Origin: Acidimicrobiales bacterium
GTDB lineage: Bacteria; Actinomycetota; Acidimicrobiia; Acidimicrobiales; JAHWLA01
DNA: 64,000 bases
NCBI GenBank assembly: GCA_035536915.1
Contig: DATLNE010000009.1
Span: 1 to 64,000, forward strand
Direction of reading: 5' to 3'
Position numbers and translations under genes: made by a program. Numbering within the stretch: the stretch's first letter is position 1; each line of letters starts with the position of its first letter. This document shows positions 1-64,000 of the stretch, piece after piece. Below the pieces are notes generated by a model. It saw only the letters and a program-made list of their open reading frames with translations, ran no database searches and was not told the origin of the DNA.

Positions 1-1
1 C

Positions 2-208
2 GGCGTCCGCGTCGCGCTGATGCTCGCGTCGACGCTGCACGCGATCGCGACGGGCAACCTCCTGCCGGCCGGCGTCGAGACCTACTGCATCGACATCAAC
101 CAGGCCGTCGTGACGAAGCTCGCCGACCGCGGGAGCCATCAAGCGCTCGGCATCGTGACCGATGTCGGGTTGTTCGTGCGCGAGCTGACATCGCACCTCT
201 GTGCCTAA
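2..208 (+). CDS. C-terminal end of a LOR/SDH-type ornithine cyclodeaminase-like protein (5' cut by window)
   Basis: Only the last ~68 residues are present; the reading frame is open to the window edge. The sequence ([22 protein letters not shown], and a terminal [10 protein letters not shown]) resembles the C-terminus of the TIGR00300 LOR/SDH family. In cyanobacterial ArgZ/AgrE a domain of this family turns ornithine into proline. The stop overlaps the next gene by 8 bp. That neighbour is an arginine dihydrolase-like protein, the enzyme expected to supply ornithine, which strongly supports the call. Family recall rather than a search underlies the name. Confidence 0.7.
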
Positions 209-1013
209 CTGGGGTGGCCGCTACTTGATGTGTCCGGCCCGGCACTTCGGCGTGCTCTACGAGATCAACCCGTGGATGCACCGCGAGGTGGCGGTCGACC
301 GGGAGCGGGCCCGGGAGCAGTGGGAGAACCTGCGGGCCACGCTGGAGCAGGCGGGTGCCACCATCGAGGTGCTGACGCCCCACCCCGATGTGCCCGACAT
401 GGTGTTCACCGCCAACGCCGGTCTGGTGAACGGCGACCAGTTCATCCCCTCGCGTTTCCGCCACCCCGAACGCCAAGGCGAAGTGCCCCACGACGTGGCG
501 TGGTTCCAGGCCCACGGCTACCGCATCGACGAGCTGCCCCTCGGGGTGTCGCACGAAGGCGCAGGCGACGCGCTGCCCTTCGGCAACGTGTTGGTTTCGG
601 GCTACCGCTTCCGCTCCGATGCCGCCTCGCACGCCTACCTGTCGCGGCTGACGGGCGCCGCCGTGCGCTCGGTGGAACTGATCGACGAACGCTTCTACCA
701 CCTCGACATCACGTTCTGTCCGCTCGACGAACGCCGCGCCATCGTCAACCCGCTGGCCTGGGACGACTACGGCCGTCGGGTCATGGCCGCGCTGGTGCCC
801 GAGCCCCTCGTGCTGGAGCCCGACGAGGCGGCGTCGTTCTGCGCCAACGCCGTGGTGGTCGGCTCGGCGGTCGTCATGCACACCGTGCCGGTGCGCGTGG
901 GCAAGCAACTCGAAGCGTGGGGGTTCGAGCCAGTCGCCTGCGACGTCGGCGAGTTCCTGAAGGCGGGCGGCGCCTGCCGCTGCCTGACGCTGGCCTTGGA
1001 CGTGAAGCTGTAA
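201..1013 (+). CDS. Arginine dihydrolase-like amidinotransferase-superfamily enzyme (ArgZ type)
   Basis: A 270-aa cytoplasmic protein of the guanidino-group modifying superfamily. Visible motifs are MCPARHF and YEINPWM near residues 10-26, FTANAGLV (Asn72), HEGAGDAL (Glu119, Asp123), FYHLD (His167, Asp169) and a C-terminal GGACRC, whose second Cys (261) is the likely nucleophile. The MCP...INPWM start matches the ArgZ/AgrE N-terminal domain, which hydrolyses arginine to ornithine, ammonia and CO2. The GTG at 201 lies inside the end of the preceding ornithine-cyclodeaminase-like gene, so the two are translationally coupled and together would convert arginine to proline. Dimethylarginine dimethylaminohydrolase activity is the main alternative. 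Confidence 0.8.
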
Positions 1014-1032
1014 CCAGCCAAGAGGGGGGACA

Positions 1033-1674
1033 TTGCGAAGGACGATCGTGACCGTGCTGGCGGCGTTGCTCTTGTCGTCGGCGTGCACTGACGACCGCCC
1101 GCCCGCGCGGCAAGCCGATGCGAGCGAATGCGCGTCACTGCACGACCGGTGGAACGCAGCCGACCCCGAAGGCGACGACGCCCGGCGCGTGCAGGGCGAA
1201 TATCGAGGCCTCGGGTGTTACGCGAGCTGCGGCGAACTCAGTGCGGCGCGATCGTGCGGAGCACCGGCTACGACGACGTCGCTGTCGTCGAGGGAGGGTC
1301 GGACGCCGGTGACGGCACCACCGTTCCCTTCGCGGCTCACCGGCTATGCGCCGGACGGCGCACCGACCACAGCGTCGGTGCGGGTCTATGCCGAGGACGA
1401 AGGCTCGCTCGTGCCCGACTTCCCCGCCACCATGAACGGCTGCGGCAACGGCCGGAGCACCACCCGCTGGCGTTCGGTGGGCGAACCGGTGACCGCCGGG
1501 ATCATCAGCTACATCGACGAGGGCGCCCACCGACGCGATGCCACCAAGCTGGAGACAGGCGTCGCCGGCCTGCTGACGACCGACAACCAGTGCGAGCAGC
1601 CCGTGTTCTTCAGTGCCGGCGGCGGCCTGGTCGACGTCACCGTGGAGTACGTGCACTGGCGCGCGGCGCCGTAG
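1033..1674 (+). CDS. Putative secreted lipoprotein, function unknown
   Basis: A 213-aa protein starting at TTG 1033, behind a purine-rich AGAGGGGGGA stretch. This start gives a classical lipoprotein signal: MRRT, a hydrophobic core and LLSSAC, with the lipidated Cys at about residue 18. The later in-frame GTG at 1048 would remove the positive N-terminus. The mature part contains several Cys residues and low-complexity Thr/Ser/Pro. No known domain was recognised. It follows the arginine dihydrolase gene by 19 bp and is convergent with the DUF222/HNH gene, with only 4 bp between them. Confidence 0.6.
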   Translation: MRRTIVTVLAALLLSSACTDDRPPARQADASECASLHDRWNAADPEGDDARRVQGEYRGLGCYASCGELSAARSCGAPATTTSLSSREGRTPVTAPPFPSRLTGYAPDGAPTTASVRVYAEDEGSLVPDFPATMNGCGNGRSTTRWRSVGEPVTAGIISYIDEGAHRRDATKLETGVAGLLTTDNQCEQPVFFSAGGGLVDVTVEYVHWRAAP

Positions 1675-1678
1675 CACT

Positions 1679-2821
1679 TCAGGCCGCGAGCGGGAAGGTG
1701 CCGGGTGGTCGGGTGGTGCGGGTGCGGCCCCTTGGGTCGGTGACCACCAAGGTGCCATCCGGTTCGAGCTTCTCGGACCACGCCGGTTGGTGGCCCATGT
1801 GGTGGTGCCTGCTGCACTTGAGCACCAGGTTTTCGAGGCTCGTCGTACCGCCGTCGTGCCAGGGCACCACGTGGTGGGCCTCGCACCACTGCGACGGGCG
1901 GTCGCACCCCTCGAACCGGCAGTGCCGGTCGCGCAGCACGAGCGCCGACCACAACGGGGCCGGAATGGTGCGCGTCGACGTGCCGTAGTCGAGGATGGTG
2001 CTGCGCCCGTCGGTCACCACCCGGTGGATGGCCGCGTCGCAGGCCAGCGCCTGCACCGACGCACCGTCGAGCAAGCCGCCGCCCACGAAGCTGCCGCCCT
2101 TGCCCCGCACCAGGGCGTCGTAATCGACCACCACGTTGAGATGCGGCCGGTGCCGTCCGCCACGACGACCGCTCTGGTGGTCGAGGAAGAACCTGCACAC
2201 GTCGACCAGCGCGTCGGCGCGGCGCTGCGACGGCAGCACGTCGGGGTCGTCGACCATCGCCAACCGCAATGCGGTGGCCACCGTTTCGCCGCTCAGCGCG
2301 TCGAGTGATCCCGTCAGTTCCCATTGGCCGTCCAACGTCTGCGACAGGTGGACGCCCTTCTCGAACGTCGGCTCGATGTCGAGCATGGCCTTCCACTGCT
2401 GCATGGCCAACGCGGTGTCGGCGACCGACAGGTCGACCAGCGCGGGCACCACCGCCGGCTCGTGCTCCGCAAACTCCGGCGTGGCGTTGCGCACGATGGC
2501 CTGCACCTGGCCGCCCGACAGCGCCCCCGACAACCACGCCTCGCTCGTCAGCGGCAACGCCCGGAGCTTCTTTGCCGTCGAAGCCACCGTCTTCGCGTTG
2601 CTCGACGTCATGCCTGCGTGGTGACGGAGCCAGGCCGTCATCGAGGTGGCTCCGTCGAGCTCCCACAGTGCCTCGGCGTCGAACTCGCCGATCACCCGCG
2701 ACACCTTGGCGTTGAGCAGGTCGACCAGCTTCAGCACCTCGGCCAAGGCGTCGCCGTCGAGGGGAACGTCCGGTGCTTCTACTGCCTCGCGTAGTGCGGC
2801 GATCACCTGTTCATCGTACAC
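1679..2821 (-). CDS. DUF222 / HNH endonuclease family protein, copy 1
   Basis: A 380-aa protein with an N-terminal helical DUF222 region and a C-terminal HNH nuclease motif, in which CRFEGC is followed by EAHHVVPWHDGG, ENLVLKC and RHHH. The architecture matches the actinobacterial 13E12-repeat family, which resembles homing-type nucleases; cellular roles are poorly known. The start is GTG 2821. An in-frame stop (TAA at 2870-2872, the end of the upstream exporter gene) and the absence of ATG, GTG or TTG codons between rule out earlier starts. A close paralogue of the same length lies at 32681-33823, and similarity extends into a shared palindromic leader. Confidence 0.85.
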   Translation of the reverse strand: MYDEQVIAALREAVEAPDVPLDGDALAEVLKLVDLLNAKVSRVIGEFDAEALWELDGATSMTAWLRHHAGMTSSNAKTVASTAKKLRALPLTSEAWLSGALSGGQVQAIVRNATPEFAEHEPAVVPALVDLSVADTALAMQQWKAMLDIEPTFEKGVHLSQTLDGQWELTGSLDALSGETVATALRLAMVDDPDVLPSQRRADALVDVCRFFLDHQSGRRGGRHRPHLNVVVDYDALVRGKGGSFVGGGLLDGASVQALACDAAIHRVVTDGRSTILDYGTSTRTIPAPLWSALVLRDRHCRFEGCDRPSQWCEAHHVVPWHDGGTTSLENLVLKCSRHHHMGHQPAWSEKLEPDGTLVVTDPRGRTRTTRPPGTFPLAA

Positions 2822-2838
2822 ATGTTCGATCGCCTCAG

Positions 2839-2868
2839 CAAGGGATTTTCCCTTGTAAATAAAGGGAA
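2839..2868. promoter_or_regulatory. Overlapping palindromes in the leader of DUF222/HNH copy 1
   Basis: Two mutually exclusive inverted repeats share the central TCCCTT segment. One is CAAGGGA-N3-TCCCTTG (2839-2855). The other is TTCCCTT-N7-AAGGGAA (2848-2868). The same arrangement precedes copy 2. They lie between the exporter stop codon and the nuclease start. A double operator or a switching RNA hairpin are both possible. Confidence 0.6.
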
Positions 2869-2869
2869 T

Positions 2870-5800
2870 TTACGCCGCGAAGGCTCGCCACAACTCCGCG
2901 TAGCTGCCCCCGCGCGCCAAGAGGTCGTCGTGGCTGCCGTCCTCCACCACGCGGCCGTCGTCGACGACGACGATCCGGTCGGCGGTCATGGCCGTCTGCA
3001 ACCGGTGGGCGATGAGCAGCGTGGTACGCCCCTCGGCCACAACCTGCATGGCCCGCTGCACCCGCGCCTCGGTGGCCAGGTCGAGGTTGGAGGTGGCCTC
3101 GTCGAGCAGCAGGATGCGGGGGTCGACCAGCCGGGCCCGGGCCAAGGCGATCAACTGGCGCTGCCCTGACGACAGCGAGCGGCCCCGTTCGGTCACCGGC
3201 TCCAGGTACCCACCCGACAACCCGGCGATGAAGTCGTGCGCACCGACGGCCCGCGCCGCCGCCTCCACCTCGGCGTCGGAAGCATCGGGGCGCCCGTAGG
3301 CGATGTTGTCGCGAATCGTCCCCGAGAACAGGAACGCCTCCTGGGGCACGTACCCCAACTGCTGCCGGTAGGCGCCGAGGTCGACGTCGGTCAGCGCCAC
3401 GCCGTCGACCAGCACCTGTCCCCGGCTGGGGTCGTAGAACCGGGCCACCAGCTTCACCAGCGTCGACTTCCCCGCGCCCGTCTCCCCCACCAACGCCACC
3501 GTCTCCCCCGGCCGCACCACCAGGTCGACGCCCCGCAGCGCGTCGTCGACTGCCGTCGGGTACCGGAACCACACGTCGTCGAAGCGCACCTCGCCCCGCA
3601 ACGACGGGAGCACCACCGGCGACGCGGGCACGGGCGTCGACGTCGGCGTGGCCATGAGCTCGTCGATCTTCTCCATCGACGCTTGCGCCTGCTGGTAGGT
3701 ATCGAACACCTGCGACAGGTTCTGCACCGGCGCGAACAGGTTGTCGATGTAGAGGACGAACGCCACCACCGCACCGGCCGTCACCGCGTCGCGGGTGATG
3801 AGGTACGACCCCACGCCGAGCACCACGGCTCCCGCCACCTCGGAGAGGAAGTCGACGAACGGGAAGTACAACGACACCAGCCGCTGCGCCCCCATGCGTG
3901 ACTCGCGGTAGTCCTCGGCGACGCCGCGGAACTCGTCGCTGTTGCGCTTCTCCCGCGCATACGCCTGGGCCACGCGCACGCCCGACAGGCTCTCCTGCAA
4001 GTTGGCGTTCACCACGGCGATGCGGTCGCGGGCCTGCACGTAGGCCCGAGCCGAGGCCCGCCGGAACAACACGGTGGCCAGCACCAGCGGCGGCACCACC
4101 GTGAACACGGCCAAGCTCAGCCGGGGGTTGATGACGACCATCACCACGGCCACGGCCACGAACCCCAACAGGCTCACCACGGCGTTGACCAAGCCGGTCT
4201 GCAGCAACGTCGACAGCGCCTCCACATCGGTGGTCATCCGGGTCATCACCCGGCCCGCCATCTCCCGGTCGTAGAAGTCGATGCCCAGCCGCTGGAGGTG
4301 GGCGAAGATGCGGATGCGCAGGGCGAACAGCAGCCGCTCTACGGTGCGCCCCGTCTGCACGGTCATGGCCCAGATGACCACCCAGTCGACCAACGCCACG
4401 CCGAGGAACCCGACGGCCGCCCACCACAGCACCGACTCGTTTTGCGCCACCACCCCGTGGTCGAGGGCCACCCGCACCAGGGCGGGGCCCGCCACCGTCG
4501 CCAGGGTGTCGACCACCACCAGCGACAGCCCGAGCAACAGCGCGCCGAGGTAGGGCCGCACGAACCGACGTAAGCGGAAGCGAGGGTCGTGGCCCGCTTC
4601 GGCCACCACGTCGATGTGCGGCTGGTCGTCGGCCGGCGGCAGCCCGTCGAGGCGGGCCAGCAGGTCGGGCGTGGGCGACAGGTTCCCCATGCCACCGCCC
4701 GGCCCGCCGTGCATGAACCCCATGCCCGCCGGTTGCACCTCGGCCCGGGCCACTGGTGCCTCGCCCCGCTTGCGCCACGCGTCGGCCGTCACCACCGGCG
4801 GCTCGGCCTCGCAGTCGTCCCCCGGCCCCGACAGCAGTGTGCGGTACAGCGCCGAGCGTTCGAGCAGTTCCTCGTGCGTGCCCTCGTCGGCCACCTGTCC
4901 GCCGTCGACCACCACGATGCGATCGGCCAATCGCAGGGTCGAGCGGCGGTGCGCCACCAACAGCGTGGTGCGGCCCTGCATCAACCGGCGCAGGGTGTCG
5001 TGGATCTCCTCCTCCACCCGGCTGTCGACCGACGAGGTGGCGTCGTCGAGCACGAGGATGCGGGGGTCGGTCAGCAGCGCCCGGGCCAAGGCAACGCGCT
5101 GGCGCTGGCCGCCCGACAAGGTCAGCCCCCGCTCGCCCACCACGGTGTCGTAGCCGTCGGGCAACGCCTCGATGAAGGCATCGGCCTCGGCGGCCACCGC
5201 AGCCGCTCGCACCTCGGCGTCGGTGGCGTCGGGCCTGCCGTAGGCGATGTTGGCCCGCACCGTGTCGGAGAACAGGAAGCTCTCCTCGAACACCACGCCG
5301 ATCTGGCGGCGCAACGACTCGAAGCTCACGTCGCGCACGTCGATGCCGTCGACCCGCACGGCGCCGTCCTGCACGTCGTAGAACCGGGGCAGCAGCAACG
5401 ACACCGTCGACTTGCCCGATCCCGACGCACCCACCAGCGCCACCGTCTCGCCGGGCGCCACCCGCAACGAGAAGCCCCGCAACACCGGCTCGGAGCGCAG
5501 GTACCCAAAGGTCACGCCGTCGAAGACGACGTCGCCCTGCAACCCCGGCAACACCGAGGCATCGGGGCGCTCGCGTACCACCGGGTTGGAGTCGAGCAGT
5601 TCGAAGATGCGCTCGGCTCCCGCACGCGCTTGCTGCGCCACGGCCAGCAGCACGGCGAACATGCGCATGGGCGCCATCAGCTGCACCAGGTACGACGAGA
5701 AGGCCAGGAACGTGCCGATGCTGATGCGCCCCCGCAACGCCAGCCACCCGCCCAAGGCGAGGATGGCCACATGGCCCAACTGGGGCAGGGTCAGCAGCGC

Positions 5801-6538
5801 GGCGGAGAAGCGGCCCTGGATGCGCACCAACCTGACCCTCGACGCGTAGAGCTTTTCCGACTGGCCCACCAAGCGGTCGAGCTCGCGAGCCTCTTGGCCG
5901 AAGCCCTTCACCACTCGCACGCCTGCCACCGCTTCGTCGACCACGCCCGCCACCTCGGCGGCGCGCTGCTGGGCGTCCCAACTGGCGGGGAACACGCTGG
6001 TGCGCAGCTTCATGGCCGCGGCCAGCACCAGCGGGATCACCAAGAGCACGACGACGGTCAGCAACGGCGACAAGAAGGCCATGACGATCACGGCCACCAC
6101 GAGCATCACGACGTTGCCGGTCATCAACGGCAGGAAGCTGAGGAGCCCGAAGACCAAGCCCACGTCGGAGTTGGCCCGCGACACGAGTTGGCCCGTCTGC
6201 ATCTCGTCGTGGCGGGCGAAGTCGAGGCGTTGCAACCGGTCGTAGATCGCCGTGCGCAGGTCGTGCTGCACGTCGAGGGCCACCCGCCCGCCGCGGTAGC
6301 GGCGCACGAAGGCAGCGCCGAACTTGGCCACGGCGAAGGCCAGCATCAGCACCAACCACGGCGCCAGCGGGCGGCGCTGAGCCAAGAGCACGTCGTCGAC
6401 GACGACCTTGCGCACCAGTGGCGTCAGCCCGGCCACCACCATGCCGCCCACGGCGGCGGCGAACGATGCCACCGCGTCGCGTCGGTGGGCCAGCACGAAC
6501 GGCGCCAGCCGCCGGATCCACCCGGGCGGCTTGGTCAC
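2870..6538 (-). CDS. Full-length ABC exporter, two TMD-NBD halves in one polypeptide
   Basis: A ~1222-aa inner-membrane exporter arranged TMD-NBD-TMD-NBD. The first half has Walker A GASGSGKST, signature LSGGQRQR and Walker B ILVLDDATS, where Asp replaces the catalytic Glu. The second half has GETGAGKST, a variant signature LSSGQRQL and a canonical ILLLDEATS. This degenerate/consensus pairing is typical of heterodimeric multidrug or lipid exporters, here fused through a Gly/Met-rich linker. The N-terminal extension of the open frame was rejected because it overlaps the small gene upstream; GTG 6538 (MTKPPGWIRR) lies 13 bp after that gene's stop. Substrate unknown. Confidence 0.85.
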   Translation of the reverse strand: MTKPPGWIRRLAPFVLAHRRDAVASFAAAVGGMVVAGLTPLVRKVVVDDVLLAQRRPLAPWLVLMLAFAVAKFGAAFVRRYRGGRVALDVQHDLRTAIYDRLQRLDFARHDEMQTGQLVSRANSDVGLVFGLLSFLPLMTGNVVMLVVAVIVMAFLSPLLTVVVLLVIPLVLAAAMKLRTSVFPASWDAQQRAAEVAGVVDEAVAGVRVVKGFGQEARELDRLVGQSEKLYASRVRLVRIQGRFSAALLTLPQLGHVAILALGGWLALRGRISIGTFLAFSSYLVQLMAPMRMFAVLLAVAQQARAGAERIFELLDSNPVVRERPDASVLPGLQGDVVFDGVTFGYLRSEPVLRGFSLRVAPGETVALVGASGSGKSTVSLLLPRFYDVQDGAVRVDGIDVRDVSFESLRRQIGVVFEESFLFSDTVRANIAYGRPDATDAEVRAAAVAAEADAFIEALPDGYDTVVGERGLTLSGGQRQRVALARALLTDPRILVLDDATSSVDSRVEEEIHDTLRRLMQGRTTLLVAHRRSTLRLADRIVVVDGGQVADEGTHEELLERSALYRTLLSGPGDDCEAEPPVVTADAWRKRGEAPVARAEVQPAGMGFMHGGPGGGMGNLSPTPDLLARLDGLPPADDQPHIDVVAEAGHDPRFRLRRFVRPYLGALLLGLSLVVVDTLATVAGPALVRVALDHGVVAQNESVLWWAAVGFLGVALVDWVVIWAMTVQTGRTVERLLFALRIRIFAHLQRLGIDFYDREMAGRVMTRMTTDVEALSTLLQTGLVNAVVSLLGFVAVAVVMVVINPRLSLAVFTVVPPLVLATVLFRRASARAYVQARDRIAVVNANLQESLSGVRVAQAYAREKRNSDEFRGVAEDYRESRMGAQRLVSLYFPFVDFLSEVAGAVVLGVGSYLITRDAVTAGAVVAFVLYIDNLFAPVQNLSQVFDTYQQAQASMEKIDELMATPTSTPVPASPVVLPSLRGEVRFDDVWFRYPTAVDDALRGVDLVVRPGETVALVGETGAGKSTLVKLVARFYDPSRGQVLVDGVALTDVDLGAYRQQLGYVPQEAFLFSGTIRDNIAYGRPDASDAEVEAAARAVGAHDFIAGLSGGYLEPVTERGRSLSSGQRQLIALARARLVDPRILLLDEATSNLDLATEARVQRAMQVVAEGRTTLLIAHRLQTAMTADRIVVVDDGRVVEDGSHDDLLARGGSYAELWRAFAA

Positions 6539-6551
6539 CGCTGCAGCGGGT

Positions 6552-6755
6552 TCATTGCTGCTCGCGCGCCCGGACCCGGCGCACGATCCCCCAGGTGACG
6601 ACAGCGAAGGCGATCGACACCAGCGCCAGCACCGAGTGCACGACCTTGAAGCCGACGCTGCGGTCGTCGCCGAGCATGTTCCAGATGCGGGTGGCCCACA
6701 CCCACACCGTCCACCCGGCAAAGGCCCGCAGCACCAACGCTTCTCGACGGTTCAC
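6552..6755 (-). CDS. Small membrane protein, SCO4848-like
   Basis: A 67-aa protein with two predicted membrane helices, around FAGWTVWVWATRIW and VVHSVLALVSIAFAVV, and a basic C-terminus (RRVRAREQQ). Size and pattern recall the actinobacterial SCO4848 family of unknown function. The GTG start at 6755 lies 8 nt downstream of a TAGCGT -10 box, suggesting a leaderless message. The ABC exporter starts 13 bp downstream of its stop, so the two are probably co-transcribed. It is divergent from an acyl-CoA dehydrogenase gene. Confidence 0.6.
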   Translation of the reverse strand: MNRREALVLRAFAGWTVWVWATRIWNMLGDDRSVGFKVVHSVLALVSIAFAVVTWGIVRRVRAREQQ

Positions 6756-6763
6756 GGCCGCCG

Positions 6764-6769
6764 ACGCTA
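6764..6769 (-). promoter_or_regulatory. -10 box (TAGCGT) of the SCO4848-like gene / ABC exporter unit
   Basis: TAGCGT on the minus strand ends 8 nt before GTG 6755, as in other leaderless units of this window. Confidence 0.45.
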
Positions 6770-6782
6770 CTGCGGCAGAAAA

Positions 6783-6806
6783 CTTGACCGCGTGGTCAAG
6801 TAGAGT
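6783..6806 (+). promoter_or_regulatory. TetR-type operator and leaderless promoter of an acyl-CoA dehydrogenase
   Basis: A perfect palindrome CTTGACC-N4-GGTCAAG (6783-6800) abuts a -10 box TAGAGT (6801-6806) that ends 6 nt before ATG 6813. A repressor bound here would cover the promoter. The layout matches TetR-family operators of actinobacterial acyl-CoA metabolism; the regulator is not in the window. Confidence 0.65.
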
Positions 6807-6812
6807 CCCGCC

Positions 6813-8024
6813 ATGATCTCTGAAGCGGAATTTCTGGACGAGGCGAGGGCATTCCTCGACGCCAACGCCAAGCCCCGCAGCGAGGAGCGCAGCGCCTGGG
6901 GCGAAGGCTCCGACCAAGTCGGCCTGCTCCCGGAGAAGACGCCCGAGCAAGAGCGGGCCGAGGTGGCCGAGGCCAAGGCCTGGCGCACACGGGTGTTCGA
7001 CGCAGGCTTCGGCTGGGTCAGCGGCCCGACGCAGTACGGCGGACGCGGGCTGCCCGCTTCCTACGAGCGGGCGTGGCAGGCGCTGGCCGCCACGTACGAC
7101 ACGCCCTCGGGCACAGTGTTCGGCATCGGCCTCGGCATGGTCGCCCCCACGATCCTGGCCCACGCCACCGACGCCGCCAAAGAGCGGTACCTGCACGACC
7201 TCTACCGGGGCGAGATCATCGCCTGCCAGCTCTTCAGCGAGCCGGGGGCGGGCTCCGACCTGGCCGGGCTGCAGAGCCGGGCGGTGCGCGACGGCGACGA
7301 ATGGGTGATCACCGGCCAGAAGGTCTGGACCTCAGGCGCCCAGTACTCCGACATCGGCGAGATCGTCTGCCGCACCGACCCCGACCTGCCCAAGCACAAG
7401 GGGCTGACGGCGTTCATCGTCGACATGAAGGCCCCCGGCGTCGAGGTGCGGCCGCTGCGCCAGATGACCGGCGGGTGCTCGTTCAACGAGGTCTTCTTCA
7501 CCGAGGTGCGGGTGCCCGACGACCATCGGTTGGGCGATGTCAACCAAGGCTGGACGGTGGCCCTCACCACCCTCATGAACGAGCGGGCGGCCATCGGCGG
7601 CGGCGGGGCGGGCGGCGGCTCGATCATGAACCCGTCGCGGCTCGTCGACCTCTTGCGCCACCTGGGCAAGGACGACGACCCGCTGCTGCGCCAGCAGTTG
7701 GCCGACTACTACGTGCACAACACGGTGGCCCGGTGGACCAGCCAGCGGGCGCTGGCCTCGCTGCAGGCGGGCGGCCTTCCCGGCCCCGAACTGTCGACAG
7801 CCAAGCTCGCCCTGACCCACAACATGCAGCGCATGTCGCGCCTGGTGGAGCGGGCGCTGGGGCCGCGCATCCTGGCCGACACCGGCGAGTGGGGCACCTA
7901 CGCCTGGAGCGAGTTCATCCTCGGCGTGCCGGGCATGCGGGTGGCGGGCGGCACCGACGAAGTCATGCGCAACATCGTCGGGGAGCGGGTGCTGGGCCTG
8001 CCCAAGGAGCCCAGCGCCAACTAG
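6813..8024 (+). CDS. Acyl-CoA dehydrogenase family protein
   Basis: A 403-aa FAD-dependent acyl-CoA dehydrogenase. It has the FAD/substrate-binding segments CQLFSEPGAGSDLAGL and WTSGAQYSD, and the C-terminal GGTDEVMRNIVGERVLGLP that closes this family. Length fits the family. ATG 6813 lies 6 nt after a TAGAGT -10 box, so the mRNA probably has no leader. The palindromic operator just upstream suggests ligand-relieved repression. It is monocistronic and convergent with the amino-acid transporter genes. A paralogue with the same domain pattern lies at 33887-35077. The substrate cannot be read from sequence. Confidence 0.9.
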   Translation: MISEAEFLDEARAFLDANAKPRSEERSAWGEGSDQVGLLPEKTPEQERAEVAEAKAWRTRVFDAGFGWVSGPTQYGGRGLPASYERAWQALAATYDTPSGTVFGIGLGMVAPTILAHATDAAKERYLHDLYRGEIIACQLFSEPGAGSDLAGLQSRAVRDGDEWVITGQKVWTSGAQYSDIGEIVCRTDPDLPKHKGLTAFIVDMKAPGVEVRPLRQMTGGCSFNEVFFTEVRVPDDHRLGDVNQGWTVALTTLMNERAAIGGGGAGGGSIMNPSRLVDLLRHLGKDDDPLLRQQLADYYVHNTVARWTSQRALASLQAGGLPGPELSTAKLALTHNMQRMSRLVERALGPRILADTGEWGTYAWSEFILGVPGMRVAGGTDEVMRNIVGERVLGLPKEPSAN

Positions 8025-8187
8025 TGCTCCGTCCAGGAACCTTGGCCGCGTGGCATGGCGAAGCGGCGGCGCCGCTCGGAAGGCGCGACGACGAAGGAAT
8101 ACCTGGAAGGTATTTCGAGGAGGAGCAACGCCGCGAGCGGGGTCGCTGGTCGCCAGGACATCGCAAAGGTTTCTGGACGGGGCACTA
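8022..8187. repeat. 166-bp element bounded by 20-bp inverted repeats (MITE-like or structured RNA)
   Basis: The left arm (8022-8041) begins TAGTGCTCCGTCCAG. The right arm (8168-8187), read on the opposite strand, begins TAGTGCCCCGTCCAG. The arms match at 18 of 20 positions. Inside are hairpins AGCGGC-N3-GCCGCT (8062-8076) and AATACC-N5-GGTATT (8098-8114). The element fills nearly all of the 177-bp gap between convergent genes, and its left arm contains the TAG stop of the acyl-CoA dehydrogenase. The outer 12-mer AGTGCTCCGTCC recurs at 11773. No convincing coding sequence is seen inside. Confidence 0.6.
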
Positions 8188-8201
8188 AAAAGCGCTCACC
8201 T

Positions 8202-8894
8202 TCACCCCGCCCTGCTGCGGCTTTCCAACCGGCTCACCAGCCGCAGCAGGGGCAGGGTGATCACCAAGTAGGCCAGCCCGCCCGCCACCAGCGGCGAGGT
8301 GTTGGCCCGGGTGTTCACCAGGTCGCGGGCGAACTTGAGGATCTCCTTTCCGCCCGCCACCGTCCCGAGCACGGCCAGCAGCGAGGTGTCCTTGAACAGG
8401 GCGAGCAACTCGTTGGTCAGGGGGGGCACCACGATGCGAAATGCCTGGGGCATGACGACGTGGCGCATCACCACCCGGTTCGGCATGCCCAAGGACCGGG
8501 CGGCCTCGGTCTGGCCCCACGGCACGGCCTCGATGCCCGCTCGCAGCGTCTCGGCGATGTAGGCCGAGTACACCAACGACAGGGCCAGGCACCCAGGCGT
8601 GTACCGCGGGTAGGGGAACTGGATGCCCGTGGCGATGGGCAGCCCGAAGCCGATGAACACGATGGTGAGGAGGGCGGGCAGCCCCCGCATCACGTCGATG
8701 TAGACGGCCGCGGGCCATCGCAGCAGCCGCGTACGGCTGAGCCGCATGAGGGCCAGCACCAAGCCGAAGGTGATGCCCCCGAGAAAGCTGAAGAACGTGA
8801 AGACGAGCGTGTTCTTCATCGCCTCGATGAGGAGGCCGGGGAACATGTCTGCGATGACCTCGAGGTTGAAGAACTCCTCGAGGAAGTCGTTCAC
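8202..8894 (-). CDS. Polar amino-acid ABC transporter permease (HisM/GlnP type)
   Basis: A 230-aa integral membrane protein with several hydrophobic helices. The cytoplasmic loop EAARSLGMPNRVVMRHVVMPQAFR is the conserved EAA motif that docks the ATPase in amino-acid importers. GTG 8894 overlaps the stop of the upstream binding-protein gene (GTGA), so the two are co-translated. No ATP-binding subunit follows; downstream is an inverted-repeat element and a gene on the other strand. The permease must use an ATPase encoded elsewhere. Confidence 0.88.
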   Translation of the reverse strand: MNDFLEEFFNLEVIADMFPGLLIEAMKNTLVFTFFSFLGGITFGLVLALMRLSRTRLLRWPAAVYIDVMRGLPALLTIVFIGFGLPIATGIQFPYPRYTPGCLALSLVYSAYIAETLRAGIEAVPWGQTEAARSLGMPNRVVMRHVVMPQAFRIVVPPLTNELLALFKDTSLLAVLGTVAGGKEILKFARDLVNTRANTSPLVAGGLAYLVITLPLLRLVSRLESRSRAG

Positions 8895-9739
8895 TGTTGA
8901 CCGAGGTAGGTGCGCAGGATGCTGTTGTAGGTGTCGTCCTGGCGGATGCGGGCCAAGGCGTCGTTGATGGCCTTCTTCAGGTCGTCACGGCCCTTCTTCA
9001 GAACGATGCCGTACTGCTCCTTCTGGTCCTCGAACTTCTTGGTCACCACCGTCTCGCCCGACACCTTGGCGTTGTAGGCGTTGACCGGGAAGTCCTGGAG
9101 GACGGCGTCGACCTGGGACGACTTGAGGGCGGCGAAGAGGTCGTCGGCCCCTTCGAACTCCTTCACCGTGTAGCCGTTGGCCCCCGACTGCGCTTTGGCG
9201 TAGTCGAGGCCGGTGGTCCCGGACTGCACGCCGACCGTGCGCCCTCGCAGCGCCGGCAGGTCGGCGTACTTCGACTCGTCGGCCTTGCGCACAAGCAAGC
9301 TCTGCACGATGTCGTAGTAGCCGTCGGAGAAGTCGAGGGTCTTCTTGCGCTCGTCGGTGATCGACACCGACGAGGCGATCACGTCGCACTGGCCCGCTTC
9401 CATGGCGGCGAAGATGCCGCTGAAGTCGGTGTCGCGGAACTCGGCTATCAGGCCCAGTCGACCGCCGACGGCCCGCATGATGTCGGCGTCGATGCCCACG
9501 ACCTTGCCGTCCTCCTCGTACTCGAAGGGGGCGTAGGGGACGTCGCTGCAGACGGTGATCTTGCCTGCGGCGACGAGCTTGAGGTTGCGGCCCTGCTCGG
9601 CGGTGCCGCCCACCTTCTGGTTGGGAGCGTTGGTGTCGGGGGGCCCGCCGCCGTTGTTGTCGCTGTCGCCGTCGTCACCACAAGCGGCGCCGACCAGCGC
9701 CAGCAGCAGTACGAGCAGAACGGTCTTGAGCTTGGTCAT
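8891..9739 (-). CDS. Amino-acid ABC transporter substrate-binding lipoprotein
   Basis: A ~282-aa family-3 solute-binding protein. The N-terminus MTKLKTVLLVLLLALVGAAC is a lipoprotein signal with lipidated Cys20, then an acidic/Gly linker. The mature domain shows the family features PYAPFEY, GIDADIMRAVGGRLG, SITDERKKTLDFSDGYY and GVQSGTTG. ATG 9739 is preceded by GAGG at a suitable distance. An alternative ATG at 9751 (MRYRMTKLK) overlaps the rnhB stop. It is encoded between rnhB and the permease and probably captures a polar amino acid outside the membrane. Confidence 0.9.
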   Translation of the reverse strand: MTKLKTVLLVLLLALVGAACGDDGDSDNNGGGPPDTNAPNQKVGGTAEQGRNLKLVAAGKITVCSDVPYAPFEYEEDGKVVGIDADIMRAVGGRLGLIAEFRDTDFSGIFAAMEAGQCDVIASSVSITDERKKTLDFSDGYYDIVQSLLVRKADESKYADLPALRGRTVGVQSGTTGLDYAKAQSGANGYTVKEFEGADDLFAALKSSQVDAVLQDFPVNAYNAKVSGETVVTKKFEDQKEQYGIVLKKGRDDLKKAINDALARIRQDDTYNSILRTYLGQQ

Positions 9740-9747
9740 TCGGTACC

Positions 9748-10452
9748 TCATGTCTCGAGCGAAAGGGCCTGTTGGACGGGCGACGGTGCCCGGCCACCCC
9801 ACGGCAGGTGTTCCATGAATACCCACGAACGCCGATGAATCGACGTGGGCCCCCAGGCGCGCAGTGCCATCTTGTGGCGTGGGCACGGATAGCCCTTGTT
9901 GAGATCGAAGTCGTAGCCGGGGAAATGCTCGGCCTCGGCCCGCATCAGACGGTCACGCGTGACCTTGGCCAGGATCGACGCCGCCGAGATCGACAGGCAG
10001 GTGGCGTCGCCCTTGACGATCCTCCGGGTGGTGCCCATGCCGACGAAGTCCCAACGGCCGTCGATGAGCACGTAGTCGGGCGTGAGGCCGAGCCCGTCGA
10101 TGGCCCGCCGGGCGGCCAGCTTCTGGGCCGCCGACATGCCCAGGCGGTCGCACTCTTCCTGGCTGGCATGGCCTACGGCCCACGCCCGGCACCAGCCGGC
10201 GATGCGGTCGAACATGGCTTCGCGCTCGGGCTCGGTGAGCATCTTGGAATCGCGCACCTTGTAGACCCGCTTGTCGACCGGCAGCACGGCGGCGCCCACG
10301 CTGATGGGGCCTGCCCAGGCGCCGCGGCCGACCTCGTCGACGCCGACCACCACGTCGTGGCCCTCGGCCCACAGGGCGCGCTCGACCGACAGGCTGGGCG
10401 ACTTGGCCTTGATGGCGGTGCGCAAGGGGGAGACGCGGGGCGCCGGCGCCAT
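9748..10452 (-). CDS. rnhB: Ribonuclease HII
   Basis: A 234-aa enzyme that removes RNA from RNA/DNA hybrids and excises misincorporated ribonucleotides. The signature GVDEVGRGAWAGP carries the catalytic DEXGRG core, and SAASILAKVTRDRLM follows later, as in RNase HII. The N-terminus is ~35 residues longer than minimal forms and basic. ATG 10452 lies 11 bp after selD, but a TAGCCT -10 box 8 nt upstream suggests its own leaderless promoter. It is followed by the amino-acid uptake genes. Confidence 0.95.
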   Translation of the reverse strand: MAPAPRVSPLRTAIKAKSPSLSVERALWAEGHDVVVGVDEVGRGAWAGPISVGAAVLPVDKRVYKVRDSKMLTEPEREAMFDRIAGWCRAWAVGHASQEECDRLGMSAAQKLAARRAIDGLGLTPDYVLIDGRWDFVGMGTTRRIVKGDATCLSISAASILAKVTRDRLMRAEAEHFPGYDFDLNKGYPCPRHKMALRAWGPTSIHRRSWVFMEHLPWGGRAPSPVQQALSLET

Positions 10453-10460
10453 GGGGGCCG

Positions 10461-10466
10461 AGGCTA
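10461..10466 (-). promoter_or_regulatory. -10 box (TAGCCT) of rnhB
   Basis: TAGCCT overlaps the selD stop codon and ends 8 nt before ATG 10452, giving rnhB a probable leaderless start inside the selD-rnhB junction. Confidence 0.4.
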
Positions 10467-11459
10467 CCCGAGGACCACGCCCGCCGGACCGGCAGCCACT
10501 TCACCCACCACGAAGAACCCGGCCGGGACGGGGGCCGTCGGCGGCAGCGCGGCGAGCAGGCCGCCAGAGGTCTGCGGGTCGTAGGCCAGCGCCTCGACCG
10601 CCGCAGGGGCCGTGCTGGTGACGTGGCCCGCCAGCGCCTCCCGGTTGCGGGCATCGGCGCCGGTGCGGGTGCCCGCTTCGGCGGCCAGCAGGGCGCCGGG
10701 GTACAAGGGCAGGGCGGCGGCGTCGAAGCGCAACGTCACGCCCCCGCTCTGCGCCATCTCCCAGGCGTGTCCCAGCAGGCCGTAGCCGGTGACGTCGGTG
10801 ACGGCATGGGGCAACCCCGTGAGCTGCTCGGCGGCGACCCGGTTGAGGGTGCGCATGCCGCCGACGGCCGCCCGCTTGTCGGCCTCGCTCCCGCCCGCCA
10901 GCACGATCCCCGTCCCCAACGGCTTCGACAGCACGAGCACGTCGCCGGGCTGCGCGCCCGCCTTGGTCCAAATGCGGTCGGGGTGCACGAGGCCCTGCAC
11001 GGCGAGGCCGAAGATGGGCTCCTCGGACCGGATGGTGTGGCCGCCCGCCACCACGCCCCCCGCTTCGGCCACCGTGCGGGCGGCGGCCTCGAAGATGGCC
11101 TGCACAACGGCTGTGGGCAGCCGCTCGGGGAAGGCCGCCACGTTGAGGGCGAGCACCACCCTCCCGCCCATGGCGAACACGTCGCTGCAGGCGTTGGCGG
11201 CGGCGATGGTGCCGAAGTCGTCGGGGTCGTCGACCAGGGGCGGGAAGAAGTCGGTGGTCGACACCAGGGCCAGGTCGTCGGTGAGGCGGACCACGGCGGC
11301 GTCGTCGTAGGGGGCGAGGCCCACGAGCAGTCCGGCCTCGTCGGCGGCCAATTGGGCCACCAGCGCCCGCAGGGGCGCCGCCCCCCACTTGGCCGCGCAG
11401 CCGCCGCACGACGTCCACTCCGTAAGGCGCAGGTCAGGCACTGTTTCCGAACTGGACAT
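10464..11459 (-). CDS. selD: Selenide, water dikinase (selenophosphate synthase)
   Basis: A 331-aa ATP-dependent enzyme making selenophosphate, the selenium donor for selenocysteine and 2-selenouridine. The N-terminal TSCGGCAAKWG carries Cys18, Cys21 and Lys24, corresponding to the glycine-rich catalytic loop; the residue used as selenocysteine in some homologues is Cys here. Further family motifs are YDDAAV, STTDFFPPLVDDP, AAANACSDVFAMGG, GGHTIRSEEP and DVTGYGLLGHAWEMA. ATG 11459 follows AAGGTGATAGCG. No selA, selB or mnmH-like gene is in the window, so its partner pathway is not visible. Confidence 0.95.
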   Translation of the reverse strand: MSSSETVPDLRLTEWTSCGGCAAKWGAAPLRALVAQLAADEAGLLVGLAPYDDAAVVRLTDDLALVSTTDFFPPLVDDPDDFGTIAAANACSDVFAMGGRVVLALNVAAFPERLPTAVVQAIFEAAARTVAEAGGVVAGGHTIRSEEPIFGLAVQGLVHPDRIWTKAGAQPGDVLVLSKPLGTGIVLAGGSEADKRAAVGGMRTLNRVAAEQLTGLPHAVTDVTGYGLLGHAWEMAQSGGVTLRFDAAALPLYPGALLAAEAGTRTGADARNREALAGHVTSTAPAAVEALAYDPQTSGGLLAALPPTAPVPAGFFVVGEVAAGPAGVVLG

Positions 11460-11542
11460 CGCTATCACCTTGCAGGCTCGTGTTTTCCGGCGCAGGATGA
11501 GGGGGGTAAGGGCACCATTTGCGCAGAGTCAGGGGGCCAACG

Positions 11543-11773
11543 GTGGCAAACGTTTCTGCGATCGACGTGGTGGTGGAAGAACGGCTGAAGCCCGGCACCC
11601 GGGTCGAGGTGCGGAGCCGGTTCGAGGACCGGTGGTCGCGGGGGTTCGAGGTCGCCGAGGTACTGCCCGACGGCTACCGCCTGCTGCGCCTGTCCGACCT
11701 CACAGTGCTGCCCGCCGTCTTCGGCGAGGGCGACGTCCGCCGGCAGCGCAAGCAAGGTCTCTGGTGGGCCTGA
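11543..11773 (+). CDS. Small conserved-looking protein of unknown function
   Basis: A 76-aa protein with no signal peptide or membrane segment. The sequence (KPGTRVEVRSRFEDRWSRGFEV, ending RRQRKQGLWWA) suggests a small beta-rich, possibly Tudor/SH3-like fold with a basic, Trp-rich tail; this is inference from pattern only. GTG 11543 (MANVSAID) is preceded by CAGGGGG and is preferred over the upstream in-frame ATG 11519. It is divergent from selD and convergent with a GYD-domain gene, separated from it by a 12-bp-arm hairpin. Confidence 0.55.
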   Translation: MANVSAIDVVVEERLKPGTRVEVRSRFEDRWSRGFEVAEVLPDGYRLLRLSDLTVLPAVFGEGDVRRQRKQGLWWA

Positions 11774-11798
11774 GTGCTCCGTCCGGGGACGGAGCACT
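11773..11798. terminator. Perfect 12-bp-arm hairpin between convergent genes
   Basis: AGTGCTCCGTCC (11773-11784), loop GG, then its exact complement (11787-11798). It spans the 23-bp gap between two convergent genes and includes bases of both stop codons. The arm equals the outer 12 bases of the inverted repeat starting at 8023. No T-run follows, so termination is inferred from position and stability. Confidence 0.55.
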
Positions 11799-12084
11799 AG
11801 CCCCGTAAGGCGTCGATGTAGTCGTCGACGGGGATAGCCGACATCGTCAGCGTCTTGACGGTGCCGCGCGCCCCGAGCACCAGCGCCACCTTGGCCATGA
11901 CCTTCTCGTCGGGGGCGTCGAGCACGTTGAGGAAGTCGTAGGGGCCGAGCAAGGCGAACTGCTCGAGCACCTGCACCCCCAACGCCTCCACCTCGGCGTT
12001 CACCGCCTTGACCCGCTCGGGGTTCTCCCGCAGCGTCGCCGCCCCCTCAGGGCCGAGCGTGGACAGCATGATGAACTTCGGCAT
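11797..12084 (-). CDS. GYD domain-containing protein
   Basis: A 95-aa cytoplasmic protein matching the small GYD family. It opens MPKFIMLSTLGPEGA, has LLGPYDFLNVLDAPD in the centre (the GxYD motif) and ends VDDYIDALRG. Members form ferredoxin-like, often dimeric folds of unknown function. ATG 12084 lies 6 nt downstream of a TAGCGT -10 box that overlaps the end of the rpiB-like gene. It is convergent with the small gene at 11543. Confidence 0.8.
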   Translation of the reverse strand: MPKFIMLSTLGPEGAATLRENPERVKAVNAEVEALGVQVLEQFALLGPYDFLNVLDAPDEKVMAKVALVLGARGTVKTLTMSAIPVDDYIDALRG

Positions 12085-12090
12085 GGGCGA

Positions 12091-12096
12091 ACGCTA
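12091..12096 (-). promoter_or_regulatory. -10 box (TAGCGT) of the GYD gene
   Basis: TAGCGT sits 6 nt before ATG 12084 and overlaps the stop codon of the upstream RpiB-like gene. Confidence 0.4.
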
Positions 12097-12501
12097 ACCG
12101 ACGCGAGCGATTTGCTCGCGTTCGTCTTCGTCGGGCTCGGTGGCCAGGAAGGCGTCGAGCAGCTCCCGGGCCACAGGCGGCGACGTGAGCCGCAACCCCA
12201 AGGCCAACACGTTGGCGTCGTTCCAGCGACGGGCACCTCGGGCCGTCTCGGCGTCGGTGCACAAGGCGGCCCGCACACCGGGGACCTTGTTGGCCGCCAT
12301 CGACACGCCCGTGCCCGTCCAGCAGCACACCACGCCGCGGTCGGCCTGGCCGGAGGCGACGGCCTCCCCCACTGCCCGCCCGACGTCGGCCCACTTCTCG
12401 CCGTCGGCCACGACCTGCACCTCGTGGCCGCGGGCGCGGAGCTCGTCGACCACCTCGTCGGTGACGGGCGTGCGCTCGTCGGTGCCGAACACGATCCGCA
12501 T
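12094..12501 (-). CDS. rpiB: RpiB/LacA/LacB-family sugar-phosphate isomerase
   Basis: A 135-aa protein of the ribose-5-phosphate isomerase B family, which interconverts ribose-5-P and ribulose-5-P. Motifs are CCWTGTGVSMAANKVPGVRAALC (active-site Cys and anion loop) and RRWNDANVLALG. Trp replaces the usual Gly after the active-site Cys, so the substrate may differ from classical RpiB. ATG 12501 lies 8 nt after a TACGCT -10 box. It is divergent from map, with overlapping promoters, and 9 bp upstream of the GYD gene. Confidence 0.75.
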   Translation of the reverse strand: MRIVFGTDERTPVTDEVVDELRARGHEVQVVADGEKWADVGRAVGEAVASGQADRGVVCCWTGTGVSMAANKVPGVRAALCTDAETARGARRWNDANVLALGLRLTSPPVARELLDAFLATEPDEDEREQIARVG

Positions 12502-12509
12502 GGCCGTCC

Positions 12510-12536
12510 AGCGTACGGCGGCAGAACGGGCAGAAT
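12510..12536. promoter_or_regulatory. Divergent leaderless promoters of rpiB-like gene and map
   Basis: On the minus strand TACGCT (12510-12515) ends 8 nt before ATG 12501. On the plus strand CAGAAT (12531-12536) ends 6 nt before GTG 12543. The two -10 boxes are 15 bp apart, so the promoters must overlap physically. Confidence 0.45.
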
Positions 12537-12542
12537 CGTCGG

Positions 12543-13463
12543 GTGCTCAAGTCCAACGATCCCTGTTGGTGCGGGAGCGGGCGGAAGTTCAAGCGGTGCC
12601 ACAAGGAGGCCGCCGCGGTGCGTCCGGGACGGCTGTCGCCGATGCGCCCGGTGCCCGACCACATCGCCCGCCCGCCCTACGCGGCGACGGGCGAGCCGCT
12701 GCCCTGGGACGAGCCCTTGGTGAAGTCGCCCGAGGTGCTCGACCGCATGCGGCGGGCCGGGCGCTTGGCCGCCTCGGTGCTGCGATCGGTGGGCGAGGCC
12801 GTCGCACCCGGCGTCACCACCGACGCCCTCGACGAATTGGCGCACTCGCTCATCGTGGAGGCGGGCGCCTACCCCAGCCCGCTGAACTACCACGGCTACC
12901 CCAAGTCGCTCTGCACGTCGGTGAACGAGGTCATCTGCCACGGCATCCCCGACGACCGCCCGTTGGCGGACGGCGACATCGTGAACCTCGACGTGACCGT
13001 GTACCTCGACGGCGTGCACGGTGACACCAACGCCACCTTCCTTGTCGGCGCCGTCGACCCCGCGTCGCAGCGGCTGGTCGAGGTGACCCGGGAGTGCCTC
13101 GACCGCGGCATCGCGGCGGTGCGGCCGGGGCGGCCGGTGTCCGACATCGGCCGTGCCATCGCCGAGCACGCCGAGGGCTTGGGCTACGGCGTGGTGCGGG
13201 CCTTCGTGGGCCACGGCATCGGCGAGCAGTTCCACACCGCCCTGCACGTGCCCCACTACTTCGAGCCGGCCGTCGACACAGTGATGGAACCGGGCATGAC
13301 GTTCACCATCGAACCGATGATCACCATGGGCGACTGGCGCCACGTGCTGTGGGACGACGGCTGGACGGCGGTCACCCGCGACGGCCGGCGGACCGCCCAG
13401 TTCGAGCACACGCTCGCCGTGACCGATGGCGGAGCGGAGGTGCTCACCCTGTGCGACGCGTAG
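12543..13463 (+). CDS. map: Methionine aminopeptidase with N-terminal SEC-C zinc motif
   Basis: A 306-aa type I methionine aminopeptidase that removes initiator Met from nascent proteins. Residues 1-22 form a SEC-C motif (CWCGSGRKFKRCH), a zinc knuckle thought to dock on the ribosome. The catalytic domain carries the metal ligands in NLDVTVYLDGVHGDTN, VGHGIGEQFH and FTIEPM, then a C-terminal FEHTLAV. GTG 12543 follows CAGAAT by 6 nt. The stop overlaps the GTG of the GH38 gene by 13 bp, coupling two unrelated functions. Confidence 0.95.
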   Translation: MLKSNDPCWCGSGRKFKRCHKEAAAVRPGRLSPMRPVPDHIARPPYAATGEPLPWDEPLVKSPEVLDRMRRAGRLAASVLRSVGEAVAPGVTTDALDELAHSLIVEAGAYPSPLNYHGYPKSLCTSVNEVICHGIPDDRPLADGDIVNLDVTVYLDGVHGDTNATFLVGAVDPASQRLVEVTRECLDRGIAAVRPGRPVSDIGRAIAEHAEGLGYGVVRAFVGHGIGEQFHTALHVPHYFEPAVDTVMEPGMTFTIEPMITMGDWRHVLWDDGWTAVTRDGRRTAQFEHTLAVTDGGAEVLTLCDA

Positions 13464-16015
13464 CGATCGTCCCCCACACCCACTGGGACCGCGAGTGGTA
13501 CGCGCCGTACCAGACGTTCCGGCTGCGCCTCGTCGACCTGCTCGACGACCTGCTGCCCCGGCTGGAGGCCGACCTGTCGTACGCCCGCTTCCTGCTCGAC
13601 GGGCAGATGGCGGTGGTCGACGACTACCTGGAGGTGCGCCCCGACGCCGAGGCGGCGTTGCGGCGACTGGCCGCCGCGGGCCGGTTGTCGATGGGGCCGT
13701 GGTACATCCTCATGGACGAGTTCCTCGTCTCCGGCGAGACCATCGTGCGCAACCTACAGCGAGGCCTGGTACGAGCGGCCTCCTTCGGCGGCGCCTCGAT
13801 GGTGGGCTACCTGCCCGACATGTTCGGCCACATCGCCCAGATGCCCCAGCTGTTGCAGCAGGCGGGCTTGTCGCATGCAGTGGTGTGGCGGGGCGTGCCG
13901 GGCGCCGTCGACAAGACGGCGTTCTGGTGGTCGGCCCCCGACGGCTCGACAGTGCGGGCCGAGTACCTGGTGAAGGGCTACGGCAACGGCGCCGCCATCC
14001 CCGACGACGCCAAGGCATTGGTGCGGCGGGTGGCCGCGCACGAGGCGGAGATCGAGTCGTTCCTGCTCGACGGGATGCTGTTCATGAACGGGACCGACCA
14101 CCAGCTGCCGCAGGCGTGGCTGGGGCGAGTGGTGGCCGAGGCCAACGAGCTGCAGTCCGACTACCGCCTGGAGGTCACGTCGTTGGCCGAGTACCTGGCC
14201 GACGCCCCGGTTGACGGGCTCCCGTCGTGGACGGGCGAGATGCGCTCGGGTGCCCGCATCAACCTGTTGATGGGCGTGGCGTCCAACCGGGTCGACGTGA
14301 AGCAGGCCGCGGCCCGGGCGGAACGGGCCTTGGAGCGCCGGGCCGAGCCCTTGTGCGCGCTGTTCCTCGACCGCTGGCCGGGCGAACTGCTCGACGTGGC
14401 GTGGCGCGAGGTGATCCGCAATTCGGCCCACGACTCGGTGTGCGCGTGCTCGGCCGACGAGGTGGTCGATGCCGTGCTCGTGCGCTACGCCGAGGCCCGC
14501 CAGGTCGCCGAGGGACTGGCCACCCGGGCGCTCGACGCGTTGGGCGCCTCCATGGCCTCGGCGGGCGTCGTGGTGGTCAACCCGTCGGCCCGCAGGCGCA
14601 GCGGCCTCATCGAGTTGCTGCTGCCGGGGGCGGGGCCGGTGGAAGGCGCCCAACTGCTCTCGTCGCGGACGGCGACATTGGCCGAGCACCGCATGGCCGG
14701 ACGCGACCTGGGCAGCATCCTCGGCCAGATCCGCTCGCAACAGCTCGACGCCGACACCTACGTCAACGCCATCCGGGTGGAGGAGACCGACGACGGCCTC
14801 GACATCGTCATCGAGGCCGACGCCCGCCTGCGCACCGAGTTCCTGGTGGAGGAGACCAAACGCGACCTGTACGCCCGGGCGGGGGCCAACCCCGACTCGC
14901 CGGTGCGAGTGCGCATCGAACAGCCACCGTCGATCCGGGTGCTGGCCCGAGTGGAGGACGTGCCCGGCTTCGGGTGGACCATGTGGGCGGCTGAACCCTC
15001 CGCGGTGGCCCCGGTCGTGGCGGACGGGCAGTCGCTGTCGAACGGGTTGGTGTCGGTGGCCGCGGCCGAGGACGGCACCTTCGCCGTCGACGGCGTCGCC
15101 GGCTTCGGCCGGTTGGTCGACAGCCTCGACCACGGCGACACCTACAACTACTCGCCCCCTGAGGTCGACGACGTGGTCGACACGCCGGTGTCGGTCGACT
15201 GCTCGGTCATCGAGCGCGGCCCCATGCGAGGGATCCTGCGGGTGCTGCGTTCGTACCGGTGGCAGGGCCACGAGGTCGTCGTGTCCACCGACGTGGAGGT
15301 GCAGGCGGGCGAGCCCTACATGCGGGTGCGCACATGGTTCGACAACCCGGTGGGCGACCACCGCCTGCGGGCGTTGTTCCCGGTGGCCGCCACCACGTCG
15401 CGCGCCGAGTGCGCCTTCGCCGTCGTGACCCGGGGGCTCACTGCCGAGGGCGGCCCCACCGAAGAACCGCTACCCACCTTTCCGTCGCGCCGCTTCGTGC
15501 AGGCGGGCGACCTCACGCTGGTGCACGAAGGGCTGCTGGAGTACGAACTGGTCGACGAAGGCAGCGCCCTGGCGCTCACGCTGCTGCGGGCCACCGGCAT
15601 GTTGTCGCGGGTGGAAATGGCCTACCGCCCACTGCCCGCAGGCCCGCCGATGCCGCTGCGAGGCCCGCAGATGATCGGGCCGGTGGAGGCTCGTTACGCC
15701 CTGTGTGTGCGCCCCGTCGACCCGTATGCAATGGTCGACGACGTGTTCCTTCCCCTTGAAGTCGGCCGCAGCGCGGGCGGCGGCGCCCGGCCCGACAGCG
15801 GTTCCGCGCTGGAGGTCACCGGCGCCGAGGTGTCGGCCGTTGTGCGTGTTGAGGGCGGGATGGAGGTGCGGGTCTTCAACCCCGGCGACCGCCCGACGAC
15901 TGTCTCGTTCGGCCGGCGATCGGGGTGGCTGGTCGACCTGCGCGCGCAGCCGGTGGAGCGTTTCGACGGCGGCTTCGAACTGCGCCCCTTCGGCATCGCC
16001 ACCGCCCGCATCTGA
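13451..16015 (+). CDS. Glycoside hydrolase family 38 alpha-mannosidase
   Basis: A ~854-aa cytoplasmic-looking enzyme without signal peptide. The N-terminus VAIVPHTHWDREWY carries the zinc-binding H-x-H-x-D core of GH38. GYLPDMFGH holds the probable nucleophile Asp123. Later segments VIRNSAHDSVCACS and DTYNYSPPE fit the central and C-terminal beta domains. GH38 enzymes hydrolyse alpha-mannosidic bonds, for example in mannan or mannosylglycerate-type substrates. GTG 13451 lies inside the end of map, and the stop overlaps the next ATG (TGATG). A six-hairpin glycosidase is encoded convergently after one gene, suggesting a polysaccharide-processing neighbourhood. Confidence 0.92.
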   Translation: MRRVAIVPHTHWDREWYAPYQTFRLRLVDLLDDLLPRLEADLSYARFLLDGQMAVVDDYLEVRPDAEAALRRLAAAGRLSMGPWYILMDEFLVSGETIVRNLQRGLVRAASFGGASMVGYLPDMFGHIAQMPQLLQQAGLSHAVVWRGVPGAVDKTAFWWSAPDGSTVRAEYLVKGYGNGAAIPDDAKALVRRVAAHEAEIESFLLDGMLFMNGTDHQLPQAWLGRVVAEANELQSDYRLEVTSLAEYLADAPVDGLPSWTGEMRSGARINLLMGVASNRVDVKQAAARAERALERRAEPLCALFLDRWPGELLDVAWREVIRNSAHDSVCACSADEVVDAVLVRYAEARQVAEGLATRALDALGASMASAGVVVVNPSARRRSGLIELLLPGAGPVEGAQLLSSRTATLAEHRMAGRDLGSILGQIRSQQLDADTYVNAIRVEETDDGLDIVIEADARLRTEFLVEETKRDLYARAGANPDSPVRVRIEQPPSIRVLARVEDVPGFGWTMWAAEPSAVAPVVADGQSLSNGLVSVAAAEDGTFAVDGVAGFGRLVDSLDHGDTYNYSPPEVDDVVDTPVSVDCSVIERGPMRGILRVLRSYRWQGHEVVVSTDVEVQAGEPYMRVRTWFDNPVGDHRLRALFPVAATTSRAECAFAVVTRGLTAEGGPTEEPLPTFPSRRFVQAGDLTLVHEGLLEYELVDEGSALALTLLRATGMLSRVEMAYRPLPAGPPMPLRGPQMIGPVEARYALCVRPVDPYAMVDDVFLPLEVGRSAGGGARPDSGSALEVTGAEVSAVVRVEGGMEVRVFNPGDRPTTVSFGRRSGWLVDLRAQPVERFDGGFELRPFGIATARI

Positions 16016-17340
16016 TGGGGCACACGCTCCGAACCACCCTGGTCTCCTGCGCGGTCGTGGCCGCCTCGCTGGCCCCGACGTCGCCGGCGCGTGCCGACGT
16101 CCCCCACTTCGGTTCGTTGTCGCGAGCGGCCACCGACCCCCGCATCGTGGGCATGGCGGCCACGCCCGCCAAGGACGGGTACCGCCTGGTGGCGGCCGAC
16201 GGCGGGGTGTTCACCTTCGGGCGGGCGTCGTTCCACGGATCGATGGGGGGCAAACCACTCCACCGGCCGATCGTCGGCATTGCGAGCACCCCCTCAGGCG
16301 CGGGCTACTGGCTGGTGGCGTCCGACGGCGGCATCTTCGCCTTCGGCGACGCACCCTTCCTGGGGTCGACGGGCGGGCGCCCGCTGAACCAGCCGGTGGT
16401 GGGCATGGCGGCCACCCGCTCAGGCCGGGGCTACTGGCTGGTGGCATCCGACGGCGGCATCTTCACCTTCGGCGACGCCCGCTTCTGGGGCTCCACCGGC
16501 GGCACACGGCTAAACCGGCCCGTCGTCGGCATGGCGGCCACCCCGTGGGGCGGGGGGTACTGGCTGGTGGCCTCCGACGGCGGCATCTTCACCTTCGGCG
16601 ACGCACCGTTCCTGGGGTCGATGGGCGGCACCCCGTTGCACCGGCCGGTGGTGGCCATGACGGCCACGTCGTCGGGCCGGGGCTATCGCATGGTCGGCAG
16701 CGACGGCGGCATCTTCACCTTCGGTGACGCCGCCTTCTTCGGGGCGTGGCGGCACATGGCGTCGGGCGACGCCGCCACAGCCATCGTCGACGGCGGCAAG
16801 GCGGGCGGGTACTGGGTGGTGCAGCGCTCGGGCCGGGTGGCGGCCCTGCCCGCCGAGATCGACATCGAGCTCGACGTCTTCCGCCGGGTGAACGACGAGC
16901 GCCGGGCACGCGGCATCGCCGCGCTGGTGTGGGACGAGCGGCTGGCCGCCATGGCCCGCGACTGGAGCCGGGAGATGGCTCGCCGCAACACCCTGTTCCA
17001 CCGGTCGAGCCTGTCGACGCCGGGCTTCGCGGGCATGGGCGAGAACGTCTTCGTGTCGGGCTCTAGCGGCTTCGACCTCCGCACGTTCCCGACCAGCGGC
17101 ACCGCCCATACAACGTGGATGCAGTCGAGCGGGCACCGTCACAACATCCTGCAGCCCGGCTACGACGCCGCGGGCATCGGCGCCTACTGCGCCCCCAACG
17201 GCCGCCTGTGGGCGGTGGAGAACTTCGGGCGGTACTCCGGCTCGTCGCGCCCCGGCTACACCCAGTCGGCGCCGCCGCTGCACCCCTTCGCCCGCCCCGA
17301 CGGCGGTGGCCCCACGTGCACCGGGGAGAGCCGCAGCTAA
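16015..17340 (+). CDS. Secreted CAP-domain protein with N-terminal glycine-rich propeller-like repeats
   Basis: A 441-aa exported protein. Residues 1-28 are a signal peptide ending SPARA. Residues ~40-290 hold five to six repeats of ~47 aa built on GYWLVASDGGIFTFGDA, then F.GS.GG and RPVVGMAAT, probably beta-propeller blades. A CAP/SCP domain follows (~295-420), with NDERRARG, GENVF and HRHNILQPGYDAAGIGAYC. ATG 16015 overlaps the GH38 stop (TGATG). The repeats are also conserved at DNA level. It is convergent with the six-hairpin glycosidase, 4 bp overlapping. It likely acts at the cell surface; enzymatic role unknown. Confidence 0.85.
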   Translation: MGHTLRTTLVSCAVVAASLAPTSPARADVPHFGSLSRAATDPRIVGMAATPAKDGYRLVAADGGVFTFGRASFHGSMGGKPLHRPIVGIASTPSGAGYWLVASDGGIFAFGDAPFLGSTGGRPLNQPVVGMAATRSGRGYWLVASDGGIFTFGDARFWGSTGGTRLNRPVVGMAATPWGGGYWLVASDGGIFTFGDAPFLGSMGGTPLHRPVVAMTATSSGRGYRMVGSDGGIFTFGDAAFFGAWRHMASGDAATAIVDGGKAGGYWVVQRSGRVAALPAEIDIELDVFRRVNDERRARGIAALVWDERLAAMARDWSREMARRNTLFHRSSLSTPGFAGMGENVFVSGSSGFDLRTFPTSGTAHTTWMQSSGHRHNILQPGYDAAGIGAYCAPNGRLWAVENFGRYSGSSRPGYTQSAPPLHPFARPDGGGPTCTGESRS

Positions 17341-19643
17341 CCGGCCACGTGCTGGGCGAGCAGGGCCTCGCCCCGGAACTCGGTCGTCGACCAAGCGGGG
17401 TCGAGGCCGGGAGCGCTCAAGCGCACCGACTCCACGCCGGGGTGCGGCACCAGCTCCCACAACAACGCCGGGCGCTCCCCGTGCCAGCGCACGGCAAACG
17501 ACAGCAGCCCGTAGTGGGTCGGCGCGTCGTGCACCTCGATCCCCTGCCCCGCCCACTCCTCGGGCAGCATCGAGCACAGAGCCAAGCCGCCGTCGCCGTC
17601 GAGCTCGCGCACCAGCAGCATGCGCACGAACGACAGGAAGTCGGCCGCCGCCCAGCCGTGGTGGCCGTCGCCCATGCAGCCGGTGCCCAACTGCGGGTGG
17701 ATGGCTTCGGGCCACGTAAAGGTGTCGGTGGCCGCGCTCACCATCCACGCCAGACGCTGCAGCGCCCGCCTGTCGCCTGCGGCGAGCTCCACGGCGGCCA
17801 ACTGCAAGGTGAGGTACGTGCCCAGCCCGGTGTGGGAGATGCCCTGGAAGAAGGCGTCGCCGATGGAGAACTGCTGCCGCACCAACTCGGCGGTGGCGAC
17901 CACGGCGGGGTCGGTGGGGGCCAGCACGCCCAACGGCGAACACGCCACCAACGAGCCGATGACACCGGGGTCGAGGCGGCGCCGCGGCCCGGCGGGCATG
18001 GCGTCGGTGCCCAAGCGCTCGCGCACGAGGGCGAGCGACTCATGCAGCGCGGCCCGCAACGACGCCGCCCACTCGTCTGCCTGGGCGGCGGCGTCGGTCT
18101 CCCCGCACGCCCGCAACAACTCAGCGCCGTCGAGCAGCCCCCGCAACGACCAGAACGAGTCCCAGTAGTAGAAGTCGAAGGGTCCGAGGTGCTCGGCCGA
18201 GATCGACGCAGGCATGAGGCCGCGCAACGCCGGGTCGTCGCGCCGGCGCTTGCCCCCGCGCTTGCGTTCGATCCACTGCACGGCGGCGGTCACCACCAAC
18301 GGGTCGATCACCGAGGTGTCGCGGTGCAGCCGCCAGTGCTCGGCCATGGCGAACAGTGCAGCGCCGTTGGCGTCCCACTCCTGGCGCTGCGAGAAGAAGA
18401 AGCCGTCGGAGCGCATGCGCGAGGGGAAGTGGGCGATGACCTCGGCCGACTCGGCGGCGAAGCCGTAGCGGTCGAGGGCAGCCAGCATGTAGGCCGCATC
18501 GCGGAACCAGAAGCGGTGGTACGTGTACGGCCCCGGCACGATCTCGTTGCCGTCGTGGAACAACAGGATGTAGCGCCGATTGGCGGCCACGGCGTCGGCC
18601 AGCCGGCCCGCCGGCAGCTCCAGGCGCATGCCGCGGTCGGACTGGGCCTGCCAGCCACGGGCCACGTCGGCGCCCGAGGGCAGCGCGGCGGGCATCGAGG
18701 GCAGCCGTTCCACCCGGCGCCGGGTGAGCCCCTTGCGCCGGGTGCGGCGCGATGCGGCCAGCGGCACGGCGACACGCAGGACCGCGGTGTGGGGCAGCGG
18801 GAACAGGAACGCCGCTTGGGCCAAGCCCACGTCGCAACGCAACGGGTCGGGTAACGACGAGCTCGCCTCCCCCGCGGTCACGAGGTGGGCAGAGTCGCCG
18901 TCGTGGAAGGTCGAGCCCGCCATGCGGGCGGGCGCCTTGGGGAACAGCAGGGCGGGACGGCCGTCGACCGTGACCACGTTGTCGACCAGGCGGATGCGCT
19001 CCACGATGGCGAGGCCCTCGGGGTTGTAGGGGCGCACGGCCAAGGCGACCGCGAAGGGCACGGGCGAGCGGTTCTCGATCTCCACCACCACGAGCTCTTC
19101 GACGCCGGGCACGGCGTAGACGCGCTGGGCGGCGTCGCCCCCGGGCACCCGCAGCAGCGTCTCCACCACCGGCGAGTTGTCGACCAACTGCTGGCGCACG
19201 CCCGCCTCACGCGAGGGGAAGTGCCAGCGGTCCTCGGCGCCGATCCACCAGTCGAGCGACCATCCGTCGAACCACGGCGTCACCAGCCCCCGGGGGTCGA
19301 CGATGGCCTCGCGGGGCGAACCCACGTTGCCGACCATGGTCCAGTTGCGGCCGGTGAGGTTGGTCAGCAGCGGCACGTGCCCGCGGGGCACGAAGGCGGG
19401 CGAACGCGGATCGATCTGGCGCTCCAGCCAGTGCGGCCACACCCAGTCGACGCCGAGTTGCGCGGCTGCTCGGGTGCGCACGCCCCGGAACAACGTGCGG
19501 GCACCGACGGGCAGCAGTTCACCGGGAAGCTCCACCTCCACCGCCTCGCCCAGCCGCTGAAAGGTCGAGAGGTGGCGCACGATGTCGTCGTCGATGCGGA
19601 AGTGGCCCATGGCGCGGCGCAGCGCCCACGTCTTGATCCCCAC
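17337..19643 (-). CDS. Six-hairpin glycosidase, amylo-alpha-1,6-glucosidase / debranching-like
   Basis: A ~768-aa protein with an N-terminal beta-sandwich part (TNLTGRNWTMVGN, WFDGWSLDWWIG) and a C-terminal (alpha/alpha)6 barrel. Conserved-looking acidic patches are YHRFWFRDAAYMLAAL, FFSQRQEWDANGAAL and WPEAIHPQLGTGCMGDGHHGW. This layout resembles glycogen-debranching or GH15/GH63-like enzymes acting on alpha-glucans, but the family number cannot be fixed by eye. GTG 19643 overlaps the gpsA stop by one base. No signal peptide, so probably intracellular. Confidence 0.7.
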   Translation of the reverse strand: MGIKTWALRRAMGHFRIDDDIVRHLSTFQRLGEAVEVELPGELLPVGARTLFRGVRTRAAAQLGVDWVWPHWLERQIDPRSPAFVPRGHVPLLTNLTGRNWTMVGNVGSPREAIVDPRGLVTPWFDGWSLDWWIGAEDRWHFPSREAGVRQQLVDNSPVVETLLRVPGGDAAQRVYAVPGVEELVVVEIENRSPVPFAVALAVRPYNPEGLAIVERIRLVDNVVTVDGRPALLFPKAPARMAGSTFHDGDSAHLVTAGEASSSLPDPLRCDVGLAQAAFLFPLPHTAVLRVAVPLAASRRTRRKGLTRRRVERLPSMPAALPSGADVARGWQAQSDRGMRLELPAGRLADAVAANRRYILLFHDGNEIVPGPYTYHRFWFRDAAYMLAALDRYGFAAESAEVIAHFPSRMRSDGFFFSQRQEWDANGAALFAMAEHWRLHRDTSVIDPLVVTAAVQWIERKRGGKRRRDDPALRGLMPASISAEHLGPFDFYYWDSFWSLRGLLDGAELLRACGETDAAAQADEWAASLRAALHESLALVRERLGTDAMPAGPRRRLDPGVIGSLVACSPLGVLAPTDPAVVATAELVRQQFSIGDAFFQGISHTGLGTYLTLQLAAVELAAGDRRALQRLAWMVSAATDTFTWPEAIHPQLGTGCMGDGHHGWAAADFLSFVRMLLVRELDGDGGLALCSMLPEEWAGQGIEVHDAPTHYGLLSFAVRWHGERPALLWELVPHPGVESVRLSAPGLDPAWSTTEFRGEALLAQHVAG

Positions 19644-20650
19644 TAGTGCTTGATTCCGTGGAGCTCCGGCTTGGCCTCGCGGCGCATGAGCGACGGGATG
19701 ACCTCCGCCGCCTTCTTGCCTTCGTAGAGCACGGCCACCACCTGCTCGGCGATGGGCATCTCCACGCCGACCCGGGCCGCCAGGTCGACGACGGCGCGCG
19801 ACGTCTTCACGCCCTCGGCCACCATCTTCATCTCGGCGGTGATCTCTTCGATGGTGCGGCCCTTGCCCAGTTCTTCCCCCACGTAGCGGTTGCGGCTCTG
19901 GTGGCTGATGCAGGTGGCGACAAGGTCGCCCATGCCCGCCAGGCCGGAGAACGTCAGCGGCTCGCCGCCCAGGGCCACGCCGAGGCGGGTGAGCTCGGCC
20001 AGGCCTCGGGTGATCAAGGCGGCACGGGTGTTGTCGCCGAATCCCATGCCGTCGGCCATGCCCGAGGCGATGGCCATGACGTTCTTCAACGCCCCTGCCA
20101 CCTCGCAGCCCACCAAGTCGGCGTTGGTGTAGACCCGAAAGGCATCGGTGGAGAACACCTTTTGGAGCTCGTCGGACAGGGCGTCGTCGGTCGTCGCCAC
20201 CACCGACGCCGCGGGCTGGCCCGCCACGATCTCCTTGGCCAGGTTGGGTCCGGTGAGCACGCCCGTGGGGCGCCCGGGCGCCACCTCGGCCACCACTTCG
20301 GTCATGCGCTTGAGCGTCTGCTGCTCGACGCCCTTGGCCAACGAGATGACCGGCAATCCCTCGGCCAGGAACGGGACCGCTTCGGCCAGGATGTCGCGGA
20401 AGCCGTGCGAAGGCACGCCCATGACGACCACCGATGCCCCTTCGACCGCTTCCTCCAGCGAGGAGGTGCCCGACAGCGCCGGGGGCAGTTCGACGTCGGG
20501 CAGATAGGCGCTGTTGCAGTGCCGCTCGGTGATGTCGGCCGCCAGTTCGGGACGACGAGCCCACAGCACGGTCGGGACTTTCGACGCGGCGATGGCGGCA
20601 ACGGCCGTCCCCCACGATCCCGCCCCGATCACCGCCACTCGCCTCGTCAC
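19643..20650 (-). CDS. gpsA: Glycerol-3-phosphate dehydrogenase [NAD(P)+]
   Basis: A ~335-aa enzyme reducing dihydroxyacetone phosphate to sn-glycerol-3-phosphate for phospholipid synthesis. The nucleotide-binding VAVIGAGSWGTAVAAI, the SLAKGVE segment, TGPNLAKEIV and the catalytic GALKNVMAIASGMADG are all present. Two starts are possible. GTG 20650 (MTRRVAVIGAG) lies 7 nt after a TATGGT -10 box and gives the usual short N-terminus. ATG 20662 adds four residues. It is divergent from cofC across a very short shared promoter and continues into the glycosidase gene. Confidence 0.95.
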   Translation of the reverse strand: MTRRVAVIGAGSWGTAVAAIAASKVPTVLWARRPELAADITERHCNSAYLPDVELPPALSGTSSLEEAVEGASVVVMGVPSHGFRDILAEAVPFLAEGLPVISLAKGVEQQTLKRMTEVVAEVAPGRPTGVLTGPNLAKEIVAGQPAASVVATTDDALSDELQKVFSTDAFRVYTNADLVGCEVAGALKNVMAIASGMADGMGFGDNTRAALITRGLAELTRLGVALGGEPLTFSGLAGMGDLVATCISHQSRNRYVGEELGKGRTIEEITAEMKMVAEGVKTSRAVVDLAARVGVEMPIAEQVVAVLYEGKKAAEVIPSLMRREAKPELHGIKH

Positions 20651-20657
20651 AACGCTC

Positions 20658-20671
20658 ACCATAGTTAGGCT
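20658..20671. promoter_or_regulatory. Back-to-back leaderless promoters for gpsA and cofC
   Basis: TATGGT on the minus strand (20658-20663) ends 7 nt before GTG 20650. TAGGCT on the plus strand (20666-20671) ends 6 nt before GTG 20678. The boxes are two bases apart, so the two polymerases would exclude each other. Confidence 0.5.
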
Positions 20672-20677
20672 CGTGTC

Positions 20678-21247
20678 GTGGCCCTCGTCGCCGCCGTGCT
20701 CGTGCCGGTCAAGGCTTTCGATCGGGCCAAGGTCCGCCTGGCCCCGGCGTTGCCCGCGCCCGAACGCGCGGCACTGGCCCGCGTCATGGCCGAAGGCGTG
20801 CTGCGCGCCGCGGGCGACCTCCGCTGCGCGGTGGTGTGCGACGACCCCGCCGTCGCCGACTGGGCGCGGGCGCAGGGCGTCGAGGTGGTGTGGGCGCCGG
20901 GACGCGGCCTTAACGGCGCCGTGCAGCACGGCGTGGAGCACTTGGCGGCGTCCGGCGTCGACCACGTGACCGTGGCCCACAGCGACCTGCCGCTGGCCGA
21001 CGACCTCACCTGGGTGGCCCGCTTCGCCGGCGTGACGATCGTGCCCGACCGCCACGACAAAGGCAGCAACGTCGTCGGCGTGCCCACGGCCGCGGGCTTC
21101 CGCTTCGCCTACGGCGCCGGTTCGTTCGCCCGCCACTGCGCCGAAGCCCGCCGGCTGCGCCTGGCCTTGCGCATCTCCCGGCGGGCGCCGCTCACGTGGG
21201 ACGTCGACGTGCCCGCCGACCTCGACTACTCCCGGAGAGCCTCGTGA
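20678..21247 (+). CDS. cofC: 2-phospho-L-lactate / phosphoenolpyruvate guanylyltransferase (F420 biosynthesis)
   Basis: A 189-aa nucleotidyltransferase-fold enzyme. The N-terminus VLVPVKAFDRAKVRLAPAL is the GTP-binding segment of the CofC/FbiD family, followed by VTVAHSDLPLAD (metal-binding Asp) and PDRHDKGSNVV. It links GTP to phospholactate or phosphoenolpyruvate in coenzyme F420 synthesis. GTG 20678 is 6 nt after TAGGCT. The stop overlaps the next gene. An F420-type oxidoreductase at 30511-31374 is consistent with F420 use. Confidence 0.88.
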   Translation: MALVAAVLVPVKAFDRAKVRLAPALPAPERAALARVMAEGVLRAAGDLRCAVVCDDPAVADWARAQGVEVVWAPGRGLNGAVQHGVEHLAASGVDHVTVAHSDLPLADDLTWVARFAGVTIVPDRHDKGSNVVGVPTAAGFRFAYGAGSFARHCAEARRLRLALRISRRAPLTWDVDVPADLDYSRRAS

Positions 21248-21948
21248 AGACGCCCGAACGCGCCCTCGCCATCGCCGCCCACCCCGACGACGTGGAGTTC
21301 GGTGCGGGCGGCACCTTGGCCAAGTGGGCGAGCCAAGGCTGCGAGATCTTCCACCTGGTGTGCACCGACGGCAGCAAGGGCTCGTGGGACCCGGCCGAGG
21401 ACACCGCCCGCTTGGTGGCCGTGCGCCAAGAAGAACAACGCGCCGCCTCGCGTGCGCTGGGCGGCAAGGGCGAAGTCGTCTTCCTGGGGTGGCCCGACGG
21501 CGAACTCGAATGCGGCCTGCGCCAGCGATGGGAAGTGGCGTACTGGATCCGCAAGCTGCGGCCCGACGTGGTGCTGGGCCACGACCCATGGAAGCGCTAC
21601 CGCCTCCACCCCGACCATCGCAACGCGGGCTTCCTGGCCTGCGACGGCATCGTGGCCGCACGCGACCCCCACTTCTTCCCCGAGCAGGAGCAGGCGCCGC
21701 ACCGGCCCACAACCCTGTTGCTGTGGGAAGCCGACGAGCCCGACCACGTAGAGGACATCAGCACGTCGTTCGACGCCAAGGTGGCGGCGTTGCTCGAGCA
21801 CCGCAGCCAGCTCGTCACCACCATGCACATCGACGACCCCGACCACGCCGAGCCCTTCCGACGGCGCATGGAAGAACGGGCGGCCGAGCACGGCGAGCTC
21901 GCGGGCCTGGCGCGAGGCGAGGCCTTCAAGCGCATCACCGACCTCTGA
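21244..21948 (+). CDS. PIG-L family N-acetylglucosaminyl deacetylase
   Basis: A 234-aa zinc-dependent deacetylase of the PIG-L/LmbE superfamily. [16 protein letters not shown] holds the zinc-binding HPDD core, and [11 protein letters not shown] supplies the third ligand region. Relatives deacetylate GlcNAc-inositol (mycothiol pathway) or other N-acetyl sugars and small amides; the substrate here is open. GTG 21244 overlaps the cofC stop (GTGA), so the two are co-translated. A GC-rich hairpin follows the gene. Confidence 0.85.
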
Positions 21949-21959
21949 ACGCGAAGAAA

Positions 21960-21977
21960 GGGCCCCCGAAGGGGCCC
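21960..21977. terminator. GC-rich hairpin terminator between convergent genes
   Basis: GGGCCCC, tetraloop CGAA, GGGGCCC. The downstream side on the plus strand reads CTCCTTC, a weak T/C tract. It lies 11 bp after the PIG-L stop and before the convergent H1-like gene. Confidence 0.65.
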
Positions 21978-21991
21978 CTCCTTCGATCGAG

Positions 21992-22411
21992 CTAGCGCTT
22001 TGCTGCCTTCTTGGCCGGAGCCTTCTTGGCAGCAGTGGCCTTCTTGGCGGGCGCCTTCTTCGCAGGCGTTGCCTTCTTGGCCGGAGCCTTCTTGGCGGCA
22101 GTGGCCTTCTTGGCCGGTGCCTTCTTGGCCGGGGTGGCCTTCTTGGCGGGCGCCTTCTTCGCAGGCGTCGCCTTCTTGGCCGGAGCCTTCTTGGCCGGGG
22201 TGGCCTTCTTGGCCGGAGCCTTCTTGGCCGGGGTGGCCTTCTTGGCCGGCGCCTTCTTCGCAGGCGTTGCCTTCTTGGCGGGCGCCTTCTTGGCCGGAGC
22301 CTTCTTCGCAGGCGCGGCCTTCTTGGCCGGGCTCGCCTTCTTGGTGGCGCTCTTCGTGGCGGTCTTCTTGGCCGCCGCCGTGGTCTTCTTCGCAGGGGTT
22401 GCAGGGCTCAT
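21992..22411 (-). CDS. Free-standing histone H1-like lysine/alanine/proline-rich protein
   Basis: A 139-aa protein made almost wholly of the pentapeptide PAKKA and variants ([22 protein letters not shown]), ending AAKR; there is no globular domain. Such tails in actinobacterial HU (HupB) and eukaryotic H1 bind and condense DNA. ATG 22411 follows AAAGGCGGGC, and the gene lies 21 bp downstream of the HU gene, clearly in one unit. The repeats are also near-identical at DNA level, so length variation by slippage is likely. Role inferred as nucleoid compaction. Confidence 0.8.
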
Positions 22412-22432
22412 TAGGGAAGTGCCCGCCTTTCG

Positions 22433-22873
22433 CTAACGCTTCTTGGTGGACTTTGCGGCCTTCTTGGCCGGGGCCTTCTTTGCACTACCTGCTGCGGCGG
22501 CCTTCTTGGCCGGTGCTGCCTTCTTCGCCGGTGCGGCTTTCTTGGCCGGTGCGGCTTTCTTGGCCGGTGCTGCCTTCTTGGCAGCGGCCTTCTTGGCACC
22601 CGTGTTCAGTTCGCTCTTGAACGCGGCGGACGGCGCGAAGCGGACGCCCTTGGAGGCGGCGATCTTCACGGGCGCCCCGGTCTGGGGGTTGCGGCCCGTG
22701 CGAGCAGCTCGCGAGGTCGGGTTGAAGATCCCGAACCCGGAGATCGACACCTTGTTGCCTGCCTTCACGTCGCTCATCACTCCAGAGACGAACGCGTTGA
22801 CCGCGGCCTCCGCAGTACGACGATCGAGACCGGCTGCGTCTCTCACGTGCTCGACGAGTTCGGATTTGTTCAC
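22433..22873 (-). CDS. hupB: HU-family nucleoid protein with lysine-rich C-terminal tail
   Basis: A 146-aa DNA-binding protein. Residues 1-~90 are a complete HU fold ([31 protein letters not shown] with the DNA-intercalating arm). The rest is an [10 protein letters not shown]-type basic tail. GTG 22873 is preferred: GGAGGTGG lies 1 to 8 bases upstream and the N-terminus then matches HU. The earlier ATG 22885 would bury this ribosome-binding site. The tail is shorter than in mycobacterial HupB, and an additional tail-only protein follows. Confidence 0.93.
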
Positions 22874-22908
22874 CGCCACCTCCATGGCTCAGGGGAAGTA
22901 CCTTGCAA

Positions 22909-22937
22909 ATGAAAGAGGAATGGGCGCGCAAGGTCAA
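22909..22937 (-). promoter_or_regulatory. Promoter of the HU / H1-like operon
   Basis: Minus strand: -35 TTGACC (22932-22937), 17-bp spacer, -10 TTTCAT (22909-22914). Transcription would begin near 22902, leaving a short leader that carries the GGAGGTGG ribosome-binding site. Confidence 0.5.
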
Positions 22938-22944
22938 GCATTTC

Positions 22945-22961
22945 CCCTTGTGGCACAAGGG
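22945..22961. promoter_or_regulatory. Perfect palindrome upstream of HU and the 72-aa gene
   Basis: CCCTTGTG-G-CACAAGGG, 8-bp arms, followed by TTTTCG. It fits the pattern CCCTT-GT-N5-AAGGG also seen in the leaders of both DUF222 genes. Confidence 0.55.
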
Positions 22962-22987
22962 TTTTCGAAACGGCCCCTCGGAAAAGT

Positions 22988-23009
22988 CCTTGTGGGCAAA
23001 GGGGTTTTC
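22988..23009 (+). promoter_or_regulatory. Second CCTTGT-type box in front of the 72-aa gene
   Basis: CCTTGTGGGCAAAGG followed by GGTTTTC, an imperfect direct copy of the box at 22945-22967. It ends just before ATG 23013 and would cover its ribosome-binding region. Confidence 0.4.
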
Positions 23010-23012
23010 GGC

Positions 23013-23231
23013 ATGAGCCTTCTCGAAGACGGAACCTACGACGTGGTCGTGATCGACGCGAACGAAGACGACGACGGCGTCGTGCACGTCGAAGTCACCG
23101 TCGTCAGCGGCGTCGAGAAAGGCAACGTCGTTCGCCTCTCCGGACCACGCGGACGACGCGACGCGACCGACCTGCTCGGCCTTCCGGCGACGTTGGACGT
23201 GGTCGACGGCGCGCCGCGATTGCGCTTGTAG
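23013..23231 (+). CDS. Small acidic protein of unknown function
   Basis: A 72-aa protein starting at ATG 23013 (MSLLEDGTYDVVVIDAN). It is acidic in the first half (ANEDDDG) and basic in a short central RGRRD patch, with alternating hydrophobic residues that suggest a small beta-barrel. No family was recognised. It is divergent from the HU operon, and two palindromic boxes lie between them, so the two directions may be co-regulated. A TPP riboswitch starts ~40 bp downstream. Confidence 0.55.
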   Translation: MSLLEDGTYDVVVIDANEDDDGVVHVEVTVVSGVEKGNVVRLSGPRGRRDATDLLGLPATLDVVDGAPRLRL

Positions 23232-23271
23232 CTCCTCGCGCCACCGACTCGCTGCTACCGTCCCAACTCGT

Positions 23272-23356
23272 CAACCGGGGAGCCCGTCAGGGCTGAGAGG
23301 GGTGCAACGCACCCGACCCGCCGAACCTGCTCCGGGTAATGCCGGCGAAGGGAGCC
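23272..23356 (+). ncRNA. TPP riboswitch (THI element)
   Basis: The conserved core is visible: GGGGAGCCC opening stem, GGGCTGAGAGGG with the CTGAGA pyrimidine-sensor loop (23293-23298), a variable GGGGTGCAACGCACCC hairpin, CCGAACCTG, then GGGTAATGCCGGCGAAGGGA. The 3' strand of the closing stem contains AGGGAG, the ribosome-binding site for ATG 23363. Thiamine pyrophosphate binding should therefore block translation. Confidence 0.95.
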
Positions 23357-23362
23357 ACAGAC

Positions 23363-24688
23363 ATGAGTGCACCGACCGTCCCGCGGAACGACGCGGAAGT
23401 CCCCCTGACCCTGCAGGAGGCCCCGCCTCGGCTGCTCGGCCTGGTCGACCAGGTGGCGCTGTGGGGCAACCTCGGCATCTCCATCCTCTTGTTGTTGAGC
23501 GCCACCTTCGTGCTGGCGCCCGACCCCACACTGCCGCCGCTGTCGCTCGCCGCCGCCCTCGTCGCCGTGGGCGTGGGCGCAGTGATCGGCAACCTGTTGC
23601 TCGGCCTGGGCGCGGTGCCCGGCGCCGAAACGGGCGCGCCGGCCATGGTCCTGCTGCGCGGCATGTTCGGTTGGCGCGGGTCGTGGGTGCCCACTGCGTT
23701 CAACGTGGCCCAGAACGTGGGCTGGGCCACCTTCGAGGTCTGGATCATCGCCGAGTCGGCCACCCGCCTGACCGACGACCGCTTCCGCCCCGCCTTCGTG
23801 GTGGCCGCGGGCGCCGTCGCCACCCTCATGGCCCTGCGGCCGCTCGGCGTGGTGCGCGGCTACATCAAGAAGGTGGCGGTGTGGGCGGTGCTGCTGTCGA
23901 CCGCCTACTTGTTCGTGCGGGTGCTCGGCCGTCCGCTGCCCCCGTTCGGCCAAGGCTCGTGGCAGGCCTTCTGGAAAGGCACCGACATCGTCATCGCCCT
24001 GCCCATCTCGTGGATCCCCTTGGCCGCCGACTACACCCGCCACTCCCGCACCGCCAAGGCCGCCTTCGGCGGGGCGTTCCTCGGCTACGGAGCGGCGACG
24101 CTGGCCTTCTTCAGCCTCGGCGTGCTCGCCTACGCCAGCTTCGCCCTGGAAGCGGCGCCCGGCGAGCAGGTCGACGTCATCGCGTCGGTGCTGGCGCTGC
24201 CCGTCGGCGGGCTGGCGCTGCTCATCCTCGTGCTCGACGAGCTCGACGAGGTGTTCGCCAACATCTACTCGACCACCGTGTCGGTGCAGAACGTGCAGCC
24301 CCGCATCGACCGGCGGGTGGTCACGGTCGGCGTGGGCGTCGTCGCCACCGCGTTGGCCATGACGTTCGACATGATGGCCTACGAGGGCTTCCTCCTCTTG
24401 ATCGGCTCCGTGTTCGTGCCGCTGTTCGCCACCTTCGCCGTCGACTACTACATCCTGCGGCGGGGCCGGTGGGACGTCTCCGAAAGCGCCCGCCCCCGCT
24501 GGGAGATGGCCGTGCCGTGGATCGCCGGCTTCGTCGTCTACCAGTTGGTGAACCCCGGCATCGTGGGGTGGTGGCAGCGGTGGTGGAGCGGGCTGGGCTT
24601 CACGGCGCCGACGTGGGCCAGTGCGTCGTTGAGCTCGTTCGCCGTTGCAGCACTCCTGGCGTTCGTCATCGGACGGGCCCGCCGCTGA
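23363..24688 (+). CDS. cytX: NCS1-family hydroxymethylpyrimidine transporter
   Basis: A 441-aa membrane protein with about 12 helices and the NCS1 features GNLGISILLLLSATFV, PGAETGAPAMVLLRGMFG and NVAQNVGWATFEVWIIAE. CytX members import the thiamine precursor hydroxymethylpyrimidine. Control by the TPP riboswitch directly upstream is strong contextual support. ATG 23363 lies 7 nt after the AGGGAG that forms part of the riboswitch stem. The gene stands alone; a penicillin-binding protein gene follows after 43 bp. Confidence 0.92.
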   Translation: MSAPTVPRNDAEVPLTLQEAPPRLLGLVDQVALWGNLGISILLLLSATFVLAPDPTLPPLSLAAALVAVGVGAVIGNLLLGLGAVPGAETGAPAMVLLRGMFGWRGSWVPTAFNVAQNVGWATFEVWIIAESATRLTDDRFRPAFVVAAGAVATLMALRPLGVVRGYIKKVAVWAVLLSTAYLFVRVLGRPLPPFGQGSWQAFWKGTDIVIALPISWIPLAADYTRHSRTAKAAFGGAFLGYGAATLAFFSLGVLAYASFALEAAPGEQVDVIASVLALPVGGLALLILVLDELDEVFANIYSTTVSVQNVQPRIDRRVVTVGVGVVATALAMTFDMMAYEGFLLLIGSVFVPLFATFAVDYYILRRGRWDVSESARPRWEMAVPWIAGFVVYQLVNPGIVGWWQRWWSGLGFTAPTWASASLSSFAVAALLAFVIGRARR

Positions 24689-24731
24689 CCTGAACGTTTG
24701 GCAGCGCCCACTCCGGGCACAACTGCGCGCG

Positions 24732-26921
24732 GTGAGTGAAAACATTGCGATCGGCGGGGCAGGGCGACGATTCCCGCGCCTACCCGACCTTCATGTGACG
24801 AAGCTTCGGGTGCTGCTGGCCGTCCTCGCCGTGTTCGTGCTCGTCGCCGTGGTGCCGCCGCTGCGCAACGCGGCGGCCATGGTCGTGAGCAAGGTCATCC
24901 TCGCCGTGGCCTCGCCGTGGGCACCGAGCATCGGCAACTTCGACGACCTGCCCCAGGGCACCAAGGTGCTGGCCGCCGACGGCAGCGTGCTGGCCGAGCT
25001 CAACGGCACCCAGCGCCGGGAGCCGGTCAAGCTCGACGCCCTGCCCGACCACGTGCCCCAGGCCGTGTTGGCCGCCGAGGACGCCGACTTCTACGAACAC
25101 GGCGGCGTCGACCCGGGCGCCGTGGTGCGCGCCGCCATCCGTACCGCCCAAGGACGCACGCAGGGCGGCAGCACGATCACCCAGCAGCTGGCCAAGATCA
25201 ACTACACGAACTCGGAGCGAACCGGCTTCCGCAAGCTGCGTGAGGTGCAGTACGCCGTGCGCCTCGAGAAGAAGTACTCCAAGGACGAGCTGCTCGAGCG
25301 CTACCTCAACCAGGTGTACTTCGGCGACGGCGCCTACGGCATCGCCGCTGCGGCCGACACGTTCTTCGGGGTGCCGCCCGAGCAGCTGACGCCCGCGCAG
25401 GCCGCCACCTTGGCAGGCAAGATCAAGTCGCCCGAGGGGCTCGACCCCCACGACAGCCCCCAAGAGGTGGCGGCTCGGCGCGACACAGTGCTCAAGGCCA
25501 TGGAGGAGCACGGCTGGCTCGACGACGCCGGCCTGGAGCAGGCCCTCGCCACCCCGCTGGCCGTGATGCCCGAGCGGCCCACCGTCGACGCCGTGGCCCG
25601 CGCCCCGCACTTCGTGGAGTACGTGAAACGCGAGGCGGCAGGCATCGAGGCGCTGGGCGGATCGCCCGAAGGCCGCGGCAGCCAGTTGGTCAACGGCGGC
25701 TACACCATCGAGACCACCCTCGACCCCGTCGCCTTCGACGCCGCCACCCAGGCCGTGCAGTCGAACTTGGCCGGCCCCACCGACCCCGCCACTGCCGTCG
25801 TCACCGTCAAGCCCGGCGACGGCGCCATCACCACCTTGTTCGGCGGCCTCAACTTCCAGCGCAAGTTCGACGTGGCCAGCCAGGGCCGACGCCAGCCCGG
25901 CTCGGCCTTCAAGCCCTTTGTCTACTTGGCCTCCCTGCGCGACGGCATCGACCCTCGTTCCACCTTGGAGTCGGGCGGGCCCATCGAGTTGGAGTACCGA
26001 GGCGAGCGGTACCCGGTCGACAACTACACCGAGGGCAAGGGCGGCGGCCCTATGACCATCGACGAGGCCATGGTGCACTCGGTCAACGTGATCTTCGCCC
26101 AGCTCATCCTCGAAGCAGGCCCGCCCAACGTGGCCCGCACTGCCGAGTCGGTGGGCATCCCCGATGTCAACGAGGACCCGGCCATCGCCCTCGGCGGCCT
26201 GCGCAAGGGCGCCACCCCGCTGGAGATGGCAGCCGCCTACGCCACCTTCACGGCCAAGGGCGTCTACGCCGAGCCCTATGCCATCACCCGCATCCGCAAC
26301 CGCCACGGCGACGTCGTCTACACCTCCGAGCCCAAGACCAAGCAGGTCTTCGACCGCAAGGAAGTCGGCGTGCTCAACACAGCGCTGCTGCAGGTCGTGG
26401 AGCGGGGCACCGCCACCGCAGCGCGCATCGGCCGCCCGCTGGCGGGCAAGACGGGCACCACGCAGAACTACCACGACGCCTGGTTCGTGGGGTACGTCCC
26501 GCAGTTGTCGACGGCCGTGTGGGTGGGCAACCCCGACAAGCAGGAGCCCATGCTCGACGTGCACGGCCAGCGGGTGTCGGGCGGGTCGTTCCCGGCCCGC
26601 ATCTTCGCCCAGTACATGCGCACCGCCGTCGCCGCCCTGCCGGTCGAACAGATCGACACAGCGCCGCCGGAGTCGCTCTCCCTCAAGCTGCTGAACGAGC
26701 CGCCGCCGCCAACGCTGCCCACCACCACCAGCAGTTCGTCGACGACGTCGTCGAGCACCACGTCGTCGTCGACCACCAGCACGACGGTCGTGGCGCCGCC
26801 CAGCACGACCACCACCACGAAGAAGAACACGACGACGACCTCCACGTCGACGTCGACCACCAGCACGACGGTCGCCTCCCAAACCAGCGGAGGCAAGGGG
26901 GGCTCGAAGTCCCCGCCGTAA
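24732..26921 (+). CDS. Class A penicillin-binding protein (transglycosylase / transpeptidase)
   Basis: A ~729-aa bifunctional peptidoglycan synthase. After a membrane anchor (LLAVLAVFVLVAVV) comes the GT51 domain with AAEDADFYEHGGVDP and GGSTITQQLAKI. The transpeptidase domain follows with GSAFKPF (SxxK), HSVN (SxN) and AGKTGTTQ (KTG). The last ~65 residues are a Thr/Ser/Pro-rich, presumably extracellular tail with a short Lys patch. The start is uncertain. GTG 24732 (MSENIAIGG) is used; GTG 24795 just before the membrane anchor is possible. Neither has a clear ribosome-binding site. Confidence 0.92.
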   Translation: MSENIAIGGAGRRFPRLPDLHVTKLRVLLAVLAVFVLVAVVPPLRNAAAMVVSKVILAVASPWAPSIGNFDDLPQGTKVLAADGSVLAELNGTQRREPVKLDALPDHVPQAVLAAEDADFYEHGGVDPGAVVRAAIRTAQGRTQGGSTITQQLAKINYTNSERTGFRKLREVQYAVRLEKKYSKDELLERYLNQVYFGDGAYGIAAAADTFFGVPPEQLTPAQAATLAGKIKSPEGLDPHDSPQEVAARRDTVLKAMEEHGWLDDAGLEQALATPLAVMPERPTVDAVARAPHFVEYVKREAAGIEALGGSPEGRGSQLVNGGYTIETTLDPVAFDAATQAVQSNLAGPTDPATAVVTVKPGDGAITTLFGGLNFQRKFDVASQGRRQPGSAFKPFVYLASLRDGIDPRSTLESGGPIELEYRGERYPVDNYTEGKGGGPMTIDEAMVHSVNVIFAQLILEAGPPNVARTAESVGIPDVNEDPAIALGGLRKGATPLEMAAAYATFTAKGVYAEPYAITRIRNRHGDVVYTSEPKTKQVFDRKEVGVLNTALLQVVERGTATAARIGRPLAGKTGTTQNYHDAWFVGYVPQLSTAVWVGNPDKQEPMLDVHGQRVSGGSFPARIFAQYMRTAVAALPVEQIDTAPPESLSLKLLNEPPPPTLPTTTSSSSTTSSSTTSSSTTSTTVVAPPSTTTTTKKNTTTTSTSTSTTSTTVASQTSGGKGGSKSPP

Positions 26922-26972
26922 GCGAGGTGTGACCAAGAGCACGGCGTCTTGGGCTCGGCAGCGAGGCGCCTC

Positions 26973-26978
26973 TACGCT
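26973..26978 (+). promoter_or_regulatory. -10 box (TACGCT) of the cyclase/AAA/TPR gene
   Basis: TACGCT ends 8 nt before ATG 26987; probable leaderless start. Confidence 0.4.
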
Positions 26979-26986
26979 GACGAACG

Positions 26987-29900
26987 ATGAAGTGCCCGGC
27001 GTGCGCGACCCAAGTACCGGACGGCGCGCGCTTCTGTCCGTCGTGCGGGCACCTGCTCCACGCCCGGGCCGACGAGCGGCGCATCGTCACCGTCTTGTTC
27101 GCCGACTTGGTGGGCTTCACGTCGTTCAGCGAAGGCCGTGACCCCGAGCAGGTGAAGAACCTCGTCGACCGCTGCTTCGAGCGGCTGGTGGGCGACATCA
27201 ACGCCTTCGGCGGGCGGGTCGACAAGATCGTGGGCGACGCCATCGTGGCCCTGTTCGGGGCGCCGGTGGCCCACGAGGACGACGCCGAGCGCGCCGTGCG
27301 CGCTGCCCTGCAGATGCAGCGCACGCTGGCCACAGTGACCGGCGAGCTCGACTCCAAGGTGCAGTTGCGCATCGGCGTGAACACCGGCGAGGTGCTGGTC
27401 GGCGCCCTGCGGGCAGGCGGCGACTACACGGCCATGGGCGACGTGGTGAACGTGGCCAGCCGACTGCAGACGCTCGCCGTGCCCGGCCAGGTCGTCGTCG
27501 GCCCCGCCACCCGGGCTGCCACCCGCGAGGTGGTGGAGTACGAGTGCCTCGGCGAGGTGCAGGCCCGCGGCCGCGAGGAGTCGATCACCGCGTGGCGGGC
27601 CTTGGCTGCGTTGGCGCCGCCCGGTTACCGCCCGCGGCGCACGCCGACCCCGTTGGTCGGTCGCAGCGAGGAGCTCGGCGTCCTGCGCCACACGCTGGCC
27701 GCCGCCGTGGGCCGCAGGCGGGCCCACCTGGTGCTGCTCATCGGCGAGGCGGGCATCGGCAAGAGCCGCCTGGCCGAGGAGATGGCGCACGTCGCCCGCG
27801 CCGAGAACGGCGCCTTGGTGCTCGAAGGCCGCTGCGTCCCCTACGGCGAAGCCAACGTGTGGTGGCCGGTGGCCGAAGCGGTGCGCCAGGCCTGCGGCAT
27901 CGAGCCCACCGACCCGGCCGACGTGTCCGCTGACAAGAGCCGCCTCGCCGTGGAACGGGCCACGGGCCTCGACCCCACAAGCGAGGAGGCCTCCCGCCTG
28001 GCCGACGGGCTGCTCTACCTGATGGGCGACGAGGACGCACTGCCCAACGTCGACCCCACCCGCGCCGCCGAAGACGCCCGCCGTTCGCTGTTGGCGCTGC
28101 TCGAAGCCATGGCTGCCCAGCAGCCGATCATGTTGGTGCTCTCCGAGCTGCACTGGGCCGACAAGCTGGTGCTCGACCTGGTCGACCAACTGCTCGACCG
28201 GCTGCGCCACTTGCCGGTAGTGCTGGTGGCCACCGCCCGCCTCGAACTGGAGGACCGGTGGGCGCCCAAGCCCAGCCGCCACAACCTCATCGCCCTCCAC
28301 CTCGACCCGCTCGACGAACAGGCGGGCCGCGACCTGCTCACCGCGCTGCTGGGCGAAGAGCCGCCCCGCGAGTTGCGCGACGCCCTGTTGGAGCGCAGCG
28401 GCGGCAACCCGTTCTTCTTGGAGGAACTGGTGGCGCTGCTCAGCGAAGCGGGGGTGTTGCGGGGCGATGCGTGGCTGAGCGACAGCACCGTGACCACCTC
28501 CGAGTTGCCCGCCACCTTGCGAGGACTGGTGGCCGCTCGCCTCGACGCCCTCCCGGCCGACGAACGCAGCGTGCTCGAAGACGCCGCCGTGTTCGGCCGC
28601 ACGGGGCCGGTTGCCGCGCTGGCCATGCTGGCCGAGACGCGGGGCGTCGACTTTCAGAGCATGCTGCGCGACCTGTCGGCCAAGGACCTGCTTGCTCTCC
28701 TCGACGGCGAGTTCGAGTTCCGGTCCGAGCTCGTGCGCGAGGTCGCCTACGAGACGTTGACCAAGGCCGAGCGGGCCCGGCGCCACGCCGCGCTGGCCGA
28801 ATGGCTGTCGGCCAACGCCCGGGCCACCGGCCGCGAGGACGAGTACCTGGAGCAGTTGGCCCACCACTACGGCGAAGCGGCCGAGCTCGACAAGGAGCTG
28901 GGCGGGGTCGACGGGCTCCCCCGCGACGTCTGCGACACCGCCCTCCAAGCAATCGAACGGGCCGCGGTGCGGGCCAAGCAGCGCGACATGCACGCGGTGT
29001 CGATCCCCCTGCTCGACCGGGCGCTCCGCCTGCTGCCGCCTGGCCCTGGCCGTCCTATGCGACGCGTCCTGCTGGAGCGGGCGCGGGCGCGCACCCACCT
29101 GCACGACCTGGGGGGTGCCCGTGCCGACCTGGCCGAGGTGTTCGCCCAGATCGAAGGCGGCGTCCACCAGCTCTCGCGAGCCAGGGCGTTGACCGTGCAG
29201 GGGCAGATCCTGCAGACCGAAGGCGACCTGGCGGGGTCGGCGGCCGCTCTCGACGAGGCCATCGCCGGGTGGCGGGCCTTGGGCGACGCCCGAGGCGAGG
29301 CCGAGGCGCTGAGCATGCGAGGCATGACGAGCCTGTTCGCGGGGCAAGCCGAAGAAGCGGAAGCGTCGATCCGCCAAGCGCTCGAAGTGTTCCGCTCGTT
29401 GGGCGCCAGTCGCGACGAGGCGTGGGCGCTGTGGAACCTGGCGTGGATCAGCTTCGAAGAGGGTCGCTTGACCGAGGCCGAAGCCCGGCTGGAGAAGTCG
29501 GCGGCCACCTTCACCGAAGCGCGCGACTGGGGCGGCTTGGCCTGGGCGCACGGGCTGCTGGGCTTTGTGAAGTACTTCCAAGGCGAACGGCGCGCCGCCG
29601 AGGCCATCGCCGAGCGGGTGATGGTCGGCATCGAAGAGCGCGGCGACCGGTGGGCGCACGGCATGGTGCTGGTGCTGCTGGGGGCTGTCCGCTTGTGGGA
29701 CGGGCGCACCACAGAAGCCATCGACCCCGCTCGCGAAGCGGTGCGGTTGTTCACCGGCATCGCCGACATCCGCGGCCAGGGATTGGCGTACGCCACCTTG
29801 AGCCGGGCCTTGGTGGCGGCGGGCCGGGTGCGTGAAGGCGTGGCCGTGCTCGACGAGGCCGACCAAGCGGTCATCGTCAACGACATCACCCTCAACAACG

Positions 29901-30520
29901 GGTTCGCCCGGGCGGGCGTCGCCAACCACATGGGCGACCCCCAGACGGCGCTGGCCCAGTTGGCCGGGTGGAAGGCAGCCGACGCCGCGCCCGCCGACAT
30001 GGCGACCAGCGAAGGCAACGCCCTGCACGGGCTCGCCCTCTTGCAGTCGGGCGACGTCGAGGGCGCGCTCGACAGCGCCCGGAAAGCAGTCGACGCCGCA
30101 CCGGCGCCCGGGTCCAAGGCCGCAGCGCTGGCCCTCGTGGCGCTGGTCTTGGCCGCCGCCCGCCGGCCCACAGAGGCCCTCGAGGCGGCGGAGACAACGC
30201 TGTCGATCGAGGTGCACACGTACCTCGACAACGTGTTGTCCTTGGTCGCAACCGCCTGTGCGCTCGTGCAACTGGGCGACGAGCCCGGCGCCCGTGCTGC
30301 CTTCGACCAAGCCGAAGCCGTCGTCGACGCCACCGGCGACCGCATCCACCAAGCGGGCGTGCGCCTGGCCCGGGCGCGGGCGCTGGAGGCGTTGGGCGCG
30401 GCCGACGCCTGCGAAGCGCTCGACGAGGCCCGGGTGCGACTGGCGCAGCTCGACATCCCCGCGACCGGCTGGGACACGGCGTACCGGCTGGCCGCCGGCG
30501 CGTTGGCCCCTCAGGCCTGA
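26987..30520 (+). CDS. Zinc-ribbon / class III nucleotidyl cyclase / AAA ATPase / TPR signalling protein
   Basis: A 1177-aa multidomain protein. Residues 1-22 form a zinc ribbon (MKCPACA, FCPSCGH). Residues ~33-190 are a class III adenylate/guanylate cyclase homology domain with the metal-binding FADLVGFTSFSE and DKIVGDAIVALFGAP. A STAND/AAA-type ATPase follows (Walker A GEAGIGKSRL). The C-terminal ~550 residues consist of TPR-like Ala/Glu-rich helices. Such proteins link ligand or partner sensing by TPRs to ATPase and cyclase output. It overlaps the convergent LLM oxidoreductase gene by 10 bp. Whether the cyclase is active is not decided by sequence alone. Confidence 0.88.
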   Translation: MKCPACATQVPDGARFCPSCGHLLHARADERRIVTVLFADLVGFTSFSEGRDPEQVKNLVDRCFERLVGDINAFGGRVDKIVGDAIVALFGAPVAHEDDAERAVRAALQMQRTLATVTGELDSKVQLRIGVNTGEVLVGALRAGGDYTAMGDVVNVASRLQTLAVPGQVVVGPATRAATREVVEYECLGEVQARGREESITAWRALAALAPPGYRPRRTPTPLVGRSEELGVLRHTLAAAVGRRRAHLVLLIGEAGIGKSRLAEEMAHVARAENGALVLEGRCVPYGEANVWWPVAEAVRQACGIEPTDPADVSADKSRLAVERATGLDPTSEEASRLADGLLYLMGDEDALPNVDPTRAAEDARRSLLALLEAMAAQQPIMLVLSELHWADKLVLDLVDQLLDRLRHLPVVLVATARLELEDRWAPKPSRHNLIALHLDPLDEQAGRDLLTALLGEEPPRELRDALLERSGGNPFFLEELVALLSEAGVLRGDAWLSDSTVTTSELPATLRGLVAARLDALPADERSVLEDAAVFGRTGPVAALAMLAETRGVDFQSMLRDLSAKDLLALLDGEFEFRSELVREVAYETLTKAERARRHAALAEWLSANARATGREDEYLEQLAHHYGEAAELDKELGGVDGLPRDVCDTALQAIERAAVRAKQRDMHAVSIPLLDRALRLLPPGPGRPMRRVLLERARARTHLHDLGGARADLAEVFAQIEGGVHQLSRARALTVQGQILQTEGDLAGSAAALDEAIAGWRALGDARGEAEALSMRGMTSLFAGQAEEAEASIRQALEVFRSLGASRDEAWALWNLAWISFEEGRLTEAEARLEKSAATFTEARDWGGLAWAHGLLGFVKYFQGERRAAEAIAERVMVGIEERGDRWAHGMVLVLLGAVRLWDGRTTEAIDPAREAVRLFTGIADIRGQGLAYATLSRALVAAGRVREGVAVLDEADQAVIVNDITLNNGFARAGVANHMGDPQTALAQLAGWKAADAAPADMATSEGNALHGLALLQSGDVEGALDSARKAVDAAPAPGSKAAALALVALVLAAARRPTEALEAAETTLSIEVHTYLDNVLSLVATACALVQLGDEPGARAAFDQAEAVVDATGDRIHQAGVRLARARALEALGAADACEALDEARVRLAQLDIPATGWDTAYRLAAGALAPQA

Positions 30521-31374
30521 AGCGGCAGCAGTTCGGCGGCGGCCTCGCCGATCTCGTCGTCCCACGAGTCGGGCTCGGCCACGGGCACGACGACGAACTT
30601 GGAGAAGCCCACCTCGACGAAGCGCTCCAGCAGCGCACGCAGCGCCGGCAGGCCCGCCGGAATCACGTCGGCCGGGTCGGCGTCGGGGCGGCGGCGGCGC
30701 AGCGCCTCTACGACGGTATCCGGGAGGTCGTGGCGGGCGTAGGGGACGAGCACGCCCCAGTGCTCGGGGTCGACGGCCCGGCCTGCCTCGGCCGCCGCCT
30801 GCTCGATGACGGCCCGTCCGGCGGCGGCGTCAGGGGGCGTGGTGAAGCTGGGCAGCCAGCCGTCGGCCAGGCGGCCGACGCGGCGGAGCTCGCTGGGGGC
30901 GCGGCCGCCGAGCCACACGTCGAGCGGTCCCGGTTGCGGGCGGACGGTCACGCCGTCGACCTCTTCTCCGGCCCACAGTCGCCGGAGCGTGGTCAGCGCT
31001 TTGTCGAAGAGCGCGGCACGTTCGCCCCGGGCCACGCCGAAGGCCCGCTGCTCGCGCTCATCCGCGATGCCGAGGCCGAAGGCAGGCAGCAGGCGGCCCT
31101 GCGAGAGCACGTCGAGGCTGGCCAGTTCTTTGGCCAACACGGCGACGTTGCGCCCGGGCAGGACCAGCACGCTGAAGCCCAGCTTGAGCTTGGCCGTGCG
31201 CGCCGCCGCCCAGGTGCAGGCGACGACGGGGTCGAGGGCGTCGCTTGTGATGCGCTCTGACAGCCACAACGAGTCGAAGCCTTCACGTTCGAGGGCAGCC
31301 ACGAGGGCCGGGAACCGCGTCTCGGGCGAGGCGATCGGTTGGGTGCCGAGGCCGTAGCCGACGCGGACTTTCAT
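30511..31374 (-). CDS. LLM-class F420-dependent oxidoreductase
   Basis: A 287-aa luciferase-like TIM-barrel protein. MKVRVGYGLG, EREGFDSLWLSERI, KLKLGFSVLVLPGRN and GRLLPAFGLG are typical of the F420-dependent group. The substrate is unknown. ATG 31374 lies 8 nt after a TAGCCT -10 box; the longer open frame upstream overlaps the divergent methyltransferase gene and was rejected. F420 supply is consistent with cofC at 20678. Confidence 0.88.
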   Translation of the reverse strand: MKVRVGYGLGTQPIASPETRFPALVAALEREGFDSLWLSERITSDALDPVVACTWAAARTAKLKLGFSVLVLPGRNVAVLAKELASLDVLSQGRLLPAFGLGIADEREQRAFGVARGERAALFDKALTTLRRLWAGEEVDGVTVRPQPGPLDVWLGGRAPSELRRVGRLADGWLPSFTTPPDAAAGRAVIEQAAAEAGRAVDPEHWGVLVPYARHDLPDTVVEALRRRRPDADPADVIPAGLPALRALLERFVEVGFSKFVVVPVAEPDSWDDEIGEAAAELLPLQA

Positions 31375-31382
31375 CGGGTGCG

Positions 31383-31388
31383 AGGCTA
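31383..31388 (-). promoter_or_regulatory. -10 box (TAGCCT) of the LLM oxidoreductase
   Basis: TAGCCT ends 8 nt before ATG 31374, five bases from the start codon of the divergent methyltransferase-glycosylase gene. Confidence 0.4.
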
Positions 31389-31393
31389 CCGAC

Positions 31394-32446
31394 GTGGAGC
31401 GCGACGTGGTGGCCGTGTACGACGAGCGCGGGCCGCAGTGGGCGGCGTTGCGCACCGCGGTGCGAGCCGACGATGCGCGGGCGTTCGGCGCTTCCGTGGT
31501 GGGCCTTCGGGCCGATGTCGGGTGCGGGGCGGGTCGGTACCTCGGCGAGTTGGGTGCGCCGGTGGTGGGGTTCGACGCCTCGGCCACCATGCTGCGACTG
31601 GCCGGGGAGGCGGTGCCCGGCGCCATGCTCGTGCAAGCCGACCTCGAAGCCCTGCCGTTCCGCGACCGCAGCCTGGCCGGGGCGTGGGCCAACATGGCCT
31701 ACCTCCACGTGCCGCGGCCGCGCCTGCCGTTGGCGTTGGCCCGACTGCACCTGGCGTTGCGGGTGGGCGCGCCGCTCGACCTGCAGGTGCTGGCAGGCGA
31801 CTTCGACTGGGACGTGCTGGCCGACGACGACGTGCCCGGCCGCAAGTTCGCCGGGTGGCCCGTCGACCGCCTGGTCGACGTCGTGGTGGGCGCCGGGTTT
31901 TCGGTGGAGGCGACGGTGACGGGCGACGGCTGGGTGCGGGTGCGAGCCACGCGGCTGCGCACGCTGCCCGACACGGTGGGGCCGGGCATGCGGGTGCTGA
32001 TCTGCGGGCTCAACCCCAGCGAGTACTCGGCCGACCGGGGCGTCGGCTTTGCCCGGCGGTCCAACCGGTTCTGGGGCGCCGCCGTGGAGGCGGGGTTGGT
32101 GTCGAAGCCGTTCGACACGCTGCACGCACTGACGGTCGACGGCGTGGGCATGACCGACATGGTGAAGCGGGCCACCGTCGCCTCGCGGGAACTGTCGCGC
32201 GACGAGTACCGGGAGGGCGCGGCCCGGGTGGAGCGGCTGGTGCAATGGTTGCGGCCCCGAGTGGTGTGCTTCGTGGGGCTGGAAGGGTGGCGGGCGGCGC
32301 TCAACCGGTCGGCGGTGGCCGGGTGGCAGCCGCAGGACTTCGGCGGGGTGCCTGCCTATGTCATGCCGTCGACCAGCGGCCTCAATGCCTCGGCGTCGCG
32401 CACAGCGCTCGCCGCCCACCTCCGGGCCATCCGCGGCCCAGAATGA
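31394..32446 (+). CDS. Methyltransferase fused to a Mug/TDG-family mismatch uracil-DNA glycosylase
   Basis: A 350-aa fusion. Residues ~1-185 are a class I SAM-dependent methyltransferase (ADVGCGAGRYLGELG, GFDASATMLRLA, DLEALPF). Residues ~190-350 are a Mug-type glycosylase: LICGLNPSEYSA with probable catalytic Asn207, FARRSNRFWGAA, GMTDMVKRAT and the recognition loop MPSTSGLNA. Mug enzymes remove uracil or damaged pyrimidines opposite G. The frame is continuous through the join, with no internal stop or start suggesting two genes. The methyltransferase substrate is unknown. Confidence 0.85.
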   Translation: MERDVVAVYDERGPQWAALRTAVRADDARAFGASVVGLRADVGCGAGRYLGELGAPVVGFDASATMLRLAGEAVPGAMLVQADLEALPFRDRSLAGAWANMAYLHVPRPRLPLALARLHLALRVGAPLDLQVLAGDFDWDVLADDDVPGRKFAGWPVDRLVDVVVGAGFSVEATVTGDGWVRVRATRLRTLPDTVGPGMRVLICGLNPSEYSADRGVGFARRSNRFWGAAVEAGLVSKPFDTLHALTVDGVGMTDMVKRATVASRELSRDEYREGAARVERLVQWLRPRVVCFVGLEGWRAALNRSAVAGWQPQDFGGVPAYVMPSTSGLNASASRTALAAHLRAIRGPE

Positions 32447-32455
32447 CACCGTTGT

Positions 32456-32461
32456 TATTCT
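32456..32461 (+). promoter_or_regulatory. -10 box (TATTCT) of the Cys-rich small gene
   Basis: TATTCT ends 7 nt before ATG 32469; this supports the internal ATG over the longer open frame. Confidence 0.45.
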
Positions 32462-32468
32462 CGGCTTC

Positions 32469-32648
32469 ATGGACGGTTGCGGCGGCTGGCTCATCACCCA
32501 CGACGACGGCATCGTCGAGTGCGTCGAGGTCGACTGCACCGACCTCTCCCCCGCCCGCCACGACTGGCGAGCCACCTGCGCCGAACTCGACGACTCCTGC
32601 CTCGACTGCACCGAGCCCGTCGACCACCGCCAGCAACGCGCCGCGTAG
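32469..32648 (+). CDS. Small cysteine-rich acidic protein
   Basis: A 59-aa protein (MDGCGGWLITHDDGIVECVE at the start) with six Cys residues, including CVEVDC, CAELDDSC and CLDC, and several His and Asp residues; probably a metal-binding or disulfide mini-protein. No signal peptide. No family recognised. Start chosen because a TATTCT -10 box sits 7 nt upstream; the longer frame starting at 32358 runs inside the glycosylase gene. It is convergent with DUF222/HNH copy 2. Confidence 0.5.
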   Translation: MDGCGGWLITHDDGIVECVEVDCTDLSPARHDWRATCAELDDSCLDCTEPVDHRQQRAA

Positions 32649-32680
32649 CCACCCACGCCGTTCCGGCCTTTCGGCGAGCT

Positions 32681-33823
32681 TCAGGCGGCGAGGCTGAGCG
32701 AGCCCGGTGGTCGGGTGCTTCTGGTGCGGCCCCTTGGGTGGGTGACCACCAAGGTGCCATCCGGTTCGAGCTTCTCGGACCAGCCCGGTTGGTGGCCCAG
32801 GTGGTGGTGCCTGCTGCACTTGAGCACCAGGTTGTCCAAGCTCGTCGTGCCGCCGTCATGCCAGGGCACCACATGGTGGGCATCGCACCACTGCGACGGG
32901 CGGTCGCAGCCTTCGAACCGGCAGTGCCGATCCCGCAGCACCAGCGCCGACCACAGCGGGGCCGGGATGGTGCGGGTCGACGTGCCGTAGTCGAGGATGG
33001 TGGAGCGACCGTCGGTCACCACTCGGTGGACGGCGGCGTCGCACGCCAGCGCCTGCACCGACGCACCGTCGAGCACGCCACCACCGACGAAGCTCCCGGC
33101 CTTGCCGGCACGCAGGGCTTCGTAGTCGACCACGACGTTGAGGTGGGGGCGGTGCCTGCCACCGCGCCGACCGCTCTGGTGGTCGAGGAAGAACCTGCAG
33201 ACGTCGACCAGTGCATCGGCCCTGCGCTGCGACGGCAGCACGTCGGGGTCGTCGACCACCGCCAACCGCAATGCGGTGGCCACCGTTTCGCCGCCCAGCG
33301 CGTCGAGTGATCCCATCAGTTCCCATTGGCCGTCCAACGTCTGTGACAGGTGGACGCCCCTCTCGAGCTTCGGCTCGATGTCGAGCATTGCTTTCCACTG
33401 CTGCATGGCCAACGCGGTGTCGGCCACCGACAGATCCATCAACGCCGGCACCACTGCACTTTCGTGCTCTGCGAACTCCGGCGTGGCGTTGCGCACGATC
33501 GCCTGCACCTGGCCGCCCGACAGCGTGCCTTCGAGCCACGCTCCCGCGGTCATCGGCAGCGAACGGAGTTTCTTTGCCGTGGAGGCAATGCTCTTCGCGC
33601 TGCTCGACGTCATGCCTGCGTGGTGTCGAAGCCAGGCCGTCATCGACGTCGCTCCGTCAAGCTCCCACAGACCCTCGGCGTCGAACTCGCCGATCACCCG
33701 CGTCACCTTGGCGTTGAGCAGGTCGACCAGCTTCAGCACCTCGGCCAAGGCGACGCCGTCGAGCGGAACGTCCGGTGCTTCGACGGCCTCGCGTAGCGCG
33801 GCGATCACGCGCTCATCGTACAC
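32681..33823 (-). CDS. DUF222 / HNH endonuclease family protein, copy 2
   Basis: 380 aa, the same length as the copy at 1679-2821. Over the first 60 residues only about five differ. The HNH region is intact (CRFEGC, DAHHVVPWHDGG, DNLVLKC, RHHH). GTG 33823 matches the start of copy 1. An open frame continues upstream to 33883 (FIYKGFSLAA), but it crosses the palindromic leader and is not open in copy 1, so it was not used. DNA similarity between the copies runs from just after the stop codon to the GGGAATT at the leader edge. Confidence 0.85.
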   Translation of the reverse strand: MYDERVIAALREAVEAPDVPLDGVALAEVLKLVDLLNAKVTRVIGEFDAEGLWELDGATSMTAWLRHHAGMTSSSAKSIASTAKKLRSLPMTAGAWLEGTLSGGQVQAIVRNATPEFAEHESAVVPALMDLSVADTALAMQQWKAMLDIEPKLERGVHLSQTLDGQWELMGSLDALGGETVATALRLAVVDDPDVLPSQRRADALVDVCRFFLDHQSGRRGGRHRPHLNVVVDYEALRAGKAGSFVGGGVLDGASVQALACDAAVHRVVTDGRSTILDYGTSTRTIPAPLWSALVLRDRHCRFEGCDRPSQWCDAHHVVPWHDGGTTSLDNLVLKCSRHHHLGHQPGWSEKLEPDGTLVVTHPRGRTRSTRPPGSLSLAA

Positions 33824-33840
33824 ACGTTCGATTGCCGCCG

Positions 33841-33868
33841 CAAGGGAAAATCCCTTGTAAATAAAGGG
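33841..33868. promoter_or_regulatory. Overlapping palindromes in the leader of DUF222/HNH copy 2
   Basis: CAAGGGA-N3-TCCCTTG (33841-33857) overlaps CCCTT-GTAAATA-AAGGG (33852-33868). The layout is the same as at 2839-2868, with the three-base loop changed to its complement. It lies 19 bp after the acyl-CoA dehydrogenase stop. Confidence 0.6.
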
Positions 33869-33886
33869 AATTCTCCCCCTCAACGC

Positions 33887-35077
33887 CTACCGAGGTACCT
33901 GCGCCCAGGGCAGTTCCTTGTCGGTGCGCACGTCGCCGGGCAGGCCCAGCACCCGCTCGCCCAGGATGTTGCGCATGATCTCCGAGGTGCCTCCCTCGAT
34001 GGAGTTGGCCCGCGACCGCAGGAACGCCTTCTGCAGCGAGTCGGACTCCATCGCCGTGTCGGGCCGCACCATCTCGTAGCTGCCGTAGAGCAAGCCCTCG
34101 GCGCCCAGCAGGTTCACGACGAACTCGTAGATGCGCTTGTTGGTCTCGGCGAACGACAGCTTGCCGGTCGAGCCCTCCGGCCCCGGCGTGCCCTTCTGGC
34201 GGTTCTGGCCCGCCCGGATGTTCGTGAGCCGGTTGACCTCGGCCTCGATCCACAGCCGCATGAGCTCGTCACGCAGCACCGGGTCGTTGTGCCCCTTCTC
34301 CTCCCACACCCGCAGGGCGTCGCCGATGGGGCCGCCACCTCGGGGTGCCGCGCCGCCGCCGATCGACACCCGCTCGTTCATGAGGGTGGTCAGCGCCACC
34401 CGCCAGCCCTCCCCCACGTCGCCGAGGCGCTCGGCGTCGGGGATGCGCACGTCGGTGAAGAACACCTCGTTGAACTCGGCCTCGCCGGTGATCTGGCGCA
34501 GCGGCTTCACCTCCACGCCCGGGGCGTGCATGTCGACGACGAAGTAGGTCATGCCCTTGTGCTTGGGCTGCTCGGGGTCGGTGCGGGAGACGAGCATCCC
34601 CCACCGCGCCACATGCGCCAGGGTGGTCCACACCTTCTGGCCGTTGACGATCCACTCATCGCCGTCACGCACGGCCCGGGTCGACAGGGCAGCCACGTCG
34701 GAGCCCGCACCGGGCTCGCTGAACAGCTGGCACCACACCTCTTCGCCGGTGAACAGCGGCCGCAGGTAGCGCCGCTTCTGCTCGTCGGAGCCGTGGGTGA
34801 CGACGGTCGGCGCGCCCATGCCGTAGCCGATGATGTTGCGGTAGACGGGGTTCGGCGCGCCCGCGGCGAACACGGCGTCGTTGACGACCCGCTGGAGCTT
34901 GGGGCTGACGCCGAGGCCGCCGAAGCCCACCGGGAAGTGCACCCATGCCAAGCCGGCATCGAACTGGTAGCCGAGGAACTCGCGGCCCCGCATCGAGCGG
35001 GGGTCGTGCTCGGCCAGCAACGCCTCCACGGCGTTGCGCACCAGTTGTTCGTCGTTCTCAACTGCAACCGTCGTCAT
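33887..35077 (-). CDS. Acyl-CoA dehydrogenase family protein
   Basis: A 396-aa FAD-dependent enzyme with CQLFSEPGAGSDVAAL, WTTLAHVARWG and the terminal GGTSEIMRNILGERVLGLP. It belongs to the group of acyl-CoA dehydrogenases used for bulky substrates such as steroid side chains or cyclic acids, judging from the PHFPVGFGG-like N-terminus; this is inference. ATG 35077 lies 7 nt after TAATCT, probably leaderless. The DUF222 copy follows directly. It shares layout with the enzyme at 6813. Confidence 0.9.
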   Translation of the reverse strand: MTTVAVENDEQLVRNAVEALLAEHDPRSMRGREFLGYQFDAGLAWVHFPVGFGGLGVSPKLQRVVNDAVFAAGAPNPVYRNIIGYGMGAPTVVTHGSDEQKRRYLRPLFTGEEVWCQLFSEPGAGSDVAALSTRAVRDGDEWIVNGQKVWTTLAHVARWGMLVSRTDPEQPKHKGMTYFVVDMHAPGVEVKPLRQITGEAEFNEVFFTDVRIPDAERLGDVGEGWRVALTTLMNERVSIGGGAAPRGGGPIGDALRVWEEKGHNDPVLRDELMRLWIEAEVNRLTNIRAGQNRQKGTPGPEGSTGKLSFAETNKRIYEFVVNLLGAEGLLYGSYEMVRPDTAMESDSLQKAFLRSRANSIEGGTSEIMRNILGERVLGLPGDVRTDKELPWAQVPR

Positions 35078-35084
35078 AGGGCTG

Positions 35085-35090
35085 AGATTA
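35085..35090 (-). promoter_or_regulatory. -10 box (TAATCT) of the acyl-CoA dehydrogenase
   Basis: TAATCT ends 7 nt before ATG 35077 in the 17-bp gap after the anti-sigma-type kinase gene. Confidence 0.45.
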
Positions 35091-35094
35091 CGGG

Positions 35095-35475
35095 TCAGGC
35101 GGCGCCCACTTCGAACCAGACGGCCTTGCCACCGTCGACGGCGGCCACGCCCCACCGCTCGGCCATCGCCTCCACCAGTTGCAGCCCCCGCCCCGCTTCG
35201 GCGTCGACCGGGTGCACCTGGCGCAGCGGAGGACGGGAGCTTCGGTCGTGCACCTCGACGCGCACCACGCCGTCGTCCCAGCGCACCACCACGTCGATCT
35301 CGGAGGCGACATGGAGGATGGCGTTGGTGACGAGCTCGTCGGTGCACAACAGCACGGCATCGGTGTCGGCCGGTTCGACGGGCCAGCTGACGAGGACGTC
35401 GCGGACGAAGCGGCGGGCCGCGGCGGCACTGGTGGGGTGCGAGCTGAACCGCGTTCGCTCCTCCGTACCGTGCAC
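35095..35475 (-). CDS. ATP-binding anti-sigma-factor-type kinase (RsbW-like)
   Basis: A 126-aa GHKL-fold protein of the HATPase_c_2 group: ARRFVRDVLVSWPV, LCTDELVTNAILH (the N-box Asn binds Mg-ATP), VRVEVHDRSSRPP and GRGLQLVEAMAERWGV. Relatives phosphorylate anti-anti-sigma proteins or bind sigma factors. GTG 35475 is preceded by GGGGAGGG at four bases, a clear ribosome-binding site. It is divergent from the channel-like gene. No sigma factor or antagonist lies next to it. Confidence 0.85.
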   Translation of the reverse strand: MHGTEERTRFSSHPTSAAAARRFVRDVLVSWPVEPADTDAVLLCTDELVTNAILHVASEIDVVVRWDDGVVRVEVHDRSSRPPLRQVHPVDAEAGRGLQLVEAMAERWGVAAVDGGKAVWFEVGAA

Positions 35476-35520
35476 AGTGCCCTCCCCAACTGCATCGGCA
35501 ACAACGACGTTAGTCCTCGC

Positions 35521-35526
35521 TAGGGT
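35521..35526 (+). promoter_or_regulatory. -10 box (TAGGGT) of the channel-like gene
   Basis: TAGGGT ends 9 nt before ATG 35536. Confidence 0.35.
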
Positions 35527-35535
35527 CGCCGGCCG

Positions 35536-36612
35536 ATGGTCGCTCTCCGTCTCCTCAGTTTCGCCGTAGGTCTCGCTGTCGTCGTGGGGACGTTGGGGTC
35601 CGCCATCCGCACGATGGTGGTCCCGCGGGGGCTGCCGACATTCATCGCCCGGTGGGTGTTCGTGGGCCTGCGCTACGTGTTCCGGGCCTTGAGCGGCCGG
35701 GCGCCCGACTACGAACGCACAGACCGGGTGATGGCGATGTATGCACCGCTCAGCCTCATGGCGCTGCCCGTGGTGTGGCTGTCGCTCGTGCTGGGCGGCT
35801 ACACGCTCATGTACTGGGCGCTCGACGACGGCTCCATGCGAAACGCCTTCCGCCTGAGCGGGTCGTCGTTGCTGACCCTCGGCTTCGAGCGGCCCGGCGA
35901 CCTGCCCCGGGTGGCGCTGTCGTTCACCCAAGCAGGCATGGGCATCGGCTTGCTGGCGCTGCTGATCACCTATCTGCCCAGCATCTACAGCACGTTCGCC
36001 CGGCGCGAGGCTGCCGTGGCCCTGTTGGAGACGAGGGCGGGCTTGCCGCCGTCGGGGCCCAACCTCATCGTGCGCTACCAGCAGATCGGGTGGCCCGGCG
36101 GCTACGACGAAGTGTGGAAGAACTGGCAGCAGTGGTTCGCCGAGGTTGAGGAGAGCCACACGTCGATCCCCGCACTGGCGTTCTTCCGTTCGCCCCAGCC
36201 CGACCAGTCATGGGTGACGGCGGCGGGCGCCGTGCTCGACGCTGCGTCGTTGGTGGTGTCGACGGTCGACGGCGAACGCGACCCTGAGGCCCAACTGCTG
36301 ATCCGCTCCGGCTACGTCTCCTTGCGGCGGCTGGCTACCTACTTCGGCTTGGAGTTCGACCCCGACCCGAGGCCCGACGACACCATCTCGGTTACGCGTG
36401 TCGAGTTCGACGGGGCCTACGACCGGATGGCCGCAGCCGGGGTGAAGCTGCGCGAGCGCGACCAGGCCTGGCGCGACTTCGCGGGCTGGCGGGTCAACTA
36501 CGACGCCGTGCTGCTGGGGCTGGCCGGCTACACCATGGCGCCGCCCGCCCCGTGGTCGTCGGACCGGGCCACGCCATGGCAGCACCCGCCGTTCCGTCGC
36601 CGTCGCCGCTGA
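35536..36612 (+). CDS. Ion-channel-like integral membrane protein
   Basis: A 358-aa protein with a hydrophobic N-terminal helix (LRLLSFAVGLAVVVGTLGS), helices around residues ~75-95 and 135-155, and a pore-loop-like SGSSLLTLGFERPG between them. A long soluble C-terminal half follows (YQQIGWPGGYDEVWKNWQQW). The two-helix plus loop layout resembles potassium-channel relatives, but the loop is not the canonical TVGYG, so ion selectivity is not assigned. It ends with a basic RRRRR tail. The stop codon overlaps a direct repeat controlling the next operon. Confidence 0.55.
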   Translation: MVALRLLSFAVGLAVVVGTLGSAIRTMVVPRGLPTFIARWVFVGLRYVFRALSGRAPDYERTDRVMAMYAPLSLMALPVVWLSLVLGGYTLMYWALDDGSMRNAFRLSGSSLLTLGFERPGDLPRVALSFTQAGMGIGLLALLITYLPSIYSTFARREAAVALLETRAGLPPSGPNLIVRYQQIGWPGGYDEVWKNWQQWFAEVEESHTSIPALAFFRSPQPDQSWVTAAGAVLDAASLVVSTVDGERDPEAQLLIRSGYVSLRRLATYFGLEFDPDPRPDDTISVTRVEFDGAYDRMAAAGVKLRERDQAWRDFAGWRVNYDAVLLGLAGYTMAPPAPWSSDRATPWQHPPFRRRRR

Positions 36613-36631
36613 TCTCCGCAGGATCTCCGCA
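36611..36631 (+). promoter_or_regulatory. 11-bp-period direct repeat upstream of a response regulator
   Basis: GATCTCCGCA at 36611-36620 and again at 36622-36631, an exact direct repeat with 11-bp period. This is the spacing typical of tandem OmpR/PhoB-family dimers, ~45 bp upstream of the regulator gene. Confidence 0.55.
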
Positions 36632-36663
36632 ACTCCCCGGGGACTCACTGGCACGCGCCTCCT

Positions 36664-36669
36664 TATCCT
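36664..36669 (+). promoter_or_regulatory. -10 box (TATCCT) of the two-component operon
   Basis: TATCCT ends 7 nt before GTG 36677; probable leaderless start. Confidence 0.45.
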
Positions 36670-36676
36670 GAGATGC

Positions 36677-37348
36677 GTGGCCCCCCGCACGATCGTGGTC
36701 GTGGAAGACGAACGCTCCATTGCCGACGCCGTGGCGGCGCGCCTGCGCAGCGAGGGCTTCCGGGTGGAGGTGGCCGACGACGGTCCGTCCGGCGTGGCGC
36801 TGTGCGAACGGCTGCAGCCCGACTTGGTGGTGCTCGACCTGATGCTGCCGGGCTTCGACGGCTTCGAGGTGTGCCGGCGCATCCAGGCCGAGCGGCACAC
36901 GCCGGTGTTGATGCTGACGGCGCGTGACACCGAGACCGACGTGTTGGCCGGGCTCGGCATCGGTGCCGACGACTACGTGACCAAGCCGTTCTCGCCCCGA
37001 GAGCTGGTGGCACGCGTGCACGCCGTGCTGCGACGGGCGGAGCGGGCCGCGGCGGTCGAGCCCGAAGTGGTGCGGGTGGGCGACGTGGAGATCGACGTGC
37101 CCGCCCGACGGGTGCGGCGCGGCTCCGACGACGTGCACCTCACGCCGACCGAGTTCGACCTGTTGCACTGCCTGGCGGCGCGGCCGGGCACGGTGTTCAC
37201 CCGCGAGCGGCTCTTGGCCGAGGTGTGGGGCTACAAGGAAGCGCCGGGGCGCACGGTCGACTCGCACGTGCAGGCCCTGCGGCGGAAGCTGGGCGCCGAG
37301 GTCGTGCGCACGGTGCACGGGGTCGGCTATGCGGTGGAGCCCGCATGA
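36677..37348 (+). CDS. OmpR/PhoB-family response regulator
   Basis: A 223-aa two-domain regulator. The receiver (VVVEDERSIADAV, phospho-acceptor Asp54 in LVVLDLMLPG, LTARD, TKPFSPREL) is joined to a winged-helix DNA-binding domain (LTPTEFDLLHCLA, GRTVDSHVQALRRKLG). It forms an overlapping operon (ATGA) with its histidine kinase and a DUF4173-like membrane protein. The direct repeat at 36611-36631 is a candidate autoregulatory site. Signal and regulon unknown. Confidence 0.93.
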   Translation: MAPRTIVVVEDERSIADAVAARLRSEGFRVEVADDGPSGVALCERLQPDLVVLDLMLPGFDGFEVCRRIQAERHTPVLMLTARDTETDVLAGLGIGADDYVTKPFSPRELVARVHAVLRRAERAAAVEPEVVRVGDVEIDVPARRVRRGSDDVHLTPTEFDLLHCLAARPGTVFTRERLLAEVWGYKEAPGRTVDSHVQALRRKLGAEVVRTVHGVGYAVEPA

Positions 37349-38346
37349 GGCCACTCGACCCCCTGTGGTCGATCAAGGTCAAGCTCGGCGCCGTCATTGT
37401 CGCCGCGGTGACGGTGACGGTGGTGGCATTGTTCGCCGGGTTCCGAGCCGGGGTGCACCCCATGGTGACGGTGCCCGTGGCTGCCGCCATCGCCCTCGGC
37501 ATGGTGCAGTTCCTGGCCCGGGGCATGACGTCGCCCTTGCGGGAGATGGCGGGCGCAGCCGCGGCGATGGCCCGCGGCGACTACGACCGTCGGGTCACGG
37601 CGACGTCGCGCGACGAAGTGGGTGAACTAGCTCGTGCCTTCAACGCCATGGCGGCCGAGCTGGCCGAGGTCGACCGGGTGCGGCGCGACCTGGTGGCCAA
37701 CGTCTCGCACGAGTTGCGCACGCCGATCAGCGCCTTGCAGGCCGTGCTCGAGAACATGCTCGACGGCGTCGAGCCTGCCGACCCCGACACGCTGCGCACG
37801 ATGCTGTCGCAAGTCGAGCGCCTCGGTCGGCTGGTGACGCAGCTGCTCGACCTGTCGCGGCTGGAGTCGGGCGTGGTGCCGCTGCAACGGCGCCGGTTCG
37901 AAGTGGCCGACGTGTTGGAGGACGTGGCCATGCTGTCGCGGCTGCACGCGCCGGAGGTAGAAGTGCGGGTGGCGGTGGACGAGGCGCTCAAAGCCGACGG
38001 CGACCCCGAGCGGGTGCACCAGGTGGTGGCCAACCTGGTCGAGAACGCCGTGCGCTACTCCCCGCCCGGCGGACGGGTCGACCTGCGGGCGTACGCCGCG
38101 CCCGACGGCGTGACGATTGCCGTCGAGGACGAAGGCCCGGGCATCCCCGCCGAGGAGGCGGGCCGGGTCTTCGAACGGTTCTACCGGGTCGACGCCGCCC
38201 GGTCGTCGAGCCGGGGCGGTGCCGGGTTGGGCCTGGCCATCGCCCGGTGGATCGTCGACCTGCACGGCGGCGCCATCAGGGCCGAACAACGCATCCCCCA
38301 CGGCTGCCGCATGGTCGTCGTGCTCCCCGCAGGAGGCCGTTCGTGA
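37345..38346 (+). CDS. Sensor histidine kinase with HAMP domain
   Basis: A 333-aa membrane kinase. Two adjacent helices (residues ~13-55) with almost no extracellular loop suggest sensing in or at the membrane. They are followed by HAMP, the H-box VSHELRTP (His122), N-box VANLVENAVRYSPPGG and G-boxes DEGPGIP and GAGLGLAIARWIV. ATG 37345 overlaps the regulator stop, and the stop overlaps the next GTG, so three proteins are translationally coupled. Confidence 0.93.
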   Translation: MRPLDPLWSIKVKLGAVIVAAVTVTVVALFAGFRAGVHPMVTVPVAAAIALGMVQFLARGMTSPLREMAGAAAAMARGDYDRRVTATSRDEVGELARAFNAMAAELAEVDRVRRDLVANVSHELRTPISALQAVLENMLDGVEPADPDTLRTMLSQVERLGRLVTQLLDLSRLESGVVPLQRRRFEVADVLEDVAMLSRLHAPEVEVRVAVDEALKADGDPERVHQVVANLVENAVRYSPPGGRVDLRAYAAPDGVTIAVEDEGPGIPAEEAGRVFERFYRVDAARSSSRGGAGLGLAIARWIVDLHGGAIRAEQRIPHGCRMVVVLPAGGRS

Positions 38347-39716
38347 CCGCAACCCTCGCCGACGAACCCGACGCCCTGCTCGTCGCCGAGCCGCCCGACA
38401 CCCGGGTGGTGGTGGCCGCTGCCGTTGGTGCGGTCGGGCTCGACATCGCCCTGCGCTCGGGGGTGGCGAGCCTGGGCGGCGCCGTGTGCGTGGTGGCGGT
38501 CAGCGCCGCGCTGGCGTGGAGCGGACGCATCCGCAACCCCCACGCCGTCGCCGCCTTGATGATGGCGCCCGTGTTCGGTGTGTTCCTGGCGCTGCGGCAG
38601 AGCCCGTGGCTGGTGCTGCTCGACCTCGCCGTGGTGGCGCTGTGCCTGGCGGTGGCGGCGTCGTTCGCCAAGGGCGGCTCGTTGCTCGACGTGGGAGCCC
38701 TCGACCTCGCGGTGCGAGCCGGGCGGGCGTTGTTGCACGGCATGGCGGGCGGGCCGTTCGTGGCCGCCGCCGTCCCCCGCAGCGACGGGCGCCATGCGGC
38801 CGTGGTACGAGGACTGTTGTTGGCCCTGCCGTTGGTCTTCGTCGTGGGGGCGCTGCTGGCCTCGGCCGACGCCGTGTTCGCCTCGTTCTTCGAGACGTCG
38901 TTCGACCCGTCGTCACTGATCACCCACGTGGTGCTGTGGGCCGTGGGCGCGTGGTCGGTGGGGGGCCTCTTGCGACTGGCATCGGCGTCGTCCGGTTCGA
39001 TGCCGGTTGCCCGCGTGCCCCGGCTGGGCCAGGTGGAGACGTGCGTGGTGTTGGGCGCGCTGGTGGCGCTGTACGCCTCGTTCGCCGTCGCCCAAGTGGT
39101 GGCGGCGTCGGAGGGCGGGCGCCGGGTGCTTCGGGTGGCCGGGCTCACCTCTGCCGAGTACGCCCGCAGCGGCTTCTTCCAGCTGCTCGTGGTGGCAGCG
39201 CTCACCCTGGTGATCCTGCTGCTGCTCGACAACGGCTCTCGGCCGGTACGGCTGTTGTCGCTCGCGGCGGTGGGGCTGACGCTGGTCATCGTGGCCTCGG
39301 CCGTACGGAGGCTGTTCGTCTACGAAGAGGCGTTCGGGCTGACGATGCTGCGGCTGTTCTCGACGGTCTTCGCCGTGTGGGTGGGGGCGGTGTTCGTCTT
39401 GTTGGGCGCTCGGCTGCTCGGCGTGGCCGCGGGGCGGCGGTGGCTGCTGGGGGCGGCGACCGCAGTGGGGCTGGCGCTGCTCCTCGTGCTCAACGTCGTC
39501 GACGCCGAAGCGGTGGTGGCCCGGCGGAACGTGGCTCGCACCGACTTCGACCCCGGCCACGCCGCGCAGCTGTCGGACGACGCCGTGCCTGCGTTGGTGG
39601 AGGGTGGCCGGCGCGACGTGGTGTGCCCGCGGCCGTACCAAATCGGCGAGGCCGACGGGTGGGCAGCGTGGAACCTCAACCGGGAACGGGCCCGGTCGGC
39701 GTGCGGTCAGCCCTGA
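38343..39716 (+). CDS. DUF4173/DUF4153-like polytopic membrane protein
   Basis: A 457-aa protein with about 10-12 hydrophobic helices. Segments such as LLALPLVFVVGALLASADAVFASFF and SAEYARSGFFQLLVV are typical of the DUF4153/DUF4173 group. The C-terminus is soluble (DYCPRPYQIG-like ending, WAAWNLNRERARSACG). GTG 38343 overlaps the kinase stop (GTGA), so the protein is likely tied to the two-component system as its target or co-sensor. It overlaps the convergent DUF4388 gene by 10 bp. Function unknown. Confidence 0.75.
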   Translation: MTATLADEPDALLVAEPPDTRVVVAAAVGAVGLDIALRSGVASLGGAVCVVAVSAALAWSGRIRNPHAVAALMMAPVFGVFLALRQSPWLVLLDLAVVALCLAVAASFAKGGSLLDVGALDLAVRAGRALLHGMAGGPFVAAAVPRSDGRHAAVVRGLLLALPLVFVVGALLASADAVFASFFETSFDPSSLITHVVLWAVGAWSVGGLLRLASASSGSMPVARVPRLGQVETCVVLGALVALYASFAVAQVVAASEGGRRVLRVAGLTSAEYARSGFFQLLVVAALTLVILLLLDNGSRPVRLLSLAAVGLTLVIVASAVRRLFVYEEAFGLTMLRLFSTVFAVWVGAVFVLLGARLLGVAAGRRWLLGAATAVGLALLLVLNVVDAEAVVARRNVARTDFDPGHAAQLSDDAVPALVEGGRRDVVCPRPYQIGEADGWAAWNLNRERARSACGQP

Positions 39717-40336
39717 CGAAGCTCGGTGAGCTGGCGCACCAGGTCGGCCGACTCCGAGCCCTTGGGGGCGGCGGCCGGGCTGGGCTCGCCGTCGGCCACC
39801 GGAGTGACCTTGGCCAAGCAGGCGTCGACGACGACCTTGACTGCTCGGCAGGCGTCGAACTCGGGGAGGCCGAGGCGGGCGGCGACCTCGGTCACCGTGC
39901 CACCGGCACCGATGGCGGCGATCGTCTTCCACTCCGCGGCGCTGATCGACAGCGAACCGCCGTCGCCCGCGTCAGGGTCGAGGGCCACGAGGGAGGCCAT
40001 CGAGGGCACGACCCGCTCGATCTCGCGCCACTCGGCCAGCTTGGTGCGGGCCGCGGCGAGGACCGTCTGCACGTCCTGGGGGGCGCCCAGGTTGGCGGGC
40101 ATGGCGCCGGACTCGAAGGCAAACTTGCCGTCGACCAGGCGCAGGAGCTCGAAGACGACCGTGGCGGCGTCGTGCTGGTCAGCCAGCTCGGCGCCCACCA
40201 GGTGCCCGCCGTCGACCCAGATACGGCCGGCGCGACGGCCACCCTCCACCGCCAGCACACCGGTCTTCTTGGTACCGGCCAGCAGCAGCAGGATGTCGTC
40301 AACATTGAACTCGGCCAGCGTGCCGAGAAGCGCCAT
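39707..40336 (-). CDS. DUF4388 domain protein
   Basis: A 209-aa cytoplasmic protein. The first ~110 residues (MALLGTLAEFNVDDILLLLA, KTGVLAVEG, GRIWVDGGHLVGAE, FELLRLVDGKFAFE) are a DUF4388/PATAN-type domain, found in bacterial signalling and Ras-like GTPase systems. The second half contains a winged-helix-like stretch (SAAEWKTIAAIGAGGTVTEVA). ATG 40336 is preceded by GGGAGG, with GATAAT as a good -10 box at 40366-40371. Monocistronic. Confidence 0.8.
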   Translation of the reverse strand: MALLGTLAEFNVDDILLLLAGTKKTGVLAVEGGRRAGRIWVDGGHLVGAELADQHDAATVVFELLRLVDGKFAFESGAMPANLGAPQDVQTVLAAARTKLAEWREIERVVPSMASLVALDPDAGDGGSLSISAAEWKTIAAIGAGGTVTEVAARLGLPEFDACRAVKVVVDACLAKVTPVADGEPSPAAAPKGSESADLVRQLTELRQG

Positions 40337-40365
40337 CTCAACCTCCCGAGGAAGCCCTCCTGGCG

Positions 40366-40371
40366 ATTATC
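40366..40371 (-). promoter_or_regulatory. -10 box (GATAAT) of the DUF4388 gene
   Basis: GATAAT on the minus strand, 29 nt before ATG 40336. Together with a GGGAGG ribosome-binding site it marks one of the few units here with an evident mRNA leader. Confidence 0.45.
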
Positions 40372-40389
40372 GGCCGGTTGGCCACCGGT

Positions 40390-40405
40390 CTGGAGTACAT
40401 AGCGC
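40390..40405. repeat. Short sequence shared with the hairpin at 52155-52212
   Basis: CTGGAGTACATAGCGC differs by one base from the start of the left arm of the long hairpin at 52162. No full inverted partner was found here; a weaker GC-rich fold follows (GGCGTGGCGCGGCC). Confidence 0.35.
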
Positions 40406-40491
40406 GCCGTTTGGCGTGGCGCGGCCGACGTTGCCGAAATGGGCGTGCCGGACTCGATCTGAAGTCGCCCCCGGATAGCGTCCGGCGATCC

Positions 40492-41022
40492 GTGCATGCG
40501 TTCGTAGATGAGAGCCGGCGACAGTCTGCCTACTTGTTGGCCGCAGTCGTCGTCGCGCCCGCGCATCTGACCGAGGCCCGCCAGGCTCTTCGGGCAATGC
40601 TGCTGCCGGGTCAGCGCCGCCTGCACTTCGTACACGAGCGGGACGAGCGGAGGAAACAGGTTCTCGACACGTTGTGCCGCCGGCCCTTGTCGGTGACGGT
40701 CTACCGCTCCCGCCTGGCGCCCCTGCGACGGGAGCCGTCGACTCGCGCTGCGCTACTGGGTGCGCTGGTGGACGACCTCGTGGCCCTCGGTGCACATCGA
40801 TTGGTGCTCGAAAGCCGCGCCGGTCGCGACGAACTCGATCGCAAGGTGCTGCGGGCTCGCCTGGCCCACCACGCCGTCGTCGATCCCGTCTACGAGCACC
40901 TCCTCGGCCACGAGGACCCGCTGTTGTGGGCCGCCGATGCCTTCGCCTGGTCCGCGGGGGCAGGCAAGGAATGGCGGGATCGCTGCGCCGCCGTGCTCAC
41001 CCTTCGCGACGTGGGCCCCTGA
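40492..41022 (+). CDS. DUF3800-like hypothetical protein
   Basis: A 176-aa protein. GTG 40492 gives the N-terminus MHAFVDESRRQSAYLLAAVVV; an acidic FVDES motif followed by a hydrophobic strand is typical of DUF3800 proteins, thought to have an RNase H-like fold. Later acidic residues (LVLESRAGRDELD, DPLLWAADAFAWSAG) fit this layout. No partner gene is nearby. Upstream 40337-40491 holds the DUF4388 promoter and a short repeat. A hairpin terminator follows. Confidence 0.55.
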   Translation: MHAFVDESRRQSAYLLAAVVVAPAHLTEARQALRAMLLPGQRRLHFVHERDERRKQVLDTLCRRPLSVTVYRSRLAPLRREPSTRAALLGALVDDLVALGAHRLVLESRAGRDELDRKVLRARLAHHAVVDPVYEHLLGHEDPLLWAADAFAWSAGAGKEWRDRCAAVLTLRDVGP

Positions 41023-41031
41023 CGCGCAAAA

Positions 41032-41063
41032 CCCGGCCGCTCTCCGTCCGGAGAGGGACCGGG
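41032..41063 (-). terminator. Hairpin terminator between convergent genes
   Basis: Stem segments CCCGG/CCGGG and CTCTCC/GGAGAG with loop GTCC. Read on the minus strand the stem is followed by TTTTGCG, so it best fits a terminator for the efflux operon ending at 41153. It may act in both directions. Confidence 0.6.
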
Positions 41064-41152
41064 CTCCACTTCCTGTCGCTACTGCAACAGACACCTTCAG
41101 TATAAGCCGCACCGATTTCGTGGACACCCCGTCCGCGCTCCCTTTCGGCGCC

Positions 41153-41509
41153 CTATGTACTCGGGACGGAGTGCAGGTCGCGGCGCAGGACGTAGGCGTA
41201 GGCCCACACTGCCGCCACCAGCGGGTAGGCGGCGCTGGCGTAGGTGGGCACGGCGACACCCGACGTCAACAGCACCGCGCCGACCACGAGCGGCCGCAGC
41301 GCCCGGCGGTGTCGACCGAGGCCGACCGCCACCAGGCACAACACGCTGCCTGCCACGAAGACGGCGGCGATGCCGAAGCTGAGCGTCCGCATCCACCCGG
41401 TGGCGTCGGTCACCACCCGGTCCTGCTGGATGCGGAACACGACGAGCCCCGCTGCGAACAGCACGACCGAGGCGATCCCGACGGCCACGCGCAGCACGGG
41501 AACCCTCAC
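41153..41509 (-). CDS. Small four-helix membrane protein
   Basis: A ~118-aa protein with four hydrophobic helices: VAVGIASVVLFAAGLVVF, LSFGIAAVFVAGSVLCLVAVG, ALRPLVVGAVLLTSGV and YPLVAAVWAYAYVL. The GTG at 41509 (MRVPVLRVAV) lies 7 nt after a TACGGT -10 box at 41517-41522; the earlier GTG 41518 falls inside that box. It is 21 bp downstream of the efflux permease and may be both co-transcribed and independently expressed. No family recognised. Confidence 0.55.
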   Translation of the reverse strand: MRVPVLRVAVGIASVVLFAAGLVVFRIQQDRVVTDATGWMRTLSFGIAAVFVAGSVLCLVAVGLGRHRRALRPLVVGAVLLTSGVAVPTYASAAYPLVAAVWAYAYVLRRDLHSVPST

Positions 41510-41516
41510 GCTTTGC

Positions 41517-41522
41517 ACCGTA
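41517..41522 (-). promoter_or_regulatory. -10 box (TACGGT) of the small membrane protein gene
   Basis: TACGGT ends 7 nt before GTG 41509 and decides the start codon. Confidence 0.4.
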
Positions 41523-41530
41523 CCGTTCCG

Positions 41531-42720
41531 TCACACGGTGCGGAGCGCCTCGGTGGGCGACAGGCGGGCCGCTCGGGTGGCGGGGTAGACGCCGGCCACG
41601 GCGCCGATGAGCAGGGCGGCCACCACTCCCCCGGCCAAGCCGAGCACGGGGACCACCACCGTCCACCCTCGGGCGCCTGCGTAGGCGCCGGTCACCACCG
41701 CCCCCAGCGCCACTCCCGCGGTGCCGCCCAGCAGCGACAGCAGCAGCGACTCGGCCAGGAACTGCGCCGCCACGTGGCGGCGGGTGGCGCCTAGCGCCCG
41801 ACGCAGCCCGATCTCGGAACGCCGTTCCAACACCGAGATCACCATGACATTGGCGATGCCGACGCCACCCACCAACAGGGCGACGGCGCCGAGGCCGAGG
41901 AACAGGGCGGTGAAGGCGCTCTTGGCCGCGGCCCGGGCCTCGATGGCGTCGGACGGCCGGTTCACGTTCACCTCGTCGGACGCCGACGGGTTGGCCGTGC
42001 CGGGCAGCACGGCGGCCACGGCGTCGACCTTGTCGGGCGCGGCCCGCACGTAGACGGTCGTGGGGTTGCCGGTGGCGCCCAGGCGTTCCTTGGCCACGGG
42101 AAGGCCGACCAGCACAGACCGGTCGACCTCGGGGGCCAACGGGCTGGGCGCCAGGAGGCCGACCACGCTGAACCACTGCTCCCCCAGCCACACCTGCACC
42201 CCGGCTTGGGTGATGCCGAGGCGTTCGGCCGCCACGGCGCCGAGCACAACGGCCGGGTATCGCTCGGTGGCGGCGTTGAGCCACACGCCGCGCGCCACCC
42301 CGGTCTCCAGGGTGCCCAACAGGTCGAGGGAGGCCGCCCGCACGGCGATGCCGCCGGTCTCCGCCGCGGGCATGCGGTCGGACCGGTACACCTTGGCGTC
42401 GAGCGACTCGGTGGACGACACCGACTCCACCGGCCCGATGCGGCCCACCATGGCGGGGGCGTCCTCCGGCAACGAGGCGTCTTGGCCGAACATCGTCTGG
42501 CCCGGCGACACCGTGAGCAGGTTGGTGCCCAGCCGGTCGAGCTGTGACAACAGGTCGGCCCGGCTCGACTCGGAGATGCCGAGCACCGACACCATGGCGG
42601 CGATGCCGATGGCGATGCCCGCGGCCGACAGCACCGACCGCAGCCGGCGGGTCCGCAGCCCGGCGCTGCCGACCTGCACGAGGTCACGGGGGTGCAGGCG
42701 GCTGGGCAACACGACGGCGG

Positions 42721-42724
<4 letters not shown>
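41531..42724 (-). CDS. MacB/FtsX-type ABC transporter permease
   Basis: A 397-aa membrane protein with one N-terminal helix ([21 protein letters not shown]), a large extracytoplasmic domain, and three C-terminal helices around [23 protein letters not shown]. The coupling motif [19 protein letters not shown] contacts the ATPase. This is the MacB-like topology, in which mechanical opening of the periplasmic domain drives substrate export. GTG 42724 overlaps the stop of the ATPase gene (GTGA). Confidence 0.92.
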
Positions 42725-43388
<664 letters not shown>

Positions 43389-43392
<4 letters not shown>

Positions 43393-44405
43393 GCCGGCAC
43401 CACCACCCGCAGGCCTTCGGCGACATCGCCGGTGACCTCGACCCAACCGTCGGCGAACAGCCCGGTCTCCACGGCGACGAGCCGGCCGTCGGTCGTCTCG
43501 ACGGCGTAGCCGCCCTCGGCCAATGCGAGCAGCGCGGCCACCGGCACGGCCAAGACGTTCTCCTTCGAGGCCTGCGTGAGGCGCACGTCGACGGGCGCCT
43601 GGTCGTAGTCGCCGGGGTCGTCGAGCGAGACGGTGAGCTTCACCGTGGCCCGCTGCTGCTGGTCGCCCTGCGGCACGGTCGCCACCTTGCCCACGGTGGT
43701 GATACGCCCTGCCACCGTGCGGCCGTCGGGCAGCTCGACTTCGACGGCGTCGCCCACCTTCACCATGGTCTGCTTGGTGGCGTCGAGGTCGACGGCGACG
43801 AGGCGGGTGGCGGCGGTCGCCTTGAACACCTCGCCGCTCGCCGGGCCGCCCACGCCGGCCACGTGCTCGGCCACCCGCAACGCGCCGGGCCGGAACACGA
43901 CATCGCCGGCCTCGACCACGCCGTTCTCGGCGACTCCGAGCGCCTTCTCCCACCGCTTCACCGCCGCGGTGGTGGCGCTCGTCCACTCCCCGTCGACCGT
44001 GCCCGGGTTGTGGCCCAGCGCCTTGAGGTTCTCCTCCAACTGCTTCACATCGGCCCCGTCGTCGGAGCCCGCAGCCATGCGCCGGTAGGCAGGCACGTCG
44101 CCGTAGAGCAGCACCACCGGCACCTCGTCGACCCAGTACAACGGCTTGCCTCGTTCAACCACGTCGCCTTCGCCGGCCAACCGAGTGAGGGTGCCTTGCC
44201 GTTGGCCGACGACGGCCGTGGCGTCGCCGAAGCCGATGGTGCCGTCGACCTCCTCGCGTTGCACCAGCGTCTTGCGGCTCACCGTGGCGGTACCGGTGCG
44301 CACCGCAGGTTCCTCGGCGTCGGCCCCGTCGCTGCCTGCCTGGAACGCCGCCCATCCGCCGCCCGCCACAGCGAGGGCGGCGAGCACCGCAAGCACCCGC
44401 TTCAC
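43389..44405 (-). CDS. Efflux adaptor (membrane-fusion-type) with peptidoglycan-binding domain
   Basis: A ~338-aa anchored protein. A short N-terminal helix ([18 protein letters not shown]) is followed by a lipoyl/barrel-sandwich part ([23 protein letters not shown]). A PG_binding_1-like segment ([30 protein letters not shown]) and a beta-barrel domain with [13 protein letters not shown] and the [13 protein letters not shown] end follow. This is the adaptor layout of Gram-positive MacAB-like systems. GTG 44405 overlaps the upstream lipoprotein stop. Confidence 0.85.
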
Positions 44406-44968
44406 TTGCCCCGCTCCAGGCCGGGGCGGCCACCGAGCTTGTCGGGCGCCACGCTCTCGCACGCCTTGTGGGCGGCGTCCATCTTGTCCCGGTCGATCTC
44501 CTTGATCTCGACGGCCATTCGGCCGCCCTCGCTGGTGGGGTCGGGCATGTCGATGCCCTGCTCGCGCATGCAGCGGGCGAACTTCACCAGCTTGTCCTGC
44601 ATCTCGGGGTCGTCGAGTCGCGTCCTGCCGCCGCCGAGGCCCTCGATGTGGTGGCGGCAGGCGGCGTCGGCTGCCTTGAGCTTGCCGTCGTCGGGCACCT
44701 CCGTCGCCGTGCCGCCCGTGCCGCCGCCGGCGGGGCGCACCATGACCATGCCGTCGCCCGACCCTGCCACCTCGGGGTCGGCCATCTGCACGCCGTGGTC
44801 ACGCATGCAGCGGGCGAAGTCGAGCCACGCCTTCTCCTTGTCCTTCTCGGGCCCGCCCGCAGCGGCCTGCTTGGTGTTGCCGAGGGAAGCCACGTCGTTG
44901 CCGCTGCCGCCGTCGGAGCCGCAGGCCCCTAGCGCCAGCACCGTGAGTGCGATGACCAGTCGTTTCAT
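44402..44968 (-). CDS. Lipoprotein with duplicated FARCMR motif, efflux-operon partner
   Basis: A 188-aa lipoprotein: MKRLVIALTVLALGACG with lipidated Cys16. The mature part carries two copies of a short motif, FARCMRDHGVQMADP and FARCMREQGIDMPDP, each followed by a Cys-containing helix (DAACRHH, HKACESV). Similar duplicated-motif lipoproteins accompany MacA/MacB-like genes in actinobacteria (recollection). It is first in a four-gene overlapping operon, divergent from a response regulator gene. A substrate-capturing or structural role is inferred. Confidence 0.7.
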   Translation of the reverse strand: MKRLVIALTVLALGACGSDGGSGNDVASLGNTKQAAAGGPEKDKEKAWLDFARCMRDHGVQMADPEVAGSGDGMVMVRPAGGGTGGTATEVPDDGKLKAADAACRHHIEGLGGGRTRLDDPEMQDKLVKFARCMREQGIDMPDPTSEGGRMAVEIKEIDRDKMDAAHKACESVAPDKLGGRPGLERGK

Positions 44969-45003
44969 GGAACCGGTGATACGCCTCGGCCCCGCAAGCC
45001 TCC

Positions 45004-45051
45004 GTAAAGGAACGAGTACCTCGACGCTGCCGCCTTTACCGCCCCTTTACC
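45004..45051. promoter_or_regulatory. Response-regulator-type repeats between the efflux operon and the second two-component system
   Basis: CCTTTACC at 45033-45040 and 45044-45051, exact direct repeats with 11-bp period, immediately before the regulator gene. An inverted copy of the core (GTAAAGG, 45004-45010) faces the efflux operon. The arrangement fits OmpR-family binding to control both divergent units. Confidence 0.6.
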
Positions 45052-45066
45052 TCGCCATCGGGCACC

Positions 45067-45726
45067 ATGGCCTCAGTGCGCGTGCTCGTGGTCGAAGACG
45101 AAGAGGTGTTGGCCGACGCCATCGCCCGCGGCCTGCGCCGCGAGGGCATGGCCGTCGACGTCGCCTTCGACGGCGGCGCCGCGCTGGAGAAGACGAGCAT
45201 CAACCGCTACGACGTGGTGGTGCTCGACCGTGACCTGCCCGGCGTGCACGGCGACGAGGTGTGCCAGGCGCTGGCCTCCGAGGGGTCGTCGCGCATCCTC
45301 ATGCTCACCGCCTCGGGGACGGTCGACGACCGGGTGACCGGGCTGCGCCTGGGTGCCGACGACTACCTGGGCAAGCCGTTCGCCTTCGCCGAACTGGTGG
45401 CCCGCATCGAGGCCCTGTCGCGCCGCACCGACACGGCTCGGCCGCCGGTGCTCGAGCGCAACGGCGTGCGCCTCGACCTGGCCCGCCGCGAGGTGACACG
45501 CAACGGCGAACCGGTGCGGCTGACGCGCAAGGAGCTAGGCGTGCTGCACGTGCTGCTGGCCGCCGAGGGCGCCGTGGTCAGCGCCGAGGAGCTGTTGGAA
45601 CGGGCGTGGGACGAACACGTCGACCCCTTCACCAACACCGTGCGGGTCACGGTCATGAACCTGCGGCGCAAGCTGGGCGACCCGCCCGTGGTGGAAACGG
45701 TGATCGGTGCCGGGTACCGGATCTGA
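45067..45726 (+). CDS. OmpR-family response regulator
   Basis: A 219-aa regulator. Receiver: VLVVEDEEVLADAI, phospho-acceptor Asp54 in VVVLDRDLPG, LTASG, GKPFAFAEL. Effector: winged helix with LTRKELGVLHVLLAAEG and NTVRVTVMNLRRKLG. It overlaps its kinase gene by 20 bp. The CCTTTACC repeats 16 bp upstream are the likely target, and the divergent MacAB-like operon suggests control of export in response to envelope stress or a toxic compound (inference). Confidence 0.93.
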   Translation: MASVRVLVVEDEEVLADAIARGLRREGMAVDVAFDGGAALEKTSINRYDVVVLDRDLPGVHGDEVCQALASEGSSRILMLTASGTVDDRVTGLRLGADDYLGKPFAFAELVARIEALSRRTDTARPPVLERNGVRLDLARREVTRNGEPVRLTRKELGVLHVLLAAEGAVVSAEELLERAWDEHVDPFTNTVRVTVMNLRRKLGDPPVVETVIGAGYRI

Positions 45727-46873
45727 GCGGCTGCGCCTCACGGTGCGGCTGCGGCTCACGCTGCTGTACGGCTCGCTGTTCCTGGCCGCGGGCGCGCTGT
45801 TGCTCAGCGTGAACTACGCCTTGGTGCGCCGCAGCCTGCCCGACGTGGAGCGAGCCCTGCCCGCGCACCGCGTCATCGTGGGCGGCCCCCACGCCATCGG
45901 CCCCGCTCCCGGCGACATCCTCATGGCCGACGGGGTGCCCGTGAAGCAGTTCATCGAGGAGTTCCCGGCCCAGGTGCGCAAGAACACCCTCGACCAACTG
46001 CTCACGCAATCGGTGCTGGCGTTGGGGTTGATGGGCGTGCTGGCGGTGGCCTTGGGGTGGCTCATGGCCGGGCGGGTGCTGCGGCCGTTGCACGAGATCA
46101 CCGCTACGGCGCGGCGGCTGTCGCAAGAAAACCTGCACGAGCGCATCGGCTTGGGCGGCCCCCAGGACGAGCTGCGAGAACTGGCCGACACCTTCGACGC
46201 CATGCTCGGACGGCTCGACGCCGCCTTCGAGAGCCAGCGCCGGTTCGTGGCCGACGCCTCGCACGAACTGCGCACGCCCTTGTCGATCATCCGCACCGAG
46301 GTCGACGTGGCCTTGCGCGACCCCACTGCTTCCGTCGAGCAGTTTCGGGCCATGGGCGAGAACGTGCGCGACGCCACCGAACGCACCGAGCGGCTGCTCG
46401 ACAGCCTGCTGGTGTTGGCCCGCAGCGAGCGGGGCATCGAGGCCCGTGAACGGGTCGACCTGGCCGCTGAAGTGACGGCCGCCCTGGCGGCGACGGGCGT
46501 CGAGGCGCAGCGCTCGCTGGCGCCTGCGGTGGTGTCGGGCGACCCCGCCTTGTTGGGCAGGCTGGTCGGCAACCTGGTGGAGAACGCCGCTCGGCACGGC
46601 CGGGGCGGCGTGGTGGTGTCGACGGGCGTGGACGGCGGGGAGGTGGTGGTGCGGGTGGCCAACGGCGGCGAGGTGATCGACCCGGAGGTGGTGCCTTCGT
46701 TGTTCGAACCCTTCCGCCGACTGGAGCGCACCCGGTCGGTCCGCGGCGTGGGGCTGGGCCTGTCGATCGTGCGCTCGGTGGCGAACGCGCACGGGGGCAC
46801 CGTGCGCGCCGAGGCCCGTCCCGAAGGCGGCCTGGCCGTGGAAGTGCGGCTGCCCGCTGCTAGTCGGCCATGA
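45707..46873 (+). CDS. Sensor histidine kinase with extracytoplasmic sensor and HAMP
   Basis: A 388-aa kinase with a helix at ~15-38, an extracytoplasmic segment of ~60 residues, a second helix (~103-122) and HAMP. Kinase motifs: H-box DASHELRTP (His186), N-box VGNLVENAARHG and G-box GVGLGLSIVRSVANAHGG. GTG 45707 begins inside the regulator gene. Its end overlaps the convergent DUF6941 gene by 14 bp. Confidence 0.92.
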   Translation: MPGTGSERLRLTVRLRLTLLYGSLFLAAGALLLSVNYALVRRSLPDVERALPAHRVIVGGPHAIGPAPGDILMADGVPVKQFIEEFPAQVRKNTLDQLLTQSVLALGLMGVLAVALGWLMAGRVLRPLHEITATARRLSQENLHERIGLGGPQDELRELADTFDAMLGRLDAAFESQRRFVADASHELRTPLSIIRTEVDVALRDPTASVEQFRAMGENVRDATERTERLLDSLLVLARSERGIEARERVDLAAEVTAALAATGVEAQRSLAPAVVSGDPALLGRLVGNLVENAARHGRGGVVVSTGVDGGEVVVRVANGGEVIDPEVVPSLFEPFRRLERTRSVRGVGLGLSIVRSVANAHGGTVRAEARPEGGLAVEVRLPAASRP

Positions 46874-47300
46874 GGGGCGGCGCGGCGCGGGTGGTGAAGC
46901 CCAGTGTCCACGACTCGTCGGTCACCCCGTCGATGACCAGCCGCCACGTGTAACGCGAGGCAGGCGCCAAAGGCAACGGGCCGAGGTTGAAGGCCAGCGG
47001 CAGGTCGATGGGGCTGCCTTCTGGCACCTCGGCGGGGCGGCCCACCTGGAAGTCGCCCCGGATCTCGATGGGCTGCTTTGTGCCGTCGGGCGCGCCGATT
47101 GTCACCTCACGGCCGTCGGCGTCCACCAGGAAGAGCTCCCAGTGGTGGGCCTGGTCGGCGTCGCTCCACGGGACCTCGAGCTTCACGGCGATGGCCGAGG
47201 GGGTGGGCTCGGGCCCGGTCAGGCTCCAGCCGCCGCCGAGGATGAACAGCTTCCCGTCGGCGACCTGGGCCGCGTCGCACAACAGCATGGTGACCTTCAC
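46860..47300 (-). CDS. DUF6941-family protein
   Basis: A 146-aa cytoplasmic protein matching the DUF6941 pattern: MKVTMLLCDAAQVADGKLFI (first residue read as Met from GTG), LGGGWSLTGP and a C-terminal beta-rich YTWRLVIDG. Function unknown. GTG 47300 lies 8 nt after a TAGGGT -10 box; the Met at 47288 would truncate the conserved N-terminus. Confidence 0.75.
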   Translation of the reverse strand: MKVTMLLCDAAQVADGKLFILGGGWSLTGPEPTPSAIAVKLEVPWSDADQAHHWELFLVDADGREVTIGAPDGTKQPIEIRGDFQVGRPAEVPEGSPIDLPLAFNLGPLPLAPASRYTWRLVIDGVTDESWTLGFTTRAAPPLMAD

Positions 47301-47308
47301 GGCGGCGA

Positions 47309-47336
47309 ACCCTAGTAGCGCTGTGCATGACACGAT
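47309..47336. promoter_or_regulatory. Divergent promoters of DUF6941 and DUF305 genes
   Basis: TAGGGT on the minus strand (47309-47314) ends 8 nt before GTG 47300. A weaker CACGAT on the plus strand (47331-47336) ends 6 nt before ATG 47343. Confidence 0.35.
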
Positions 47337-47342
47337 GAGCCG

Positions 47343-47942
47343 ATGCGCTCTGTGCCCCGTGGCGTCGTCGCCCTGCTGGTGGCCGCCCTCGTCTTCCTCG
47401 GGGGCGCCGTCGGCTACACACTCGGCAAGGGGCGGGCGCCGGGCGAGTCGTCGGCCGACGTGCGCTTCCTGCAGGACATGATCCTCCACCACGAACAAGC
47501 GGTGCGCATCGCCACCACCGCGGTGGCGAGCGCTCCCGACCCGTCGGTGCAGCACTTCGCCCGCGAGGTCGTCATCTTCCAGCAGTACGAGATCGGCTTG
47601 ATGGAGGGCTACCTCCAGCGGTGGGACCAACCTCGGGTGCCTGACCGCGACACGGTCATGGAGTGGATGGGCCACGAAGTGCCCGCGGCAGAGATGCCCG
47701 GCCTGGCCACCGACGCCGCGCTGGGCGACTACGAACGGGCCACAGGCCGCGACGTCGACGCCGGGTTCCTGCGGATGATGACCGTGCACCACCGGGGCGG
47801 CGTCCACATGGCCGAGGCCGCGTTGCGCCACGTCGACGACGAGTTCGTACGCGACATGGCCCGGCGCATGGCCACCAACCAGCGCACGGAGATCGCCGAG
47901 TACCAGCAGCTGGCGCAGCGCCTGGGGATCGGGTTGCCGTGA
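47343..47942 (+). CDS. DUF305 domain protein, membrane-anchored
   Basis: A 199-aa protein. An N-terminal helix (VALLVAALVFLGGAVGYTLG) exports or anchors it; two DUF305 ferritin-like repeats follow, FLQDMILHHEQAVRIA and FLRMMTVHHRGGVHMA, each with paired His residues. DUF305 proteins are extracytoplasmic and often linked to metal, especially copper, handling. The stop overlaps the hydrolase start (GTGA). Confidence 0.88.
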   Translation: MRSVPRGVVALLVAALVFLGGAVGYTLGKGRAPGESSADVRFLQDMILHHEQAVRIATTAVASAPDPSVQHFAREVVIFQQYEIGLMEGYLQRWDQPRVPDRDTVMEWMGHEVPAAEMPGLATDAALGDYERATGRDVDAGFLRMMTVHHRGGVHMAEAALRHVDDEFVRDMARRMATNQRTEIAEYQQLAQRLGIGLP

Positions 47943-48649
47943 GCCCGCCGATCGTCTTCGTGCACGGCGGGCTGCTCGACGAGTCCATGTGGGACGGCGT
48001 GGTGGCGGCCCTCGACGGCTTCGACTGCACCTGCATCCGTCGTCGCACCCGACACGACAACCCCGACTGGGCGGCGTACTCCTACGAGGCCGAGTACGAA
48101 GACGTGGCCCGCGTGCTCGACGAGGTGGGACCGCCGCGGTTCCTGGTCGGCTATTCCTCGGGTGCCATCGTGGCCTTGGGGGCGGCGTGGCATTTTGGTG
48201 TGGACCGGCTGGCACTGTTCGAGCCGCCCCTGCCGGTGAAGGGCCCCGTGCTCGGCCCGCACCTGGCCGAAGCGGAGCGCCTGCTGGCGGCGGGCGACGT
48301 GGCCGGCGCCGTACGCGTCGGGTTGGTGGAAGGGGTGCGGGTCCCGCCCGAGGTGGCCGATCGAATGGTGGCCGACCCTCGCGTCGTGGCCGCGGGCGAG
48401 GCGTGGGTGCACGAGTTCGCCGAGATCGACGGGCTGCCCGCCGACATCGGCCGCTACGCGAGCGTCGAGTGCCCCGTGTTGCTGTTGGAGACGAGCGAGA
48501 CGCAGCAACACCATCGCGACGCCGTGCACGCGCTGGCCGGGGTGCTGCCGGACAACGAGGTGGTGACACTCCAGGGGCTCGACCACGGCGCCGCCCGCAC
48601 CGCACCGGCGCGCCTCGCCGCCGAGTTGCGACGGTTCTTCGCGGGGTAG
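47939..48649 (+). CDS. Alpha/beta hydrolase
   Basis: A 236-aa alpha/beta-hydrolase fold protein: VFVHGGLLDESMWDGV (oxyanion region), nucleophile elbow GYSSGAIVAL with Ser, and the C-terminal LQGLDHGAA His. The acid is probably in the VLLLETSET strand region. Substrate unknown. GTG 47939 overlaps the DUF305 stop, so expression is coupled. It is convergent with nth, 12 bp apart. Confidence 0.85.
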   Translation: MSPPIVFVHGGLLDESMWDGVVAALDGFDCTCIRRRTRHDNPDWAAYSYEAEYEDVARVLDEVGPPRFLVGYSSGAIVALGAAWHFGVDRLALFEPPLPVKGPVLGPHLAEAERLLAAGDVAGAVRVGLVEGVRVPPEVADRMVADPRVVAAGEAWVHEFAEIDGLPADIGRYASVECPVLLLETSETQQHHRDAVHALAGVLPDNEVVTLQGLDHGAARTAPARLAAELRRFFAG

Positions 48650-48661
48650 CGCCCGTCACTG

Positions 48662-49312
48662 CTACACCCGCGACGACGGGCAGAAGTCGTTGAGCACGCA
48701 GTCCTCGCAGCGCGGCTTGCGGGCCACGCACACCCGGCGGCCGTGCAGGATCATGCGCAGCGAGAAGGCGCCCCGTTCGGCCGCGGGCACCATGGTGTTG
48801 AGGTCGAGCTCGGCCTTCACCGGGTCGTCGGCGGCGGTGAGGCCGAGCCGGATCGACAGCCGTCCCACATGGGTGTCGACGGGCAGGCCGGGCAGGGCGA
48901 AGGCCACGCTGCGCACCACGTTTGCCGTCTTGCGCCCCACCCCGGGAAGGGTGACGAGGTCTTCCAGGCGAACGGGCACCTCGCCGCCGAAGCGTTCGTC
49001 GAGGGCAGCAGCGAGGCCCATGATGCTCTTGGTCTTGGCCCGGAAGAACCCGGTCGGGAAGATGAGCTTCTCCACGTCCTCGGGGTCGGCGGCGGCCAAG
49101 TCGGCGGCGGTCGGGTAGCGGGCGAACAGCGCGGGCGTCACCGAGTTCACTCGTTCGTCGGTGGTCTGGGCCGACAACACGGTGGCGACGAGCAGTTGGT
49201 ACGGGCTCTCGTGGCGCAGCGCGCAGAGCTCTGTGGCGGTGCCCGGGTACTCCCCGGTCAGCCGCCGCAACGTCTCACGGGCCCGCCCCTTCGGGGTCCG
49301 GGGTCGTGCCAT
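48662..49312 (-). CDS. nth: Endonuclease III
   Basis: A 216-aa bifunctional DNA glycosylase/AP lyase acting on oxidised pyrimidines. It has the helix-hairpin-helix LPGVGRKTANVV, catalytic Lys/Asp region LPVDTHVGRLSIRLG and a C-terminal [4Fe-4S] motif CVARKPRCEDCVLNDFC. ATG 49312 gives the expected length. It lies 7 bp after the VIT1-like gene on the same strand. Confidence 0.95.
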   Translation of the reverse strand: MARPRTPKGRARETLRRLTGEYPGTATELCALRHESPYQLLVATVLSAQTTDERVNSVTPALFARYPTAADLAAADPEDVEKLIFPTGFFRAKTKSIMGLAAALDERFGGEVPVRLEDLVTLPGVGRKTANVVRSVAFALPGLPVDTHVGRLSIRLGLTAADDPVKAELDLNTMVPAAERGAFSLRMILHGRRVCVARKPRCEDCVLNDFCPSSRV

Positions 49313-49319
49313 TGCGGCG

Positions 49320-50033
49320 CTAGACGACGCCGACGCCGACGGCGTTGCCGACGAGGAACGCCACCCCGGCCGCCGCCGCTGCGAAGCCAAGCTGCCGACC
49401 GGCCAGCCGCACGACGGGGCGCCCGGTGAACGTCGCCAGCGCGGCGCCGACGGCCAGCGCGGACAGGGCACCGATCACGACGGAGGCCAACATGGCGCCG
49501 GTGCCACCGGCGAAGAACCACGGGACGAGCGGCAGCACGGCGCCACCGGCGAAGGCCACGAACGACGACAGCGCGGCATGCACGGGCGAGCCCAGTTCGT
49601 CGGGGTCGATGCCGAGCTCCTCGCGAGCGTGCGTCTCCAGGGCCAACTCGGGATTGCGGTGCATCTCGGTGGCCAGGTCCTCGGCCAGGGTGGGGTCGAT
49701 TCCGCGGCTGCGGTAGATCTGGGCCAGTTCCCGGCGTTCGTTCTCCGGCCTGCGGGTGATCTCGATGCGCTCGAGGTCGAGCTCGCGTTCGAGCAGTTCC
49801 CGTTGGGCTTTCATCGACACGTACTCGCCGCTGGCCATGGAGAAGGCACCGCCGACCAGCCCGGCCAGGCCCGCCAAGCGCACCACGCCCGGCGAGGTGT
49901 TGGCCCCGGCCACGCCGAGGATGAGCGAGACGTTCGAGACCAGGCCGTCGCTGACGCCGAAGACGGCCGCCCGAGCGGCGCCGCCTTGGACCTTGCGGTG
50001 GTGGTGCTCATGCGTCGGTTGCGTGGGATGCAC
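49320..50033 (-). CDS. VIT1/CCC1-family iron/manganese transporter
   Basis: A 237-aa membrane protein with a His-rich N-terminus (HEHHHRK), GVSDGLVSNVSLILGVAGA, GGAFSMASGEYVSMKAQRE and a C-terminal helix pair (PLVPWFFAGG, GRQLGFAAAAAGVAFLVG). The central EITRRPENERREL region is the cytoplasmic metal-binding domain. Members export or sequester Fe(II)/Mn(II). GTG 50033 follows TAGGGT by 8 nt. Confidence 0.9.
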   Translation of the reverse strand: MHPTQPTHEHHHRKVQGGAARAAVFGVSDGLVSNVSLILGVAGANTSPGVVRLAGLAGLVGGAFSMASGEYVSMKAQRELLERELDLERIEITRRPENERRELAQIYRSRGIDPTLAEDLATEMHRNPELALETHAREELGIDPDELGSPVHAALSSFVAFAGGAVLPLVPWFFAGGTGAMLASVVIGALSALAVGAALATFTGRPVVRLAGRQLGFAAAAAGVAFLVGNAVGVGVV

Positions 50034-50041
50034 GGTCCTCG

Positions 50042-50064
50042 ACCCTACCCGGCCGCCCTACCCT
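50042..50064. promoter_or_regulatory. Divergent leaderless promoters of VIT1-like gene and rlmN
   Basis: TAGGGT on the minus strand (50042-50047) ends 8 nt before GTG 50033. TACCCT on the plus strand (50059-50064) ends 7 nt before GTG 50072. Confidence 0.5.
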
Positions 50065-50071
50065 GGAAGCC

Positions 50072-51103
50072 GTGCCCGGCCGCTACGACCTGTCCCGCGA
50101 GGACCTTGCCGTCCTCCTCGAGGGCGAGCCTGCATACCGCGTGCGCCAGGTGTGGGACGGGCTGTACCGGCGGGTGCTTGACCCCTCGCAACTGACCGAC
50201 CTGCCCGCTGCCTTGCGGGCCCGGCTGGCGGCGGAGCCGGCGTTGGCGCCCGCCCTGCACGCCGAGCACGAGTCGGTGGCCGACGGCGGCGACACCGTGA
50301 AGTGGCTGTGGTCGCTGGCCGACGGCAACCGGATCGAGACCGTGCTCATGCACTACCGCGACGGGCGGTCCACGGTGTGCGTGTCGACGCAGGCGGGCTG
50401 TGCCATGGCGTGCGGCTTCTGCGCCACCGGCCAAGCGGGCTTCGACCGCCATCTGTCGAGCGGCGAGATCGTGGAGCAGGTGGCCCAGGCCATCGCAGCC
50501 GCCCGCCCCCGGCGCGTCAGCAACGTGGTGTTCATGGGCATGGGCGAGCCGATGGCCAACTACGACGCCGTTTGGGGCGCGGTGCGGCGGCTGCACGACG
50601 ACATCGGCATCTCGGCTCGCCACCTCACCGTCTCCACCGTGGGCATCGTGCCCGGCATCCGTCGCATGGCGGGCGAGGACTTGCCCGTCAACCTGGCCGT
50701 GTCGCTGCACGCCGCCGACGACGAGTTGCGCGACCGACTCGTGCCCGTCAACCGGCGCTACCCGCTCGACATGCTCATGGAGGCGTGCGCCGAGTACCTG
50801 GAGGCCAAGGGGCGACGGCTGTCGTTCGAGTGGGCGCTCATCGACGGGGTGAACGACCGGGCCGTCGACGCTGCCCAGTTGGCCGACCGGGCGCGGCCGC
50901 TGGGTGCGCACATCAACCTGATCCCGCTGAACCCCACGCCCGGCTGGCCGACGCGGGGGACGCCGGCCGAGGGCGTGCGGGGCTTCCGTGACCGGCTGGT
51001 CGAGCTGGGCGTGAACGCCACGGTGCGCCGCAACCGCGGCACCGACATCGACGCCGCCTGCGGGCAGTTGCGGGCCACTGTCACCCTGGGGCGGGCAGAC
51101 TGA
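50072..51103 (+). CDS. rlmN: 23S rRNA (adenine2503-C2)-methyltransferase
   Basis: A 343-aa radical-SAM methyltransferase. The cluster motif is AGCAMACGFCATG (CxxxCxxC), with VFMGMGEPMANYD and LAVSLHAADDE further on, and a C-terminal Cys (AACGQLR) that serves as the second catalytic Cys in RlmN. It methylates A2503 of 23S rRNA and possibly A37 of tRNAs. GTG 50072 follows TACCCT by 7 nt. Confidence 0.96.
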   Translation: MPGRYDLSREDLAVLLEGEPAYRVRQVWDGLYRRVLDPSQLTDLPAALRARLAAEPALAPALHAEHESVADGGDTVKWLWSLADGNRIETVLMHYRDGRSTVCVSTQAGCAMACGFCATGQAGFDRHLSSGEIVEQVAQAIAAARPRRVSNVVFMGMGEPMANYDAVWGAVRRLHDDIGISARHLTVSTVGIVPGIRRMAGEDLPVNLAVSLHAADDELRDRLVPVNRRYPLDMLMEACAEYLEAKGRRLSFEWALIDGVNDRAVDAAQLADRARPLGAHINLIPLNPTPGWPTRGTPAEGVRGFRDRLVELGVNATVRRNRGTDIDAACGQLRATVTLGRAD

Positions 51104-51107
51104 GGCC

Positions 51108-51461
51108 ATGGAAACACGCCGTTGGGTGAACATGTCGCAGCCGCAGACGCTGCAGATCGCCGTCTTCCTCTTCTACATCAACGCTGCGTTCATGGTGCTC
51201 GGCGGCAGCTTCGTCGTGGCCATCGGGCTCGTGCTGCTCCTCGCCAACGTGGCCGCAGGCTTCGGTATCGCCAACGAGCAGAAGTGGGGCTACGGCCTGG
51301 GCATCGCCGTGGCCGTCCTGCCCTTCGTGTTGCGCCTCGCCTTCGGCGGCTTCGGCGCCCTGCTGGGGGCCGACGTCATCAGCCTCATGTTCGACATCGC
51401 CTTGGTGGCCCTACTCCTCCACCCGCAAAGCCGCGAGTACCAACGCATCTGGTTCAGGTGA
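51108..51461 (+). CDS. Small polytopic membrane protein
   Basis: A 117-aa protein with four hydrophobic stretches: LQIAVFLFYINAAFMVLGG, VVAIGLVLLLANVAAGFG, YGLGIAVAVLPFVLRLAF and LMFDIALVALLL. It ends SREYQRIWFR. No family recognised. ATG 51108 is 4 bp after rlmN and also 6 nt after a CAGACT box, so both co-transcription and an own start are possible. Confidence 0.6.
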   Translation: METRRWVNMSQPQTLQIAVFLFYINAAFMVLGGSFVVAIGLVLLLANVAAGFGIANEQKWGYGLGIAVAVLPFVLRLAFGGFGALLGADVISLMFDIALVALLLHPQSREYQRIWFR

Positions 51462-51493
51462 CACCCGCGATGCCAACGGTCATACCTTGGTAG

Positions 51494-51499
51494 TAGAGT
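51494..51499 (+). promoter_or_regulatory. -10 box (TAGAGT) of the toxin-antitoxin operon
   Basis: TAGAGT ends 6 nt before ATG 51506, the same box and spacing as for the acyl-CoA dehydrogenase at 6813. A leaderless antitoxin message is likely. Confidence 0.5.
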
Positions 51500-51505
51500 T
51501 TGTGC

Positions 51506-51775
51506 ATGCCGCGAGGAAAGCCATCGCCGAAGCTGGCCATCAGCGTCGATGCCGACGTCCACGAGCAAGTGATCGCCGCTGCCGCTGACGAAGGGGTCAG
51601 CGTGTCGGCCTGGCTCACCGAAGCCGCCAGGCGGGCGCTGCTCGTGCGACAGGGCCTGGCCGCCGTGGCGGAGTGGGAGAAGGACCACGGCGCGTTCACC
51701 GACGCCGAGCTCGACTCCGCACGGGCCCGCATTGCCGACGAGGTGGCGGCGTCCGCCCGCCGCCGCTCCGCGTGA
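51506..51775 (+). CDS. Ribbon-helix-helix-type antitoxin
   Basis: An 89-aa protein (ATG 51506). The N-terminal ~45 residues (PKLAISVDADVHEQVIAAAA, SVSAWLTEAARRALL) are a ribbon-helix-helix DNA-binding domain, followed by an acidic C-terminal helix (DAELDSARARIADEV) that would bind the toxin. The stop overlaps the PIN toxin start (GTGA). Such antitoxins bind and autorepress their promoter. Confidence 0.8.
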   Translation: MPRGKPSPKLAISVDADVHEQVIAAAADEGVSVSAWLTEAARRALLVRQGLAAVAEWEKDHGAFTDAELDSARARIADEVAASARRRSA

Positions 51776-52149
51776 GCGTCGTCTACGACGCCGGCGTGCT
51801 TGTCGCCGCGGACCGCAACGACCGCGACGTTTGGGCCGATCACCGGGTGCGCCTCGAAGTCGGGTTGGTCCCGGTGACGACTGCACCGGTGGTCGCCCAG
51901 GTGAGCCGCTCCCCGCGACAAGCACAGTTGCGGCGCTTCCTCAGCGGCTGCTCCGTGGTGCCGTTCTTGGCGGACGATGCCCACGCGGCCGGCGCCCTTC
52001 TCGGGGTTACGGGCATGTCGGACGTCGTCGACGCCCACGTCGTGCTCACCGCGGCTTCGGTCTCCGCCGCAGTGCTCACCTCCGACCCTGACGACCTGCG
52101 TCGCCTGTCCGACCGGCTGCCGGCGCCTGTGGCGATTCGGCGCGTCTGA
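51772..52149 (+). CDS. PIN-domain toxin (VapC-like ribonuclease)
   Basis: A 125-aa PIN-fold protein: VYDAGVLVAADRNDRD (first metal-binding Asp), APVVAQVSRSP, DVVDAHVVLTAA and LTSDPDDLRRLS (C-terminal acids). The AQV.R motif belongs to a VapC-like subgroup in which the usual second acidic residue is replaced, so catalytic geometry may differ. GTG 51772 overlaps the antitoxin stop. A long hairpin follows immediately. Confidence 0.8.
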   Translation: MSVVYDAGVLVAADRNDRDVWADHRVRLEVGLVPVTTAPVVAQVSRSPRQAQLRRFLSGCSVVPFLADDAHAAGALLGVTGMSDVVDAHVVLTAASVSAAVLTSDPDDLRRLSDRLPAPVAIRRV

Positions 52150-52154
52150 GGTGC

Positions 52155-52212
52155 CCCGCGCCTGGAGTACATGGCGCTTCATTCTGAAGCGCCATGTACT
52201 CCAGAGCGCGGG
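52155..52212. terminator. Very long perfect hairpin between convergent genes
   Basis: A 20-bp perfect stem (52162-52181 with 52185-52204; left arm CTGGAGTACATGGCGCTTCA) with a 3-base loop. It is extended by a 7-bp CCCGCGC/GCGCGGG stem across one bulged A at 52205. It fills the gap between the toxin gene and the convergent SnoaL gene. There is no T-run. A bidirectional terminator or a small inverted-repeat element are both possible; part of the arm recurs at 40390. Confidence 0.65.
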
Positions 52213-52635
52213 TTACCCCCGATAGGTGGCGACCGGGGCCTTCTGCACGTCGCCGGGGTTGTAGGGCACGTCGAGCACCACCTCGCGGCCCTGGATCTTC
52301 CACGCCCCGTCTTCGAGCACCACGGTGTCGGTGTAGACGCCTGTCAGGTGCAGCGACAGTTCCTCGTCGTGGACGAGGTAGAGCGTGATGTAGCTGCGCA
52401 CCACGGCCCGCTCGTCGCCGTCCTCCACCACGTAGACGTTGCTGATCACGTGGCGGCGCTTGGCCGTGAGCTGCTGGTAGCCGGCGCCGTAGGCCGCGAC
52501 CACGTTGTCGCGGCCCGAGACGCCCATCAGGCTGATGTCGGCGGCGAAGCACGACGCCAGCAACTCCAGGTCTCGCTCGTCGTGGGCGTGGCAGTACCTC
52601 GCCAACAACTCCTGGACGGCGGCGTAGTCGGCCAC
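52213..52635 (-). CDS. SnoaL-like / nuclear transport factor 2-fold protein
   Basis: A ~140-aa protein of the SnoaL-like_4 type: DYAAVQELLARYCHAHDERD, LASCFAADISLMG and VVEDGDERAVVRSYI. This cone-shaped fold serves small-molecule isomerases, hydrolases and dehydratases. GTG 52635 lies one base after the amidohydrolase stop and behind GGAGGACTGAG. An earlier GTG at 52668 overlaps that gene. Coupled expression suggests a shared pathway. Confidence 0.8.
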   Translation of the reverse strand: MADYAAVQELLARYCHAHDERDLELLASCFAADISLMGVSGRDNVVAAYGAGYQQLTAKRRHVISNVYVVEDGDERAVVRSYITLYLVHDEELSLHLTGVYTDTVVLEDGAWKIQGREVVLDVPYNPGDVQKAPVATYRG

Positions 52636-52636
52636 C

Positions 52637-53806
52637 TCAGTCCTCCATGCCGTAGACGCGGGCGGCATTGCCGTAGAGCGCCTTGACGGCGATCTCCAGG
52701 GGCACCTTCTCGAAGGCCGACAGGATGTGGTCGCGGGGCAGCTCGGCGGGCGAGCACGGGCCGGGCGACATGCTCGTCGGGTGCGGGTAGTCGGTCTCGA
52801 ACATGAAGTTGTCGGGGTAGTGCTCGAGCAGGGGCAGCGTCTGGCGCTCGAACCAGAAGCAGCCGTACACCTGGCGCTTGAAGTACTCGCTGGGCAGCAG
52901 CTCGGACTCGGCGGCGGCCCCGTAGCCCTTCCAGTGCCAGTCGAGGGACTCCAGCAGGTAGGGCAAGAAGCCGAAGCCGCTCTCCACCGACACGAACTTG
53001 AGCCGGGGGAACCGGTCGCACAGGCCGCTTGTCACGATTGTGGCGATGGCCGTGGCGTTGCTCATGAGGCCGAGGGCCGTGCCCGCCGCGGCAGCCCGGG
53101 CGCTGAACTGCGACAGCATGACCTGGAGGGCAGCGGCGGAGCCGTCGGTGCTCGACGTGAAGCCGACGTGGAAGTTGATCGACATGTCGAGGTCCTGGGC
53201 CACGTTCAGCACCGGGTCCCAGTAGGTGTCCCAGAACGGGGGCAGGCCGACCTTCTCGTACTGGTTGGCGAACAGCACGCCCCGGTGCCCCATCTCCCGG
53301 CAGCGCTTCATCTCGGCCACAGCGGCGTCGAGGTCCCAGAACGGCACCATCGAGATCGGCACCAACCGCTTGCGGTCGGTGGCCGCGAACTCGGTGATGA
53401 AGTCGTTGTAGGCCCGGGTGCACTCGAGCGACAGCTCAGGCCCCATGCGCATGAACAGCGGGGTCTCGAAGCCGATGAGGTTGGGGTAGAGAACCTGGGC
53501 GTACAGGCCGTACTCGTCCATGCGCTTCAGCCGCTCCACCGGGTTCCACGCGCCCGCGTCGACGTCTTCGAGCTCGTTGGGCGTGAACGGCGGGAACTCC
53601 TTCCACCCCGCGGTGGCGTAGAAGCCCACGGGCATGAGCCAGTGGTCGCCGATGCGCCAGTGCGAGTGCCCCGTCTCGGGGTTATTGGCCACGTGGGGGA
53701 CGGCGTCGCCCCACTTCTTGGAGACCCGTGACGTCCACAGGTCCGGCGGCTCCGTGACATGCGAGTCGGTGTCGACGACCTTGATGTCGATCAACGTCTG
53801 GCTCAT
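52637..53806 (-). CDS. Amidohydrolase family 2 (ACMSD-like metal-dependent hydrolase/decarboxylase)
   Basis: A 389-aa TIM-barrel protein. The N-terminal VVDTDSHVTEPPDLW is the modified metal-binding motif of the PF04909 group, with MSINFHVGFT, VESGFGFLPYLLESLDWHW and FETDYPHPTS (metal-ligand Asp) further on. Relatives hydrolyse or decarboxylate ring-cleavage and terpenoid or steroid intermediates. ATG 53806 follows AAAGGA. Its promoter carries the CTAACG-NN-CGTTTG operator shared with the transporter operon. Confidence 0.88.
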   Translation of the reverse strand: MSQTLIDIKVVDTDSHVTEPPDLWTSRVSKKWGDAVPHVANNPETGHSHWRIGDHWLMPVGFYATAGWKEFPPFTPNELEDVDAGAWNPVERLKRMDEYGLYAQVLYPNLIGFETPLFMRMGPELSLECTRAYNDFITEFAATDRKRLVPISMVPFWDLDAAVAEMKRCREMGHRGVLFANQYEKVGLPPFWDTYWDPVLNVAQDLDMSINFHVGFTSSTDGSAAALQVMLSQFSARAAAAGTALGLMSNATAIATIVTSGLCDRFPRLKFVSVESGFGFLPYLLESLDWHWKGYGAAAESELLPSEYFKRQVYGCFWFERQTLPLLEHYPDNFMFETDYPHPTSMSPGPCSPAELPRDHILSAFEKVPLEIAVKALYGNAARVYGMED

Positions 53807-53822
53807 TCCGACGTCCTTTCCC

Positions 53823-53839
53823 AGCCTAACGGTCGTTTG
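53823..53839 (-). promoter_or_regulatory. Operator CTAACG-NN-CGTTTG and overlapping -10 box, amidohydrolase unit
   Basis: The near-palindrome CTAACGGTCGTTTG (53826-53839) matches the site at 62584-62597 in all 12 non-central bases. On the minus strand the -10 box TAGGCT (53823-53828) overlaps its end. Binding of a TetR-type dimer would block transcription. Confidence 0.65.
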
Positions 53840-53872
53840 TTTGTTCGAGTGTATGGACGCCCCGCGGGGCCG

Positions 53873-54640
53873 TCAAGGGTTCGTTCGCTTGCGGTTCACA
53901 AATGCGGCCACCGCGGCCCGCGACTCGGGCATGGCCACCAGCGCGTTGACCGTCCACGCCTCTTCGCTCAACGCCTCGTCGGCGGGCAGCCGGTGCAGCG
54001 AGTGCACGACGCGCTTGGCCGCCCGCACGGCCATGGGGGGCATGGCCGCGACGCGCCGGGCCATGGCTTCGGCCTCGGCCCACAGGTCGGCAGCAGGCAC
54101 CACCCGGTTCACCAGCCCGATGCGCTCGGCCTCGACGGCGTCGATGCGCTCGGCCAACAACGCCAGCTCCATGGCCCGGGTCGTGCCCACCACGGCGGGC
54201 ACGTGGTACGACGCGCCCATGTCGGGGATCACGCCGAGGCGCACGAAGTCGAGGCTGAAGCGGGCGTCGTCGGCCGCCAGCCGCAGGTCGCACGCCACCG
54301 CCACGCTGAGCCCCGCCCCCGCGCACACGCCCTGCACGGCGGCGATCACCGGCTGCGGCAACGCCCGCAGCTTGCGCACCACTTGATAGGCGCGCTCCAC
54401 GTGGGCCATGCGCTCGTAGGCATCGTCGAGGCGGAACACCGGGTGCTCGGCCAGATCCGCGCCCGCACAGAACGCACGCCCGGCGGCTCGCACCACCACC
54501 GCTGCTTCGTCGCCCACCTCGTCGATCGCACGGATGAAATCGTCGACCCAGCCGACGGTGAGGGCGTTGAGGCGCTCCGGCCGGTTCAAGGTGATGAAAG
54601 CCACGCCGTCGTCGACGTCGAGCGTCACGTCGTTGCTCAC
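53873..54640 (-). CDS. Enoyl-CoA hydratase/isomerase family protein
   Basis: A 255-aa crotonase-fold enzyme: FITLNRPERLNAL, AFCAGADLAEHP (CoA-binding and oxyanion hole), AVQGVCAGAGLSVAVACDLRLA and PDMGASYHVPAVVG. Asp occupies the position often held by the second catalytic Glu (GVIPDMGAS), so isomerase or other crotonase chemistry is possible. ATG 54640 overlaps the beta-propeller gene stop by 4 bp; it is last in the transporter operon, which suggests that the imported compound is handled as a CoA ester. Confidence 0.9.
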   Translation of the reverse strand: MSNDVTLDVDDGVAFITLNRPERLNALTVGWVDDFIRAIDEVGDEAAVVVRAAGRAFCAGADLAEHPVFRLDDAYERMAHVERAYQVVRKLRALPQPVIAAVQGVCAGAGLSVAVACDLRLAADDARFSLDFVRLGVIPDMGASYHVPAVVGTTRAMELALLAERIDAVEAERIGLVNRVVPAADLWAEAEAMARRVAAMPPMAVRAAKRVVHSLHRLPADEALSEEAWTVNALVAMPESRAAVAAFVNRKRTNP

Positions 54641-55920
54641 GACAACACGCCTCGGTCCTCCACCACGATGCGCACCACCCGACCGGCCGGCGGCCTCGTC
54701 GGAGCCTGCTCGGTCACCAACAGGTCCTCACCCCGGAAGGCCACGCCCACCGGCGTGTCGAACGGGGCGTCGGTGGCACCGGGGTACCGAGCCTGCTCGG
54801 CCCCGGCCTGGTCGAGCACGACGACGCGGCCCGCGCCGGCCAAGGCCACGTACAGCCGTCCCGATCGGCCGCCCGCGATGCCCACGGGCCGGTCGCCGGT
54901 GGCCGTGCTCGCCACCTTGGTGGGAGCGGCATCACCGAGGCGGTAGACGGTCCCGCCGCCTGCGTCGGTCACCGACTGGGCCACCGTCACCACCAAGCGC
55001 TCGGTGCTGTCGACGGTGATGCCGCTCAAGCCGTCGGGCGATACGAACTCGGGCGACTGATGGGCAAGGCGCACCTCCCCGCCTCCTGGCGCCACTCGCC
55101 ACACCAGCGCCTGGCCCCGGTCGGCCACGTACAGCGCGCCGTCGGCGCCGAACACGGCGGCTCGCGGTTCCGGCGCATTGTCGACAGGAGACAGCTCGCA
55201 GGGGCCGGCCAAGGCCACGGCGATGCACGGCGGAACGTCAGGGATGCCTGCGTACGACGCCACCGTCCCGAGCCCGACGTCGACGCGGAACACCGCGGCG
55301 GGCCGAGCGGCCAGCGCGTACACGACGTTGCCACCCGTGGCCCGGGGCAGGGCCAGCCCCCGCACGCCGAAGCCCGCCTCGATGGCCTCCACCGTGACCG
55401 AGGCCTCCAGCGCGCCGTCGCCGGTAAAGCGCATCACCACCGGCTTGGCGCCGCTGTTGTTGGTGGCCACGAACACCCGGCCGTCGTTGCCGACGGCGAT
55501 GCCCTCAGGCGCACCGGGCGCGGGCACCGAGGCAAAGGTGTCGACGGTGCCGACCGGCGGCCGCGGCGGCGAGAAGTCACCACCGCCGCCGCCGATATTG
55601 CCGCCGTCACCGGGGAACGACCCGCCGCCGAAGCTGCCGCCGTCCGGGAACGTCGGCGCCGGGTCGAACGGCAGGGAGAAGCCGTCGGGCGCCGACACGG
55701 GCGCGGGCGCCGGAGGGCCGGCACTGGTGGCCGGGGCCACGCTGCCCGTGGGGTCGACCAAGGGACGGGCCACTCCGGCCGGCCGCACCCGGTCGACCAA
55801 CGTCGGGGGGATGCCGCCGATGGCCGTGGCCAAGGCCACGAACAAGCCGATGGCCGCGGTGTAGACCTGCCCTTCGGTGAGGTCGAGCTTGCACCCCACC
55901 TTCTGCACGAGGGCGCTCAC
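54637..55920 (-). CDS. Membrane-anchored NHL/SMP-30-like beta-propeller protein
   Basis: A 427-aa protein. A single N-terminal helix (AAIGLFVALATAIGGI) is followed by a Pro/Gly-rich linker (FPDGGSFGGGSFPGDGG). The C-terminal ~290 residues have repeated blades such as PEGIAVGNDGRVFVATNN, AAVFGADGALYVADRG and VGIAGGRSGRLYVALAG, typical of NHL/gluconolactonase-like propellers facing outside. Overlaps of 4 bp on both sides place it firmly in the transport operon. A surface substrate-binding or lactonase role is inferred. Confidence 0.8.
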   Translation of the reverse strand: MSALVQKVGCKLDLTEGQVYTAAIGLFVALATAIGGIPPTLVDRVRPAGVARPLVDPTGSVAPATSAGPPAPAPVSAPDGFSLPFDPAPTFPDGGSFGGGSFPGDGGNIGGGGGDFSPPRPPVGTVDTFASVPAPGAPEGIAVGNDGRVFVATNNSGAKPVVMRFTGDGALEASVTVEAIEAGFGVRGLALPRATGGNVVYALAARPAAVFRVDVGLGTVASYAGIPDVPPCIAVALAGPCELSPVDNAPEPRAAVFGADGALYVADRGQALVWRVAPGGGEVRLAHQSPEFVSPDGLSGITVDSTERLVVTVAQSVTDAGGGTVYRLGDAAPTKVASTATGDRPVGIAGGRSGRLYVALAGAGRVVVLDQAGAEQARYPGATDAPFDTPVGVAFRGEDLLVTEQAPTRPPAGRVVRIVVEDRGVLS

Positions 55921-58808
55921 GACAACAGCTCCAACAACTCGGCTTTGCGCAACCGCGACGGCCCCTTAATGCCACGCGACCGCGCCACCTCGACCAGCTC
56001 TGTGCGGCTCAACCCGCCGAGCTGCGGAACAACGGCAGGCCGGCCGGTGTCGCTGCGCTTGATGGCCCGCTCGTCGGTGCCCAGGTAGGCGGCGATGACG
56101 GCGGGATCGGTGCGCACCACCTCCGGCACGCCCTCGGCGATGACCCTGCCTGCCGACATGCAGTACACGCGGTCCGACAGCGACATCACCAACGGCATGT
56201 CGTGTTCGATGATCACCAAGGTGGCGTCGAGCTCCTTGCGAATGCGTTCGATGAGGGGGCCGAAGGCCTCGGTCTCGCGCTGGGCCACGCCCGCCGTGGG
56301 CTCGTCGAGCAACAGCACGCGGGCGTCGACCGCCACCAGGCAGGCCAACTCGGCGATGCGGCGGGTGCCGGTCGACAGCGAGCCGATGACGGCATCGGCG
56401 TAACGGCCGAGCCCCATGAAGCCGATGAGCTCTTCGGCCTCGCGCCGCTTGCGGGCTTCGGCCGCGGTAGCAGGCGGCAGGGCCAGCGCCGAGGGCACCA
56501 GCTCGCTTCGCTCGCGGGCCTCCAGCGCCACCGACACGCACTCGCGCACGGTGAGCTCACCGAACAGGCGGGCGTCTTGGAACACCCTCCCGAGCCCCAG
56601 TCGCGAGCGCTCGTGGGCCGACAGGGCGGTGACGTCCTCCCCGAACATCTGCACTGTGCCCGCGGCGGTGGGTTGGAACCCGCTCATGACGTTCATCAGG
56701 GTCGACTTGCCCGCGCCGTTGGAGCCGATGAGCCCGAGCGTCTCCCCCGGGTAGGCCACCACCGTCACCCCGTCGAGGGCGGTCACGCCGCCGAAGCGCA
56801 CGGCGATGCCGGTGGCCGCCACCGCGGGCACGTCGAGCCGGATCTCGGGGCGGTTGCGGGTGGTGGCCACCGGCACGACCCGGCGGTCGACGGGCACGGG
56901 TGCCACCGCGGGTTCGCCCATGCGGCGCTCGGCCACCGAGAACACCAGGTCGCGCAACTTGTACACGACCTGCAGGAGCCCGCCCGGCAGGTACATCAAG
57001 AGGATGAGCAGGCCCGCGCCGCTGGTGAGCAGGCGCACCTCCTGGGTGTCGCCCAACAGCGCGGGAAGGCCGAGCACGTAGACGGCGCCGAGGACCGCAC
57101 CGGTGACGGAACCGAGCCCGCCGATGATGACCATGGCCACGACGATCAACGACTGCTCGGGGCCGAACAGGTCGGGGCCGAACTGCACGTGCGCCCCCGC
57201 CAACAAGGCGCCCGCCAAGGCGGCCAGGCCGCCGGAGATGGCGAACGCGGTGAGCTTGGTGCCCGACGGCGACACGGTGAGGGCGGCCGCGGCACGGTCG
57301 TTCTCCCGCACGGCGATGATGGCGCGCCCCACCCCACTGGTCCGCAGCCGGGAGATCACGAACACGCACGCAGCCAGCACCACCAAGCAGAACCAGTAGT
57401 AGGTCCGCTGCGACGACAGGTCGAAGAAGGCGATCTTGGCCCGGGGCAGGAAGACGTCCTGGTTGCCTCCGGTAAAGGCACCGTGCGGGAGGATGTAGCC
57501 CCGAGCCGCCACGGCGAAGGCCAAGGTCGTCACCGCCAACGAGAGACCCCGGATGCGCAGGGCGGGGCCGCCCACCGCCAAGGCGGCCAGCACGCCGATC
57601 ACCGCCGAGTACACGATCGAGTAGCTGAACGGCATGCCTCGGTCGACCAAGGCGAACGAGGTGAACGCGCCCAGCCCGACGAAGGCGAACTGCCCGAGCG
57701 AGAGCTGGCCGGCCCACCCGGTGAGCACGGTGATCGACAGGCCGATGATGGCGAAGATCGCCACCCGTGAGAACAGGAACTGCCGCGACGGCGCAGTGAC
57801 CACCAACGGCAACAAGGCGGCCACAGCGAAGGCGACGCCCGCCGAGATGTGCGGCAACCGTCGCACCCACCCGACCGACAGCAGGCGAGCCGGGATGGGC
57901 CGGCTGCGGGGCGTGAGCGAGAACGAGCCCTTCTCGTCGGTGACCAGGTCGCGGCCCCGGGTGAACACCAGGATGAGCACGACCACGAACAAGATGCCGT
58001 CGACGGTGCCGGGGCTGGGCACGTTCACGAACAGCAGCGCCTCGGCGATGCCCACGGCGATGCCGCCCGCCAAGGTCCACGGCAGCGACACCAGCCGCCC
58101 GCACAAGGCGGCGACCAAGGCCCGCAACAACAGGCTCGGCCCCAACGCCACCGAGGCAGTGCCGACGATCGTGCCCCGAATGGGGTTGATGAGCACGAAG
58201 GTGGCCGTCGACAACACGCCGGCCAGCACCCACACCACCGTCGACACCCGCTTCACGCTGACGCCCGCCAAGCGGGCCGCCTCGGCGTTCTCGGCCGAGG
58301 CCCGGATGGCCATGCCGTAGGGCGTGACGTTGAGGAACAGCGCCAACCCCGCGATCACCGCGGGCACGAAGGCCATCACCATGAAGTGCTCGCCCCGCAA
58401 CAGCACGCTGCCGACGTCGGCCACCCGGTCGAGCCCGGTGGGATAGCGCCGCGTGTTGTCGATGTCGGGCAGCACGGCGCTGGCGAAGAACAGGATCTGG
58501 GAGACGCCGATGGTGGCGACCAGCAGGATCAGCCGCGGTGCGTGGAACAGCCGTCGGATGATGGCCAGTTCCACCACGCCGCCCACCACAGCACCCACGG
58601 CCAGCACCACGGCGAAGGCCAGGAACCAGTTCCACCCCAGGTCGAGCACGAGCTTGGCCAGCACGGCAGCGCCGAAGGCGCCCATCTCGCCGTGGGCGAA
58701 GTTGATGACGCGGGTGGCCCGGTAGACGAGCACCAACCCGGCGGCCAGCACCGAGTAGGCGAGGCCGGTGAGCGCGCCGATGATGACGAGCTCGATGGAG
58801 AACGTCAT
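55917..58808 (-). CDS. LivH-LivM-LivG triple fusion of a branched-chain-type ABC importer, with Rho-N/SAP-like tail
   Basis: A 963-aa polypeptide. Residues ~1-290 are a LivH-type permease (VINFAHGEMGAFGA). Residues ~315-630 are a LivM-type permease (TVLTGWAGQLSLGQFAFVG). Residues ~665-910 are a LivG ATPase with Walker A GSNGAGKSTLM, actinobacterial-type signature LSTGTRRIAELA and Walker B VLLLDEPTAGVAQ. The last ~35 residues (LSRTELVEVARSRGIKG, SRLRKAELLELL) resemble a Rho-N/SAP helix module. The frame is continuous. Normally these are three genes. ATG 58808 overlaps the upstream MFS-LivF stop by 4 bp. Confidence 0.9.
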   Translation of the reverse strand: MTFSIELVIIGALTGLAYSVLAAGLVLVYRATRVINFAHGEMGAFGAAVLAKLVLDLGWNWFLAFAVVLAVGAVVGGVVELAIIRRLFHAPRLILLVATIGVSQILFFASAVLPDIDNTRRYPTGLDRVADVGSVLLRGEHFMVMAFVPAVIAGLALFLNVTPYGMAIRASAENAEAARLAGVSVKRVSTVVWVLAGVLSTATFVLINPIRGTIVGTASVALGPSLLLRALVAALCGRLVSLPWTLAGGIAVGIAEALLFVNVPSPGTVDGILFVVVLILVFTRGRDLVTDEKGSFSLTPRSRPIPARLLSVGWVRRLPHISAGVAFAVAALLPLVVTAPSRQFLFSRVAIFAIIGLSITVLTGWAGQLSLGQFAFVGLGAFTSFALVDRGMPFSYSIVYSAVIGVLAALAVGGPALRIRGLSLAVTTLAFAVAARGYILPHGAFTGGNQDVFLPRAKIAFFDLSSQRTYYWFCLVVLAACVFVISRLRTSGVGRAIIAVRENDRAAAALTVSPSGTKLTAFAISGGLAALAGALLAGAHVQFGPDLFGPEQSLIVVAMVIIGGLGSVTGAVLGAVYVLGLPALLGDTQEVRLLTSGAGLLILLMYLPGGLLQVVYKLRDLVFSVAERRMGEPAVAPVPVDRRVVPVATTRNRPEIRLDVPAVAATGIAVRFGGVTALDGVTVVAYPGETLGLIGSNGAGKSTLMNVMSGFQPTAAGTVQMFGEDVTALSAHERSRLGLGRVFQDARLFGELTVRECVSVALEARERSELVPSALALPPATAAEARKRREAEELIGFMGLGRYADAVIGSLSTGTRRIAELACLVAVDARVLLLDEPTAGVAQRETEAFGPLIERIRKELDATLVIIEHDMPLVMSLSDRVYCMSAGRVIAEGVPEVVRTDPAVIAAYLGTDERAIKRSDTGRPAVVPQLGGLSRTELVEVARSRGIKGPSRLRKAELLELLS

Positions 58809-61012
58809 CCGCCCGCCTCCGCCCCGAGGAAGACGGCCCGCACCAGGTCGTCGCGCTCGAGCAGTTCCTTGGCAGGCCCCTGAAAGCGGACGCGGCCCTT
58901 CTCCATGAACACGGCCCGGTCGGCGATCTCCAAGGCGATGTTCACCGACTGCTCGACGATGACCATCGTCAGGCCGCGCGCCTTTAGCGTCTCGACCACT
59001 TCGAGGATGTCCTGCACGACCACGGGCGCCAGCCCCAGCGACAACTCGTCGATGAGCAGGATCTCGGGATCGAGCAGCAATCCCTTGGCCAACGCCACCA
59101 TCTGCTGCTCCCCGCCCGACAGCTTCCCGGCGGGTTGGTCGAGGCGTTCCTGCAGCCGCGGGAACAGCGTCAGCACTTCGTCGAGCTTGGCGTCGAGCCG
59201 CTCACGGTCCCACACATAGGTGTGGGCGCCGACGGTCAGGTTCTCCCGCACGCTCAACGTGGGGAACACGGCCTTGCCGCCGGGCACCTGCACGATGCCG
59301 GCGCGCACCCGCGTCTCGGCGTCGGAGTAGGTGACGGTGCGGCCGTTGAGGCGGACGACGCCGCGGTCGGGAATGGCCAAGCCGCTGACGGCGCGCAGCA
59401 AGGTCGACTTGCCTGCGCCGTTGGTACCGAGCAGGGCCAGCACCTCGCCCTTCTTCACGTCGACCTCGACGTTGAACAGCACCTGGATAGGGCCGTAGCT
59501 GAAGTCGAGGTTGCGCACCTGCAGCACGGGAACTTCACCGCCCGCCTTCACCCGCTCGTGCTCGTCTTGTTCTTCCTTGAGCTCCTGCACCACCAACGAG
59601 ATGTCGCCGCGCACGAAGCGGGCGCCGTAGGCCATGACCGAGCCGCCGACCAAGAGGGCGGGCGGGATCATGATGGTCAGCGCCGTGCGCTCGCCGAAGG
59701 CGTCCGACATCTGGCCCGCGATGACGGCGCCGAAGAAGGCACCGATGAAGAAGATGTAGACGCCCGCCAGCGCGTAGCCCATGGCTCGCAGCCGGTACGG
59801 GATGACCGAAGCGATGATGGCCAGCAGCCCGCTGATGGCAGCCGACACGCCGAGCTGGGCGACGGCCAGCATGGGGATCAGCGTTGGCACGTTCGGCATG
59901 TACATGGCGACCACGCCGAAGACGAACAACGACAGCAGGCCGCTGACCGCAAGGATCGCCTTGGGTGGGCTCTGTCGGAAGAAGCGGTCGACCACGAAGC
60001 CGCCGACCGGGGCCCCGATCACGCCGCCGATGGCAGCCAGCGAGAACACGTAGCCGCGCTCGAGGGCGTCGAGTTGGTAGTGCTCTTCGAGGTAGAGGCT
60101 GAAGTAGATGGAGAAGGCGAAGAGGGCAAAGCCCATGACGCCGAGGCCGACGAGCACGTAGTAGAAGGTCTTGATCTTGCGCAGCCGCTCCCACGCCGCG
60201 CTCATGGCGGGCGGCTCGTGGGTGAGCTCGGGCTTGTCGTCGCCGAAGATGGCCTGCTGCTCGTTGGCGCCTCGTTGGGGCTCGCGCACGAACAGCACGA
60301 GCATCGACAGCACCAGGGTCGGCAGGGCCAGGATGATGAAGGCCCACCGCCAACCCTCGTCGCCGCCTGCCAACGCAGCCACCGCGCCCGCCACCGCCGG
60401 GCCGGCCAACAGCCCGATGGGGTTGGCCAGGTTGAACAAGGCGAAGACGCGCGCCCGCCCGGCGATCGGGTAGGCGTCGGCCAACACCGAGTTGAAGGCG
60501 GGCTGGCCGCCCTTGCCGAACCCGGTGCCGACGCGGGTGACGCCCAGCTGCCACGCCTCGCGCACCAGGCCGGTGGCGAACATGAACACGCCCAGTACGG
60601 CCGACACGCCCGAGATCACGCGCACCCGGCGCATGCGGTCGGCCAGGAAGCCGATGGGGATGAAGGCCAGCACCACCAGCCCGCCGCCCAAGGTGGCCAG
60701 CACGCCGAGGGTGGTGTCGCTCACCCCCAGCGTCTCTTGGATGTTGGGGGCCAGCACCGCCATGGCCGCCCGGTCGAACTCGTCGAACAGGTTGAGCAGG
60801 AACAGCATCCCGATGGTCGCCACCCCGCCCGAGCGCAACACCTCGCGGGTGGGCATGGCGTCGTCGCCCACGCCAGGGAGGAGGTCGTCGGGCAGGAGGA
60901 CGGCGTCGGCGTCGCGCTCGTCCTGCTCGTCCTGGCGCCGCGCCTCTTCTTCGAGGACGGCGGCAGTCAACGCCGCCGGGTCCGGCGAGGTGTCGTCGAG
61001 CGTGGTGGCCAT
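58805..61012 (-). CDS. MFS transporter fused to a LivF-type ABC ATPase
   Basis: A 735-aa fusion. After an acidic N-terminus, residues ~60-480 form a 12-helix major facilitator domain (NLFDEFDRAAMAVLAPNI, IPIGFLADRMRRVR, GTGFGKGGQPAFNSVLADAY). Residues ~500-735 are a LivF ATPase with Walker A GTNGAGKSTLL, signature LSGGEQQMVALAKG and Walker B ILLIDELSLGLAP, where Leu replaces the usual Pro of DEPS. The linker (LKEEQDEHERVKAGGE) is charged and helical, and the frame is unbroken. ATG 61012 overlaps the stop of the binding-protein gene by one base. LivF here completes the ABC importer encoded downstream. Confidence 0.92.
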   Translation of the reverse strand: MATTLDDTSPDPAALTAAVLEEEARRQDEQDERDADAVLLPDDLLPGVGDDAMPTREVLRSGGVATIGMLFLLNLFDEFDRAAMAVLAPNIQETLGVSDTTLGVLATLGGGLVVLAFIPIGFLADRMRRVRVISGVSAVLGVFMFATGLVREAWQLGVTRVGTGFGKGGQPAFNSVLADAYPIAGRARVFALFNLANPIGLLAGPAVAGAVAALAGGDEGWRWAFIILALPTLVLSMLVLFVREPQRGANEQQAIFGDDKPELTHEPPAMSAAWERLRKIKTFYYVLVGLGVMGFALFAFSIYFSLYLEEHYQLDALERGYVFSLAAIGGVIGAPVGGFVVDRFFRQSPPKAILAVSGLLSLFVFGVVAMYMPNVPTLIPMLAVAQLGVSAAISGLLAIIASVIPYRLRAMGYALAGVYIFFIGAFFGAVIAGQMSDAFGERTALTIMIPPALLVGGSVMAYGARFVRGDISLVVQELKEEQDEHERVKAGGEVPVLQVRNLDFSYGPIQVLFNVEVDVKKGEVLALLGTNGAGKSTLLRAVSGLAIPDRGVVRLNGRTVTYSDAETRVRAGIVQVPGGKAVFPTLSVRENLTVGAHTYVWDRERLDAKLDEVLTLFPRLQERLDQPAGKLSGGEQQMVALAKGLLLDPEILLIDELSLGLAPVVVQDILEVVETLKARGLTMVIVEQSVNIALEIADRAVFMEKGRVRFQGPAKELLERDDLVRAVFLGAEAGG

Positions 61013-62523
61013 CAGTACTGGGCGGGCCGGAAAGCGGTCAGGGGCACCACGCACTTGCAGTCGGCCTGCCAGCGGGTGGTGCGAATCTGGTCGGCACCGT
61101 CGAAGCGGTTGGGGCCGAAGGCCATCCCGCCGAAACCCGACACCCCGATGCGGCCCAGGCTGCGCATGCCCCGGCTGAAGCCCGCCGGGCTCAGGTCGGC
61201 GCCCGACGCCAGAGCACCTCGCGACACCAGGATCCAGAAGGCGCACTCCCGGGAGAAGTTGACCTCCTCCTCACGCGGCACCTGGCGACCGAGCGCCTTC
61301 GACGCTTCCTCCCTGCACTGCTTGTCGATGGCGGGCTCCGGGAAGTTGCCCCGGTGCTCGGCCAATCGGGTGATGGTGAAGGCCAGGTTGCCGTTGTACG
61401 ACGCCGGCATGTTGGAGTAGTAGAAGTCGCTGTTGGCGCCGTTCCAGTCGGAGTTGAAGTAGGGCGGCGTGTAGCCCTGGCTGGTGGCGTCCTGCACGAA
61501 CTGGGTGAAGACCAGTGCGTGCGACATGTTCACGATGACGTCGGACTTTGTGCGGTGCTGCTGCACCTCGACGGGCACCTGGCCCGCGGCGGTGCCGAAG
61601 TCGGCGTTGAAGACCGAGACGTGGCTGACGTTGTAGCCGCGGTTCTTCAGCTCGCCCTCCAGCCGCCGCACGATCGACGCGGGGCCGCTGCGCAGGTCGA
61701 ACAGCAGGCCCACCCGCTTGCCCTTGAGCGAACCCAGCCGGTCGACTTCGTGCGCCAGGTTGGCCACGGTGCGGTCGGAGCCCATGAAGGTGGTGAACAG
61801 CAGGCCCTTGGAGCGGGGGTAGTACTCCTGCGGCACGCCCGAACTGCCCGCAGCGATGAGGGGCGTGTTGTGCTCTTCCGTGAAGCACAGCATGGGTGGG
61901 CCGATGAAGCCGCCACTGGCCACGGCGACCGCGACCTTGCGCTGCTCGGTGAGGAAGAGACACGCCTGGCGCATGCTCTCCTCGCTCAGCGGGTCGTAGG
62001 TGACGAAGTGGAGCTCGAAGGGTCGGCCGTTGATGCCGCCCGAGGCGTTGAGGGTGTCGACCCAGTGCTGCCACACCTTCTTCGACTCCTCCACGTCGCC
62101 GGTGGCAGGGAAGCCGAGGGCGGTGACGTTGCCGAGGTCGAGCAGCAGCACGCCGAGCTTGATGGCGGGGCCGCTCGCCCTGCCGCCCGGGCCGCTGCCC
62201 GCGCCGCCGGGACCGGTGCCGCCGGCACCCGCGCCGCCTGCACCCGATCCGCCCAAGCCGGGCAGGCTCCCGTCGACCCCGGCCGTGCCTGCGGCACCGG
62301 AGGCGTCGGCACCCCCGGTCGCCGCATCACCCCCGGTGCCGTCCGCCGTTGCCCCCACGCCGTTGTCGAGGAAGGGTTCGTTGCCGGTGCCGCCCGCCGA
62401 GATCACCTGGGCGCCGTCGGCGAAGATCAGCGGCACGCCGACGCCGGCGGTGAAGATCCCCATGACCACGCCGAGGATCAGGGAATACGTCTGAAGGCGG
62501 CTGCGTGGACTGAAGCGGGTCAT
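61012..62523 (-). CDS. Membrane-tethered branched-chain-type substrate-binding protein (LivJ-like)
   Basis: A 503-aa protein. The N-terminal helix (YSLILGVVMGIFTAGVGVPL) acts as signal anchor, followed by ~75 residues of Gly/Ala-rich linker. The rest is a periplasmic-binding-protein type I domain: IKLGVLLLDLGNV, TLNASGGINGRPFELHFVTYDP, SSGVPQEYYPRSKGLLFTTF and GKRVGLLFDL. ATG 62523 follows GGGAGGGATCTC. It is first gene of the five-gene operon and would deliver substrate to the fused LivHMG/LivF complex. Ligand unknown; the Cys pairs near the C-terminus (CKC) are unusual. Confidence 0.88.
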   Translation of the reverse strand: MTRFSPRSRLQTYSLILGVVMGIFTAGVGVPLIFADGAQVISAGGTGNEPFLDNGVGATADGTGGDAATGGADASGAAGTAGVDGSLPGLGGSGAGGAGAGGTGPGGAGSGPGGRASGPAIKLGVLLLDLGNVTALGFPATGDVEESKKVWQHWVDTLNASGGINGRPFELHFVTYDPLSEESMRQACLFLTEQRKVAVAVASGGFIGPPMLCFTEEHNTPLIAAGSSGVPQEYYPRSKGLLFTTFMGSDRTVANLAHEVDRLGSLKGKRVGLLFDLRSGPASIVRRLEGELKNRGYNVSHVSVFNADFGTAAGQVPVEVQQHRTKSDVIVNMSHALVFTQFVQDATSQGYTPPYFNSDWNGANSDFYYSNMPASYNGNLAFTITRLAEHRGNFPEPAIDKQCREEASKALGRQVPREEEVNFSRECAFWILVSRGALASGADLSPAGFSRGMRSLGRIGVSGFGGMAFGPNRFDGADQIRTTRWQADCKCVVPLTAFRPAQY

Positions 62524-62580
62524 GAGATCCCTCCCACGGCCACTGCAAGGCGCCCCCCGAGAATGACCCCAGCGCCGTTG

Positions 62581-62597
62581 AACCTAACGAGCGTTTG
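62581..62597 (-). promoter_or_regulatory. Operator CTAACG-NN-CGTTTG and overlapping -10 box, transport operon
   Basis: CTAACGAGCGTTTG (62584-62597) with the minus-strand -10 box TAGGTT (62581-62586) overlapping it. It is the same arrangement as at 53823-53839. The transcript would have a ~50-nt leader with a GGGAGGG ribosome-binding site. Confidence 0.65.
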
Positions 62598-62635
62598 TTG
62601 TGTTACTGGCAAGTTACCGACGGGCTCGAAGCCGG

Positions 62636-62919
62636 TCAAGGCTTCATCTCGAACTCTTGGACCACGACCATCGAGCCGTCGGCGGTGTTGTCGAGGCGAT
62701 GCGGCAGGGCCGCTTGGTATTCGGGCGACTCGTACCAGGCCACGGCTGCCTCGGTCGACGGGAAACGCAGCACGACCACGTTGCTGGGCTTGGGCCCTTC
62801 CAGGGCGAGGGCGCTTTGGTCGGCAACGACCACCTCCCCGCCGTGCTGGAACACCGACGGCCCGGCGGCGGCGCCGTAGGCGGCATAGCCCTCGGGGTTG
62901 GTGATGTCGTAGCGGGCGA

Positions 62920-62935
<16 letters not shown>
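62636..62935 (-). CDS. DUF1330 domain protein
   Basis: A 99-aa dimeric alpha/beta-barrel-type protein: MSAYVIARYDITNPEGYAAY, GEVVVADQSALALEG, NVVVLRFPSTEAAVAWYESPEYQ and MVVVQEFEM, the standard DUF1330 pattern. Function unknown, perhaps small-molecule binding. ATG 62935 lies inside the end of the upstream TIGR03084 gene (16-bp overlap). It is 50 bp upstream of the transport-operon promoter on the same strand. Confidence 0.9.

Positions 62936-64000
<1,065 letters not shown>

Follow-up and report, generated by a model that had tools for sequence, protein, structure and literature searches.

A class I methyltransferase fold and a Mug-type DNA glycosylase joined in one chain in Acidimicrobiales

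A single gene in the window (the whole stretch of 64,000 nucleotides analyzed here, from an Acidimicrobiales genome, contig DATLNE010000009.1) encodes a class I SAM methyltransferase fold followed by a Mug-type DNA glycosylase. Sequence comparison confirmed that this is an old one-chain fusion, with the catalytic signatures of both parts intact in the full-length form. Both domains are already known and their combination is new; no description of a methyltransferase-Mug fusion was found in the open-access PMC literature, a set outside which most subscription papers lie. The reading that we consider probable is that the protein is a lineage-specific Mug/TDG-type glycosylase, that methyl transfer is a separate, accessory and dispensable activity, and that the C-terminal half of the methyltransferase serves as a structural arm of the glycosylase.

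One reading frame, two folds

The frame at 31394-32446 on the forward strand runs without an internal stop and yields one protein of 350 amino acids, whose start residue is common to most full-length homologues. The features of the gene and its neighbors are as follows.

31394..32446, forward strand: whole fusion gene, GTG start, 350 amino acids, stop codon within the span
31394..31963, forward strand: class I SAM methyltransferase domain, residues 1-190 (Pfam; fold match to 3e23)
31499..31705, forward strand: SAM-binding half, residues 36-104 (D41, G43, G45, G47, D61), absent from shortened homologues
31700..31963, forward strand: C-terminal half of the methyltransferase, residues 103-190 (LPLALARLH...GAGF), the equivalent of the retained stump (profile-profile match)
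31823..31858, forward strand: DDxPGRxF loop, residues 144-155, conserved among full-length proteins; most stumps have lost it or carry it degraded
31970..32443, forward strand: Mug/TDG-type glycosylase domain, residues 193-350 (Pfam; fold match to 1mug)
32006..32020, forward strand: motif 1 GLNPS, residues 205-209, with catalytic Asn207 aligned to E. coli Mug Asn18
32153..32170, forward strand: motif 3 TDMVKR, residues 254-259, with Asp255 aligned to E. coli Mug Lys68 and TDG Asn191, and Lys258
32363..32389, forward strand: motif 2 loop MPSTSGLNA, residues 324-332 (alignment)
30511..31374, reverse strand: LLM-class (luciferase-like) flavin oxidoreductase, divergent (Pfam Bac_luciferase, E = 1.1e-34)
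32681-33883, reverse strand: DUF222/HNH endonuclease-type gene, downstream and facing the fusion gene (Pfam)

The methyltransferase (residues 1 to 190) precedes the glycosylase (residues 193 to 350) with no linker between them: in the PDB matches and the predicted model, the last methyltransferase strand passes directly into the first Mug residues. The model of the whole chain was predicted with a pLDDT of 95.9 and a pTM of 0.93. The closest homologues of the fusion protein share 48 to 79% identity, most of them spanning residues 1 to 346, and the single-frame architecture was found in 91 of 157 glycosylase open reading frames (duplicates between collections counted). The earlier note had proposed a methyltransferase and a Mug-type glycosylase in one chain, and the reading frame, Pfam, PDB and the homologues all bear this out; the two parts are not always unlinked genes, the fusion being widespread among homologues. 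Long spurious reading frames do arise in GC-rich DNA, and it could be argued that annotation has merged two separate products or that the frame is read through by chance. We found no support for such an artefact, and it is hardly credible given that start, frame and junction are conserved in tens of genomes. A sequencing or frame artefact is ruled out because the identical single-frame architecture recurs in many genomes. In one draft genome (G069), a full-length fusion gene (L060, 1103-2273, forward strand) is split by a shift of frame within the glycosylase region, which may be an assembly error.

The glycosylase and its base pocket

Pfam recognized the glycosylase part as UDG (PF03167) over residues 194 to 336 (E = 3.3e-13, above the curated cut-off), and the NCBIfam Mug model PRK10201 matched it with E = 5.5e-23, at 81.5 versus 144 bits and so under the equivalog cut-off. 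The closest solved glycosylase in a PDB search was E. coli Mug (E = 1.4e-18), and residues 190 to 350 of the model matched 1mug with Z = 25.0 and an rmsd of 1.6 over 159 residues. With E. coli Mug and human TDG, family 2 of the UDG superfamily, the protein shares the fold, the catalytic Asn of motif 1 and the order of the motifs. The subfamily differs from them in its N-terminal methyltransferase or stump, in an Asp at the position of Lys68/Asn191, and in its GLNPS and MPSTSGLNA motifs. Canonical Mugs of the order and phylum have a homologous glycosylase domain and differ in lacking the methyltransferase part and in carrying Asn at position 255. UdgX shares the UDG fold (Z about 14) with different motifs and, according to the available part of PMC10776899, cross-links itself to DNA.

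A GLNPSEYSA motif and a variant recognition loop had been singled out earlier, and alignments uphold both: GLNPSEYSA occupies residues 205 to 213 and MPSTSGLNA residues 324 to 332, both are typical for the subfamily, and the loop is intermediate between PNPSGLS of Mug and MPSSSAR of TDG. Asn at position 207 is present in all 118 subfamily rows and all 16 canonical rows, and the glycosylase part would be expected to flip out a damaged or mispaired base and excise it with this motif 1 Asn. The Gly of motif 1 (GINPG) is replaced by Ser in 117 of the 118 subfamily rows, a Ser also found there in ordinary Mugs.

The pocket differs from that of canonical Mugs at position 255, which the alignment places at E. 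coli Mug Lys68. Asp occupies it in 116 of 118 subfamily rows (the other two have Asn), as opposed to Asn in 16/16 canonical rows. Among further rows, 16 of 18 subfamily members at class level have Asp, and 20/20 canonical Mugs, two of them from the same class as the subfamily, have Asn, so that ordinary Mugs carry Asn in 36/36 in total. The Asn255 exceptions named among these further rows, L211 (whose glycosylase row is the same as that of L139) and L212, group with L148 in a single clade of full-length proteins, and a quick tree put L139 and L148 near the base of the subfamily. This fits an origin of Asp255 after the fusion, on a basal order that is not firm. The family 2 fold and the catalytic Asn are retained alongside Asp255, and we therefore name the group a variant subfamily of family 2. 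The named members open motif 3 with Lys (E. coli Mug) or Asn (TDG and ordinary actinobacterial Mug), a feature that is no formal criterion of that family. Lys258 lies three residues on, and Asp255/Lys258 (window 32156-32167) is a charge swap of Lys68/Asp71 in E. coli Mug, so the i to i+3 charge pair may have been kept with reversed sign. Three stump-less rows (L061, L065, L066) retain Asp255 and have Ala at 258.

The Lys68 position of E. coli Mug corresponds to TDG Asn191 in the available text of PMC9800633. In UDGs, the residue at this position forms a hydrogen bond with the base, and a Mug with Lys68Asn is broader in activity, as stated in the part of PMC10776899 at hand. With the base-reading residue changed from Asn or Lys to Asp, the substrate range has therefore probably shifted, and we predict, by analogy, an altered base specificity of the glycosylase. 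UNG Asn123 is, we assume, the position equivalent to residue 255 of the fusion protein. The laboratory mutant UNG Asn123Asp is a cytosine glycosylase, according to the accessible portion of PMC3989344. By analogy, the subfamily could be a natural cytosine-type DNA glycosylase, in which Asp255 would recognize a cytosine that is modified or mispaired, with the arm derived from the methyltransferase acting as a gate on the accessible sites; we put this forward as something of a long shot.

An unusual acidic residue in a Mug fold also occurs in D. radiodurans MUG (MUG2), where it is catalytic, as described in the available part of PMC5128194. Its Asp93 appears near residue ~264 of our protein (Ala/Ser here), a placement from the aligned range only, and not at Asp255. 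The D93A mutant chain outscores the wild type against the subfamily profiles; Asp93 therefore points to another column than Asp255, and the idea that Asp255 is the catalytic Asp of MUG2 was dropped.

The methyltransferase and the loss of its SAM-binding half

The N-terminal part matched Methyltransf_25 over residues 41 to 124 (E = 4.4e-11) and Methyltransf_11 (E = 7.5e-11), both above the curated cut-offs. Residues 1 to 189 of the model matched RPA2492 (3e23) with Z = 24.9 and an rmsd of 1.8 over 180 residues, and structure comparison with cg3271 (3h2b) gave Z = 24.1. These two small class I SAM methyltransferases share the whole-domain fold and the SAM motifs and differ in being stand-alone proteins. 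The DxGxGxG motif and the acidic end of beta-2 are present (D41, G43, G45, G47, D61) and are invariant or near-invariant in alignments of 32 and 55 sequences, and H105 and R150 are near-invariant or invariant in full-length proteins.

DNA methyltransferases carry a [DNS]PP[YFW] or PC motif after beta-4. Here residues 98 to 105 read WANMAYLH, with neither motif after beta-4 in this protein or in the aligned columns. An identity as a DNA methyltransferase was rejected on these grounds, and the suggestion that the domain modifies DNA bases found no support. In both sequence and fold, the domain is similar to methyltransferases that act on small molecules and RNA. Its structural neighbors act on targets too diverse (tRNA, sugars, small heterocycles) for a substrate to be named, and naming one from NCBIfam was given up, as the DVU_1556 family, BioC, UbiE and other matches all fell far below their cut-offs. 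We suggest that the reaction of this domain would be accessory and separate from that of the glycosylase, with a small molecule or RNA as its most likely target. Stand-alone relatives at 44 to 47% identity, with the same YLH and DDFPGR motifs, are encoded by L072 (3971-4633, reverse strand) and L073 (3917-4714, reverse strand). Both branch next to the fused group in a tree whose exact placement of them is not firm, and both of their genomes (n = 2) encode an ordinary Mug elsewhere.

The chain could instead be a coupled bifunctional enzyme, in which methylation of the same DNA site, of the excised base or of a repair partner would form one pathway with excision. Consistent with this, full-length proteins conserve the two active sites under comparable constraint, and the model predicts, with no linker and a pTM of 0.93, a fixed mutual arrangement. 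We nevertheless regard coupling as unlikely: the SAM half has been lost repeatedly with the glycosylase retained, a DNA methyltransferase motif is absent, and close stand-alone methyltransferases occur in genomes with an ordinary Mug. The earlier proposal that both folds act on one lesion is likewise unsupported as a requirement, since DNA methyltransferase motifs are absent; many homologues have kept the glycosylase after losing the SAM-binding half and, in most cases, the DDxPGRxF loop as well.

The losses themselves are evident from 124 non-redundant rows, comprising 81 full-length, 34 shortened (in a few of which the stump was recognized by eye and missed by the profile), 3 without a stump and 6 cut by contig ends. 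In shortened homologues, the first ~100 methyltransferase residues are absent from every frame of the flanking DNA, and usually up to ~90 residues are kept ahead of the glycosylase, a stretch (LPxxLAxLHRxLxVG...GAGF) equivalent to residues 103 to 190 of the window protein. A profile of this stump (32 shortened rows, without L167 and L171) matched the C-terminal half of the fused methyltransferase with a probability of 99.2 (E = 1.9e-19), compared with 0.07 for the N-terminal half, and matched stand-alone methyltransferases, fused sequences excluded, with a probability of 95 (E = 3.7e-8). Aligning 28 full-length with 16 stump proteins showed no variation at P112, G166 or G168. The predicted model of one stump protein (L164; pLDDT 95.1, pTM 0.92) has a strand-helix-strand-helix-strand-strand order ahead of Mug.

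Most stumps have lost the DDxPGRxF loop. In L167 and L171 it is still there in changed form, and L171 has Arg in place of the invariant His105, a state that, judged from these residues, looks like recent loss. In L167, residue ~105 follows what remains of the methyltransferase start, its first ~16 residues (E = 0.0088 for the profile among 45 sequences). A similar internal deletion in L166 ('LNRSTVEVYDA' before 'RLPMKLA') was set aside, being recognized by eye only, with a silent N-terminal profile and no standard start codon. The stump is wholly absent from L061, L065, L066 and L222 and strongly degraded in L221 and L223; the arm is therefore not absolutely required. L065 (1669-2598, forward strand) and L066 (3974-4861, forward strand), both of family f4, have a different C-terminal extension of ~110 residues (TYW..PGRT.EFYPDAVTLHP), and for the tail of L066 Pfam gave nothing up to E = 1.

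The SAM-binding half has been lost repeatedly. Full-length and stump forms are interspersed in a glycosylase-only tree, and a single origin of the stump was rejected in a careful tree of 74 rows in which 20 stump rows were held together (p-AU = 3.5e-05, a cost of 167 log units; 6 contig-cut or stump-less rows left out). In a quick tree of 130 rows, from which 10 of the 16 canonical rows were left out, the starred branches force at least five changes of form. Stump and full-length proteins are sisters in L083/L041 (support 100/97, one genus code) and L035/L064 (100/98), and genomes G114 and G029 place both forms inside one genus code. Regain by recombination could partly explain the interspersed forms. 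Most of these genomes are draft metagenome assemblies, and the stump forms of relatives come from genomes of more than one contig, several of them from contigs of 140 to 700 kb.

Across nine full-length pairs, the dN ratio of methyltransferase to glycosylase was 0.6 to 1.5; across eight stump pairs, the ratio of stump to glycosylase was 2.4 to 4.8, a value inflated if the windows include a few non-homologous upstream residues. A complete methyltransferase is therefore maintained as an enzyme, and in the incomplete form just the framework is preserved. The higher stump dN, together with the loss or strong degradation of the stump in some members, would also be expected of a neutral fusion, in which an old joining put unrelated enzymes on one chain and the stump is a slowly decaying remainder without function. 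This account is rather improbable in our estimation, as stumps keep P112, G166, G168, L115, H119 and F169 across many lineages, the stump folds confidently in the predicted model, and members of the fused subfamily are never found beside a canonical Mug. Contig-cut genes aside, retention of the methyltransferase without Mug was not seen in any member of the fused group.

We therefore favor a glycosylase with a structural arm, because the SAM-binding half has been lost repeatedly while a stump of ~90 residues stays attached, which suggests that the stump now belongs to the glycosylase itself. This arm would have formed from the C-terminal half of the methyltransferase, with its strands beta-5, beta-6 and beta-7 and its two helices. 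Where methyl transfer was no longer needed, the SAM-binding half may have been lost and later the active-site loop, the ~90-residue arm staying in place.

Distribution, gene surroundings and significance

Some match to the fusion protein was found in 105 of 148 genomes (the own genome counted), many of the weak ones being other methyltransferases. Many families of the order have full-length fusions, and a class-wide sample of 198 genomes added examples from further orders. The phylum sample comprised 396 genomes, of which 123 matched; 14 of these are the own genome or belong to the same class. The fusion was not seen in the 109 matching genomes of other classes: among the matches listed, none covers both parts, with no glycosylase match starting before model position 181 and no methyltransferase match extending past position 206. 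A scan of contigs returned at least 80 loci, and those titles that name a group below the phylum are mostly Acidimicrobiia, Acidimicrobiales, Acidimicrobiaceae, Microthrix, Aquihabitans and Poriferisocius, with a few titles of other metagenome-assembled genomes (Acidobacteriota, Actinomycetes, Actinomyces) among the matches listed. None of 97 matching plasmid records covers 80% of the query and none of seven matching phage records gives a full-length match, and a mobile origin was rejected on the absence of full-length matches from both.

Within the 148 genomes, the subfamily is present in 59 (58 relatives and the own genome), canonical Mug in 16, and both in 0. The fused subfamily stands in for ordinary Mug in its genomes. 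It forms one clade against the canonical Mugs of the order (support 100/100), and 40 subfamily rows again form one clade against 36 canonical Mugs from the order, class and phylum (support 100, a starred branch). The own genome has two more UDG-superfamily genes, L001 (1438-1995, reverse strand, on C1) and L002 (1456-2691, reverse strand, on C49), which by motif are presumably of UDG family 4 and family 5.

Flanking-ORF clustering yielded mostly spurious GC-rich reading frames, and the clearest class of neighbor was the LLM flavin oxidoreductases. In the window, the start codon of the LLM gene lies ~20 bp from the fusion gene on the opposite strand, and an LLM gene occurs within ~4 kb flanks at 28 of 60 subfamily loci of relatives, compared with 0 of 16 canonical Mug loci. 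These neighbors are of at least two types and sit convergent downstream or upstream. Because their position and type vary, we read this as synteny, without a functional link.

Taken across much of a bacterial class, a repair glycosylase is joined to a methyltransferase, and the occurrence of the chain with and without its SAM-binding half provides natural replicates in which the role of the added fold is directly testable. Altered specificity is a concrete prediction from the Asp at the base-reading position, with a bearing on repair biology as well as on base editing with glycosylases. Should the stump prove necessary, half a Rossmann-type domain would have been retained as part of another enzyme, and if the cytosine reading is true, a repair enzyme would have taken up a methyltransferase half-fold as a part that reads DNA or acts as a gate.

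Follow-up and report, generated by a model that had tools for sequence, protein, structure and literature searches.

A spinster-like major facilitator fused to the LivF ATPase of Liv-type importers is a large conserved family in Actinomycetota

The window, the whole 64,000-nt stretch analysed here (contig DATLNE010000009.1 of an Acidimicrobiales bacterium), encodes a 735-aa protein whose N-terminal half is a complete spinster-like major facilitator superfamily (MFS) transporter and whose C-terminal half is the LivF ATPase of the surrounding ABC cassette. Such MFS-LivF fusions are a large conserved family in Actinomycetota. Their components are known, and the combination is a new form of Liv importer. 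The explanation that we tentatively place first is a composite Liv importer with a tethered auxiliary spinster-like MFS transporter, in which MFS-LivF would be a constitutive subunit. The features of the cassette are as follows.

61012-62523, minus strand: binding protein (Peripla_BP_6); its stop overlaps the MFS-LivF start (TGATG)
58805-61012, minus strand: MFS-LivF fusion gene, 735 aa, ATG start (open frame, Pfam MFS_1 and ABC_tran, AlphaFold2)
60824-61012, minus strand: N-terminal cytoplasmic segment, residues 1-63, with a helix at 12-37 (model secondary structure)
60866-60895, minus strand: LPDDLLPGVG, residues 40-49, recurring in the N-termini of window-like members among those listed
59618-60823, minus strand: spinster-like MFS half, residues 64-465, 12 transmembrane helices (profile, alignment, model)
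60626-60652, minus strand: motif A of the MFS half, GFLADRMRR
60512-60514, minus strand: K167, which aligns with Glu129, the proton switch of HnSpns (alignment to 6e8j, column counts)
59528-59617, minus strand: junction, residues 466-495, with invariant D470; the TM12 helix runs on to 489
58817-59527, minus strand: LivF-type ABC ATPase, residues 496-732 (Pfam, NCBIfam, motifs)
59402-59428, minus strand: Walker A of the LivF half, GTNGAGKST
59105-59122, minus strand: signature of the LivF half, LSGGEQ
59039-59053, minus strand: Walker B of the LivF half, IDELS
55917-58808, minus strand: LivH-LivM-LivG (LivHMG) fusion, 963 aa; its start overlaps the MFS-LivF stop (ATGA)
54637-55920, minus strand: co-transcribed gene overlapping LivHMG; its product has NHL/SMP-30 repeats and, by prediction, a membrane anchor at the N-terminus
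53873-54640, minus strand: enoyl-CoA hydratase family gene; overlaps the gene at 54637-55920 and is the last of the overlapping set

A sequence-only reading of this DNA had given the coordinates of the fusion gene correctly and left its strand unstated, which is minus: the frame starts with ATG at 61012 and stops at 58805-58807, its translation runs for 735 aa without an internal stop, and a plus-strand reading of 58805-61012 contains stops. Third-position GC is high over the entire frame, as in coding DNA. The same reading had described one unbroken polypeptide holding a complete 12-helix MFS and a LivF ATPase with the motifs of both halves, lying between the binding-protein gene and the LivHMG fusion, and had proposed a Pfam search and a taxonomic survey. 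All of this was borne out. Pfam found MFS_1 at residues 70-365 (3.5e-44) followed by ABC_tran at residues 513-656 (5.4e-29), and identified the two neighbouring genes; the AlphaFold2 model (pLDDT 93.5, pTM 0.90) has 12 transmembrane helix blocks and then a full ABC ATPase fold; motif A is present in the MFS half, and Walker A, signature and Walker B in the LivF half.

The binding protein matched Peripla_BP_6 just above the cut-off (6.7e-08), and LivHMG matched BPD_transp_2 in two stretches (4.5e-58), corresponding to LivH and LivM, plus ABC_tran. Because start/stop overlaps run from the binding-protein gene through to the enoyl-CoA hydratase gene, the five genes look translationally coupled. 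Gram-positive binding proteins are usually lipoproteins; this one lacks a Cys near its N-terminus, where a membrane helix is apparent, and may instead be anchored in the membrane. The C-terminus of LivHMG (window 55917-56030) carries a Rho_N-type (SAP-like) domain, LSRTELVEVARSRGIKGPSRLRKAELLELLS, with a match just under the Pfam cut-off (4.2e-05), which is unusual in an ABC transporter subunit. The 54637-55920 product, possibly an accessory anchored protein of the importer system, shares its N-terminal segment (WTEGQVYTIAIGL), an apparent membrane anchor, with its counterpart at L046:4941-5741 (LTEGQVYTAAIGL); their C-terminal parts differ, and the NHL repeats are found in the window protein. 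Elsewhere in the window, two called genes of 380 aa each (1679-2821 and 32681-33823 (-)) have near-identical N-termini (VYDEQVIAALREAVEAPDVPLDG...) and form a repeated family, and the Ala/Phe-rich repeats called on the plus strand at 22011-23231 are probably an antisense reading of a minus-strand gene for a Lys/Ala-rich histone-like protein.

The genetic context of the cassettes is variable, and no substrate emerges from it. Pfam identified enoyl-CoA hydratase, amidohydrolase and beta-propeller (NHL) genes around the window cassette. L046, its closest relative with context, has genes for one adenosine deaminase and for three nucleoside hydrolases nearby, which hints that this cassette may take up nucleosides. 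The neighbours of the other cassettes were varied and apparently unrelated; the substrate probably differs between copies.

The window genome encodes eight full-length MFS-LivF fusions, the seven paralogues having 36-39% identity and no stop. In the window's order, 125 of 298 sampled genomes (about 40%) had a match at E<=1e-90; no stop was found in the fusions among the matches listed, and the matching genomes include single-contig ones (G613, G551, G440, G518 and G637, among others). A survey of the phylum gave matches at E<=1e-60 in 17 of 199 genomes, some of them to LivF only, and a survey with the MFS profile gave strong matches in 26 of 397 genomes, some of them stand-alone MFS proteins. 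Evidence across phyla came from plasmid records and a genome-contig scan. In the scan, the best 80 loci were nearly all from Actinomycetota and the named records with the fusion were mostly Acidimicrobiia; the isolates Yinghuangia seranimata (L086), Kribbella pittospori (L124) and Nonomuraea sediminis (L132) also carry it. Among 1041 plasmid records with a LivF match, one match covered at least 80% of the query, that of Embleya sp. NBC_00888, which carries the fusion on a 5.7-Mb replicon listed as complete. The survey thus revealed a large family with two reproducible layouts rather than a single curiosity, and chance or an assembly artefact was ruled out as its source by the seven paralogues and more than 100 further fusions.

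The layouts were defined by profile scans of about 120 loci, with LivH and LivM profiles included. In type 1, to which the window belongs, MFS-LivF lies beside LivH-LivM-LivG (50 distinct LivF domains, a few with a separate LivG), and most loci have an adjacent binding-protein gene. In type 2, LivH-LivM lies beside a single MFS-LivF-LivG chain of about 1000 aa (43 LivF domains). All MFS-LivF genes on long enough contigs adjoin LivH-LivM; the fusions with no such neighbour are on truncated contigs. A Liv importer contains single copies of LivF, LivG, LivH and LivM, so these layouts point to one MFS per complex; the type 2 chain, in which one MFS goes with a single LivF and a single LivG, makes a ratio of about one MFS per importer likely. 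At ten loci (L140-L146, L150, L153 and L155) the whole ABC importer core is one LivH-LivM-LivF-LivG chain with no MFS. At L263 and L270, two complete units of binding protein, MFS-LivF and LivHMG stand side by side, which suggests local duplication.

The best NCBIfam matches of the LivF- and LivG-type ATPases were LivF/UrtE and LivG/UrtD, below the equivalog cut-offs for LivF, LivG and UrtE. Walker A and the catalytic D655-E656 are invariant across 92 fused proteins. The DELS form of Walker B, in place of DEPS, had been mentioned in passing by the sequence-only reading; the variant is real, and it proved to be a trait of the LivF lineage rather than of the fusion, being present in 91 of 93 fused and in 35 of 41 non-fused LivF domains, the latter a set partly biased by the use of DELSLGL as a search pattern. 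DELS was therefore rejected as a mark of MFS fusion, since most non-fused LivF domains of the lineage have it. A midpoint-rooted tree of 134 LivF domains placed the ordinary LivF proteins of the same genome outside the group that holds all MFS-fused LivF domains. MFS-free cassettes are nested in this group: L043/L168 inside type 2, which was well supported, and further L044/L151/L134, L127 and the LivH-M-F-G set. This topology suggests an old fusion from which the MFS may have been lost later in some cassettes; repeated gain of the MFS could also account for it. The dN/dS of the MFS half was 0.03-0.07 in the closest pairs, within the range of LivH, LivM and LivF, so the MFS half is not in decay. 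Mean identity across 776 pairs is 44% for the MFS half, 47% for LivH and 49% for LivM, which thus diverge at about the same pace, against 66% for the slower LivF.

In the window model, residues 441-489 form one helix, so that TM12 extends towards the ATPase, whose first strand begins at residue 497. The spacing from the invariant D470 to Y506 is 35-38 residues in 83 of 92 proteins. TM12 again leads straight into LivF in the model of a type 2 chain (L036; pLDDT 87.3, pTM 0.71). Because TM12 is modelled as one helix reaching to the ATPase, these predictions argue for an MFS docked against LivF at a fixed geometry rather than held on a floppy tether.

A fold search with the whole window model was dominated by matches to the ATPase half and was uninformative for the MFS half; in a comparison of the MFS profile with solved structures, the best match was the bacterial spinster HnSpns (6e8j, 7e-49), followed by DgoT and SPNS1/SPNS2. 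Alignment of the window protein with HnSpns paired D80 with D41, R81 with R42, R160 with R122, D125 with D87, D179 with D142, and K167 with Glu129. Work on HnSpns identifies Glu129 as the protonation switch on the intracellular side and places the Asp87-Arg91-Asp142 relay in structural motif A (PMC9440201); both characterised bacterial Spns proteins have the switch Glu (PMC9440201, PMC13192786). Among the fused proteins, motif A is well kept, with D125 in 77 of 79 T1 and T2 proteins, R129 in all 92 and D179 in 90 of 92. The TM1 Asp (D80) and TM4 Arg (R160) of the window protein, two residues of the spinster coupling network, are kept in most T2 and many T1 proteins. The switch position holds Glu in 3 of 92 fused proteins and Lys (K167) in the window; we therefore class the MFS half as spinster-like and not as a proton-coupled spinster. 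In the T1b subclade all 13 proteins have lost the motif A Asp, and nearly all lack the TM1 Asp and the TM4 Arg as well; some copies may therefore not be ordinary transporters. Stand-alone MFS relatives in fusion-bearing genomes keep the motif A Asp and also lack the switch Glu, and its absence as a consequence of fusion is thus not supported. In 58 window-like members, with residues placed by the helix order of the window model, the invariant charges are concentrated towards the cytoplasmic side of the fold and the cavity positions vary; most of these charges are also present in HnSpns.

The sequence-only reading had offered two roles for the MFS part, an accessory export or coupling channel held to the importer or a transporter energised or gated by the ATPase, and either may apply. 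Taken together, residue patterns and models favour a real, gated MFS transporter held at a fixed geometry to the ATPase. According to our leading explanation, which we hold with some reserve, MFS-LivF would belong, as a constitutive subunit, to a HAAT-type (LivFGHM) ABC importer. Its MFS half would alternate access through its own gating motifs and serve, next to the LivHM channel, as a tethered auxiliary transporter, moving the same solute, a counter-solute or a product. The position of the MFS, and perhaps its gating, would be tied to the ATP cycle via the TM12-LivF helix. The driving force of the MFS is probably not standard spinster proton coupling, since the switch Glu is almost always absent. 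Counting against this explanation, the MFS-free cassettes nested in the LivF lineage imply that the importer can work without an MFS.

A bolder reading, which we regard as rather unlikely, is that closure of LivF and LivG moves TM12 as a lever and rocks the MFS, one ATP cycle thereby powering both LivHM and the MFS. The rigid modelled link with its fixed spacing would suit such a lever, the proton-switch Glu is missing in 89 of 92 proteins, and the type 2 polypeptide carries both ATPases together with the MFS. However, TM12 is a peripheral rather than a cavity-lining helix in MFS folds, the nested cassettes run the importer without an MFS, and the stand-alone relatives are no better provided with the switch Glu. 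We know of no MFS that is driven by closure of an ABC ATPase.

It is about as unlikely as the lever that the MFS half has ceased to transport and instead serves as a scaffold or regulator, anchoring LivF, sensing a solute or positioning the importer. The cytoplasmic bias of the invariant charges, the variable cavity and the loss of gating and coupling residues in T1b would fit this role; however, very few T1 and T2 members have lost the motif A relay, HnSpns has most of the invariant charges too, the MFS half is under permease-like purifying selection, and LivF is already docked by LivHM. We consider it improbable that two independent activities were joined just so as to be expressed equally and are linked neither functionally nor mechanically: the Liv genes of this lineage do fuse in various ways (HM-G, HM, F-G and HM-F-G), but the MFS always occurs with this LivF lineage and always adjoins LivHM, and the length of the junction is constrained. 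Least credible by far is an assembly or frame error, or internal initiation yielding LivF alone, for although several in-frame GTG codons in the linker of the window gene would permit some internal initiation, that linker has no ATG and no clear ribosome-binding site, and more than 100 in-frame fusions occur across genomes, several of them single-contig, and in isolates, with no stop among the matches listed.

Primary transporters, driven by ATP, are classified apart from secondary ones, driven by gradients. MFS-LivF joins the two at a fixed geometry and likely at a fixed stoichiometry, and the family offers a direct test of gating or powering of an MFS fold by an ABC ATPase. A composite class in which one ABC ATPase pair powers LivHM and the MFS through a rigid TM12-ATPase helix is a doubtful proposition; if ATP does drive the MFS half, this would be a new class of transporter and the first case of ATP hydrolysis directly driving or gating an MFS. 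Annotations will probably name just one half of MFS-LivF, calling it an MFS or an ABC protein, and this would mislead metabolic reconstructions of uncultured but abundant actinobacteria.

The sequence-only reading knew of no characterised transporter of this kind, and our search of the literature available as open full text, a scope that takes in few subscription journals, agreed with it in returning no description of an MFS-LivF fusion. The HAAT/Liv importers (TC 3.A.1.4, including the urea system UrtABCDE) likewise combine LivH, LivM, LivF- and LivG-type ATPases and a Peripla_BP_6 protein in one operon; here, in contrast, LivF bears an N-terminal 12-helix MFS, LivH, LivM and LivG are fused, and the scores fall under the LivF, LivG and UrtE equivalog cut-offs. 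The window protein shares the motif A relay, the TM1 DR and the TM4 RxxxG with spinster MFS transporters (TC 2.A.1.49; HnSpns, SPNS1, SPNS2 and mycobacterial Spns), but differs from them in the Lys at the switch position, where few family members have Glu, and in its fusion to an ABC ATPase. In ECF importers, too, ABC-type ATPases serve a membrane protein other than a classical ABC permease; however, the S-components are small and unrelated to MFS, whereas a classical LivHM permease is also present here. Finally, the sensor kinase-MFS fusion family TC 2.A.1.34 (named in PMC3924187) resembles MFS-LivF in that an MFS is fused to an ATP-using cytoplasmic domain; its partner is a sensor kinase, whereas that of the proteins described here is the ATPase subunit of an ABC importer.
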